Shown here piece after piece: positions 1 through 38,499 of a stretch of DNA of 38,499 bases. The stretch is from Promethearchaeota archaeon (lineage in GTDB: Archaea > Asgardarchaeota > Lokiarchaeia > Sigyniarchaeales > SOKP01). Position numbers and translations under genes: made by a program. The stretch lies in NCBI GenBank assembly GCA_019894715.1, contig JAGXOA010000090.1, forward strand, positions 1-38,499. Direction: 5' to 3'. Numbering within the stretch: position 1 is the stretch's first letter; every line of letters begins with the position of its first letter. The notes under the pieces were generated by a model. It saw only the letters and a list, made by a program, of their open reading frames with translations, did not search any database and was not told the DNA's origin.

Positions 1-126
1 AACCCTCTGTGAACGAGGAATCCTTCAAAAACCAATGGAAGGGTTTTCTACGATATACAGGCCAATCCGTAGTAGAAGCGATTGTGCACTCGTAGGAAGC
101 CACGTCCTTCAGGGCGTGGTAGTTCA
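1..126 (+). mobile_element. IS200/IS605-type right end with tnpB 3' fragment
   Basis: Positions 3-95 read as the last 30 residues of a TnpB-like protein (PSVNEESFKNQWKGF...VEAIVHS) followed by a stop. The same segment with related residues occurs at 2841-2990 and, inverted, at 38391-38498. It is followed by a hairpin at 100-119 (ccacgtcc / gggcgtgg) and the terminal tagttca, the right-end signature shared by all the fragments in this window. In this family the tnpB 3' end and right end also encode the guide-RNA scaffold. The element is cut by the window start, so it is unknown whether an intact tnpB lies to the left. Confidence 0.85.
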
Positions 127-263
127 CGTGGAACTAAATATTATTATTTTTATTATATTTCTAAATTTAAGCAGAATTATATGATATTAAACTTATTTGC
201 AATATAACGATAACTTATCAATTTCTGTCTTAGATAAAATAACAAGTATTTTCTTGATAAAAT

Positions 264-1574
264 ATGAAAGAATTCTCTTCAATGGATAAAGTTTTCTTAG
301 GATTGACAAGGCAGGGGAAAATTCCTTATACTCCTATGATATCAATAAGTTTAGAAGAAAAATTAGATATTGGAGTATTAAAAAGTGTTTGCCAAAGAAT
401 ATGGCATAATTATCCTATTCTGCAAAGTACTATAAAATATGAAAAAAAAAATGCAAAATTAATAGAAAACACATTTAATTTAGATGATTATTTTTTTGAT
501 TTGGAAAAATCATCACCATATTCTAGTTCTGACTTTTTCTCTGAAATAGGGAATAAAGCTTATGATCCTAAGGTTGATCCGTTAGTATACATATATACAA
601 TAAATACTGTAAATGAGTTTTTTTTGATCATTAGATGGCATCATTCTATATTTGATGGACTTTCAGCATTTAAACTTATCGGAATAATCTTAAATGCTTA
701 TATTGATAAAATTAATAATAGAAAATTAGAATTAGAACAATTAGAAAGGCTTACCATAAGTAAACTAATTTTTAGATCTACTCATTTTCGATATGGAAAA
801 AAAATACCGTCAAAAATCTCATTAAGATTACATGCTCTTTCTAGTATGCTTTCTATTCTAAAAAAGAAGTTATTTGATTCATATGAAGGACCTTTCAATA
901 TGGGTGAATTTCAAAATGGAAGGGTGTCATATTCCTCAATTCAATTAGACTCTAAAATTACTGAAAATTTCAAAACAATTAAAAATAATCTAAAAATATC
1001 TGAAAATGAAATAATAGTTGCAATTATCCTTAAAAGTTATTTCACTTGGAGTAATGAGAAATCAAAAAATAAAGCCAGGCTAACCTTAGTTATGGATATA
1101 CGTCCTAAAAATAAAATTAATTTGTTAGGAAATTTAATGGTACCTTTGTATGTAGATATAAAGAAAAAGCATACCAAATCAAATAATCTTTTACTTAAAA
1201 AAATTAAAAAACAAATGGATAAAAATAAGAATTCTATTGGTCCTATAGCAACTCAATGTTATATAGATGGAAGAGGTCTTTCATTAAAAAAGATTAACAA
1301 ACACACAAAAATAAGTTTCAGAATAGCTAATGTTCAATTAAGTAATATTGGATCTTTAACAATGAGACTAAGTGAAAAAATTAAAAATAATTTAAAAATA
1401 AAAAATACAGAATGTTTAATTCTTCCAAAACCTGGCTTAACAAGTGTTATAACAAGCGTAAAAACATACGATACTATAAATATTGGAATCAGTTACATAG
1501 AAGATTTAGTTTCTACAAAAGAGATAAAAGAATTTTTAAATATTATTAAAAATATAGCAATTAACTTCGCTTAA
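264..1574 (+). CDS. Condensation / alcohol-acetyltransferase superfamily acyltransferase
   Basis: A 436-aa soluble protein of the CoA-dependent acyltransferase superfamily that also contains NRPS condensation domains, PapA5, wax-ester synthases and alcohol acetyltransferases. The catalytic HHxxxDG motif is intact as HHSIFDG at residues 126-132, preceded by the usual strand (FFLIIRW). A second family element, near the C-terminal third, is the QLSNIGSL stretch, matching the SN(x)G segment of PapA5/alcohol acetyltransferases. The length fits one complete two-lobed enzyme. No carrier-protein or adenylation domain is nearby, so transfer from an acyl-CoA to an alcohol or amine is more likely than peptide synthesis; the substrate cannot be read from sequence. 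The ATG at 264 is the first in frame and has no clear Shine-Dalgarno. It stands alone between IS debris and a convergent 7TM gene. Confidence 0.75.
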   Translation: MKEFSSMDKVFLGLTRQGKIPYTPMISISLEEKLDIGVLKSVCQRIWHNYPILQSTIKYEKKNAKLIENTFNLDDYFFDLEKSSPYSSSDFFSEIGNKAYDPKVDPLVYIYTINTVNEFFLIIRWHHSIFDGLSAFKLIGIILNAYIDKINNRKLELEQLERLTISKLIFRSTHFRYGKKIPSKISLRLHALSSMLSILKKKLFDSYEGPFNMGEFQNGRVSYSSIQLDSKITENFKTIKNNLKISENEIIVAIILKSYFTWSNEKSKNKARLTLVMDIRPKNKINLLGNLMVPLYVDIKKKHTKSNNLLLKKIKKQMDKNKNSIGPIATQCYIDGRGLSLKKINKHTKISFRIANVQLSNIGSLTMRLSEKIKNNLKIKNTECLILPKPGLTSVITSVKTYDTINIGISYIEDLVSTKEIKEFLNIIKNIAINFA

Positions 1575-1659
1575 CATTAATTAATCATATGTATTTTTTT
1601 CTTTCCAATTAGCTTTTTATTAATGTCAGGAAAAATCATTTCTTTATTTGAAATTTAGA

Positions 1660-2379
1660 TTATTTCTTTTTTTTCAGAAGATTTTTTATCCAATCAGGTA
1701 ATAACCACCCTGCATAATATAAGATTGCACTCATGACTAATACCAATTTTCCTATTATCATTATAGCAAGGCTTAAATGACTAAAAACTTCAAAAATACC
1801 TCCAAGAAAGAATGAAAATGTTGATAAGATAATTAATTTTCCTTTCAGTCTAACATCGATATTTTCTGATTTTAGAGATATTTTTGCAAATAGTATTCCT
1901 GAGACTAATATAAAAGCTACAATAAATAAATGATAAATTGTCATTACTAAATTGTAATTTACATCTATGGGTGGAATGAATGTACCAAGTTGAATTGGAT
2001 CTATAAAGATGAAGTAATTAAAATAAATCTCTGTTAATAAGCCATAAATTCCAAAAAATAACAAAATTTTTCTTTTATGGTCTTTAAAAACTAATTCAGC
2101 AAGTGCAAGAAGCCATATTATAACAGTAATTGGTATAAAGAAATTACCAATAAACATAAACAATCTTATATCAATATGATTTGCTGTTATAAGTTCATAG
2201 ATAACAGAAATCGCTTTTGCCATCCAAAGAGAGGTTAATCCTATCCAAGTTAAACCAACATAAATAAAAGTCTTTTGTTTGTACTTAAAAAATTTTGATA
2301 TTATTATCGATCCTGTAATGATTGATATTAAAACAAAAATACTACTAAAAGACCCATTTATTATATCTAATGTATCCAT
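1660..2379 (-). CDS. Seven-transmembrane protein, histidine-kinase-type 7TM region without effector
   Basis: A 239-aa hydrophobic protein with about seven membrane helices (approximately residues 10-30, 38-58, 73-95, 104-122, 147-167, 182-203 and 205-228) and a short basic tail. The last helix is followed by GWLLPDWIKNLLKKKK, the kind of exit sequence found where 7TM sensor regions of histidine kinases join their cytoplasmic domain, but here the protein simply ends. It is similar in plan to the membrane halves of the proteins at 29848-30801 and 30927-32069. Function unknown; a small receptor or partner subunit is possible. A TATA-like box at 2407-2418 predicts a leader of only about 10 nt. 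Confidence 0.6.
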   Translation of the reverse strand: MDTLDIINGSFSSIFVLISIITGSIIISKFFKYKQKTFIYVGLTWIGLTSLWMAKAISVIYELITANHIDIRLFMFIGNFFIPITVIIWLLALAELVFKDHKRKILLFFGIYGLLTEIYFNYFIFIDPIQLGTFIPPIDVNYNLVMTIYHLFIVAFILVSGILFAKISLKSENIDVRLKGKLIILSTFSFFLGGIFEVFSHLSLAIMIIGKLVLVMSAILYYAGWLLPDWIKNLLKKKK

Positions 2380-2406
2380 TTTATAAACAGTTTATTTGTA
2401 ATTGAT

Positions 2407-2418
2407 CTTTATATAATG
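2407..2418 (-). promoter_or_regulatory. TATA box of the 7TM gene
   Basis: On the minus strand the sequence reads cattatataaag, centred about 34 nt upstream of the ATG at 2379. With the usual archaeal spacing of about 25 nt, transcription would start near 2388, giving a nearly leaderless mRNA. Predicted from sequence and position only. Confidence 0.4.
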
Positions 2419-2475
2419 GTTATTATTATTAAAGCTTTAAGAGAAATTCATAATAATGATTTTATCTTGATTATT

Positions 2476-2983
2476 CAAGAAGACTCCTCCCTTTAGGGAG
2501 GTGATGATTTGAGCATGAAAAAATCTCAGTAAACTATTAAGCTCTCACATGTTTTAACTAGTTATGTTCTATCATTGTAGTAATAAAGCTTACGCAAAAG
2601 ATCAGAATCTTTCATTCTAGGGAACAAGAACAACTTCTTTGGATCTTATCAGAAAGATGTCGACTCTTATATAATTTTGCGTTAGCTGAGTGATTGGAAA
2701 ATTGGAAACAAAATAGAAAGCTTAAAAAGAGAACAATTTTCGAAAGGACTATTATTTGCAATTGTGGAAATCGTATTGACCGAGACCTCAACTCAATAAT
2801 TAATATCATGACACGATTTTTGAAAGTTAAATCTAAATACAATTTCCTATCGCGTGAACCCCCCGTGAACGAGAAATCATTCCTATCACGATGGAATGGT
2901 TTTCTACGACATACAGACCAACCCGTTTTAGAAGCGTTTGTGCACTCGTGGGAAGCCACCACTTTTAGGTGGTGTGTAGTTCA
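2476..2983 (+). mobile_element. Internally deleted IS200/IS605-type element (about 0.5 kb)
   Basis: The left end carries a perfect hairpin at 2486-2501 (cctccc, loop ttta, gggagg). The right end carries a hairpin around 2957-2975 and the shared terminal tagttca. Between them lie a tnpB start and a tnpB end joined after loss of the middle (see the pseudogene). With both ends present and almost no coding capacity, this looks like a non-autonomous derivative that a full-length relative could have moved in trans. Its right part is about three-quarters identical to the elements at both window ends, so they belong to one family. Confidence 0.8.
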
Positions 2984-2990
2984 CCAATAA
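2577..2990 (+). pseudogene. tnpB: tnpB remnant with internal deletion and nonsense codon
   Basis: In one frame the sequence reads the TnpB N-terminus (SREQEQLLWILSERCRLLYN, then FALAE), a TGA stop at 2691-2693, then LENWKQNRKLKK and directly the C-terminal zinc-finger/RuvC-III region CNCGNRIDRDLNSIINI, followed by the tail seen in the end copies. The stop replaces what is probably an Arg (CGA to TGA). The central region, including the first RuvC catalytic residues, is missing, so no nuclease can be made. Only the last D of the RuvC site (DRDLNSI) remains. The open frame from the TTG at 2694 is what is left after the stop. Confidence 0.8.
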
Positions 2991-3120
2991 GACTTAAAAG
3001 ACTATGATAAATAAAAATTTATTATATCAAGATTTTAAGCAATTAGACATAAACAAAGTGAGTTGATTGTAAATTTTATATTTAATTGTTTCATTCACAA
3101 ATTTTTTTATAGTTTCATTG

Positions 3121-4140
3121 ATGGTAATCCATATTAAGAAAACATGGAGTAACAAAGAAAAAGATATCTATAAAAAAATAAATGAAATAATATATTGTCT
3201 ATTAACATTAGCTTTTGCTTTATATTATCCATTTCTAATATTTTTACTTGGAAAAGATTATTCTGGATTAATTCTAGGAAGTGCTGTAGATGATTTTATA
3301 TTATTAGGAAATATTTTTATTGTGGGGGAGGTTTCCATTATCTTTTTATGGGCAATTTCAGCGAAAATAGGAACAAAGAAGAATCCAAAATTGTTAGAAA
3401 CTAAAAATAATTATGAGCGATTTAAACAAAACTTATTAGAGAATTATTCAAGAAAAAACAAACTTAAAAGAAAATGTTATCATATGCTACCTTTCACAGT
3501 AGTTGGGATAATCCCATTAATTTTCTATTTGTCTTTCTCTAATTTAGGTGATATATGGATAAGCTATGCTTTATTTTTTATTGCTATTGTCGGTGTTGAT
3601 TTTGCTTTCACATTCATTATTGGAGATGTAGTTCGGCTTCTTGATTTTAGTTATATGCCTTCAAAAGCGGCAAATTTATTTAAGGCAGCTATGACTGATG
3701 AGGAATTAGAAACTTTTACAAGCACATCTGTAATGGTTTTTGGATTTGGTCCATTTATTTTTTTTAATTTTACTATATTTTTTATAGTTGTATTGATCTC
3801 TGCTATAGCTGATGCTTTTGCTTCAATTATTGGGCTAATTTCTTCAAAATATAATCATATTTTTCCAAAGGGTACCACTAAAACTATAGAAGGATATTTA
3901 GGGGGTATAATAGTATGTTTTTTATGTACTCTATTTGGAGCGTATTATTCTAATATGCTTGGTTTATCAAATTGGAAATTTAATTCTGTTTTGTTAATAG
4001 CAATTATACTTTCTATTACCTTTTTTCTTATTGACCTTATAACAAGTAAAATTAAATTACAAGATAATTATATTAATTCATTAACTATTGGTAGTGTGCT
4101 ATTAATAACTCTTATTTTATTAAAAATCCCTATTTTTTAG
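3121..4140 (+). CDS. CTP-dependent lipid kinase (dolichol kinase / DGK1-like) or CDP-lipid transferase family membrane protein
   Basis: A 339-aa multi-pass protein of the phosphatidate cytidylyltransferase/dolichol kinase-like superfamily. The hallmarks are in the second half: RKCYHML (117-123), D169-xx-R172, MPSKAA (179-184), a loop with EELETFT, then AIADAFASIIG (229-238) and KTIEGYLGG (254-262), which correspond to the DAxAS-x-G and K-x-EG motifs of CTP-using polyprenol and diacylglycerol kinases. The first 115 residues add two or three helices and a basic loop. It probably phosphorylates a polyprenol or another membrane alcohol with CTP; the substrate is not determinable. The ATG at 3121 was preferred to the TTG immediately before it. 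The gene is convergent with the nuclease-like gene, 18 bp away. Confidence 0.7.
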   Translation: MVIHIKKTWSNKEKDIYKKINEIIYCLLTLAFALYYPFLIFLLGKDYSGLILGSAVDDFILLGNIFIVGEVSIIFLWAISAKIGTKKNPKLLETKNNYERFKQNLLENYSRKNKLKRKCYHMLPFTVVGIIPLIFYLSFSNLGDIWISYALFFIAIVGVDFAFTFIIGDVVRLLDFSYMPSKAANLFKAAMTDEELETFTSTSVMVFGFGPFIFFNFTIFFIVVLISAIADAFASIIGLISSKYNHIFPKGTTKTIEGYLGGIIVCFLCTLFGAYYSNMLGLSNWKFNSVLLIAIILSITFFLIDLITSKIKLQDNYINSLTIGSVLLITLILLKIPIF

Positions 4141-4158
4141 ATAGTAATAGTCTCATTT

Positions 4159-4527
4159 TTAATATTGAAAGTTTTGATTCCTTAATTTTGAAATTAAATG
4201 TCCTTTACTTAATAATTGAATACCAAACTGTTTAGAGAAATCTTTAGAAAAATCAGTCACAACATTACAAACCATAATTCCTCCTTGTATATCTGGAACA
4301 TCTATACAAGCTTTATGTAATTGCCTTAATTGTGTAATTGATATTTCCCTTTTCCAATCTCTAATAAATAATCCAAATTTTTCTGAATTTTCATTTTGAA
4401 TAATTGCATCAAAAGACCATTTCTTACCTGATGCACCCTTTAAATTTTGAGGTTCCTCTATGAACTTATATTTACGAGAAAACAATAATTTCGATAATTC
4501 ATATAGATTTTTGTCGGAAAAGGCCAT
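4159..4527 (-). CDS. Mrr/RecB-like PD-(D/E)XK nuclease-fold protein
   Basis: A 122-aa protein consisting of a single restriction-endonuclease-like core. The pattern is helix, then SFDAIIQN with D40, the strand FGLFIRDWKREI with D57-x-K59, a helix (TQLRQLHKAC), the strand GGIMVCNV, and FSKDFSKQFGIQLLSKGHLI, the usual Mrr-like ending (a gain-of-function strand followed by a small helix). The second acidic residue of the active site is D rather than E/Q, a tolerated variant. There is no methylase or helicase beside it, so a restriction role is not supported; a repair or housekeeping nuclease, or an inactive DNA-binding relative, is possible. Confidence 0.55.
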   Translation of the reverse strand: MAFSDKNLYELSKLLFSRKYKFIEEPQNLKGASGKKWSFDAIIQNENSEKFGLFIRDWKREISITQLRQLHKACIDVPDIQGGIMVCNVVTDFSKDFSKQFGIQLLSKGHLISKLRNQNFQY

Positions 4528-4716
4528 TTAATATATACTCCTTTTATTAATATTATTTTATCTGTATTATATAGATATTATTATTGTATTCATCTATATA
4601 TTTCTTAATAATTTGTAATATCTACATGATATTGTATAGAAATAATTATGGTAAATTATTAAATTTTATTTATGTTTTCGACAAAATAAAGTTTGAAACT
4701 TTATTTGGGGAGATTA

Positions 4717-5547
4717 TTAAAATTCTAGATGTCTAAACAGCAAGAAAAAAGGATAAAATCCATCAGAATTTGCTCCTTCCTTTTTTAGAATGATGTTTAG
4801 GGTATTTTCTAAAAATTCAAGAAGTTTATGGGCTATTATTTTGCATATTTGACAGCATTCTAAGAAATTATTTTGTAGATTTTTACAATCCTTATTATAT
4901 TTTAAACAGAATTTTTTCATTTGTAATGAAATACCTTCTGCTGAGAGTGGTAATATAGAGTTCCAAGAATCTTTAATTCCTGCTAATTCTTTAGGTGCAT
5001 TTTCTTGTATCATTTTAACAAAAGATATTTCCTTTTTATTTCTTTTAATTGAATTATTTATACGTTCTTTAATTAATTTTAATTCTTTTTTAGCTTCAAT
5101 TCGACACAAGAAATTATATTTTTGAAGTATCTTCTCCGCTTTTTTTGCATTTTCTATGTTATTTATTCTCCACCCTCCTATTTTCTTACATCTTATATCT
5201 ATTCCATTTTGATTTGTAAATTTAGTTGGATAAATCCAACATTGTGGGGGCTTGATCCCAGTTTTATGGACCCCACATCCATTTATATCTTTATCAAACA
5301 AACAACATTTTCTAGTACTCTCATTAAATCTTAATTTGAAACTAAAAATATCTGATCTTACGAAATCTTCTTCATTAGCTTTTTTTAACTTAATATATTC
5401 ACTTGCTAATACTTTGGGTATGTCAATCTGGATCGAACAACAATCACCATGACAAATTTTAGGATCAATGCAATTTGGCCCTTCTATTGAATTTTTCATT
5501 AAATTATTATATTTCAAAATTAATTCCCAAAAGTACTTATTTTCCAT
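4717..5547 (-). CDS. YkgJ-type zinc/iron-chelating cysteine cluster protein
   Basis: A 276-aa protein with the N-terminal cysteine pattern of the putative metal-chelating family (YkgJ/UPF0153, PF03692): C26, then C32-HGD-CC (36-37), CC at 81-82, C91-GVH and PPQCWIYP with C103. The family pattern CxxxCC ... C(x)n C ... P-x-x-C-xx-YP is complete. Residues 140-230 are helical and basic, followed by a second Cys group (C214, C221, C231, C232, C235) that is unusual and could extend the metal site. The biochemical role of the family is not settled. It is a monocistronic gene, with the 281-bp spacer 5548-5828 separating it from the divergent 705-aa gene; no structure was seen in that spacer. Confidence 0.65.
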   Translation of the reverse strand: MENKYFWELILKYNNLMKNSIEGPNCIDPKICHGDCCSIQIDIPKVLASEYIKLKKANEEDFVRSDIFSFKLRFNESTRKCCLFDKDINGCGVHKTGIKPPQCWIYPTKFTNQNGIDIRCKKIGGWRINNIENAKKAEKILQKYNFLCRIEAKKELKLIKERINNSIKRNKKEISFVKMIQENAPKELAGIKDSWNSILPLSAEGISLQMKKFCLKYNKDCKNLQNNFLECCQICKIIAHKLLEFLENTLNIILKKEGANSDGFYPFFLLFRHLEF

Positions 5548-5828
5548 TGATCTTTAATGCTCCCTTAAAATAATGATGAATACAGTGAGATATACATTCA
5601 ATCAACCATATAACAAATATGATAAGTTAATAAATTCTATAATTTTAAAGGTATTGTTTAAAACAATAAAAAGTAATCTGAAATTATTATTAATTATGAA
5701 TATTAATTTCTAAAATTCTTATATAAATTATTCTTTCAGCTAAAATTTATATTTGCCAACTTTATTTTTTTATTATTAAAAATTATTGAATTCAAGTTTT
5801 TAAATTAAATAAATGGGTTCAAGCAAAA

Positions 5829-7946
5829 ATGACAAATCTTATAATAATAGATATCACAGATAAAGAAAATATACTCCTAGATGGACCTCAAAACATAAAG
5901 GAAATCAGTGGTACTGGAAAAGTGGTTGTTAGAAATCCTTCTGGTTCTAGTCGGTTATGGAATCTAGAAATGAATTTAAAGGAAACTGTTAATACAGGAT
6001 TAGAAAAAGATGTCGAAGTCGGAATGTTAAATCCCGGACAAGTATACGAAAAAGAATATCAAATTCAGAATCTCAAGGATTCTGTTCTTAAACTTGAAGA
6101 GATTTTTGATTCAAACAGAGACATTCCTAATGCAGTAAATAATGTTTTATTATTCAATAGATCTAATTCAAGTAAATTAAAAATTTTACTAGTTAATACT
6201 TTAGATCTTGGAATCTCAGATATAAGCTATACCAGAGAGCTCCCTACATTTTTAAAAAATCTCCAAATTAATGCTCCCAACGTAGGTAAAGCAGAAATAG
6301 GAGAGGAAGAAGGCAAAAAATTATTACATTGGAATATTGAATCCCTTGAAGGAAAACAAACAGCAGTTCTTGAAGTTATATGTGATGCTCTTATAAACGA
6401 ACGTGAACAGCAAGCTCTTGGTAAAACTAAGGTTACTTACATAGCAAATAACCATAAGTTAACTTTATTAACTCCAGAGATAAAAGGATTGACTGATTCC
6501 TTAAGTGGAGTAACTACAGATGAAGGTGCTAGCCCTGGAACTTGGGAATGTAATGTAGAATTTATTAATGAATCTGAATTTCAAGTAAAAGTTCAAAATG
6601 TAAAAGTATCCCATAATATTTCAACTGGAGAAGAGGTTATTGTATCTGAGACACCGGAAAGAATTCTTAATCCTGATGAGTCTTGGGATCATGATTTTAA
6701 ATTAGATTCTGAGAATGTTCCGCAATTAGATTCCTCTGTTGTATTCACAACTCTTTATAAAGTAGTTACCCGTGTAATTGGAGAAATAAACAAAGAATCA
6801 ACTATTTATTCCGTACTAAGTGCAGAAATAGAAAAAGCAATTCTACCACCTGAGGTTGACGCTTATGCAAATACTAATATGACTATAGAAAACACAATTA
6901 CTAATAAAGGGTCTTCAAATATAGATGCAATGGTAATTATTGATGAAATTCCTTTAGATTTTATTCCACCAACAATAAAGGATATTAAATTACTTTTAAA
7001 TAGTAATGAAGGACCTATTGAAATACATAGTAGAGAAGAATTTGTTAAGAAATTTGAAATCTCTCCTGAAGATGTGAGTCCTGACTCTAAACATAGTATT
7101 AGCATTGATTTAAATAATCTAGAAAAAGATTTTCAACCTAATACTGAAATTAAAATGAGTTATCCTTTATTAGCAAAAAATCCTAAACCAGAAACTCAAT
7201 ATAAAACACCTGTAGAAATTCAAATTAATTGCAGTATAAGAGGTGAAGCTTTTGTAATCTCTCCTGAAATAGAACCTGAAATTAAAATAAAGTATGTAAA
7301 GCGTAAACTTAAGACATTAAAGAGTATAAAACCAGGAATAAATGAAGGAGAATTTGATATTACTGTAAGAATTCAAAATAAAGGCGATGTAGAATTAGAA
7401 AATGTAGAAGTAAAAGATCGAATCCCTGAAGGATTCCAACTTACTGATTTCAATCCAAAAGAACTTAAATATGAAGTAATTGAGCAAGGAGTCGAAAAAT
7501 TATTAGATATACAAATTGTTGAATTGTCTGGTCAAGAAGCTATCAGTATTCAATATAGTTGTGCTGGTTCGGCAGATTATCCCCGAACTGAGCCAAAAGT
7601 AATTGTTAGAGGAAGAGGTGGAGTCTCTAGTAAAGAATCTAAATTATTAGAATCTGGACCAACTCCTCTTGATACTGCTGTTTCAGATGTAGGTTTACAA
7701 AAGAAAGGACAATTGTATGATATCTTTTTAAAAATTACCCAAGCAATTGAACATGGTACAAGTTGTAATGCTCTAGGGGATTTATTAGAAGATATGCGGG
7801 ATGATATTCCTCCTGGTCCAGTTTTGCACCAGCTAATGCAATTCTCTAGAGATTTAAAAACCAAAGGAGATAAAATGATTGTTGGTAATCTCAGAGATGA
7901 GATTCTAACAAAAGTTAAAGACTATCAACAGAAATATGATGCTTAA
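5829..7946 (+). CDS. Large intracellular beta-sandwich (DUF11-like) repeat protein with helical C-terminus
   Basis: A 705-aa acidic protein with no signal peptide and no membrane segment. It is built mostly of Ig/DUF11-like beta-sandwich units: around residues 20-90 (GTGKVVVRNPSGSSRLWNLE), 235-320 (NVEFINESEF), 345-440 (ENTITNKGSSNIDAMVIIDE) and 500-595 (VRIQNKGDVELENVEVKDRI, then PEGF). Each has the N-x-G/S-x-x-x-x-x-x-V-x-D pattern typical of extracellular DUF11 repeats. After a Gly/Ser-rich linker (RGRGGVSSKES) comes an alpha-helical domain of about 80 residues (625-705). Such repeats are normally secreted, so a cytosolic version with a helical C-terminal module is odd; a scaffold or large-assembly component is a guess. 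Followed by an oligo-T terminator. No homologue recognised by name. Confidence 0.6.
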   Translation: MTNLIIIDITDKENILLDGPQNIKEISGTGKVVVRNPSGSSRLWNLEMNLKETVNTGLEKDVEVGMLNPGQVYEKEYQIQNLKDSVLKLEEIFDSNRDIPNAVNNVLLFNRSNSSKLKILLVNTLDLGISDISYTRELPTFLKNLQINAPNVGKAEIGEEEGKKLLHWNIESLEGKQTAVLEVICDALINEREQQALGKTKVTYIANNHKLTLLTPEIKGLTDSLSGVTTDEGASPGTWECNVEFINESEFQVKVQNVKVSHNISTGEEVIVSETPERILNPDESWDHDFKLDSENVPQLDSSVVFTTLYKVVTRVIGEINKESTIYSVLSAEIEKAILPPEVDAYANTNMTIENTITNKGSSNIDAMVIIDEIPLDFIPPTIKDIKLLLNSNEGPIEIHSREEFVKKFEISPEDVSPDSKHSISIDLNNLEKDFQPNTEIKMSYPLLAKNPKPETQYKTPVEIQINCSIRGEAFVISPEIEPEIKIKYVKRKLKTLKSIKPGINEGEFDITVRIQNKGDVELENVEVKDRIPEGFQLTDFNPKELKYEVIEQGVEKLLDIQIVELSGQEAISIQYSCAGSADYPRTEPKVIVRGRGGVSSKESKLLESGPTPLDTAVSDVGLQKKGQLYDIFLKITQAIEHGTSCNALGDLLEDMRDDIPPGPVLHQLMQFSRDLKTKGDKMIVGNLRDEILTKVKDYQQKYDA

Positions 7947-7950
7947 ATAA

Positions 7951-7980
7951 TTTTTTTTTAATTATTTTTTTATATTTTTT
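7951..7980 (+). terminator. Oligo-T terminator after the 705-aa gene
   Basis: Three runs of T (nine, then seven to eight, then six) start four bases after the stop codon at 7946. Consecutive U-runs without a stable hairpin are the standard intrinsic terminator in archaea. Confidence 0.55.
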
Positions 7981-8029
7981 ATCTATTTCCAGAGTTATGT
8001 TGAAAAAAAGGAATTTTTTTAGAAAAGTT

Positions 8030-9268
8030 TTATTCTATCTTATCTGTATGTTTATGTATTATTAATCCAGATAAAGGTTTTGGATAAAAATATGTTGATT
8101 TTTGAGGCATAATTTCTCCAAGATGAGTAATTTTATGAACTTCTTCTAATGTAGTCGGATTTACTATAAAAAATGTTTCTATTTTCTTATTCTTAACATT
8201 TAATATACCTTTATTAATATCTTTTATAAATGTAATTTCATCTTTTTGAATATCTAAACATTTTTCCAATAATATATTATGAAGGATTGGTATATCTAAA
8301 TTCTTCCATTCTTTTGATTGAGAACCTTCAATAATTACTTCCGGCTTGATATTTTCTTTTAATTTTAGAAAGATGTATTTATCTTTAAAAAATAAGCCAA
8401 ATACATGTTTTTTATTCTCCATCAATTCTTTTAGTATGCTATATGATTCCGTAACCTCTATTTCAAAATAGTCATTAATCCGAGTTTTTAGTTCTTCTAT
8501 ATTATTGACTGATAATTTATGAATTTGACGATGGCTGGTATAGATAATCAATCCAGGATCATTAAAATCTATGAATAGGGTCATTATATATTTGCATCCT
8601 CCATGTTTACTATGTCTAAGACTGGTAACATATCGATGATGTCCATCTGCTATTATTATTGAATTCTTTTTAATAATTTCTTTGATGATAGTTATGTCTT
8701 TCTCATCAGATACTTCCCAAACTTTATGAACAAAACCATCTCTATCTATGGTTTCCACATATGGCTCTTTAATAATACTTTTTTTTATAATCTTCTCTCC
8801 TGAACCATTACCATTATATATCATAAAGAGTGGAGAAAAATTCGCATCAGTTTTTTGAATTAAATTTAGTCTATCTGTAGTATATTTCCTAAATGTCGCT
8901 TCATGAGGGATAACACCATCATTTGCAGGAAATATTTCAACTAACTTTAAAAGACCAACAAATCCATACCTGCTTATTTTTTCTTTTGTATCTGGTTTAA
9001 TATAGTCAATTCCATATATACAGAAACATCTTTTTTCACCACATACTAATATCTCGGAGTTAATCATTTCATCTAGTTGTTTTCCTGCCTCATTATAGGA
9101 ATCAGGTAGAATAATATTTGTAATATTATTTGGATCCTTCTTCTTTAATTCGATTTCTTCTTCCTTAGTTATTACATCATAAGGAGGCGCTACTAGTTCT
9201 TCTAATTTTTTTGGGTTGTTTTTACCTTCTTTGTAGTGGAAATTTCGAAATGGTATTAATTCTGGCAT
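8030..9268 (-). CDS. DUF1015 family protein
   Basis: A 412-aa protein whose whole length matches the DUF1015 family (PF06245). The N-terminus has IPFRNF (5-10) and APPYDV (27-32), the middle has PHEATF (121-126) followed by the T-x-x-R-L segment, and the most conserved motif IADGHHRYVTS lies at 206-216. The invariant HE and DGHHRY suggest a metal- or phosphate-handling active site, but the reaction of the family is not established. A soluble cytoplasmic enzyme is likely. It is monocistronic on the minus strand, with a T-rich 3' region shared with the convergent 705-aa gene. Confidence 0.75.
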   Translation of the reverse strand: MPELIPFRNFHYKEGKNNPKKLEELVAPPYDVITKEEEIELKKKDPNNITNIILPDSYNEAGKQLDEMINSEILVCGEKRCFCIYGIDYIKPDTKEKISRYGFVGLLKLVEIFPANDGVIPHEATFRKYTTDRLNLIQKTDANFSPLFMIYNGNGSGEKIIKKSIIKEPYVETIDRDGFVHKVWEVSDEKDITIIKEIIKKNSIIIADGHHRYVTSLRHSKHGGCKYIMTLFIDFNDPGLIIYTSHRQIHKLSVNNIEELKTRINDYFEIEVTESYSILKELMENKKHVFGLFFKDKYIFLKLKENIKPEVIIEGSQSKEWKNLDIPILHNILLEKCLDIQKDEITFIKDINKGILNVKNKKIETFFIVNPTTLEEVHKITHLGEIMPQKSTYFYPKPLSGLIIHKHTDKIE

Positions 9269-9420
9269 TTGTAATATAAATCCTTAGTAAATTAAAAAAA
9301 TAATATTCTTTTAAATGGCTTAAATTTAAAAAATTTTTCCCTCAATTTATTAAATTTTAATAAAAAAACATAAATTATTTTAAAAAGCTTGATTTATGAA
9401 ATCTCTTAAATATAGAATAT

Positions 9421-10623
9421 TTACTCCAATTTTTCCATTCTTTTAATTTCAAAAATTATTAAATCTTCTAATTTATTCACTTTTTCAATTTGTTTATTAA
9501 TAATATCAAATTTTCTTTTAATTATCTCTAATTCATTTTCTATATCGTTATCTAATTCCTTTCTGATTATATTTAAATTTCTTATTTGACTGATATAGTT
9601 TTGAATCTTTTTTGATTTGATCCCTAATTTTTTATCAAGATTATTAAGTATTCTTGCTTGCATCTCCATCTTTTTAATCCATTTAAATAAAACATCTATA
9701 TTATCTTCATTCTTTATCTTATGAATGTCAGATTTTAAATTGTTTAAATGTTGAATTGCATCATCTTGCTGTTTAAGATCAAGTAAAATTTCTTCCTCTT
9801 TATTATCTAAATTAAATTCATCAATAATATTTGTTTCATATTTTATAGTTATTTTACTCAGAGTGTTTTCAACTTTTCTTGGATTTATTTCTATATTAAT
9901 TCTCTCAGGTTCTTCTATTTCTGTAATAAGTTCTATTTCATCTAATTCTATTTGTGTCATTAAAGATGAAAATCTTACTTGCAGTTGTTTTTTACCATAA
10001 AAATTTCCATCTAATCTCAATATCTGAGTATATGTTTGAACAATATCTTCACCTATAGGTGCATAAAGAACACCTTCATTTGGATCCAATTGTTGTAAGA
10101 GAGGATATATCTTATTTTGTTTGATAGCACCAGTAACTAAGATTTTTTGCCATGGCTCTAAATCTGGCATTCCCTCTAGTGGATTTTTAACAGTTACAGA
10201 TATATTTTCATTTAAACCTAATTTTAATAGATTTTCTTTAGTAAGTTTAGCAATTTCAGAATTTGCTTCAAGAATGATAATTTCCCCTTTAGGGGCTAAT
10301 TGATGTGCCAAAGCCGCGATATATCCAGATTTAGCACCTAATATAAGTAAATCATCATCATTTTCTAAAACCAACCCTTGCAACATTATAGTTATCATAT
10401 GCGGTGCTGAAATAGTTCTATAATTTTCTGGATTTTGAAAATAGAAAAGATTTGGAGTATCTTCATAAATTTTATAGGGTTCTCTATATTTCATTGGGAT
10501 AAATTCTTCAAGAGGAACATCCATAAAGGCCTTATATAATCTTTTATCCTTCAAACAATCCTTTAAAACTAAGGATTCTAGAAGCTTTTCTTTTTTTTGA
10601 AAAAAGTTTTGGTCTTTATTCAT
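9421..10623 (-). CDS. PCMT-like methyltransferase with long C-terminal coiled coil
   Basis: Residues 1-230 resemble protein-L-isoaspartate O-methyltransferase: VPLEEFIP (37-44), the substrate-side TISAPHMI (70-77), and the SAM motif I as LLILGAKSGYIAA (92-104), with acid E119 at the end of strand 2. Motif I reads GAKSGY instead of the usual GTGSGY, so SAM binding may be altered. From about residue 255 the protein becomes a highly charged Leu/Ile/Lys/Glu-rich coiled coil of about 145 residues that normal PCMTs (about 215 aa) lack. It may be a repair methyltransferase tethered by its coiled coil to a larger assembly, or a methyltransferase that methylates something else. Monocistronic, diverging from the rhomboid gene. 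Confidence 0.7.
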   Translation of the reverse strand: MNKDQNFFQKKEKLLESLVLKDCLKDKRLYKAFMDVPLEEFIPMKYREPYKIYEDTPNLFYFQNPENYRTISAPHMITIMLQGLVLENDDDLLILGAKSGYIAALAHQLAPKGEIIILEANSEIAKLTKENLLKLGLNENISVTVKNPLEGMPDLEPWQKILVTGAIKQNKIYPLLQQLDPNEGVLYAPIGEDIVQTYTQILRLDGNFYGKKQLQVRFSSLMTQIELDEIELITEIEEPERINIEINPRKVENTLSKITIKYETNIIDEFNLDNKEEEILLDLKQQDDAIQHLNNLKSDIHKIKNEDNIDVLFKWIKKMEMQARILNNLDKKLGIKSKKIQNYISQIRNLNIIRKELDNDIENELEIIKRKFDIINKQIEKVNKLEDLIIFEIKRMEKLE

Positions 10624-10735
10624 GATTAATTATATATCCTCTTTATAGAAGAATAATGATAAAACTGACTATTAAAATTTTTTTATATTAGCAATATTTA
10701 TATGTATTATATAGATAAAGAAGAAAATACCTTTT

Positions 10736-11326
10736 ATGATCTTATTAAATATAGAAGACTTTAAGAAAGCAAAATTTACAATTGGATTGATTATATTAAA
10801 TATAATTTGTTTTTTTATGTTCAATTCAACCAATCAAGACTATTTCCTCTTATTTGTTCAAGATAATAGAAGTGTAATTCATAATTTTGAAATTTGGAGG
10901 TTATTTACTGCTATGTTTCTCCATGCAGATATAACTCATTTATTTTCAAATATGTTGGCACTTTTAATATTTGGAACAACATTAGAAACAAATTATAAAT
11001 TTACAAAATCAAAATATCTTTTAGTATATTTGGTTTCTGGTTTAATAGGAAATATTTTCTCTTTAGTATTCATTCCATTAGACAGCTATAGTCTCGGTGC
11101 TTCTGGAGCTATATTTGGATTAATAGGAGCCGTTATTATTTTGATTATTTTTGATGATCCTTCAATTTTGTTATTTGCTTTATTTTATGTTGCCTATTTC
11201 TTATTTGCTTCTTTTTCACCAGGAGTTAATACTTGGGCTCATATATTCGGATTTTTAGGTGGATTATTGCTAGGATATTTATCTAATTTTAAAGAGATTA
11301 AACAAAGAAAATTGTATGACTACTAA
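10736..11326 (+). CDS. Rhomboid-family intramembrane serine protease
   Basis: A 196-aa six-helix membrane protein with the complete rhomboid active site. Helix 2 has HADITHLFSNM with H68 and oxyanion-hole N72. The catalytic serine is S123 in GASGAIFG (121-128), and the catalytic His is H169 in WAHIFGFLGG. RLFTAMFLH just before helix 2 matches the W-R-x-x-T-x-x-F-x-H loop. It cleaves membrane proteins within or next to their transmembrane segment. The length is that of a basic six-TM rhomboid without extra domains. The substrate is unknown and no adjacent gene suggests one. A TATA-like stretch (atatttatat, near 10694) precedes the ATG at normal spacing for a short leader. Confidence 0.9.
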   Translation: MILLNIEDFKKAKFTIGLIILNIICFFMFNSTNQDYFLLFVQDNRSVIHNFEIWRLFTAMFLHADITHLFSNMLALLIFGTTLETNYKFTKSKYLLVYLVSGLIGNIFSLVFIPLDSYSLGASGAIFGLIGAVIILIIFDDPSILLFALFYVAYFLFASFSPGVNTWAHIFGFLGGLLLGYLSNFKEIKQRKLYDY

Positions 11327-11378
11327 ATTATTTAGGCTTTTTTTCTAGCTTTTGCAAAGATCAAAAGTTTATTTTATT

Positions 11379-11449
11379 TTTTTATCATTTTATAACAAAA
11401 TTCCTCTCGATGAATTAAGAATCTAACATCTTTAGATGATGGTTGTTCA
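11379..11449 (+). mobile_element. Scrap of an IS200/IS605-type miniature element
   Basis: 11379-11402 (tttttatcattttataacaa and following bases) matches the inner part of the left end of the miniature element at 38101 in reverse orientation. 11406-11449 (cgatgaattaagaatc ... atgatggttgttca) matches its right end in forward orientation. The two ends touch with the middle missing, leaving only about 70 bp, which is best explained by deletion or abortive excision. No coding capacity. Confidence 0.6.
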
Positions 11450-11510
11450 ATGAAGAATTACGTTATTTAGTCAAATATATAAGAAAATATAATAGGATAA
11501 AGTATGTCTA

Positions 11511-12221
11511 TTAATTAATTTTCATTTTTTCTCTTTTTCTAATGGTTTTTCTTTTCTCTGCTTTTTTTCTTTTTTCTCTCATTTCATCTTCCATTGTGAA
11601 ATCTTTTGGACAAATATTTTCTATTGGGCAAATATTGCATTTAGAATGAGAAGGATTGCATATTTGTTGTCCAAATTTAACAAATAATCTAGAAAATCTT
11701 AACCAATGTTCTTTTGGTAATAATTTTTTTAAAGCAATTTCACTCTGCTCTGGTCTTTTTGTTCTAATCCATCCTAACCGATTTGGTATACGATGAATGT
11801 GAGTATCAACGGTTATTGCTGGAATATGAAATGCAAATACAAGCACACAATTGGCAGTTTTTGGTCCTACTCCCGGTAAGTTAATCAATTCCTTGAAGTT
11901 TTGAGGTACTATTCCATTATATTGTTTCCATATAATTCCTGATACTTCTATAATTCTCTTTGCTTTTATTTTATAAAATCCTATACTTTTAATTAATTTT
12001 TCAACGACATCTAAATTTGCTCCAGCTATTTGTTTTGGGGTACTGTATTTCTTAAATAATCTTTCTGTGATCTTTTCAGTCATTATATCTCTAGTTCTTG
12101 CAGATAAGATAGTAGCTATTAATATCTTAAAAGGATTCGAATTTCTTTCCTCTAATTTTCCTAAGTGTGCTTTTCCTTCTATAGCGTTTTCGACTTTATC
12201 TAAAATTGCCCCATAGTCCAT
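11511..12221 (-). CDS. nth: Endonuclease III, DNA glycosylase/AP lyase
   Basis: A 236-aa base-excision-repair glycosylase that removes oxidised pyrimidines and cleaves the abasic site. The helix-hairpin-helix is LPGVGPKTA (115-123) with catalytic Lys121. The catalytic Asp is D139 in VDTHIHR. The [4Fe-4S] cluster loop has the exact spacing C188-x6-C195-x2-C198-x5-C204. About 25 highly basic residues follow (KKAEKRKTIRKREK), an extension beyond the usual 210 aa that may aid DNA binding. It lies 14 bp downstream of the Trm-G10-like gene, so the two are probably co-transcribed. Confidence 0.93.
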   Translation of the reverse strand: MDYGAILDKVENAIEGKAHLGKLEERNSNPFKILIATILSARTRDIMTEKITERLFKKYSTPKQIAGANLDVVEKLIKSIGFYKIKAKRIIEVSGIIWKQYNGIVPQNFKELINLPGVGPKTANCVLVFAFHIPAITVDTHIHRIPNRLGWIRTKRPEQSEIALKKLLPKEHWLRFSRLFVKFGQQICNPSHSKCNICPIENICPKDFTMEDEMREKRKKAEKRKTIRKREKMKIN

Positions 12222-12235
12222 AAAACACTCAATCC

Positions 12236-13639
12236 TTACTCTTTTTCAAAAAGATATAATTTTCTTTTTATAATTTGTCCTTTTTTCGCATCCATTATGG
12301 AAAATATTTTTGATTTATTAAATTGTAGGATTCTATTGGATTTATTTATAATTCTCTTTGCTGTTATAAGTGGTATTGGTTTAAAATTATTATTAATTGC
12401 CATAGCCTCAATTTCCATACGTAGATCATGAGAATCATCAAGAACACTTATAACAGGAGCTACTAAGCAGATTCTAGATTTAGATTTTAATACCTTATAT
12501 GCTTGTTTAAAGATATTTTCATATAAAGGTTGAAGTCTTGTTTCCACCAGTTCAATACCATCAGTATAATAAGGTCTTTCTTTAAAAAAAGGACCTAAAT
12601 CTGGTTCTGTTACAATACCATCAAAAAACTCTTCTTTAAATTCTTTAGATAAATTTTTTATGTCAACAACTTTAAATTTTTGATCAATATTTGGAATTTG
12701 AGGTAATTCTAGTTCATTTAGAGCCCATTTAATATTCTGTATAGTATTTAAAACTTTTTTCTTTTTAATATCTGAACCATACATTTGGAAATCTTCAATT
12801 AATCCAAACAATGCTATTGTTCCATTACCGACAAATGGATCGAGTATTTTTTTCTCTTTTCTATTCTTAAATAGATTAAGGAAATTTAACATGATTATTG
12901 ATAGCTTTGGTGAAATAGCACTTTTAAACTCTCTTTTTGGTCTCTCTTCATCAATCTTTTTCTTAAAATTAGGATCATCTGTTGTAAAAGTTCTTCCAAG
13001 ATAAATCCCTTCTTCGGTTATTCCAAAAATGATCTCTGCTCTATGTGGTTTAAGAAGTTGATACTTAATTACATGATGTGGAAATATAGGATTCAAGTTT
13101 CCAGAATCAATATTTTTTTGAGGATATTTATAATAAAGAGCCTTAGTTGCTCCCTTTTCTTTTAGTATTTTTGAAATTCCTGTATTTAAAAAAGGTAGAA
13201 AATGTTTAATTATGACCTCTTTATAATACACATCATCATACAAATTTGGATAGATTGATGTTGCAAAAAAGATATTCTCATTTTTTATATTTGGAAAGAT
13301 ATCATCTAAAATTGTATTTAAAATTTCTTTTATTTTTTGTCTTTCCTTTTTAATTTCATTATATCTAATTGCCTTAATTGGAAATGATTTCTTTAAAGTT
13401 AGGAAACTTATGAAATCAGAAATCTTCGCTATTTTTTGTATTCCTCCTAAATAATATTGAAGAATTTCTAATTTATCGACATAAAATTCATCATTTAGGA
13501 GTTCATCAAATTCTACTATTGCTATATTTGAGGAATAATCTACAATCTTTCCTTTAAAAGGAGTACTTCTTAGACAGATATCTAATTCAGATAAGGAAAG
13601 TTTCCAATTACGTCCCAATACAAATAAAAATTGTTCCAT
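12236..13639 (-). CDS. Trm11/Trm-G10-like tRNA guanine-N2 methyltransferase
   Basis: A 467-aa protein of the COG1041 type. The N-terminal half (1-200) is the THUMP-like RNA-binding region, followed by the linking strand IIFGITEEGIYLGRTF (203-218) and RPKREFKSAISPKLS (233-247), where this family carries the conserved R-P. The Rossmann methylase core has DPFVGNGT (267-274) as motif I. Motif IV is TEPDLGP (344-350) rather than the D/N-PP-Y of bona fide amino methylases. Trm-G10 methylates N2 of G10 in tRNA; the altered motif IV leaves open a different position or activity. First gene of a two-gene unit with nth. Confidence 0.75.
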   Translation of the reverse strand: MEQFLFVLGRNWKLSLSELDICLRSTPFKGKIVDYSSNIAIVEFDELLNDEFYVDKLEILQYYLGGIQKIAKISDFISFLTLKKSFPIKAIRYNEIKKERQKIKEILNTILDDIFPNIKNENIFFATSIYPNLYDDVYYKEVIIKHFLPFLNTGISKILKEKGATKALYYKYPQKNIDSGNLNPIFPHHVIKYQLLKPHRAEIIFGITEEGIYLGRTFTTDDPNFKKKIDEERPKREFKSAISPKLSIIMLNFLNLFKNRKEKKILDPFVGNGTIALFGLIEDFQMYGSDIKKKKVLNTIQNIKWALNELELPQIPNIDQKFKVVDIKNLSKEFKEEFFDGIVTEPDLGPFFKERPYYTDGIELVETRLQPLYENIFKQAYKVLKSKSRICLVAPVISVLDDSHDLRMEIEAMAINNNFKPIPLITAKRIINKSNRILQFNKSKIFSIMDAKKGQIIKRKLYLFEKE

Positions 13640-13772
13640 ACCAACGACTTTTTTTCTTTAAAAAATAAAATGAATCATTCAATATCAATTTTTGGTATTA
13701 ATAGGAGTCAAATTATATTTTTTTTACAGTAAAAAATAGATAAAAATTAATGAAATATTTAAAAATAAGATT

Positions 13773-14933
13773 CTATTTCTTTTTTTTTTCATTTTTCTCT
13801 TTCTTTTCAGATTTTCCATCTAAATCTGTCAGATATTCATATTTTTCGCCAGTAATATCCTCTAAATCTTTCATAATATCCAAGAGATCTGTTTTACTTC
13901 TTTTGGGTATTAGGTCAAGTATTTTTTTCTCTTTTTCTTTTTCTTTTTTTATATCTATTTCTTCAGTTTTTTGTTTTTTTGCTTGTGCTTTTTCATAGGC
14001 TTCTTTTTTCTTAACTCTTTTAATTTGGAGTTCATTCATTATATTTTTATAGTTTTTTTTAAAATGATTTATGCCTATATTGAATAGGTCTGACATATTA
14101 TCCCAATTATCCTTTGCAACGGTTTTATCTCCCCAATCATATAATTCCCTATCTATACTAAAAGTAACTATCTTTCTTTCTGAAGTATCCTTTTCTATTA
14201 ACCATTTTAAGATATTACCAATGAGCACATCATTATCATAAGCATAAAAACCATATTCTCTACTCAGTGAAGAAAATAGAGAAATACTACCAAAGCCCAC
14301 AATTCTACCTTTAAAATATTTTACTGCTACGATTAAGGGGCTTTTTGGTATATCTTCGTCAATCCATTCTTTTCCATTATATAGACTATGCCACGCATTT
14401 AAATCAGATTTTAATATAACTTCAGTGTTTATATCATCTACTTCTTCAATATATTCGTGTATTTTTATTGAACAGGAGCTAGATAAAACTATTTTATTCA
14501 CATGCTCTGTAATTATGTGTGGTTTAAATTTACTAAAAAGAGGTCTTTTCTGAAGATTAACATAGTTCATAGAATCATTAACTTCATCATCAACAAATTC
14601 AAATTTAAATTTTTGAGTTAGTTCATTGAGATTTGTACGATTTTTATAATCTCCTCCTCCTGAACTTATAATAAAAAGGCTTCCTCCATTTTTTACGTAT
14701 TTTTCTAAGACTTCAATTTCAGTTTTGGAAATTTTATTATTTCTTGGTGATGATAAAAGAACTAGATTATATTTCTCTAATTTTTCTAATGAATCAAAAC
14801 CTGCTTGTATTTTTCCTATTTTAAATCCTGATGTAAATAAGAATTGAATAAAATCAGAATAAGATGTTGCTTCTAGAGTTAATTTATTATTATGACTATA
14901 ATCTAATACTATTTTAGCTAATCCTTTTGACAT
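13773..14933 (-). CDS. GIFT-domain (IFT52 N-terminal-like / DUF4350-like) protein with charged tail
   Basis: The first 245 residues form a class-I glutamine-amidotransferase-like Rossmann domain of the GIFT type. DYSH (11-14) is followed by the strand YNLVLLSSPR (55-64), E72 in TEIEVLEKYV, KNGGSLFIIS (81-90), SGGGDYKNRTNLNEL (91-105) and DDEVND. The order SPR / E-x-x-x-L-x-x-Y / GGSL / GG / NLN is also that of the eukaryotic intraflagellar-transport protein IFT52, of GldG-like ABC-associated proteins and of DUF4350. The nucleophilic Cys of true amidotransferases is absent, so a binding role is likely. The last 120 residues are Lys/Glu-rich and helical. Flanked by the tRNA-methylase genes but separated by more than 80 bp on each side. 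Confidence 0.6.
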   Translation of the reverse strand: MSKGLAKIVLDYSHNNKLTLEATSYSDFIQFLFTSGFKIGKIQAGFDSLEKLEKYNLVLLSSPRNNKISKTEIEVLEKYVKNGGSLFIISSGGGDYKNRTNLNELTQKFKFEFVDDEVNDSMNYVNLQKRPLFSKFKPHIITEHVNKIVLSSSCSIKIHEYIEEVDDINTEVILKSDLNAWHSLYNGKEWIDEDIPKSPLIVAVKYFKGRIVGFGSISLFSSLSREYGFYAYDNDVLIGNILKWLIEKDTSERKIVTFSIDRELYDWGDKTVAKDNWDNMSDLFNIGINHFKKNYKNIMNELQIKRVKKKEAYEKAQAKKQKTEEIDIKKEKEKEKKILDLIPKRSKTDLLDIMKDLEDITGEKYEYLTDLDGKSEKKEKNEKKKK

Positions 14934-15019
14934 TTTTATATCGTTTTTTTTAAAAATAATATATTAATTTTTAATACATATCTAAAATAAATTCCTATTT
15001 TTATGAGTATAGTAAAAAA

Positions 15020-15886
15020 TCAATTGTTTATTCTTTTCTTTACAAAAATATCATATACTATATGATACAAACCAGGACCATAACTCTTAATAAGTCTTTT
15101 ACTATCCAATCTGATTTTATACTCAATATCTTCAGCTATCTTCAAGAATTCATTATAAAGAACTAAATCATTATCTTTATCCACAACACCCTCATAATGG
15201 ATATATGTACCTGTTGCTTTTGTTAAAGATAATGCTTCTTTTATATAGTCCTTTGGAGCAGGAAAAACACCCATTATTACACGATCTGCTTGAATACCAC
15301 TTTTACTTAATTTCATAACTTCTTCTTTACAATTACCATGAATTGGAATTATTTTCTCCTCCAAATGATTTATTTTAATATTTTGAACTAAGTATTCATA
15401 GGAAACAGGATTTAATTCTATGCTATATATCGTGCTAACTTGTGAATGTTTTCCTATTGAAAGTGAGAAATAACCTATTCCTGCAAACATATCCACAATT
15501 GTCTCTCCTTTCTTTACTAGACTTACTAAATATTTTCTTTCAAAAAGATTTCCTTTACTAAACATAATTTTTTCAATATTAAATCTATAAATAATTCCAT
15601 GTTCTTTATGTTCTACATTTGGGTCCTCTATCCCTGCTAAAAATCTTATATTTTCTGGCTCTCTAAATTGACCTTTAATTTTTCCTTGATTTAAATAAAC
15701 GGATTTTATATATGGTAGTTGTTCTAAACAAGTTTCAGCAATGATTTCCTTCTTATTTAAAAGTTTTGGATGGAGTTTAATTATCATTATTTTATCTAGT
15801 GTCTGAAAACCTCTTGGAAGTAATTTAATTTCTTCTACAGTTAGTCTTTCTTTCAATATTTTCTGCAATTTCTGTTTAAAACCCAT
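15020..15886 (-). CDS. Trm5/Taw2-family tRNA-modifying transferase, probably Taw2
   Basis: A 288-aa class-I SAM-dependent enzyme for tRNAPhe position 37. MFSKGNLFERKYL (108-120) is the family's substrate-side motif. Motif I is VDMFAGIGYFSL (131-142), the strand-2 acid lies in IELNPVSYEYL (156-166), and motif IV is DRVIMGVFPAP (201-211). Trm5 methylases carry N-L-P at that site, whereas the G-x-x-P-(S/A) type is found in TYW2/Taw2, which moves the aminocarboxypropyl group of SAM onto the wyosine base. The choice of Taw2 is therefore favoured but not certain. The short N-terminus lacks the D1 domain of Trm5a. Monocistronic. Confidence 0.78.
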   Translation of the reverse strand: MGFKQKLQKILKERLTVEEIKLLPRGFQTLDKIMIIKLHPKLLNKKEIIAETCLEQLPYIKSVYLNQGKIKGQFREPENIRFLAGIEDPNVEHKEHGIIYRFNIEKIMFSKGNLFERKYLVSLVKKGETIVDMFAGIGYFSLSIGKHSQVSTIYSIELNPVSYEYLVQNIKINHLEEKIIPIHGNCKEEVMKLSKSGIQADRVIMGVFPAPKDYIKEALSLTKATGTYIHYEGVVDKDNDLVLYNEFLKIAEDIEYKIRLDSKRLIKSYGPGLYHIVYDIFVKKRINN

Positions 15887-16130
15887 AAAAATAGTCCTTT
15901 TTTATATTCTTTTTATTATTACTCCTGTATGTCTATTTTAATAAAAGCAAATTATTAATTTTCAAATTTATTTAGACTATACTAAAGAAATATCATCTTT
16001 TAAAAAAAGGATTTGCTTTATCATCTCAAAGTAGATATCTTTATCAAGAATCTGGTAAATTTGCTTTAAAAGTGCTAGATTATTATACAAAATAGCTAGA
16101 TTAAAATTCTAAATATTCATATCATATGAC

Positions 16131-16840
16131 ATGTCAGATGTAGAAATCATTCTTAAGACTTTAAAATCAATGGGAGATAAAAGAGCTATAGATAGATGGC
16201 TAAATCAGGAATAGAAACCAAAAAATATCTAGGTGTTGGACTGACTCAACTTAAAAAATATGCTCTTGAAGTCAAACAGAATGCAAATAATAGACATCAA
16301 CTTGCTTTAGATTTATGGGATTCAGGATTTCATGATGCAAAAATCTTAGCAACATATATTGATGACCCTAAAAAAGTATTAAAAGACCAAATAATTAAAC
16401 AAATAACCGATATAGACTATTGGGATTTAGGGGATAAGCTAGTTACAAACATAGTTTTAAAAACAAAACATATCAAATATTTCATAAATAAATGGAAGAA
16501 TTCAGATAATCCTTGGATTCGAAGAAGTGCATTTGTATTATTAGCTGAATATGCATATAGAGATAAAAATTCTGATCCTGAATTTCTAAAGCCATTTTTA
16601 ACTGAAATTGAAGAAAAGATTTATAAAGAAGAGAATTGGGTTAAGGAGGGAATGTTATATGCTGTAATGTATATTGGAAGTAGATCAAAGAAACTCAATA
16701 AATTATGTATTGATCTTGGAAAAAGATTAAAAGATATAAAAATCGATTACGGTGAAACTAAGTGCGAAACTCCAAAAATAATAAAACATATGACTAAGGA
16801 TCATACTCAAAAAAGGATAGAATCATTCTATAATTCATAA
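16131..16840 (+). pseudogene. AlkD-like DNA alkylation repair protein, split by a frameshift
   Basis: The main frame (ATG 16196 to 16840, 214 aa) is an AlkD HEAT-like glycosylase for alkylated bases: YLGVGLTQLKKYA (11-23), LALDLWDSGFHDAKILA (36-52), YWDLGDKL with W76 and D80, and NPWIRRSA with W107. It starts abruptly. The missing N-terminus (VEIILKTLKSMGDKRAIDR) lies just upstream in another frame, from ATG 16131 to a TAG at 16212. The frames join exactly by a -1 step at the AGA codon at about 16193. This is either a one-base deletion (pseudogene or sequencing error), programmed frameshifting, or reinitiation at 16196. The protein body is otherwise intact, so activity may be retained. Typed as pseudogene only because of the shift. 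Confidence 0.65.
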
Positions 16841-16889
16841 TTAAATTAAAAATTAATAATATAATATTTGAAAAAGTGAGAAATAAAAG

Positions 16890-17711
16890 GTGGATAATAT
16901 TAAGAAAGTTTTAACGATTGCAGGATCAGATTCTGGGTGTGGAGCTGGAATTCAAGCAGATTTAAAAGTCTTTGCTGCTCGAGGAGTATATGGTATTTGT
17001 GCAATAACAGCACTTACAGCTCAAAATACTCTGGGTATTGATGGTATAGAGGTTGTTAACTCTAATTTTGTAGCTAAACAAATTGATAGTGTAATGAGAG
17101 ACATCAGTGCAGATGTTTGGAAAACAGGAATGTTAGCTAATAAGAGAATAATTAATGTTGTTATAGATAAAGTTAAGGAGTATAACATAGAAAAACTAAT
17201 AATAGATCCTGTTATGATTGCCAAGAGCGGAGATTTCTTACTTAAAGAAGAATCCATTGATACATTAATAAATAATTTAATTCCATTGGCTTATTTGATA
17301 ACTCCCAATAGCTATGAAGCAGAAGCTATATCTAAAATTAAAATAAATAATTTAAATAATGCTAAAGAGGCAGCTAAAAAAATTTATAATATGGGTGCTA
17401 AAAATGTACTTGTAAAAGGTGGACATATTCCTAATATAAAAGACGCTATTGATATTCTATATAATGGTGAAGAAATAATTATAATAAGTTCTCCAAGAAT
17501 AAAATCAAAGAATACTCATGGAACTGGATGTACTTATGCTTCATCAATTGCCGCTGAAATTGCTAAAGGAAAAGATATTGAATCGGCAATTAGAATATCT
17601 AAAGAATATATAACTAATGCTATAATATCCGCAAAAAATCTTAAAATAGGTAATGGACATGGTCCTTTAGACCACTTCTTTCAATTTCAGAATTTTGAAA
17701 AATTAAATTAA
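16890..17711 (+). CDS. thiD: Hydroxymethylpyrimidine (phosphate) kinase
   Basis: A 273-aa ribokinase-fold enzyme of thiamine biosynthesis that phosphorylates HMP and HMP-phosphate. The N-terminal motif AGSDSGCGAGIQADLK (11-26) is complete; DPVM (106-109), TPN (138-140) and VKGGH (175-179) follow in order. HGTGCTYASS has the catalytic GTGC at 211-214. Archaeal ThiD is often fused to ThiN; here no ThiN domain follows, as the protein stops after the kinase. The GTG at 16890 is the only start compatible with the complete first strand, and gtgag lies about 10 nt upstream as a weak ribosome site. No other thiamine genes are nearby, nor is a TPP riboswitch visible. Confidence 0.93.
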   Translation: MDNIKKVLTIAGSDSGCGAGIQADLKVFAARGVYGICAITALTAQNTLGIDGIEVVNSNFVAKQIDSVMRDISADVWKTGMLANKRIINVVIDKVKEYNIEKLIIDPVMIAKSGDFLLKEESIDTLINNLIPLAYLITPNSYEAEAISKIKINNLNNAKEAAKKIYNMGAKNVLVKGGHIPNIKDAIDILYNGEEIIIISSPRIKSKNTHGTGCTYASSIAAEIAKGKDIESAIRISKEYITNAIISAKNLKIGNGHGPLDHFFQFQNFEKLN

Positions 17712-17730
17712 TTTCTAAAAGTTATTATTA

Positions 17731-18120
17731 TTATAATATGATTTCCACTCTATTACCATCAGGGTCCAAAATAACGCTCTCAAAATATCCATCTCCTGTT
17801 TTACGAGGTTCACTAATAATATTATATCCATCATTATGTAAGATCTGCGTAATAGAGATCACTTTTGATTTTGATCCTACTGCTATAGCAAAATGGTTCA
17901 GTCCAACATATTGTTTTAAGATGTTGTTTTTGCTATTTTGTATTGAGGGTATTTGCATAATTTCTAAACGACATTCTCCATTAAAAGATAAAAAATAAGA
18001 TTCAAATTTTGTCTTTTCATTTCTATATTTCCTTCCAACTTCGATATTGAAATATTTTTTATAAAAATCTTTGAGAATCTCTAAATTATTAGTCCAAATA
18101 GCTATGTGTTCTATCTTCAT
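17731..18120 (-). CDS. VOC (glyoxalase/dioxygenase superfamily) metalloprotein
   Basis: A 129-aa protein with two beta-alpha-beta-beta-beta modules. The four metal ligands sit in the canonical places: H5 (EHIAIW), E53 (RLEIMQ), H76 (LNHFAIAV) and E126 (NRVEIIL). The DPDGNRVEI ending and the EPRKTGDGYFESVILDPDG stretch are typical of the lactoylglutathione-lyase-like and methylmalonyl-CoA-epimerase-like groups. The reaction cannot be assigned further. Convergent with thiD, 19 bp between stops. Confidence 0.85.
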   Translation of the reverse strand: MKIEHIAIWTNNLEILKDFYKKYFNIEVGRKYRNEKTKFESYFLSFNGECRLEIMQIPSIQNSKNNILKQYVGLNHFAIAVGSKSKVISITQILHNDGYNIISEPRKTGDGYFESVILDPDGNRVEIIL

Positions 18121-18489
18121 TTTATGCCAAATAATAATATGAAATTCATTATAAAAATATTATAATGGATTTTTTTTTAAAATTCTTAGCTTTTAAATAA
18201 TTTCTATTTTATTACCACTTTTTTTTTCTAATTTTAGATCAGATTTAAATATACATGATGCATATTAGTTATGTTTATCTGAATTGTTTAAGACATATTG
18301 AGTCACTTCTCAGATTTTAAATCAGAATTTCATCGATCTCCCAAGTGCATAATGAAATTAGTATTATGTTATAATATTAAATTCATTTTAGATTATCGTT
18401 GTTGTATGTATAAGTATAGAGTAAGATATTATTTGTTAAGAAAAAAAAATTGATAATTTAAATAATTTTAAACTAACTATTGATTTAGA
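18121..18489. other. Gene-free spacer, nothing recognised
   Basis: A 369-bp A+T-rich spacer between two divergent genes (the VOC gene on the minus strand and the exchanger on the plus strand). It must hold both promoters, but no single convincing TATA/BRE pair could be picked. No tRNA, repeat end or conserved hairpin was found. A weak imperfect palindrome around 18311-18332 (gattttaaatc) is not convincing. Confidence 0.4.
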
Positions 18490-19473
18490 ATGTTGGATAT
18501 TGTCATTGCATTTATAATTCTTTTAGGAGGAGTTGTACTAATTCTATTTAGTAGTAAACTAGCAGTCAAACATTCTGTTTATCTGGCTTCAAGTCTGGGT
18601 ATTTCAAGTTTTGTAATAGGAATTACTCTAGTTTCAATAGGAACAGATATTTCTGAGATTTTTAATTCAATTATTTCATCTTATTTAGGACATGGGGATA
18701 TAAATGTAGGGGATTCTGTAGGATCAGGATTGAGTCAATTAACTTTAGTATTTGGACTTTTACCAATTATCTGTGGAAAGTTTTTTGTTAATAGAAAACA
18801 ATTTTTAATAATTGGTTCTTGTGAAGTATTAGCTCTTATTTTAGTTTTTACCGTTGTTGAGAAAGGATATTTTACACATTTAGATGCTTTATTCCTTATT
18901 TTAAGTCTTTTTTTTTACATTTTAGTAAGTTATAATGTAACTAAGGATGAAATGGATAAAAATGTTGATGTAATGCTGCTAGATTCTTCTGATTCACTAA
19001 ATCGTAAGAAATTATATTATTTAGCGTTTGCTACTATTGGATTCTTGGGTGTTACTCTTAGTTCAATTATGATTATACAATCTATTATTTTTATCTCAGA
19101 CAAACTTAATATCGAGGAATTTTTATTCAGTTTTTTTATCTTAAGTCTGGGTACATCTCTACCTGAATTATCTGTAGATATTACTGCTCTAAAAAAAAAA
19201 CACTATAATCTTGCTATTGGTGATATTATAGGAAGTTGTATTGTTGATGCTACATTATCTATCGCAATAGGAAACTTATTCTTTCCTCAATCAGTTTCAA
19301 CAAATTTTGCTATCCCTGCAATAATCTACACTATAATTGTTTCTTTAATTGTCGTATTGATTGTATCTAAAAGACAAGTTATGGATAAAAAATCAGGTGT
19401 TTTATTTATCTCTCTGTTTCTTATTTCTATTCCAATTCTCTTTGCTTTTTATTCATCTATGCATATCTTCTAA
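18490..19473 (+). CDS. CaCA-family cation/Ca2+ exchanger
   Basis: A 327-aa polytopic antiporter with the two inverted alpha-repeats of the Na+(H+)/Ca2+ exchanger superfamily. Repeat 1 has SIGTDISEIFNS (49-60) and GDSVGSG (74-80). Repeat 2 has LGTSLPELSVD (220-230) and GDIIGSC (244-250). The ion-binding glutamates E56 and E225 are present. Repeat 1 departs from the canonical GTS(L)PE by reading GTDISE, and the following G-N-x-x-G-S-N is GDSVGSG, so ion selectivity could differ. There are about ten membrane helices with a short acidic loop at 152-170. Prokaryotic relatives (YrbG-like) export Ca2+ in exchange for Na+ or H+. Confidence 0.85.
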   Translation: MLDIVIAFIILLGGVVLILFSSKLAVKHSVYLASSLGISSFVIGITLVSIGTDISEIFNSIISSYLGHGDINVGDSVGSGLSQLTLVFGLLPIICGKFFVNRKQFLIIGSCEVLALILVFTVVEKGYFTHLDALFLILSLFFYILVSYNVTKDEMDKNVDVMLLDSSDSLNRKKLYYLAFATIGFLGVTLSSIMIIQSIIFISDKLNIEEFLFSFFILSLGTSLPELSVDITALKKKHYNLAIGDIIGSCIVDATLSIAIGNLFFPQSVSTNFAIPAIIYTIIVSLIVVLIVSKRQVMDKKSGVLFISLFLISIPILFAFYSSMHIF

Positions 19474-19630
19474 CCTTCAAATTATTTATAAAAAATTGGT
19501 AATTTCTATAAAATTCCAAAATTTATTCTGAAGCATGATTTTTAAAAAAGAAAAATGAAAAACAACAACATTGTAATCCATTTAAACAATAGTTCATTTT
19601 TTTTGGGCAATTTTCAAGGAAGAAGGAATA

Positions 19631-19656
19631 CATCACCCTTAGGGTGTGGTAGGTCA
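19631..19656 (+). mobile_element. Solo right end of an IS200/IS605-type element
   Basis: catcacccttagggtgtggt followed by aggtca matches the right-end hairpin (cacc..ttagggtg) plus the tagttca terminus of the other copies with one change. No tnpB sequence is left beside it. Confidence 0.5.
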
Positions 19657-19674
19657 ATGATGTAGTTGATTTTC

Positions 19675-20025
19675 TTATTTTGGTAAGTAAAACTTACATA
19701 TTGAACATTGATTTGCTCTTAATCTTTTTTCTGGTCCTAAAACAATTAGCCGTTCTTTCATTGATCCTCCACATTTAGGGCATGATTCAATAAAGTTTTT
19801 CTTTATAGAATTTAATACATTTTCAATTCCTTTTTCTAATTTTAAGATTTCTTTAGCATTTTCTATGATTTTATCTGCAGATATTTTGCCTATTCCTTTA
19901 ATCCAAGCCAATTCTTCAGTTTTTGAATTAGCAATCTCTTCTATAGATCTTATTCCTGCTTGATGTAAACGATCTGCTGCGATAGGTCCTATTCCTCTTA
20001 CTCTAACAAGTTCTTCAGACATCAT
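19675..20025 (-). CDS. Helix-hairpin-helix / zinc-ribbon protein
   Basis: A 116-aa protein with two tandem HhH motifs (VRGIGPIAADRLHQAGI at 9-25 and IKGIGKISADKII at 42-54) forming one (HhH)2 domain. A C-terminal zinc ribbon has C82-PKC and C106-SIC. The combination suggests nucleic-acid binding, as in accessory subunits of repair or transcription enzymes. The HhH sequences resemble those of Rad51/RadA and topoisomerase V-type domains; no catalytic domain is attached. It is preceded by a tandem ATG, and either is possible. Confidence 0.7.
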   Translation of the reverse strand: MMSEELVRVRGIGPIAADRLHQAGIRSIEEIANSKTEELAWIKGIGKISADKIIENAKEILKLEKGIENVLNSIKKNFIESCPKCGGSMKERLIVLGPEKRLRANQCSICKFYLPK

Positions 20026-20180
20026 TCATTCAAACCTAATATATAATTGTTTTATACTGAATTTGCTTATTATTTAATTTCTAGATTATTAGTTTGAGAG
20101 ATCAATAATTATTAATTATTATAATGAAACAACAAAAAAAAAATTTAAGATTTTTAAAAAGAAAATGAAAAAAAAATCAT

Positions 20181-20963
20181 TTATTCTAATTGACGTAATA
20201 CTCCATAATAAGTTCCATAAGCACCTAATATAGATAAAATACCACTTAATATTGAAAAAATAGTTCTAATTATCGCTATATTCAATGTATTTGATAAGAA
20301 TATTAGAATAATCACCGTATAAAGTGCTGTATTTCCTATTATAAAGACTCTCCATTTTTTCTTTAAATCTTTATCTTCAAATCGTCTATAAACTTTTACA
20401 GTATAATAATAACTTGGTAAAACTGCATAAAATATATAAATTGCTATAATATAAAAGAATAGAGGCCATTTCCAGGCAGGGAGCCAATTAGTTGTACCAT
20501 TCATTGTTATTCCTATATTTGGATTATAATAAATAAAGATTGACATAACTAAAGCTATACAATAGATTGCTGTAAATAGGATTTGTTTTTTAGTATTAAT
20601 GACTTTTTCTGATTTTAAGAGAATTAGTATAAATAATAGATTGAAAATAGTACTAAATGCTGTTAGGATCGTTGTAATAAAATTTAATATTAACACTACT
20701 GATTCTACAGCCAGTGGTGCATAGAAGAAATTTATGGAGAGTGCTATTGCCGGAATTATATACTGAAAACTGAATATGTAATTTAATCTTTTTCTATCTC
20801 TCTTTATAATTTTATAGACTAAATATATAAAAAAAGCGACTAAAAATCCTTGAACAAAATAAACTGTTATTATTCGAACTAGTGTGAGTGATGATTCTTG
20901 AAAAAGAATGTTGATCAAATTTTTATCACTATAACAAATAATTATCTTTAATATAATATTCAT
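20181..20963 (-). CDS. Seven-transmembrane protein of unknown function
   Basis: A 260-aa hydrophobic protein with about seven helices (approximately 30-52, 63-82, 86-112, 127-146, 165-188, 205-225 and 228-255). A stretch between helices 4 and 5 (NPNIGITMNGTTNWLPAWKW) is probably extracytoplasmic, and the positive loops (KRDRKR, RRFEDKDLKKKWR) are cytoplasmic. No catalytic or transport motif is recognised. It shares the general plan of the other 7TM proteins in this window but lacks any soluble domain. Divergent from the Hdr/GltD gene with about 160 bp between them. Confidence 0.5.
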   Translation of the reverse strand: MNIILKIIICYSDKNLINILFQESSLTLVRIITVYFVQGFLVAFFIYLVYKIIKRDRKRLNYIFSFQYIIPAIALSINFFYAPLAVESVVLILNFITTILTAFSTIFNLLFILILLKSEKVINTKKQILFTAIYCIALVMSIFIYYNPNIGITMNGTTNWLPAWKWPLFFYIIAIYIFYAVLPSYYYTVKVYRRFEDKDLKKKWRVFIIGNTALYTVIILIFLSNTLNIAIIRTIFSILSGILSILGAYGTYYGVLRQLE

Positions 20964-21061
20964 AACTTATTATTAATAAAACTTCTTAGTAATGCATAAT
21001 ATTTCATTGATACAATTAGATGGTTATCCTTATAAATAAAATTCATATTAATAATTATCAC

Positions 21062-21074
21062 AGTATATAAAAAC
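21062..21074 (+). promoter_or_regulatory. TATA box and G-rich ribosome site of the Hdr/GltD gene
   Basis: agtatataaaaac lies about 54 nt before the ATG, predicting a start near 21095 and a leader of roughly 28 nt. The leader ends with gggga at 21116-21120, an unusually clear G-rich ribosome-binding site for this window and too close to the ATG for a classical Shine-Dalgarno. Confidence 0.4.
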
Positions 21075-21121
21075 ATCAAAAGATTTAATAAATCAGAAAA
21101 AAATTTTGTAGTCTTGGGGAA

Positions 21122-23878
21122 ATGACAGAAACTACTTCTAATAAAGATCAAGATATTAAACATAAAGCTGCAGAATCAATAATAGCTAAAATAAAAGAAT
21201 CTGCAAATTATTGTTATAGTTGTAATAAATGTACAAATGTATGTCCAATGTCACATTTGGGAGTATTTTCACCTCGAAATCTAATTAGTGATTTAATCTT
21301 CTTATCATTAGATGAGGCCTTAGAGAAGAATAATATATGGTATTGTTTAACGTGTGGTCGATGTAATGAGTATTGTCCAATGACAAAAGATAATGTTGGG
21401 GTCAATATAGTAAATATTGTTAAAGAACTTCGATCTTTAACATCAGAAAATGAGCTTTTGCAAAATACATTGGTGAGTTGCCATCACACAAGAATATATT
21501 CAAGTCTTCCAAAACTAATGGCTGATGATAAAATAAAATTTACTAATAAACTAGGCTTTCTAAAAGGAACAGGATTGAAAATTAAGGATAAAGGAGAGAT
21601 TGCCTATTTTTTAGGGTGTATACCTTTCTTAAATGGTACTGCTCCTTGTGTTATTGGTTGTCCTGCTGGAGTTGATGTTCAAGGTTATATATCTTTAATC
21701 TCTGAAGGTAAATTCCAAGAGTCTATTGATTTAATTAGAGAGAAAAATCCATTACCATATTTATGTGGAAGAATTTGCACTTCCCAATGTGCCCTAAATT
21801 GTAATCGTCAATATTTTGATGATCCTGTAGCAATACGAGAATTAAAAAGGTTTGTATCTGATTGGGAAGTAGAACATCCTAATCAAAGTAAAATTAAACC
21901 TGTTGATCAAACAAAAGAAAAAGTGGCAATTATAGGAGCTGGACCAGCAGGATTATCGGCTGCTTACTTCTTAGCAAGGTTGGGATATAAACCAACAATC
22001 TTTGAAAAAGGGGATAAGACTGTAGGTGTTGTAAGATATGGTGTCCCTCAATATAGACTCTCTGATGAAGCTCTTGATCATGATATTGATTTTATTCAAA
22101 ATATGGGTGTTGAAATTATTTTGAATAAAACTTTTGGACCTGATCTTACTCTTGAAGATCTTAGAAATGAAAATTTTAAAACAGTATTTATTGCTGTTGG
22201 TTTATATATACCACGGACATTAAAACTTGAAGGAGAGGATTTACCTAATGTTCATGTAGCACTTGATTTTCTATTAGAAAGAAAGTATAATTGTGTTGAA
22301 AATTTAGAAGAATTTAAAAATAAAACTTTTGGTATTATTGGAGGAGGTGCTGTTGCTGTTGATGTTGGAGAAACTGCAATTCGCTTAGGTGCTACAAAAG
22401 TTGATCTTGTAGATATAGTCTCTAAAGAAACTCTTATAAACGTATTAAAAGATTTACATGATGCTGAGAAAAAGATCATGGAGTATCATTTCGAAACTTC
22501 GACAGTAAATATCACAAAAGAGTCTGGAGGAAAATTAGCGTTAAATTGTTATAAAATTAAATGGGGTGAACCAGATCCCAAAACAGGTAGACGCTCACTA
22601 AATAAAATAGAGGGTTCAGAATTTAAAATTGTAGTTGATCATATTGTTATAGCTATTGGTCAAGGGCTTGATATGGAACCATTAAATATAGCAACTGATC
22701 AAAAATTAAAAATTAAAAGGGGAAAAATAGTTGTAGATGAATTAACTTATGAAACAGGTATTTCTGGTGTATTTGCCGGAGGGGATATAGTTAATAATTC
22801 ATTAATGTGTGCTGCTGATGCGATTGGAGATGGTAGGGAAGCAGCATTTTCTATCGATCGTTATTTACAAGGAATTAATTTAAAGGAAGGCAGAATAAGA
22901 AGGAAAGATTTAAAAAGATCTCCAATACCAAAAAAGAATATTCAAGCAAATGCATGTCAAATAATGAACTTTATGCCAAATAAAGAAAGACTAGTTTGTT
23001 TTGATGAGATGGAATTAGGTTATACTAAAGATCAAGCAATAAAAGAAGCAAATAGATGTCTAAATTGCAATTGTTGTTGTAACTCTGATCAAATTCTCGA
23101 GGATTTTGATAAATCTCTTGATCCTTTTGGTGTTATGAATTGTAATTATGGAAATCAAAGCAATTTGAAATCGATTAATTCTCCTGATTATTTAGAAATA
23201 CCAAAAAGTGTCATTGGAATTCTTAACCAAAATAATATTATTCCGGTTGTATTGCAAAATGAAAAATGTTGTGGTCATGATATTTTAGCTTGTGGAGATA
23301 TGAATTCTTTTAAAAAACTTGCTGAATATAATGTAAAATTATTCAAAGAAGCAGGTGTTAAAAAAATAATCTTTAGTTGTGCAGAAGGATATTATACCTG
23401 GAAGAATGACTACAAATCTCTTTTTAAAAAAGAGGATTTTAATTTGGAGATATATCACATTACTGAATATATAATTCAGGAGAATTTAATGGAAAATATA
23501 ATTTTTCCACAGTTAGACAACATAAAAGTAACTTATCATGATGCTTGTAGACTTGGAAGGTTAGGAGGTATTTATAATGAACCACGTGAAATTTTAAAAC
23601 AAATCCCTGGTATTGAGCTTGTAGAAATGAAAAATTCACGAGAAGATGCTGATTGTTGTGGTGTTAATGCTTATATTAATTGCAATCAAGTGACCAAGAA
23701 TATTCAAAAAGATAGGATTCAACAAGCAATTGATGTCGGTGCTGAATATATAATAACATCTTGTCCTAAATGTTTAACCCATTTCAATTGTTATTTAAAT
23801 GAGAATAAAGAATTAAAAAAGAGAATTAATGTAATAGATATCACAAGTTTTCTTGGAAAAAGATTATTCCTCTTTTAA
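21122..23878 (+). CDS. Fused HdrC-/HdrB(D)-like Fe-S protein with nested GltD-like NAD(P) oxidoreductase
   Basis: A 918-aa cytoplasmic Fe-S flavoprotein. Residues 31-41 and 75-85 hold two CxxCxxCxxxCP ferredoxin sites as in HdrC/GlpC. A CCG (heterodisulfide-reductase-type) domain begins at EIAYFLGC (159-166), then breaks off. Residues 172-655 are a GltD-like module: an N-terminal Fe-S region (PCVIGCPAG at 175, LCGRICTSQCALNC at 214-227), FAD site GAGPAG (272-277), NAD(P) site GGGAVAVD (407-414), FAGGD (551-555) and a Cys-rich end (C647-C653). The interrupted CCG domain then resumes (EIPKSVIGIL, EKCCGHD at 714-720), and a second complete CCG domain follows (CCG 845-847, SCPKC 880-884). It likely couples NAD(P)H to a disulfide/thiol or quinone-type acceptor, possibly with bifurcation; the partner is unknown. 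Stand-alone, no HdrA beside it. Confidence 0.8.
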   Translation: MTETTSNKDQDIKHKAAESIIAKIKESANYCYSCNKCTNVCPMSHLGVFSPRNLISDLIFLSLDEALEKNNIWYCLTCGRCNEYCPMTKDNVGVNIVNIVKELRSLTSENELLQNTLVSCHHTRIYSSLPKLMADDKIKFTNKLGFLKGTGLKIKDKGEIAYFLGCIPFLNGTAPCVIGCPAGVDVQGYISLISEGKFQESIDLIREKNPLPYLCGRICTSQCALNCNRQYFDDPVAIRELKRFVSDWEVEHPNQSKIKPVDQTKEKVAIIGAGPAGLSAAYFLARLGYKPTIFEKGDKTVGVVRYGVPQYRLSDEALDHDIDFIQNMGVEIILNKTFGPDLTLEDLRNENFKTVFIAVGLYIPRTLKLEGEDLPNVHVALDFLLERKYNCVENLEEFKNKTFGIIGGGAVAVDVGETAIRLGATKVDLVDIVSKETLINVLKDLHDAEKKIMEYHFETSTVNITKESGGKLALNCYKIKWGEPDPKTGRRSLNKIEGSEFKIVVDHIVIAIGQGLDMEPLNIATDQKLKIKRGKIVVDELTYETGISGVFAGGDIVNNSLMCAADAIGDGREAAFSIDRYLQGINLKEGRIRRKDLKRSPIPKKNIQANACQIMNFMPNKERLVCFDEMELGYTKDQAIKEANRCLNCNCCCNSDQILEDFDKSLDPFGVMNCNYGNQSNLKSINSPDYLEIPKSVIGILNQNNIIPVVLQNEKCCGHDILACGDMNSFKKLAEYNVKLFKEAGVKKIIFSCAEGYYTWKNDYKSLFKKEDFNLEIYHITEYIIQENLMENIIFPQLDNIKVTYHDACRLGRLGGIYNEPREILKQIPGIELVEMKNSREDADCCGVNAYINCNQVTKNIQKDRIQQAIDVGAEYIITSCPKCLTHFNCYLNENKELKKRINVIDITSFLGKRLFLF

Positions 23879-23907
23879 TTTCTATTATCATTCTTTTTTA
23901 TAAATTA

Positions 23908-24519
23908 TTAATTTAGAAATAAAAACGAATCTGGTCTTTTTTGGATTTCTTTAGAATATTCTTGAGCTAATTCAAATAATTCTGGTTTTGAATATCTAAA
24001 ATTGAATACATAATCCTCTAATAATTTTTTAAAAATACTTTTGATATCTTTATTTTCATCTTCTAACAAAAAGCAATAAAGCATATTCAATATTTTACTT
24101 CTTTCGATTAATTTTTCAATTATTTCTTGATCAATTTTATTATTTTCATGATTTACACCTATGAGAGCATAATTCCCCTTTTTTGTTAGAAGTTGATTTA
24201 TTTTTTGGATGTGTTTTCTTTTATACTTTTTTATATTTTTTAGCTTGTCAGTGTTAATTAGAAGCAGTATTGTGTCTAATTTTTGAGGGAATTTTCTATC
24301 ACCAAGCATATTTTTTATTTTATCAAAAAGATAAATTTCAATTTTAAATAAAACATCCTTAAACATTAGAGAAAATTTAACTGTGTCATTTTCAATAATT
24401 ATCGTTCGATCTTGGTTCATATTTTTTGTACTATTATTTATCAGGTTTTTAATCAATATCTTGATATAATCTTTCAGACCAATTGTTCCAAAACTTAGAC
24501 TATATACTATTTTTTTCAA
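23908..24519 (-). CDS. Possible P-loop-less small-GTPase-fold protein
   Basis: A 203-aa protein without a recognised family name. Its element order resembles a Ras/Rab-like domain: strand MKKIVYSLSF, helix, beta-hairpin IIIENDTVKFSLMFKDVLF, a FDKIKNM stretch where the DxxG switch would be, strand DTILLLINTDKL (like the usual IILVFD), helix, strand YALIGVNHENN in the place of the NKxD motif, and a last strand/helix FLLEDENKDIKSIFKKLLED like the SAK region. The GxxxxGK(S/T) P-loop and NKxD are absent, so nucleotide binding is unlikely. Asgard genomes have many small GTPases, making a pseudo-GTPase plausible, but this is inference from pattern only. Confidence 0.4.
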   Translation of the reverse strand: MKKIVYSLSFGTIGLKDYIKILIKNLINNSTKNMNQDRTIIIENDTVKFSLMFKDVLFKIEIYLFDKIKNMLGDRKFPQKLDTILLLINTDKLKNIKKYKRKHIQKINQLLTKKGNYALIGVNHENNKIDQEIIEKLIERSKILNMLYCFLLEDENKDIKSIFKKLLEDYVFNFRYSKPELFELAQEYSKEIQKRPDSFLFLN

Positions 24520-24870
24520 AATATTTCAACTGAATTTTTTATAATACCTAAAATTTATTCTACAATATTTTTTTAGTATGTAAATATATAACCTTCTATT
24601 ATTATAAATGTTTGAAATATAGTATAGTTTATTGATTTTAATATATATTATTTCTGAATGATCTAAAAAAAAATCAAATAATTATTTATCAACTAATAAA
24701 AAGCTGAATTAAAATTAGGTGGGATAATTAGCATAAAATATGTTCATTATAAGGAATTTTAGGCATAAGATGAATTTAATAATTTTAATTTGATATATTA
24801 CTTAACTATCAAATTAAAAGTTTATTTTAAAAAAAAAAATCTAAATATTGAAAAATTAAGAGTTGATTTT
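24520..24870. other. Divergent promoter spacer, nothing else recognised
   Basis: About 350 bp of A+T-rich DNA between the divergent GTPase-like and C2-like genes. Several TATA-like stretches (for example taatatatatta near 24640 and gtaaatatataacc near 24580) could serve either gene. An open frame from TTG 24790 joins the downstream gene, but its translation is low-complexity and is not counted as coding. No RNA gene or IS end was seen. Confidence 0.4.
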
Positions 24871-25362
24871 ATGGCAAGAAGAATGTATATAAGAGGGAAA
24901 AAAACTCACGCAAAAGATGAAAGTTTTAAGAAAGATAATGTTGGAGATGAAAAAGAAAGATTTCAAATAAACATTGATTTAATGTCTTTAAAAACTTTAA
25001 AAGATTATGACATCGCTGGTTGGATAGGTGAATTCTATTTAAAATGTGATGGAGAGGATAAATTATTAAAATCAAGATTTCCAGACCATGGTGTATTAAA
25101 GCTGGCGAAACATCAAACATTTACTTCTAAAGCAGATATGACATTATGGAGTCAATTTGAAACCGTTTGGATAAGGGAAGAAAAAAGTATTAAAGTTGAG
25201 GTTGAATTAAGAGAAAAAGACCATTTAAAGAAAGATGAGTCTATTGCTAAGGAAATATATGAGATTCCTTTACCCCAACCAACAAAATATGTTATTTTAC
25301 AAGATAAAAAGGGAAATACTAAAGCAAAATTAAGAATACAATCGACCAGAACCCGATATTAG
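24871..25362 (+). CDS. Basic beta-rich protein, possibly C2-like
   Basis: A 163-aa protein started at the ATG at 24871 (MARRMYIRGKK). The open frame extends to a TTG at 24790, but that stretch is low-complexity. After a basic N-terminal tail of about 35 residues, the body is a beta-rich domain: FQINIDLMSLKTLKDYDI, WIGEFYLKCDG, LKLAKHQTF, SKADMTLWSQF, a strand SIKVEVELREKD with acidic/amide residues in the loop, then IAKEIYEIPLP and YVILQDKKG. The order (L-x-V-x-V-x-x-x-D, then IG/IAKEI) recalls C2 domains, which bind lipids with Ca2+, but the classical Asp clusters are not complete. A conserved archaeal protein of unknown function is the safe label. Confidence 0.5.
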   Translation: MARRMYIRGKKTHAKDESFKKDNVGDEKERFQINIDLMSLKTLKDYDIAGWIGEFYLKCDGEDKLLKSRFPDHGVLKLAKHQTFTSKADMTLWSQFETVWIREEKSIKVEVELREKDHLKKDESIAKEIYEIPLPQPTKYVILQDKKGNTKAKLRIQSTRTRY

Positions 25363-25427
25363 CATAACAAATTTCTAATTTTTTTATTAGTTGAAAATAA
25401 TTATCCAATTAAACAATAAGTAATTAT

Positions 25428-25688
25428 TTATTTTTCTTTTTTCATTAGTTCTTCTATCTTATCTAAAATAACATCCAAGTCAACACTATTAAGAAGTTTT
25501 GTTCCTAAATCAAAAATCGAATCAAGAAAATTAAAAAAGATGCCACTAGTATTTGGATCTTCTTTTATATTTGAAAAGATTTTTTTAATTTCTGCTTTAT
25601 TCTTAAGATGTTTTTCATTTAGACTTTCAGAAAAATCAATTGGGTTAGTTTTTGATTCATCACAACTTGTGTTTTGTTCATTATTCAT
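25428..25688 (-). CDS. Small acidic helical protein, last gene of the PlsC-like operon
   Basis: An 86-aa protein counted from the ATG at 25688 (the alternative ATG at 25700 adds four residues). Either start overlaps the end of the PlsC-like gene, so translation is probably coupled. The first 30 residues are Asn/Ser/Glu-rich, and then two or three amphipathic helices follow (EIKKIFSNIKED, FFNFLDSIFDLGTKLLNS, DVILDKIEELMKK). No domain recognised; it may bind the PlsC-like protein or the membrane surface. Confidence 0.55.
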   Translation of the reverse strand: MNNEQNTSCDESKTNPIDFSESLNEKHLKNKAEIKKIFSNIKEDPNTSGIFFNFLDSIFDLGTKLLNSVDLDVILDKIEELMKKEK

Positions 25689-26376
25689 GTTTAGCACCAT
25701 TATTTTTAGGTTTTCTTAAAGAATCAATTATTTTTATAATGCCTTCAGCGAGTTCATATCTTTGATCTCTATATTTATCTCTTCCTATTTTTTTTTCTAT
25801 ATTTAATGGAGTACCTATTTTTAAAACTAATCCATTAAAATCTAGCATATTAAAAATTTTTCCTTTCTTAATATTGATAGTCAATGGAATTATTGGAACA
25901 TTCACGCCAGCAGCAAATTTAATAATTGCTGACATTGCTTTTATTTGAATATCATAGTCTAATTTAGCTTCAGGGGTCATAGCAACGAGATCATTTTTAT
26001 TATTTAGATAATCAAATACTTTTTCTATAGGTTCCTTATCTTCTTTGCTTTCTGTGCTCCTAAACATTCCCAGCGTTTTTAAAATTGGCCCTATCATTTG
26101 ATTTCTCATAATCTTTGGACTAAGCATAAAATGAATCTGTCTTCCAGTTGCTTGACTTATAACAAATATATCTCTCATTACATTTTCACTAATTGTTGTA
26201 AGTATAGCTTTATTATGCATTGGGATATTATATTTTCCTTCTATTTTTAGATTAAATATTGTATTTAATCCAAAACCAGCAATTCCCTTAGTAATACCGT
26301 AAAGAAGTTTATTAAAATTATCTTTTCCGCCAATTTTATAAAACATATCTCTTTTTTCTTCTTGGATTTCTGTCAT
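25681..26376 (-). CDS. PlsC-like acyltransferase homologue lacking the catalytic His
   Basis: A 231-aa protein with the fold signature of 1-acylglycerol-3-phosphate acyltransferases: LKIEGKYNIP (43-52), the strand KAILTTIS (56-63), the region MLSPKIMRN (84-92), the TPEAKLD stretch (134-140) and VPIIPLTI (around 160). However, the HX4D box reads ENVMRD (64-69), so the catalytic His is replaced while D69 remains, and the FPEG box reads TPEA. It is therefore probably not a normal acyltransferase; lipid binding, another reaction or a regulatory role are possible. It overlaps the next gene by 8-20 nt and follows a 67-aa helical protein after 14 nt, so three genes form one operon. Confidence 0.65.
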   Translation of the reverse strand: MTEIQEEKRDMFYKIGGKDNFNKLLYGITKGIAGFGLNTIFNLKIEGKYNIPMHNKAILTTISENVMRDIFVISQATGRQIHFMLSPKIMRNQMIGPILKTLGMFRSTESKEDKEPIEKVFDYLNNKNDLVAMTPEAKLDYDIQIKAMSAIIKFAAGVNVPIIPLTINIKKGKIFNMLDFNGLVLKIGTPLNIEKKIGRDKYRDQRYELAEGIIKIIDSLRKPKNNGAKHE

Positions 26377-26390
26377 TTTTACCCATTATT

Positions 26391-26594
26391 TTATAGTTTG
26401 TACATAAATTCATTTACTTCTTCCATTCGTTTTTCATAATAATCTTTTAATTCTTTCTCAGATACAAATGTAGGAATCACTTTTTCAGTAAAGACATCAA
26501 ATAGAGTAGATAATTTAAACCTATTTTTAGCGGTTTCAAATACCTCTTCTCCAAAATTCTTTAGATTTTTTAGTATATCTTTTAATTCTTCCAT
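26391..26594 (-). CDS. Small helical protein, first gene of the PlsC-like operon
   Basis: A 67-aa protein (ATG 26594) made of charged amphipathic helices: EELKDILKNLKNFGEEVFET, NRFKLSTLFDVFTEKVI and a final EKELKDYYEKRMEEVNEFMYK. An upstream in-frame TTG would add three residues. No membrane segment and no known family. The position 14 nt upstream of the PlsC-like gene suggests co-expression and possibly complex formation. Confidence 0.5.
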   Translation of the reverse strand: MEELKDILKNLKNFGEEVFETAKNRFKLSTLFDVFTEKVIPTFVSEKELKDYYEKRMEEVNEFMYKL

Positions 26595-26870
26595 CGTTCT
26601 CAAAAAATAAATATTTTACTTGATTGATTTAGTAACTAAATTTTGATTATAATAGTTCCGTATCTAAACAAAATAAAAATTTACTAGTTTAAAAAGATTC
26701 TAATACAATTCAAAGTATTAAAAATTTCTATGAAATTTAACTAACTTTTCATTAATCATTTTTTTATCCAATTCACATTAAAAAAATTTATCAGAATAGA
26801 TCTGTTCGAAATTTTTAAATTCTTATATGTCTTACAAATTTTAAAAAAACACAATTAATATGTGATACAT

Positions 26871-27422
26871 ATGAAGAAAAAAGTATTAAATCAATTACTT
26901 ATTATAGTTTTAATTGTCTATGTTCTAGCATTAATTTTAGCAGTTGTAATATTTAGATTTTTAGAAGATTTCCTAAATGAATACATAAGCATGATACCCT
27001 TTATAGTTGCAATCCCTGCAGCATTATTAACAAGAGCCTTTCAGAGGAGATCTAGCTATATTAACACATTAAGAGGGATATGGCCTAGTATTGTTAATTC
27101 AGGTATAAAAGCAATAGAATATACGAATATTAAAAATCCCACTGAAGAACAATTTAGAGAAGTAATTATATCTTTATCCACTTCAATAGATCATCTTAGA
27201 ATGCTATTTAAAAATGTTGGTGGATTTTACCCTGTTGAAAGTATCAAGACAATTTATGAAGAATTCAATCTAATTCGAGATACTTTTAAATTTAGAAATC
27301 CAACAAATGCTTATGATAGAATTACCGCACTCTGGCATCAAGCAAGAGACTCAATACTTGCTGAATTTGATCGTGTTATCCCAACTGCTTATGATGCTCC
27401 TGAATTAGTAAAAACAGATTAA
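26871..27422 (+). CDS. Two-helix membrane protein with cytoplasmic helical domain
   Basis: A 183-aa protein from the ATG at 26871 (an in-frame GTG at 26862 would add three residues). Two adjacent N-terminal membrane helices (about residues 6-27 and 38-55) are followed by LLTRAFQRRSSYI, which places the rest in the cytoplasm, and a 120-residue helical domain with characteristic HLRMLFKNVGGFYP, IYEEFNLIRD, ALWHQARDSILAEFDRV and a PTAYDAPEL tail. No enzyme motif is visible. The conserved W-H-x-x-R-D pattern suggests a defined binding surface. Function unknown. TATA-like sequence was seen only weakly upstream. Confidence 0.6.
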   Translation: MKKKVLNQLLIIVLIVYVLALILAVVIFRFLEDFLNEYISMIPFIVAIPAALLTRAFQRRSSYINTLRGIWPSIVNSGIKAIEYTNIKNPTEEQFREVIISLSTSIDHLRMLFKNVGGFYPVESIKTIYEEFNLIRDTFKFRNPTNAYDRITALWHQARDSILAEFDRVIPTAYDAPELVKTD

Positions 27423-27497
27423 ATATCATAAATGATTTTTAATCTATCATTTCTTTCTTTTTTTTCTTAATTTTATTATAATTACACATTATTTTCT

Positions 27498-27766
27498 TGA
27501 ACTACCATCACCTAAAGGTGTAGGATTCGTAATTCATCGAAACGATCTCAATGGATTATTTGAGTTTTACAATTTCTCCAAACGCTTGACATCCCACAGT
27601 CCCTACGGTAGTATGATGATGAATTATTTGGTTATATAATTTATCATCAAAACTTAATATAGAGTTTTTCCTCTATTTAAAATTAGTGTGTGAGATAGAT
27701 CAGTGATTTTTTTATTATTTTATAACAAAATTCATCCCATCCCTAAAAAAATGGATTTTCTTTTGT
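27498..27766 (-). mobile_element. tnpB-derived miniature element, copy A
   Basis: A 269-bp element with an IS200/IS605-type right end at 27498 (rc: ggtgatggtagttca) and left-end hairpin at about 27736-27755. On the minus strand the right half translates as a TnpB C-terminus, TTVGTVGCQAFGEIVKLK, stop, SIEIVSMNYESYTFR. The element at 38101 has the same structure with the stop codon in the same place, so both descend from one already defective element. Copy A has about 45 bp more between left end and tnpB scrap than copy B. The rest of the gap to 28030 shows nothing recognisable. Confidence 0.75.
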
Positions 27767-28030
27767 TTATATGTTAAAAAGAAAAAGCTCACCAATATTA
27801 TATAGATTAGTTTTATGTCCTAAACTCTTTGACGCAATTATAGATTCATTTGAAAAAAGTATGGTTAGGAAAAGTCCATTTAACAACAAATAAACACCTA
27901 ATATAGACAAAAATCATCTATAAACACTAAAAAGTGAGTCTTAAAATAAATTGAAGGTTTTTTATTATTTTATTTAATTATGAATAAAGGAGATTTATTC
28001 CCCCTGAGTCCATATTGTGGCAAATTATTC

Positions 28031-29062
28031 TTAGAAGACTTCCCATTTACCACATCTACTGCCCCATCTCGCCACAACTTCATCTTCCTTTTCTGGCATT
28101 TTAACTTGAACAATTTCGCAATTATTTGGGCAATCTCCACATTGGAATGATGATGTTTTAAATTCTATTTCTGAAACATTAAGACCACGAAAAGCAGTTT
28201 CATGCTCATGCTCGATATAATAATCTTTAGCTAAAATTCCCATTCCTAATGCACCCATAAGTACATTATATTTTGGAACAATAATTTCGCTGTTAAGATG
28301 TCTCTGGAATGCTTGGACAATTCCTTTATTAAAAGAAACCCCTCCTTGAAATACAATAGGTTTTTCTAAATCTTTTCCTTTAGATAGATTATTTAAATAA
28401 TTTCTAACTAATGAGTCACATAATCCTGCAATTATATCCTCTCGAGGATGCCCTGCATTTTGTTTATGAATCATATCAGATTCTGCAAAAACAGTACATC
28501 TTCCTGCTATTGATGTAGGATTATTTGATCTGATGGCATAATCTCCGAATTCCTCAATAGGAATACCTAACCGTGTAGCTTGATGGTCTAAAAATGATCC
28601 CGTTCCTGCAGCACATACAGAATTCATTGCAAAATCTATTATTATTCCGTCTCTTAGAAGTATGATCTTACTATCTTGACCTCCAATTTCTAAAATAGTT
28701 TTTACATTGGGATACATTGATTGAGTTGCAACAGCATGAGCAATTATTTCTGTTTTTGCTAAATCAGCACCTACAATAGCTTTTGTCAAATATCGTGCAG
28801 ATCCCGTTGTTCCACAAGCTTTTATTTCAAATTGTTGTAATTCTTTATTTGATTTTACATGTTCTTGTAATTTTGCCATGCCATTTTTTACTACATCTAT
28901 TGGAGAGCCCTGATTTCTAAGGAATACATGACTAAGCACATTCCCCTCTTTATTAATTAAAATAAATTTACAGCTAACAGAACCTACATCAATTCCTAAA
29001 AAAGCGTCTCTCTTAGTGTTTTCCTCAAAAAATTCTGTTGTTTCTCCTTTTGGTTCAATCAT
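28031..29062 (-). CDS. 2-hydroxyacyl-CoA dehydratase activator (BadF/HgdC-type ATPase)
   Basis: A 343-aa ASKHA-fold ATPase that drives one electron into a 2-hydroxyacyl-CoA dehydratase or a related low-potential reductase. The phosphate-binding motifs are FLGIDVGSVSCK (21-32) and LEIGGQDSK (124-132). The bridging [4Fe-4S] ligands of the homodimer are C150 (NSVCAAGTGSFL) and C189 (GRCTVFAESD), 39 residues apart exactly as in HgdC. VFQGGVSFNK is the adenosine motif. The C-terminus adds CGDCPNNCEI and RCGKW, a four-Cys set found after this domain in long CoA-enzyme activases, probably another cluster. The likely client subunits are the DUF2229 proteins at 33.2 and 35.0 kb. Confidence 0.88.
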   Translation of the reverse strand: MIEPKGETTEFFEENTKRDAFLGIDVGSVSCKFILINKEGNVLSHVFLRNQGSPIDVVKNGMAKLQEHVKSNKELQQFEIKACGTTGSARYLTKAIVGADLAKTEIIAHAVATQSMYPNVKTILEIGGQDSKIILLRDGIIIDFAMNSVCAAGTGSFLDHQATRLGIPIEEFGDYAIRSNNPTSIAGRCTVFAESDMIHKQNAGHPREDIIAGLCDSLVRNYLNNLSKGKDLEKPIVFQGGVSFNKGIVQAFQRHLNSEIIVPKYNVLMGALGMGILAKDYYIEHEHETAFRGLNVSEIEFKTSSFQCGDCPNNCEIVQVKMPEKEDEVVARWGSRCGKWEVF

Positions 29063-29264
29063 CTTTACTTATTCTCATTAAAATTATAAGATTCTCTTTA
29101 AAATCAATTAATACTGTGTTAAATGTTTTAAAATTAATTAACTATATGATTAACTAAAAAAAAACACCGTTACATAAAAACTAAATCAACCAAAACAGAA
29201 TATATAAATTATTATTTAATTCAATTTAAGTTTTATACGATTGATGTTAAAAAAAAAATACTCC

Positions 29265-29723
29265 CTAGCTTAAAAATATCATTTCCACTTTTTGTTCAGT
29301 ATTTTTAGAAGAAAGTCCAACAATTTTATTAATATCTTCTCTAAATTCAAGGAATTGAGTAGAATAAGAAAAATCTCTCTTCGTATATTTATTTTTAAAA
29401 TCTTTTATAATTTTATCCAAAACGGGTATGATTTTTGTATGTAAATCTTTATTAAAATTCCGGTGTTTATTCAAAATAAAATATGCATGGAGTTCTGTTT
29501 CTTCCAAATCTGTTCCTTTAATTATATCTTTCTTAAAAGCGAAATTATAATTAGTACTCTCAAAAGACTCTACTGGGGAAATTAATATTTCAGCAAAGTT
29601 TAAAATACATGATAATAATGCGCATTTACTAATTGAGTCAACTTCCTCTTCATGTGGATTTATATAATTCACCGTAATAGTTGGAACACCTCCTATAATG
29701 ATTCCCGTTTCATAAATAAACAT
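29265..29723 (-). CDS. Longin-like domain protein
   Basis: A 152-aa single-domain protein: MFIYETGIIIGGVPTITVNY (beta-hairpin), a helix (KCALLSCILNFAEILIS), three strands (STNYNFAFKKDI, ETELHAYFILNK), a long helix (IIPVLDKIIKDFKNKY) and a tail. The beta2-alpha-beta3-alpha order with a start of 'fI...GGvp' is that of longin/roadblock-type domains, which in eukaryotes and Asgard archaea serve small GTPases and vesicle machinery. The next two genes upstream (7TM fusions) end in a domain of similar plan, so the three probably form a functional group. No individual family is recognised; the fold call is inference. Confidence 0.5.
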   Translation of the reverse strand: MFIYETGIIIGGVPTITVNYINPHEEEVDSISKCALLSCILNFAEILISPVESFESTNYNFAFKKDIIKGTDLEETELHAYFILNKHRNFNKDLHTKIIPVLDKIIKDFKNKYTKRDFSYSTQFLEFREDINKIVGLSSKNTEQKVEMIFLS

Positions 29724-29847
29724 AACTAAAAAGAATTTTTAGATTAACTTTAACATAGTTGTAAATATTATCAAACCAAAGATATATTCATTATTTTTAT
29801 ATTTATTTTTTACTCTAAACAAAAATCTTTAATTATCTATGAATAAT

Positions 29848-30801
29848 TTATCTTATTTTTAATATTTCATCAATAATATCACCAATAGGAGAAAAAATTT
29901 TAAGATCACCTTTCCAATTTGATAAGATGTGAGAATAAATATTTTCTATTGTTTGTGTTACATTTTCTAGTATGTATTGGTATGCTTTAAGAGAATCAAT
30001 ACTTATTATAACACTATATAAGTAATTTCCAGAATAAATTGTAATTTCTTTATCTTTTCTTTCTATAGATGATAACCCACTACTTTTTATGTTCTGTAGA
30101 ATCATCTCAATGCTTACAATTCCACCGGATTTTAATGAGCTTTCTATATAACTTGTCTCTATTCCAAAATCTTTTTTATAAATGAGTAATCCAGATTTAT
30201 GAATAATAAAGATTGATCCTAATTTATCTCTCCAATGTAGTTCTGAAAGAGAGGGTATTTTTGAAAAAAAAATAAATAGAAAACATGCTCCTATTATTTG
30301 AAGTAAATCTGCTATAATTCTAAAGAAAATATATTGTTCAAATATATTTGATCTTTGAATAAGTTGAAAACCTATAGCAATTAAAGAAAATCCTAATATA
30401 AAACTGGTAATTTCTAATTTAATCTTTTTTGATTCTGTTCCTAAGTAATATTTTTTGTATAGATCTCTGTAATAAAGAAAAATGTATACAATAAAGAATG
30501 CCCAAGAAAGGATAGATGGTAAAAAAGAATATTCACCTATAAAAATCCATATTATTAAATATATTAAGACTAATAGACAATAGATCTTGGTAAAGCAATA
30601 TTTTCTAAAAATCAAATGTTTTTTTTCAGTTAAAAATATGAATACTAATGAAACAATAATCAAAATTGAAAATCCTATAAATAAACAATAATTTCTTAGA
30701 GTTGTTGTATTTACATAGAAATCAGCAATTACTATAAACATCCACATAAAAGAATATCCAAGAGATAAATATACATAAACTATTTCTCCATAGATTCCCA
30801 A
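29848..30801 (-). CDS. 7TM protein with C-terminal longin-like domain (start uncertain)
   Basis: The coordinates begin at a TTG that gives 317 aa with six membrane helices (roughly 9-28, 38-58, 69-88, 94-112, 131-148, 158-178), then ELHWRDKLGSIFIIHKSGLL and a 130-residue alpha/beta domain of longin-like plan. The same frame stays open upstream to 30933, a further 44 codons encoding a hydrophobic helix (LLIIEWLLFFILIELCIFLI) and the basic end INKKKKR, exactly where helix 1 of the neighbour at 30927-32069 lies. That extension contains no ATG, GTG or TTG, so the real start is probably non-canonical (ATT at 30912-30910 or ATA at 30930-30928), making a 7TM protein of about 354-360 aa. Probably a membrane sensor for a GTPase-like partner; function inferred. 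Confidence 0.6.
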   Translation of the reverse strand: MGIYGEIVYVYLSLGYSFMWMFIVIADFYVNTTTLRNYCLFIGFSILIIVSLVFIFLTEKKHLIFRKYCFTKIYCLLVLIYLIIWIFIGEYSFLPSILSWAFFIVYIFLYYRDLYKKYYLGTESKKIKLEITSFILGFSLIAIGFQLIQRSNIFEQYIFFRIIADLLQIIGACFLFIFFSKIPSLSELHWRDKLGSIFIIHKSGLLIYKKDFGIETSYIESSLKSGGIVSIEMILQNIKSSGLSSIERKDKEITIYSGNYLYSVIISIDSLKAYQYILENVTQTIENIYSHILSNWKGDLKIFSPIGDIIDEILKIR

Positions 30802-30926
30802 CCTTTTTTTTTTTTTATTAATTTTAATTATCAGAAATATACATAATTCTATTAAAATAAAGAATAAAAGCCATTCTATAATAAGTAAAGGATCTTTTAA
30901 AGAACCCGAAATAGGAAAGGAGTTTT

Positions 30927-32069
30927 TTATTTTTTATCACCCCTTTTTAAAAATTTGTCAATAATTTTATTGAATCCCAACAGTATCGATTTCTTATCCT
31001 TTAGTGTTAGATTATTATTAATTAAAATATTTTTATAGGATTTTTGAACTTGTTTTTTAATTAAATCCAAAAAATAACCAATACTATTCAAGTCTTCACT
31101 TGCAATTATAAAAAATAATAGTTGATGAAGCGAGTGATCTCCATGATTAATAAAGATGTATTGATCTCCATGAGATATTTTTTCTATGTCCTCATCTTTA
31201 TTAATAAAATTTGAAATAAAATCTTCTATTTCTGATATTCCCGTTGTTAATATGATAAGTTTATCTAAAGTTTGAGAAGAATACCCAAGATTAATATTTT
31301 TACTATCATTTTTCTCTGAAAAATTATAAAAAAATATCATTTCATTTATATTAGAATCAATGATAAAAATTTCTTCAATTTTGTTTTGCCAGTTTAATTC
31401 TAAAAGAACTGGAAACTTATACACACCAAATAATATTATTAATAATCCCAATATCATTAATGGAATCGTAACTAGTTCAATCAATTGCTGTAAATTCTCT
31501 ATAAAATATTCTGAAGATTCTTCTGCTCGAAATAAAATAGCACTCAAAAGTATAGAAAATCCTATGTAAATTAAAATAAAACGTTTTTTCGCATTATTAG
31601 GGATCTTTCTAATGATTTTAATATGCGAATAAGTTAAATAGATAGATCCAATAATTAAGCTAAGATATATCAAATTTCTTTCTAAATCCTTAGGAATTAC
31701 AAATATAATAATAGTCGAAATGATAGATGCGATGATCAATACTGTTTTTGTTAACTTTACATTCACGATTTCATCAAATGACTTTCCAGAAAGAGTTATA
31801 AGAAATATAAGAACACCAAATGCTATTAAAATATGAGAGAATTTATATAACAGAAAATGTAATAAAATATCTTCAAAATAATAAGAAGCAATTGTTCTTA
31901 TGAAAACACCACTCATTCCAAATGCGGATAATAAACCATATGCTAGAATTATTCTATTAAGCGTTATTTTTTTTTTTCTAAGTTTAATATATTGGTAAAT
32001 AAGGTAAAAACTAATTTCATATCCTATAAAAAGTGTTATATACAAAAAGGGTAAATAATATTCTTGCAA
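30927..32069 (-). CDS. 7TM protein with C-terminal longin-like domain
   Basis: A 380-aa paralogue of the next gene. Seven helices occupy roughly residues 6-26, 39-59, 70-93, 107-125, 133-150, 165-182 and 198-216. The exit KFPVLLELNWQNKIEEIFII (218-237) parallels KIPSLSELHWRDKLGSIFII in the paralogue. The soluble part (228-380) alternates strands and helices in a longin/roadblock-like order, with GDQYIFINHG and a final helix. The membrane half resembles the 7TM sensor regions of prokaryotic histidine kinases, but the output kinase is replaced. It is the first of a co-directional set of three genes. Its stop codon lies within a few bases of the start region of the next gene, suggesting coupling. 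Confidence 0.65.
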   Translation of the reverse strand: MQEYYLPFLYITLFIGYEISFYLIYQYIKLRKKKITLNRIILAYGLLSAFGMSGVFIRTIASYYFEDILLHFLLYKFSHILIAFGVLIFLITLSGKSFDEIVNVKLTKTVLIIASIISTIIIFVIPKDLERNLIYLSLIIGSIYLTYSHIKIIRKIPNNAKKRFILIYIGFSILLSAILFRAEESSEYFIENLQQLIELVTIPLMILGLLIILFGVYKFPVLLELNWQNKIEEIFIIDSNINEMIFFYNFSEKNDSKNINLGYSSQTLDKLIILTTGISEIEDFISNFINKDEDIEKISHGDQYIFINHGDHSLHQLLFFIIASEDLNSIGYFLDLIKKQVQKSYKNILINNNLTLKDKKSILLGFNKIIDKFLKRGDKK

Positions 32070-32251
32070 GATATATTTTCCTTATTTAATTTTATTTTTT
32101 TTTGACTATTATGCTTATTATATTTATTATATGATTCAATACCTATAATTACATTCTACTATTTGTATATATAAATATTTCCGTTCTATCAAGGAGATAA
32201 AAGTGATATAGTAAAATCCATTTTATTCGTTTAATTTACCCGTCTTCCACC

Positions 32252-32284
32252 AGAAAGCCACGTCCTTTAGGGCGTGGTAGTTCA
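32252..32284 (+). mobile_element. Solo right end of an IS200/IS605-type element
   Basis: gaaagccacgtcctttaggg followed by cgtggtagttca is almost identical to the right end at 94-126 and to the inverted one at 38360. Hairpin ccacg/cgtgg with the terminal tagttca. No tnpB sequence remains to its left, so this is a stripped terminus. Confidence 0.7.
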
Positions 32285-32538
32285 AGTTTCAAATAATAGA
32301 TTACTTTAATTTATATAATTTTCCAACTATTGATTTCATCAATTATATCTTTTGAATAAATATAAAAAATAAAATATTTTAGAGATAAGATCAAAAACCT
32401 ATTTTTAGATAAAGATCAATTATATTTTTTTTATTTTATATAAATGTTGTAAAAAAATAGAATATATATATAAGAAAAATAGTATATCTTTAATCTCAAC
32501 TAAAATGCTTTAAATGATTTAAAAATTATAAAATTTGG
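32285..32538. other. Gene-free A+T-rich spacer
   Basis: Part of the 1.2-kb gap between the 7TM-longin gene and the DUF2229 gene. Between the solo right end and the terminator of RNA copy 1 there is only low-complexity A+T sequence with a run of alternating AT at 32462-32475. No ORF or hairpin stands out. Confidence 0.4.
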
Positions 32539-32545
32539 AAAAAAA
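32539..32545 (-). terminator. Oligo-T terminator of RNA copy 1
   Basis: Seven T on the minus strand following ctctttcttctc. The same context with eight T ends copy 2 at 32842-32849. A conserved U-run directly after the 3' arm of the closing stem is a typical archaeal terminator. Confidence 0.5.
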
Positions 32546-32660
32546 GAGAAGAAAGAGTAGAAATTTAAATATCAAGTGAAAAGGGGAGATTCTATTAAAT
32601 AAAACTTATTTAATAGAAGGCGAAATCCAATTTTATATTCTAAATTCTTCACTCCTTCTT
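32540..32660 (-). ncRNA. Structured small RNA candidate, copy 1
   Basis: About 121 nt on the minus strand. It begins aagaaggagtgaag, whose arm pairs with the 3' ctactctttcttct to close a long terminal stem (aaattt on the inside of both arms). Inside lies the segment attggatttcgccttc, nearly invariant between the two copies, followed by a perfect 11-bp hairpin (ctattaaataa, loop gtt, ttatttaatag). Copy 2 has a different but still perfect hairpin at the same place, which is covariation. A TATA box lies about 26 nt upstream and an oligo-T tract lies at the end. There is no ORF in it. It matches no RNA family I recognise; neither tRNA, SRP RNA, RNase P nor C/D box features are present. Confidence 0.6.
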
Positions 32661-32680
32661 GAAATATTAATCATGACTCA

Positions 32681-32692
32681 CATATAAATATT
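32681..32692 (-). promoter_or_regulatory. TATA box of RNA copy 1
   Basis: catataaatatt on the plus strand (aatatttatatg on the minus strand), within a 20-bp block (aatacRtgaatatttatatg) shared with copy 2 and placed about 26 nt before the gaagg that starts the RNA. Confidence 0.5.
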
Positions 32693-32714
32693 CACGTATT
32701 AAAAAAACTAATAA

Positions 32715-32815
32715 GGATATGAACTTGAACTAATCCAATTTTTATTCTTCAAAAAATAAATTAAAATATAAAAAATCTCTTGAAATTACTATTGTTCTAA
32801 CTAATAATTCATGTA
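32715..32815 (-). other. Possible decayed partial third RNA copy
   Basis: Between the two clear copies the minus strand shows aatacatgaatta, atttcaagaga and aaaattggatt in the same order as promoter block, RNA start and conserved core of the intact copies. The TATA box, the cgcc and the hairpin are lost. Could be chance in such A+T-rich DNA. Confidence 0.25.
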
Positions 32816-32841
32816 TTATATTTAGATTATAATATATTTAG

Positions 32842-32849
32842 AAAAAAAA
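32842..32849 (-). terminator. Oligo-T terminator of RNA copy 2
   Basis: Eight T on the minus strand after cttctttcttctc, directly following the 3' arm of the terminal stem. Confidence 0.5.
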
Positions 32850-32966
32850 GAGAAGAAAGAAGCCGAAATTTGAAAAACAAATATAAAGGGTGAGTAAAAT
32901 TAAACTGTTTTTAGTTTAATAGAGGGCGAAATCCAATGTTAAATATCAAATTTGTGGTCTCCTTCA
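32842..32966 (-). ncRNA. Structured small RNA candidate, copy 2
   Basis: About 125 nt on the minus strand, 306 bp upstream of copy 1 and in the same direction. It starts gaaggagacc and its 3' end ggcttctttcttc completes the terminal stem; caaattt and aaatttg form seven inner pairs. The core cattggatttcgccctct is nearly identical to copy 1. The central hairpin is attaaact / agtttaat with a six-base loop, whose arms differ from copy 1 but keep full pairing. The 3' strand between hairpin and terminal stem is C-rich in both (ctcaccctt / ctcccctttt). Own TATA box and terminator, so it is an independent transcription unit. Confidence 0.6.
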
Positions 32967-32986
32967 ATTATTATAATCTGAATTTA

Positions 32987-32998
32987 CATATAAATATT
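32987..32998 (-). promoter_or_regulatory. TATA box of RNA copy 2
   Basis: catataaatatt on the plus strand, identical to copy 1, about 25 nt before the predicted RNA start. The conserved spacing in both copies supports a real promoter. Confidence 0.5.
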
Positions 32999-33183
32999 CA
33001 TGTATTTTAGAGTAGAAAAATAAAGTTTTTTATCTGAATAAAATGAGTTGGATTATTTGGATATTTACCCAACATTATTTAAAAAAAACACCAATATTCT
33101 TAAAGAATTTTATTAGCTTATTATAGTTTTTCTACAAAAAATGAAGAAAAATTCTAAAATTTTACTATAATAACAAAAAAAAT

Positions 33184-33210
33184 CCCATTCCTTTAGATTT
33201 TGGTAGTTTA
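33184..33210 (+). mobile_element. Short IS200/IS605-type end scrap
   Basis: cccattccttta, as in the left-end hairpin at 38112, is followed at once by ttttggtagttta, resembling the right-end terminus. About 27 bp; the interior is gone. Confidence 0.4.
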
Positions 33211-33250
33211 ATTGGATAAATTTAAAGAGAATTAATATTCTTGTTTTTAA

Positions 33251-34426
33251 TTAGCTCTGTTGAATTAATTTAAGGCATTCTTGATAAAAATGATTCCCAT
33301 ATTTACCATTTGCATGGATTGGAGTTTTAATAACATTATCTTTTTTTTTATTCCTCCTTCCTTCCATTAAATCTACAAAGGCTTCTAATCGTGTTCTGAA
33401 TCCTTCTATTCCACTTTGTTCATCAAATGAGAAATATATAATTGGTAGATCATATATCCCTTTTAATTTATTTGTTATTATCGTTCGGGCTGTTACTTCT
33501 GGCATACAAGTAAATGGATATGAATGAACGAAACCATCAAATCCTGCTTTAGCATTATCTATATATTGACCTATTACCCAAACACACTCTCCCCCTATAT
33601 CCATAGGGATATACGGTTTAGCTAGATGCTCTAACCATTTTCTATGATAATTTAAATGAAATTTATGAACCATCCAATCCCATAAACTTAAACATTGATA
33701 TAGTTCAACACCCATTTCTCCTAGTTTTCTTCTAATATCTAGATTAACATATGGTTCTAAAGATATATAGATTTCTCCAGCAAGTCCTACTTTTAATGGT
33801 CTATGATTTTTATCAATATCTAACTTTTCAAAGTCCTCCCTAATGACAGATCTAAAATTTCTAAGCCCTGTATTAGTATTTGTATCATCTAATTTATGGA
33901 TTAAACTACTGACTATTTTTGTAGTATCGCCTTGTTTTCTCTCGTATGCTCTAAAAACGCCTTCGGCCGTTTGAATATCTTCAAGATATTTTGCTTTTTT
34001 TAAAAAGTAGATGACTGATTTTACAAATTTAGGATAAAGAGATAAACTTGGTTTACCTGATACTTTAAAGAGGGTTTTTACCCATTGAAAATCTAATAAA
34101 TCTGCTTGATCTAGTGGTATTAAACGAAATTTATCATATCCTGCATCTCTTAAAATTCTTTCTTGCACGCTTGCATAGAATCCAAATCTACAAGGTCCAC
34201 AATCAATAGCCATTATAATTGTATCTGCTCCTTTATCAAGAGCACTTTTAAGTTCTCCTAATGTTGGTTTAAATGGAAAACATACAAATTCAGGACTATG
34301 TTTTACACCAAATTTAACCAATTCTCTATTTGCTGGATCAGGTACAATAACCTCAACTCCGAGATTTTCGATTAAAGCTTTAAAAGCTACCCATGAGGTA
34401 CCCATTCTTGGAAAGGTTACTCGCAT
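33251..34426 (-). CDS. DUF2229 / HgdB-type CoA-dehydratase-like subunit
   Basis: A 391-aa protein of the acyl-CoA dehydratase/reductase-like (DUF2229, HgdB-related) family that cooperates with BadF/HgdC ATPases. VTFPRMGTSW opens the first Rossmann-like half. Likely cluster ligands are C49 (EFVCFPFKP) and C76-GPC79, with further Cys in GGECVWVIGQ and YPFTCMPEV. The C-terminus FDEQSGIEGFRTRLEAFVDL is the family's closing motif, also present in the paralogue at 35048-36121 (MDEHSGEAGMLTRIESFVEM). Substrate unknown; some members belong to benzoyl-CoA-reductase-like or 2-hydroxyacyl-CoA dehydratase systems. Own promoter at 34469-34480. Confidence 0.75.
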   Translation of the reverse strand: MRVTFPRMGTSWVAFKALIENLGVEVIVPDPANRELVKFGVKHSPEFVCFPFKPTLGELKSALDKGADTIIMAIDCGPCRFGFYASVQERILRDAGYDKFRLIPLDQADLLDFQWVKTLFKVSGKPSLSLYPKFVKSVIYFLKKAKYLEDIQTAEGVFRAYERKQGDTTKIVSSLIHKLDDTNTNTGLRNFRSVIREDFEKLDIDKNHRPLKVGLAGEIYISLEPYVNLDIRRKLGEMGVELYQCLSLWDWMVHKFHLNYHRKWLEHLAKPYIPMDIGGECVWVIGQYIDNAKAGFDGFVHSYPFTCMPEVTARTIITNKLKGIYDLPIIYFSFDEQSGIEGFRTRLEAFVDLMEGRRNKKKDNVIKTPIHANGKYGNHFYQECLKLIQQS

Positions 34427-34468
34427 ATTTTTTATAACCCTAAGTTAGATTATTATTTATTTTATTAC

Positions 34469-34480
34469 GTATAAATAATT
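34469..34480 (-). promoter_or_regulatory. TATA box of the DUF2229 gene
   Basis: aattatttatacg on the minus strand about 48 nt before the ATG at 34426, predicting a leader of about 25 nt. The rest of the spacer to 34700 holds no recognisable feature. Confidence 0.4.
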
Positions 34481-34701
34481 ATTCTTGAAAATACTTCATT
34501 TGTAAAATTATTAACGATTTGAAGTCATTTCAGAATAAAATGATATGTTTTATATAAATATTATTTTAATTGAATAAAACTATATTATATAAAAAGACTG
34601 TCAAAATGATAAAAATATTGAAAGTATTATTTTATGTATAATTTTAAAGAATTTGTTTTGATATATTAGGATAATTTCTTACCATTTAGATGCGAGAAGG
34701 T

Positions 34702-34987
34702 CACTACCTAAAGGGAGTGGATGAATCGCCTATACTTTTTTATTAATTCTTCTGAAATCTCATATCTAAATATAATAGAGATAATAATCATTACAATGCT
34801 TCGGACTAATACCTTTGAATTGAAACCTACAAAACAACAATAAGGGATTCTAAGAGAAATATTAGTAAGACATATTGCTATCTGGAATGTGGGTAATTAC
34901 AAAAAGCGTCAAGCTTTTTTTAGCAAAAACAAAAGATTTCCATCCTACGCTAAGCTATGTAAGGAATTAAAAACTCATGAACTTTAA
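34702..34987 (+). mobile_element. Left end of an IS200/IS605-type element with tnpB 5' remnant
   Basis: A left-end hairpin at 34702-34719 (cactacct / agggagtg) is followed about 75 bp later by the start of tnpB. The element breaks off at 34987 without a right end, so it is a truncated left half. It inserted between the two DUF2229 genes, separating what may once have been neighbours. Confidence 0.7.
34796..34987 (+). pseudogene. tnpB: tnpB 5' remnant
   Basis: From the ATG at 34796 the frame reads MLRTNTFELKPTKQQ, a TAA stop, then GILREILVRHIAIWNVGNYK, KRQAFFSK and YAKLCKELKTHEL before a second stop at 34987. This is the conserved N-terminus of TnpB (T-x-x-F-x-L-x-PTK-x-Q, then W-N-V-G-N-Y-K). 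It is a different TnpB subgroup from the one at 2577-2990, whose N-terminus reads KCRLLYNFALAE-like. Only about 63 codons remain. Confidence 0.8.
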
Positions 34988-35047
34988 TAATATCTGTTAT
35001 AATGAAATTCAAAATAGATTTTAAAAAGATAAAATAAATAAAAAGGT

Positions 35048-36121
35048 TTAAACTCTAATTTTAGATTTCTCTTGTTGAGATTCTAATTCTATTTTCTTTT
35101 TTTTTCGTTTGATCATTTCTACAAAACTTTCAATACGAGTTAACATTCCTGCTTCTCCAGAATGTTCATCCATTATTATTGCGAGGTAAGGAAGACCAAC
35201 AACTTTCATATCTCTCATAATTAATTCTGAAATTAAACTATCTGGTCCACATGCAAAACTAATTAAAAATATAACCCCATCTATCTCATTTCTTCCCGTT
35301 CTTAAGAAATATCTTATTGCCTGCATAATTTCTTCCTCATGTCTCCAATAGTTTCTTAACTTTTTATTAACTATTACGGGAGTCCTAAAGATGGATTCTG
35401 GCATATTCTCGATTGTAAGAACATCAACTTGTCTATCACTTAGTTTTTTCTGGAAATCTAAATTAATAAATGTATCAAAAAGATTATATCCATGACCAAG
35501 TAATAATAATCTTATTTTATTGTCAGGTTTTTTCTTTGGTAATTTAAAGGGAAGATCTCGACTTACAAGTCGTAAAGCATGATTTACTGTGGATCCTTCC
35601 CTAAGAAAATTTAAATATTGTTGATGATAAACTTTTGCTCTATTATATGCTTCAAGTGATCTAGAACTACTTAATCCCAATTGTTTACCAAGTTCAATTA
35701 TGGAATAAGATATTGGAAATTCCTTAACATTTACTTCAAAATTCAAAATTTTTGGTATATTTGGTAGTATTTTAATTACATCTGGAAGTGAAAGAAATTT
35801 AGGGCAGAAAAATGCTTCTTTAACTTCTGCAATATATCTTGGTACAAAGATGAAATCTAAATCTGGATGATTATTAATTAAATATAACACATGACCATAA
35901 TAGATTTTCATAGGTATACAAAGTTCACCGAAACCTTGCTGAACACCCGTCTCAACTATTTTCTTATTAGTTTGAATACTAAGTATTATTTCAACATCCA
36001 TTTCTTCTAATAATTTTTTCCAAAAAGGAAAATATCGATAATAATGTAGAGCTCTTGGAATTCCTACTTTAATTTTATTCATTTTTTTATTTTCTACCAA
36101 TTTTAAAGTTTTTCTGTTCAT
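35048..36121 (-). CDS. DUF2229 / CoA-enzyme activase-type subunit
   Basis: A 357-aa paralogue of the 33251-34426 product, with the canonical DUF2229 opening KVGIPRALHYYRYFPFWKKL (18-37). It continues with GELCIPMKIYYGH (C68), FVPRYIAEVKEAFFCPKF (C106), FACGPDSLISEL and MDEHSGEAGMLTRIESF. The three conserved Cys positions suggest an Fe-S cluster. In bacteria this domain is often the last part of about 1400-aa activases that also carry two BadF domains; here it is separate. The ATG at 36121 overlaps the TGA of the tandem-PlsC gene as ATGA, which fixes the start and shows translational coupling; an internal Met14 would give the minimal domain. Confidence 0.78.
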   Translation of the reverse strand: MNRKTLKLVENKKMNKIKVGIPRALHYYRYFPFWKKLLEEMDVEIILSIQTNKKIVETGVQQGFGELCIPMKIYYGHVLYLINNHPDLDFIFVPRYIAEVKEAFFCPKFLSLPDVIKILPNIPKILNFEVNVKEFPISYSIIELGKQLGLSSSRSLEAYNRAKVYHQQYLNFLREGSTVNHALRLVSRDLPFKLPKKKPDNKIRLLLLGHGYNLFDTFINLDFQKKLSDRQVDVLTIENMPESIFRTPVIVNKKLRNYWRHEEEIMQAIRYFLRTGRNEIDGVIFLISFACGPDSLISELIMRDMKVVGLPYLAIIMDEHSGEAGMLTRIESFVEMIKRKKKKIELESQQEKSKIRV

Positions 36122-37827
36122 GCATTTTGATCATCATATACCATAAGATCTTTTATTCGTTCCATAAGTCTGTTTGATAATCGTTTTAATTCGTCATATT
36201 CTGGCATTGGTTTATCAAAATATTGAACATGTTCCATAAATGGTTCTCCTGCTTTAAATGTCGATCCTTTACCACAATACATTATTTTTGAATGCTTAGG
36301 AAATGTATTCTCTGTACCTGTAACTCCTACAGGGATAATTGGAACTTTAGTCTCAATTGCCAATCTTATTGCTCCAGTATGAGGTTCAAGAATCTCTCCG
36401 CCACCTAAAGAAGAAGTTCCTTCTGGATAAACCATTACTAATTTTCCATCAAGGAGTAAATCTCTAGCAAATTTATAGCTTTCTCTATCACCTTCACTTC
36501 TTTTTAATGGAAAGGCACTATGTGTTCGAATCCAAGCATTAACAAGAGGCATTTGGAATAACTCTTGTTTTGCCATTTGCCAGAGAATTCTGTTTTTATC
36601 TTTAACAATACATTTCGCGTTGAGAATTACATCCCATTCAGAATTATGATTTGAACATATGATTGCGGCTCCTGTATCTGGTACATTTTCATAACCAAAA
36701 GATTGATATGGAAAGAAATTTTCTGTAAGAAAATTAACAATAAGGTGATTGAATCGCCACGCTAATTCATGGAAAGCATCTTTTAGCCCAAATTCACCTA
36801 ATAACTTTAAAAAGGTAATCCATGCATCATCAATTGATTGTAGGAAATAATGTTTATAATATTTTAACCAATAATTGAAATCTTTTGATTTTTCTCCCTC
36901 TTTTTTCTTATCTTTTGGAGACCCAATTGAAAGCTCTTCTTTTATATCTTCAAAATTTCTTTTTATTTTTGAAAAATTACCTTTTCCTGCAATTAAATCA
37001 ATTACTTTTTCCCTTAATTCTGCAGTTAATTGTTTTATAAGTTTAGGCGTCAGTTTTCCTTTATATTCATCATAATAAATTGCTTTTCCAACTCTCACAC
37101 GAACTTGAACAGGCGTCCCTATTAAATTTCCTTTTGGAAGAGCATCTTTTGATCCAAATATTGCCATTGGAACTATTGGTACACCACCATCTACTGCTAA
37201 CCTTATAGCACCTGTTTTAAAATCACCCATTTCACCATCCATACTACGTGTGCCTTCTGGAAAGAGTCCAACCCATTCACCTTCTTGTATCTTCTTTTTT
37301 GCGTGCGCCCATGCTTTTTCTACTTGCTCTTTATTACCTCTTTCTCCTAAAGAAAAAGCACTTAAATTCTTGAATATGGTTCTGACTATTGGAGTTTTAA
37401 AATTTTCGTCTTTACTCATATAGCTAATTTTCCTATTACAAGCACATCCAGCGAAAAATGGGTCTAAATGAGACTCATGATTACTAACGACAATTCCTCC
37501 ATCATAATCAGGAAAAAGTTCACCATCTTCATAGACTGATTCATATCTCCATAGAATTCGTACTGCTTGCTTTACCCAAATGTTAGCTAACCACCATTGA
37601 ACGCGCTGTTCTTTTTCAACTAATCCAAAATGTTCGATTATTTTATGATAAAAGTCATTTAATGGATCAATAGGATTATATTTCAATAGATTATAAAGGA
37701 ATTTTATATTAGGTTTTTTCCATTTAATGTTATCTGAAGTATCACCTTCTTCTTCCTCATGTTCTGTGATTGATTTTTCCACAATTTCTTTTTCGACTTT
37801 ATCTAAAATGGTTTTTTCAATAGCCAT
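36118..37827 (-). CDS. Tandem PlsC-domain acyltransferase
   Basis: A 569-aa protein with two complete 1-acylglycerol-3-phosphate-acyltransferase domains. Domain 1 has NHESHLD (116-122), GERGNK, FPEGTRS (189-195) and VPIVPMAI. Domain 2 has NHNSEWD (393-399), KRSEGDR, YPEGTSS (467-473) and VPIIPVGV. Both HX4D boxes and both EGT boxes are intact, so both active sites should work, unlike the PlsC homologue at 25681. It would transfer acyl chains from acyl-CoA or acyl-ACP to glycerol-phosphate-type acceptors, remarkable in an archaeon because archaeal membrane lipids are isoprenoid ethers. A charged linker of about 100 residues joins the domains. First gene of an operon with the DUF2229 gene. Confidence 0.88.
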   Translation of the reverse strand: MAIEKTILDKVEKEIVEKSITEHEEEEGDTSDNIKWKKPNIKFLYNLLKYNPIDPLNDFYHKIIEHFGLVEKEQRVQWWLANIWVKQAVRILWRYESVYEDGELFPDYDGGIVVSNHESHLDPFFAGCACNRKISYMSKDENFKTPIVRTIFKNLSAFSLGERGNKEQVEKAWAHAKKKIQEGEWVGLFPEGTRSMDGEMGDFKTGAIRLAVDGGVPIVPMAIFGSKDALPKGNLIGTPVQVRVRVGKAIYYDEYKGKLTPKLIKQLTAELREKVIDLIAGKGNFSKIKRNFEDIKEELSIGSPKDKKKEGEKSKDFNYWLKYYKHYFLQSIDDAWITFLKLLGEFGLKDAFHELAWRFNHLIVNFLTENFFPYQSFGYENVPDTGAAIICSNHNSEWDVILNAKCIVKDKNRILWQMAKQELFQMPLVNAWIRTHSAFPLKRSEGDRESYKFARDLLLDGKLVMVYPEGTSSLGGGEILEPHTGAIRLAIETKVPIIPVGVTGTENTFPKHSKIMYCGKGSTFKAGEPFMEHVQYFDKPMPEYDELKRLSNRLMERIKDLMVYDDQNA

Positions 37828-37880
37828 ATTTTATCCACTTATTTAAATTATTGATAAGAATAATATTAGAAACCTTAAAA

Positions 37881-37895
37881 GGTATATTTATTTAA
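37881..37895 (-). promoter_or_regulatory. TATA box of the PlsC-DUF2229 operon
   Basis: On the minus strand tttaaataaatatac, centred about 60 nt before the ATG at 37827, predicting a leader of about 33 nt. The region from here to 38100 shows no other feature. Confidence 0.4.
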
Positions 37896-38100
37896 ATAGC
37901 TATTTGTTTAGTTTAAGATTTTATGTATATAGCATCTGAACCTATAAAAAGATAATAAAAAGATTACAAATCTGAAGAGTATGATTTAATAAGATAATTT
38001 AAGTTCAATAATAATTGTTAACTTTGGTTCAAAAATAAAGAAAATACCTATAAGAAAAATTAAATAAATCATTGCAAAATCATACTAATTCATCATATGA

Positions 38101-38325
38101 ACAAAAGAAAACCCATTCCTTTAGGGATGGGATAAATTTTGTTATAAAATGATAAAAAACTCTATATTAAATATTGATGATAAACTAGGTAACCAATAAT
38201 TCATCATCATACTACCGTAGGGACTACGGGATATCAAGCGTTTGGAGAGATTATAAGGCTCAAGTAATCCATTGAGCTCGTTTCTATGAAGTACGAATTC
38301 AATACCTTTAAATGATGGTAGTTCA
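38101..38325 (+). mobile_element. tnpB-derived miniature element, copy B
   Basis: A 225-bp relative of copy A at 27498-27766 in opposite orientation. It has a left-end hairpin at 38112-38131 (cccattcc / gggatggg), a middle of about 60 bp, then a tnpB 3' scrap reading TTVGTTGYQAFGEIIRLK, stop, SIELVSMKYEFNTFK, and the terminus gatggtagttca. The stop after RLK is shared with copy A. It lies only 34 bp from the IS right end that closes the window. Confidence 0.75.
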
Positions 38326-38359
38326 TGATTATTTTGGGAAATCTAATGAAACTTACAAG

Positions 38360-38499
38360 TGAACTACCACGTCCTGAAGGACGTGGCTTCCTACGAGTGC
38401 ACGATCGCTTCTACTACGGATTGGCCTGTATATCGTAGAAAACCCTTCCATTGGTTTTTGAAGGATTCCTCGTTCACAGAGGGTTGATGCGATAGGAAA
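38360..38499 (-). mobile_element. IS200/IS605-type right end with tnpB 3' fragment (window end)
   Basis: Reverse complement of the element at 1-126 with only two differences seen over about 125 bp. The minus strand from 38498 reads FLSHQPSVNEESFKNQ, then WKGFLRYTGQSVV, to EAIVHS and a stop at 38391, followed by the ccacgtcc/ggacgtgg hairpin and tagttca. It extends a little further into tnpB than the copy at the start. Cut by the window end. Confidence 0.85.

Follow-up and report, generated by a model that had tools for sequence, protein, structure and literature searches.

GltD modules nested in an Hdr subunit have been known since 2025 from a few methane-metabolising archaea: type III HdrA, found in ANME-1 and Bathyarchaeota, is an HdrA with an inserted GltD, through which entry of electrons from NADH has been proposed (PMC12054007). 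In that case the host is the bifurcating HdrA, the insertion lies in its inserted ferredoxin domain, and HdrD is mentioned by the same study but not as a GltD host. StnC, in which GltD is fused to a NuoG-like domain, acts as a plain NADPH port and has lost bifurcation (PMC10482914). The protein analysed here is encoded in a stretch of 38,499 nucleotides from an Asgard archaeon (contig JAGXOA010000090.1; hereafter the window) and is a real nested insertion, which extends the GltD-in-Hdr theme to a CCG/HdrD host. As in type III HdrA, a GltD is nested in an Hdr subunit by a Fe-S domain, but the domain that is split is one for a non-cubane cluster, and the host halves correspond to HdrC and HdrB rather than to HdrA with its thioredoxin-reductase-like FAD domain and inserted ferredoxin. 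The host shares the HdrC-HdrB order and fold of soluble HdrB/HdrC and HdrD-like proteins (5odc, 8rvu; EtfD, 9ojn; TfrB), except that it is interrupted by ~517 residues, lacks the fifth Cys of its first CCG domain (CCG1) and scores below the TfrB and HdrC cut-offs. The closest solved structures of the insert are the GltD domains of NfnABC and StnC (PDB 9bov, 9n5u, 8oh5); these are part of other large chains and do not lie in a CCG domain, and the window's clade lacks the NADPH-type Arg pair. Our literature search found no report of a GltD nested in a CCG/HdrD or FrhB host. With the FrhB-like proteins described below, a second Hdr subunit and a third host are thus added to the theme, in Lokiarchaeota.

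The gene (21122..23878, + strand) encodes 918 residues without an internal stop. It opens with an HdrC-like domain for two [4Fe-4S] clusters (residues 28-87; 21203..21382, +; Pfam Fer4_8), whose eight invariant cysteines form two HdrC-type motifs (Cys 31/34/37/41 and 75/78/81/85). The first part of CCG1 follows (residues 158-170, GEIAYFLGCIPFL; 21593..21631, +), delimited by alignment with uninterrupted homologues and HdrB and carrying ligand C166 at the end of EIAYFLGC (159-166). The GltD module then occupies residues 172-662 (21635..23107, +) and has the GltD-like order of a Fe-S domain (residues 173-252, matching Fer4_20 positions 29-111; 21638..21877, +; Pfam) followed by the FAD and NAD(P) binding domains (Pyr_redox_2, residues 267-571; 21920..22834, +; Pfam), with the NAD(P) lobe at ~341-530. 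A linker (residues 663-688; 23108..23185, +), in which Y676 and G677 are invariant among nested proteins, leads into the remainder of CCG1 (residues 689-795; 23186..23506, +; ligands C716, C717 and C753) and into the second CCG domain, CCG2 (residues 803-888; 23528..23785, +; Pfam CCG). Two CCG domains behind an HdrC-like di-[4Fe-4S] domain are the HdrD/HdrB-type order.

Translation of the reading frame and Pfam matches reproduced the motifs and residue numbers of the original prediction, including EKCCGHD (714-720) as part of the remainder of the first CCG domain; that domain must be corrected, however, as it has one cysteine fewer than the canonical five (keeping C166, C716, C717 and C753): its CxxC reads CAEG, with G756 in place of the fifth Cys. 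The CAEG variant is common to the nested clade and to most uninterrupted relatives. CCG2, on the other hand, has the complete set of five (C809/C845/C846/C881/C884), so that the chain should have a complete five-Cys non-cubane site alongside a degenerate one. In an alignment of diverse nested proteins, the eight HdrC-type cysteines, the four CCG1 ligands, the five CCG2 ligands and the GltD cysteines (176/180/215/219/223/227 and C646/C649/C652) were invariant in 12 of 12. When the window gene was compared with a genus relative, dN/dS was ~0.09 for the insert and for the host, indicating purifying selection on both. NCBIfam assigned GltD-type families over residues 169-657 and TfrB/GlpC/LdhH-type CCG matches over residues 690-913, all below curated cut-offs. 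The host part most resembles TfrB (PRK06259), at 125.6 bits against a cut-off of 385 bits. NF045663 (pyridine nucleotide-disulfide oxidoreductase/dicluster-binding protein) reached 203.5 bits, the cut-off being 530 bits. The family has matches both to the insert and to an uninterrupted HdrD-like protein taken by itself; its members appear to have a linear order of GltD, dicluster and CCG, with GltD first, whereas the window protein is nested.

The nesting is best seen from relatives that lack the insert. Uninterrupted HdrD-like proteins of ~380-440 aa exist in related genomes, and alignment placed the host halves (1-171 and 689-917) only 7-30 residues apart in 25 uninterrupted homologues, compared with 507-520 residues in 37 fused (nested) proteins. 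In an uninterrupted chain the strand GEIAYFxGCLPxM is followed within a few residues by the helix xPKxIIxLLNE and then by PVVLNEKCCGHD; in the window protein the insert lies between IPFL (170) and PDYLEIPKSVIG (688 onward). The insertion point separates C166 from C716/C717, which would ligate one and the same host cluster. In L044 and L159 the uninterrupted gene (+) stands in the same gene order as in the window, behind a Na+/Ca2+ exchanger gene (18490..19473, +, in the window), a small conserved gene (cluster 10; 19675..20025, -) and, directly upstream, a gene for a protein without Pfam match (cluster 1; 20181..20963, -). In L045, L160 and L161 the same markers flank the uninterrupted gene, partly rearranged or truncated at contig ends, and a downstream acyltransferase-like gene (25681..26376, -, in the window) is also found at the L161 site. 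The matching neighbourhood in these five related genomes identifies an orthologous empty site, which documents a difference in GltD nesting between species. Comparison of sequences establishes both the nesting and the empty site, as it does purifying selection and the permuted module ends described below. In a tree of the host halves all nested proteins form one clade (support 100/99), consistent, at the level of sequence, with a single acquisition of the insert, and we consider it probable that the GltD insertion dates to the ancestor of this clade.

These data bear directly on two simpler explanations. One is a linear fusion, in which residues 159-170 would be a GltD-side linker and residues 689-918 two self-standing CCG domains. 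A linear fusion of GltD to an HdrD-like protein does exist, on a Methanosarcinales contig (L127), but uninterrupted homologues, five of them at the same locus, run from YFxGC straight to the CCGHD helix with 7-30 residues between, HdrB starts with an equivalent YYPGC, and in the model the alignment with HdrB starts at residue 158 of the chain and residue 1 of HdrB. The empty-site homologues reject a linear fusion at the sequence level, and we regard it as very improbable; the nested insertion of the original prediction was upheld, the uninterrupted homologues occupying the same locus and the HdrB alignment skipping the insert. The other explanation holds that the gene is decaying, or that its form arose through faulty assembly or binning. 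The genomes are for the most part fragmented assemblies of many contigs, and those with named records are metagenome-assembled, among the matches listed. Nevertheless, full-length genes occur in 34 genomes on many contigs, their junctions match, dN/dS is ~0.09 and the ligands are invariant, which refutes an artefact or decay and makes it more improbable still than the linear fusion.

Two AlphaFold2 models were used to look at the junction. Model 1 has a confident GltD part, which matched the GltD domains of NfnABC/StnC over residues 169-662 (Z 42.5-44.4), but its junction is unusable as uninterrupted rows were misaligned onto GltD. In model 2, built with correctly aligned uninterrupted HdrD and HdrB rows, the junction is resolved and the GltD part is poor; pLDDT is 94 for residues 151-160, falls to 67 over 161-170 and lies mostly at 79-96 in the 689-795 region (691-790). 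Residues 158/159-918 of model 2 matched HdrB 1-275 (VIA-align; Z 19.5-20.1, rmsd 2.4-2.5, 235 aligned residues) and also EtfD (Z 22.9), and an HMM of the uninterrupted family matched HdrC structures and, further along the chain, HdrB from its residue 2. The model therefore favours folding of the two CCG1 parts as one domain, which structure prediction had been proposed to check, with 158-918 minus the insert aligning to HdrB; because the HdrB rows steer model 2, we take it as agreeing with the sequence result and not as independent proof of it.

Of 227 genomes of the phylum that were searched, 34 encode full-length nested proteins, and all 34 belong to the Lokiarchaeota family of the window. 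Additional nested fragments lie at contig ends, and some genomes have two copies. The relatives with named records (L062, L063) are Lokiarchaeota metagenome-assembled genomes, among the matches listed, in keeping with an Asgard affiliation. Samples of three other phyla, searched at strict thresholds, gave GltD-only matches or none and no nested form, and viral contigs held no relative of the nested protein. As two candidates were scored per genome in the searches outside the phylum, and one of these searches had no positive, absence of the nested HdrD form outside Asgard archaea is likely but not proven. Several bacteria carry separate, adjacent genes for HdrC, HdrB and a GltD-bearing protein. 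Together with the linear fusion of L127, these genes indicate that the GltD-Hdr partnership recurs, while nesting in HdrD occurs, so far as searched, only in the window's family.

The insert itself has an unusual order. Its last segment (residues 618-653; 22973..23080, +) contains ERLVCFDEMELGYTKDQAIKEANRCLNC (622-649), which aligns with positions 15-42 in 4ylf_B and 18-45 in 5jca_L, the segment that in canonical GltD/NfnL is N-terminal and directly precedes the first GltD Fe-S motif; the remaining insert aligns to residues 44-461 (4ylf_B) and 50-471 (5jca_L). With the canonical N-terminal segment at its C-terminus, the insert is a circular permutant whose ends are contiguous in the canonical fold. 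The EAxRCLxC segment of this region is C-terminal in NfnABC/StnC as well. A motif search of 134 GltD modules classified 100 as permuted, 12 as canonical, none as both and 22 as neither, and none of the nested GltD modules fell in the canonical class. An open-access literature search found no report of circular permutation in GltD.

Permuted GltD is found in two further hosts. In an HdrA of L043 (1648 aa), residues 9-153 and 644-904 align with residues 7-152 and 164-423 of a GltD-free HdrA, and in FrhB-like proteins of 823 aa the flanks of the permuted GltD align with the two parts of GltD-free FrhB. Such FrhB-nested proteins occur in the same archaeal order as the window (L031-L034, L037-L040); they carry the same permuted type and the closest non-HdrD inserts (up to 53%), but their host is FrhB/FdhB-like and not HdrD. 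In all three hosts (HdrD-CCG, FrhB, HdrA) the permuted GltD separates Cys motifs that belong to an Fe-S site of the host; for FrhB, the ligands are those of a cluster that we presume this host to have. Insertion between host ligands would be possible because the ends of permuted GltD adjoin beside its own Fe-S clusters, which offers a structural reason for the nesting. We tentatively propose, as a possibility somewhat short of even, that permuted GltD serves anaerobes generally as a plug-in flavin module, insertable between the Fe-S ligands of these hosts so as to wire NAD(P)H directly into the site, that its NAD(P) lobe can be exchanged between hosts with a change of cofactor use, and that the HdrD-nested form works on its own as an NAD(H):Fe-S hub and has replaced HdrA. 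Such plugging in between Fe-S ligands is a pattern broader than HdrD alone, and suggests that flavin modules can plug directly into metal sites, rewiring anaerobic energy metabolism.

Exchange of the lobe is suggested by the two clades of nested proteins, the window's clade A and its sister clade B, which have comparable loci and equally diverged hosts. At a host identity of 55-68%, inserts are 71-83% identical within clade A but 44-52% between A and B. The ends of the insert (174-300 and 586-657) in clade A resemble clade B by segment identities, whereas the middle stretch with the NAD(P) lobe (341-530) resembles the FrhB-nested proteins (54-67% vs 20-41%). A whole-module guest tree had pointed to a wholesale origin of the clade A insert from FrhB-nested proteins (p-AU 0.0016); this origin was rejected as the segment identities show a mosaic, which also led us to drop two independent insertions. 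The simplest reading of the mosaic, by sequence comparison, would be an exchange of the lobe between hosts. In clade A the lobe retains GGGxVA but reads VDI (VDIVSKE) where NADPH-type modules have YRR, so that the NADPH Arg pair after the second Rossmann strand, present in clade B, is lost. From what is generally known of Rossmann folds, this change suggests NADH over NADPH. The GxGxxA criterion of PMC12054007 points the opposite way for the clade A lobe.

The gene neighbourhoods differ between nested and uninterrupted forms. A co-directional hdrA lies directly downstream of the uninterrupted gene at 14 of 24 loci but at none of the 29 nested loci with room for it, which gives indirect support to a unit working without HdrA, as had been envisaged. 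Conversely, a gene of the AFOR family (tungsten aldehyde ferredoxin oxidoreductase) lies within ~5.2 kb at 22 of 31 nested loci compared with 0 of 24 uninterrupted ones, nearly always accompanied by a gene for a 185-aa Fe-S protein (Pfam, NCBIfam); these counts were made by hand on related, non-independent loci of one family, so that Fisher p-values overstate the evidence. At some nested loci the AFOR gene is divergent and not co-directional. Against an HdrA-free role, three nested loci (L051, L207, L208) have a convergent FrhB-FlpD-HdrA set ~1 kb downstream.

We favour, with somewhat better than even confidence, an HdrD-like electron-transfer protein (HdrC + HdrB in one chain) with an inserted permuted GltD. 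Given the AFOR and Fe-S subunit genes near most nested genes, it most likely serves to exchange electrons between NAD(P) and aldehyde/acid oxidoreduction. The GltD FAD would receive a hydride from NADH (from NADPH in clade B), and electrons would then pass through the two GltD [4Fe-4S] clusters to the degenerate CCG1 site; C176, the first ligand of the GltD clusters, and the CCG1 ligand C166 are ten residues apart. From CCG1, electrons may continue to CCG2 with its five-Cys non-cubane site, to the HdrC-like clusters or to both, and then to a partner, probably the tungsten AFOR with its Fe-S subunit, and flow may run in either direction. In the uninterrupted form HdrA is the probable flavin input, a role that the GltD insert would assume. 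NAD(P)H-linked electron input, one element of the original prediction, is well supported by the GltD module, whereas a heterodisulfide- or quinone-type reductase found no such support, as CCG1 lacks one ligand and no curated family cut-off was reached. For Asgard archaea, the closest archaea to eukaryotes, the prediction is an energy metabolism in which NAD(H)-linked exchange with aldehyde oxidoreductase chemistry bypasses HdrA.

Two other functions were weighed against this exchange. The protein could be a true bifurcating unit without HdrA, in which the GltD FAD would divide electrons in the manner of NfnB, some going to ferredoxin and others to a high-potential acceptor at CCG2. The insert matches NfnABC domains, and at ~12 nested loci an NfnA-like gene is next downstream, in most followed by a linear FrhB-GltD fusion; but StnC, with the same GltD fold, has lost bifurcation (PMC10482914), and the NfnA ([2Fe-2S]/FAD) gene, adjacent in several relatives, is not adjacent in the window or at most clade A loci, which leaves bifurcation unlikely. 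Slightly less likely again is a soluble, stand-alone enzyme that uses NAD(P)H to reduce a small-molecule disulfide or a quinone at CCG2: all five CCG2 cysteines are there, the window gene is monocistronic and the host best resembles TfrB, yet that score is far below the cut-off, no thiol-coenzyme genes were recognised among the scanned window genes, and most relatives sit near AFOR. The window gene itself stands alone among unrelated genes, with neither AFOR nor NfnA adjacent; its genome has an AFOR orthologue (79% identical) on another contig and four HdrA genes elsewhere.

A GltD module was also found nested inside an FrhB/FdhB-like protein of ~815-824 aa (related locus L031:1099-3570 (-); relatives in L032, L033, L034 and L037-L040). 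Three families belonging to the archaeal order carry this form, and no published description of it was found in the literature searched. FrhB and GltD are also fused linearly, in canonical order (L048:8305-11043 (-) and L054:4396-7140 (-)), next to an NfnA-like gene, and may represent an F420-linked Nfn transhydrogenase. A further linear fusion, in Methanosarcinales (L127:3765-6536 (+)), joins GltD, HdrC and HdrB in a single 923-aa chain, which scores below the NF045663 cut-off (530 bits).

In Lokiarchaeota, a 1648-aa protein (L043:5548-10494 (-) and L042:8982-13928 (+)) is a type III HdrA, in which an HdrA split by GltD is followed by a second HdrA and then by ferredoxin and FlpD domains; an uninterrupted hdrD-like gene lies directly upstream. 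Two HdrA genes of the window's own genome (contigs C282:4622-5857 and C45:15118-16386; L182 and L183) contain an in-frame TGA, possibly encoding selenocysteine.

Near many nested hdrD-gltD genes lies a small reductive-dehalogenase-like protein (cluster 6; L048:7423-8286 and equivalents), matching the RDH model below cut-off. In the window, a BcrAD/BadFG-type ATPase and a CoA-activase-like (DUF2229) gene (28031-34426 (-)) suggest a 2-hydroxyacyl-CoA-dehydratase-activator-like cluster.

Follow-up and report, generated by a model that had tools for sequence, protein, structure and literature searches.

A lineage-specific structured RNA family with a nearly invariant core in Lokiarchaeia

Introduction

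Several described classes of small RNA resemble the RNA examined here in part. Y RNA, the RNA of the Ro60 ribonucleoprotein, is likewise small, with its ends shut by a long stem, a big pyrimidine-rich internal loop, and an oligo-U end; the new RNA differs in having another conserved core and no Rfam match. 6S RNA is also a rod with a big central bubble, but the new RNA is shorter, is multicopy, has an invariant sequence core, and again has no match in Rfam. The archaeal H/ACA and C/D guide RNAs share with it a small size, multiple copies, and independent transcription, whereas the core of the new family is invariant and a variable guide was not seen. A parallel in mode of discovery is provided by lineage-specific RNAs, such as those among the 104 candidate structured RNAs obtained by comparative genomics (PMC2864571), which were recognized through conserved sequence and covariation while their function was unknown. 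The family described here differs in that it is not in Rfam 15 and is limited to one Lokiarchaeal family.

We describe this RNA from two blocks in a 38.5-kb stretch of Lokiarchaeal DNA (the window, by which we mean the whole stretch analyzed). The evidence supports well that the two blocks are genes of a real, previously undescribed, lineage-specific structured RNA family, both in its existence and in its structure. A lineage close to the ancestry of eukaryotes thus has an RNA of its own that is nearly family-wide. Its nearly fixed core, recurrent hairpin insertions, and stable locus offer a handle on Asgard noncoding RNA biology, and the analysis yields a working covariance model, predicts the 5' end, and names a few proteins as candidate partners.

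Results

The two minus-strand blocks that the initial annotation had placed 306 bp apart are both present in the window. They lie in a zone that is gene-free, as described, with no ORF of at least 80 aa between the flanking genes, a CoA enzyme activase-like gene (DUF2229; positions 33251-34426) and a gene without a Pfam match (30927-32069). RNA copy 1 occupies 32843..32965 and RNA copy 2 occupies 32539..32658, each about 120 nt on the minus strand, with copy 1 running from a 5' end at GAAGGAG to a 3' end in a T-run. The two copies scored 98.3 bits (E = 4e-16) and 73.1 bits (E = 7.4e-11), respectively, against the covariance model of the family. The invariant 12-nt core TTGGATTTCGCC is found on the minus strand at 32925..32936 in copy 1 and at 32619..32630 in copy 2 and occurs exactly twice in the window, with 0.08 occurrences expected at up to one mismatch. 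A T-run closes both copies, at 32842..32849 and 32539..32545 (minus strand), and is terminator-like.

The central hairpin described previously, here termed P3, forms in the predicted folds of both copies, with arms ATTAAACT/AGTTTAAT in copy 1 (32899..32920, minus strand) and TTCTATTAAATAA/TTATTTAATAGAA in copy 2 (32590..32618, minus strand). The 5' GAAGGA arm pairs with the 3' CTTCTT arm in both predicted folds; in copy 1, the 5' arm of this closing stem, P1/P2, lies at 32946..32965 on the minus strand, and its partner lies at approximately 32853-32873. The folding energies of the two copies were -18.0 kcal/mol (z = -2.5) and -26.6 kcal/mol (z = -3.25). The initial annotation had called the hairpins covarying, for which one pair of copies is insufficient as proof; the proof is supplied by the homologues described below. 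Its length estimate of about 120 nt is right for the common form; an inserted hairpin lengthens other members to as much as about 175 nt. Its reading of the blocks as duplicated independent genes is favored by a TATA-like box for each copy at a set spacing. However, their tandem arrangement is atypical, since copies are mostly single at syntenic loci. The counterparts of the window pair in the sister genome are split between two contigs, and one of them adjoins a beta-CASP gene and a remnant of that gene.

A covariance model was built from 46 representatives and then rebuilt from 102 members, giving about 130 matches, with strict filters in both runs. The RNA was detected in 58 of the 65 genomes of the window's Lokiarchaeal family at 1 to 8 copies per genome, and in none of 163 Asgard genomes outside that family. 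Very divergent members could be missed because of the strict filters; one genome (G020) was missed by the model, and its RNA was recognized by eye at the expected locus, raising the count to 59. The search of Asgard genomes thus produced the further homologues with compensatory changes that the initial annotation had anticipated. BLAST with the 481-bp stretch gave matches in 26 of 39 relatives and further matches in the window's own genome, including two clear members (contigs C118 and C56), although some weak matches represented AT-rich flanks and not the RNA. A scan with exact 24-mers across one genome for each of 84,980 prokaryotic species returned 52 stretches, all from Candidatus Lokiarchaeota or Lokiarchaeia, and viral contigs yielded no match. 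That no known RNA family is involved was borne out by Rfam 15, which gave no matches at the gathering threshold or up to E = 10. No description of this RNA was found in searches of open-access papers.

The RNA takes the form of a rod in which the 5' and 3' ends are paired (P1/P2), followed by an internal loop and capped by the hairpin P3. P1/P2 change fast in sequence yet covary. The internal loop is large and asymmetric, with an essentially invariant left strand, AUUGGAUUUCGCC, and a pyrimidine-rich right strand that usually contains CCU. When P2 and P3 were examined in an alignment made from sequence only, 15 of the 19 pairs showed two-sided changes and 86 percent of cells were paired; the same level of covariation was reached in none of 500 shuffles of this alignment, and slid versions gave 23-50 percent. 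In the model-fitted alignment of 102 members, which leans towards the covariance model, two-sided changes were found at 28 of 30 pairs, with 438 two-sided cells versus 189 when shuffled. Because P1 slides in register between sequences, the arms were additionally swapped among 39 divergent members. For P1 and P2 together, an RNA's own arms were better by 7.9 kcal/mol (z = -13.5); the effect was weaker for P1 alone (z = -4.6), and for P3 the own arms were far better than the swapped arms (z = -7.3).

The core was identical in all 46 representatives, and the internal-loop left strand ATTGGATTTCGCC was constant among them. The pattern scan demanded this strand, whereas BLAST imposed no such requirement and its clear members carry the strand unchanged. 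Rare variant cores were found as TTGGATTTCGTT in two members (L051 and L052) and ACATTTCGCC in another (L157). Four structural types were distinguished. Type A is the common form, to which both window copies belong. Type B carries an extra hairpin within the AUUUCG loop at one of two insertion points, after GGAU (with GCCAAAA preceding UUCGCC) or after GGAUUUC. Despite their different sequences, the inserts fold, and they are present in genera g2, g4, g6, and g8. Among the g6 members examined (L162, L163, L164, and L246), the insert occurs in one species and is missing from three sisters at the same locus. This pattern in g6, together with the presence of inserts in several genera, indicates that the hairpin was gained or lost more than once. 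Type C, from g8, has a short right strand with most of it missing, and type D occurs in g6. The arrangement suggests that AUUUCG is an exposed loop and that the invariant flanks form one folded element. A peptide encoded in the core was considered, as 43 of 46 representatives have an in-frame stop after TTG-GAT-TTC-GCC-CTC-TAT, but the wobble positions never vary and members with inserted hairpins or of type C break the frame. The in-frame stop is therefore explained by the pairing of P3.

The promoter block AATACRTGAATATTTATATG is 20 nt long and has two exact occurrences on the minus strand, at 32987..33006 ahead of copy 1 (TATA box at approximately 32988-32996) and at 32681..32700 ahead of copy 2 (TATA box at approximately 32682-32690). 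The block has no third occurrence in the window at up to three mismatches (0.13 expected). The TATA boxes of the window copies stand 27-28 nt ahead of the first stem, and across the family, 36 of 44 scoring copies contribute to a peak of TATA-like octamers 29-34 nt before the GRAGG of the 5' stem. Archaeal transcription starts about 26 nt after the TATA box, and the position of the peak places the start probably at or near GRAGG. T-runs were found downstream in 36 of 52 copies. On sequence evidence, the genes thus have a putative promoter and terminator of their own, as would be expected of genes for trans-acting small RNAs or ribonucleoprotein RNAs. Roughly half of the copies (for example, L142, L020, and L011) carry a palindrome close to TGTTCNTGATATNNGAACAT some 40 nt upstream of the TATA box; this palindrome is absent from both window copies and is a possible site for a regulator. 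It was rejected as a general promoter element: across ten genomes, many of its sites with 0-1 mismatches belong to the RNA genes, and a sample of the remaining sites had no tRNA or Rfam RNA.

Known classes were compared in turn. A terminal stem with a pyrimidine-rich internal loop, as in Y RNA, is present, a resemblance of architecture only, and a Ro60/TROVE gene was found in none of 26 genomes searched, in a search whose control responded. The C box (RTGATGA) and D box (CTGA) of C/D guide RNAs occur together in 1 of 46 representatives, and an ACA near the 3' end occurs in 3 of 46, whereas H/ACA guide RNAs carry one just 3' of their last stem. The RNase P RNA of the window's own genome is elsewhere, on another contig (G000:C23). 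SRP RNA was also rejected: matches to it, scoring below the Rfam cutoff, were found at other positions in 7 of 10 genomes, among them the sister genome, and none was found in the window's own genome. The gene downstream of the RNA is on the same strand in 49 cases and on the opposite strand in 51, indicating that the RNA is neither a leader nor a riboswitch.

Many copies lie at loci that are syntenic across genera. At locus 1, the main one, the gene order is F4, F3, N6A methylase, small GTPase, RNase-Z-like hydrolase, and RNA, with the RNA on either strand. Among 40 genomes of genera g1, g2, g3, g4, g7, and g8, 38 have an RNA no more than 3.3 kb from the single-copy hydrolase, on the 3' side of that gene; of the other two, one is a fragment at a contig edge and one is a genome with a completeness of 64 percent. 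The left flank is syntenic among the 20 genomes compared (GTPase in 17, methylase in 16), and the right flank varies. In g6, the order is F3, methylase, and RNA, with the RNA about 100 nt after the methylase and the hydrolase elsewhere; g5 has the gene cassette with no nearby RNA. An unfiltered run of the RNA model over the hydrolase loci in two families (f2 and f4) and two genera (g5 and g6) gave nothing significant. The hydrolase also occurs in families that lack the RNA and is more divergent there. At locus 2, present in g1, g2, g3, g4, g5, and g8, the RNA is near a protein of 70-86 aa; in g2, a beta-CASP RNase-J-like gene separates the two. Locus 3 is confined to g8. Such synteny shows vertical inheritance, which falls short of proving a shared function. 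The hydrolase had no match in a defense library, in which the methylase is distantly like type IIG and MAD2 enzymes, and the hydrolase profile had no match among PDB sequences.

Discussion

We lean, with some reserve, towards a multicopy trans-acting RNA that has its own TATA promoter and whose core is bound by protein in a ribonucleoprotein. We infer this function, taking the protein-binding step from the pattern of conservation. Judged from the putative signals, each copy would be transcribed from its own TATA promoter and end in a U-run. The core would be folded and protein-bound, the RNA would act in trans within the ribonucleoprotein, and duplicate copies would supply dose or condition-specific expression. 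Only candidate partners can be named: the RNase-Z-like hydrolase, the N6A methylase, the small GTPase, the RNase-J-like beta-CASP protein, and the 72-aa beta-strand protein. Because hairpins are inserted into it, the core need not be contiguous, which favors a folded protein-binding core over an antisense seed. However, a conserved single-stranded core could pair with short targets invisible to a 15-nt search.

A trans-acting antisense RNA, in which the C-rich core or the CUCUCCCU strand would pair with mRNAs or rRNA, for example at ribosome-binding sites, is the main competitor, although an unlikely one. C-rich loops are typical of regulatory small RNAs, most predicted folds leave the core and right strand largely single-stranded, and the genes appear to have their own promoters. 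A search of the own genome for the complement of the core, however, gave no other site at 0-1 mismatches and only two at two mismatches, versus one for the control, and the hairpins inserted in several lineages would break a seed. It is somewhat less probable that the RNA is a partner, substrate, or regulator of the adjoining metallo-beta-lactamase nuclease, RNase-Z-like at locus 1 and RNase-J-like beta-CASP elsewhere. The hydrolase keeps the RNA on its 3' side in both orientations in nearly all genomes of six genera while the genes beyond the RNA vary, and a beta-CASP gene adjoins other copies. Yet the g6 RNA stays with the methylase and not with the hydrolase, the g5 cassette has no RNA nearby, and families without the RNA also have the hydrolase, in a more divergent form; the linkage may be inheritance only, because the whole left flank is also syntenic. 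More speculative still is that the RNA may be a component of a Lokiarchaeal ribonucleoprotein system encoded with the N6-adenine methylase, small GTPase, and metallo-beta-lactamase nuclease, with extra copies serving other nucleases. To our knowledge, this combination of genes with an RNA is known nowhere else.

The rod with its big internal bubble would also suit a 6S-like regulator that binds RNA polymerase or a transcription factor, but we know of no archaeal precedent, genomes have up to eight copies, and little of the right strand remains in the short type C, making this reading very improbable. That the RNA is the end of a mobile element, or a MITE that a transposase has spread, is the most doubtful reading of all. 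Several copies are dispersed, and IS200/IS605-like hairpins neighbor both window copy 2 and the C118 copy, but the copies keep syntenic positions across genera, the stems covary, and no copy is found in viral contigs.

Some features of the neighborhood were observed in addition to the RNA. The N6-adenine DNA methylase, Rab-like small GTPase, and RNase-Z-like hydrolase form a conserved Lokiarchaeal block (L225-L243). The small protein of 70-86 aa (L060:1827-2036 and relatives, in six genera) is predicted to be rich in beta-strands and has no Pfam match; the predicted fold of the 72-aa neighbor has a pLDDT of 74.6 and no significant PDB match. In g2, divergent RNase-J-like beta-CASP proteins are encoded downstream of the RNA (L042, L058, L074, L102, and L136-L141), often with an upstream protein that, by eye, resembles the polyamine synthase BpsA.

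IS200/IS605-like palindromic hairpins close to CCACGYCCTNNAGGACGTGG occur in the window at 100-118, 32258-32276, and 38367-38386 (0 expected). Those at both contig ends share a flank of about 80 bp, and another is near the RNA in G000:C118.
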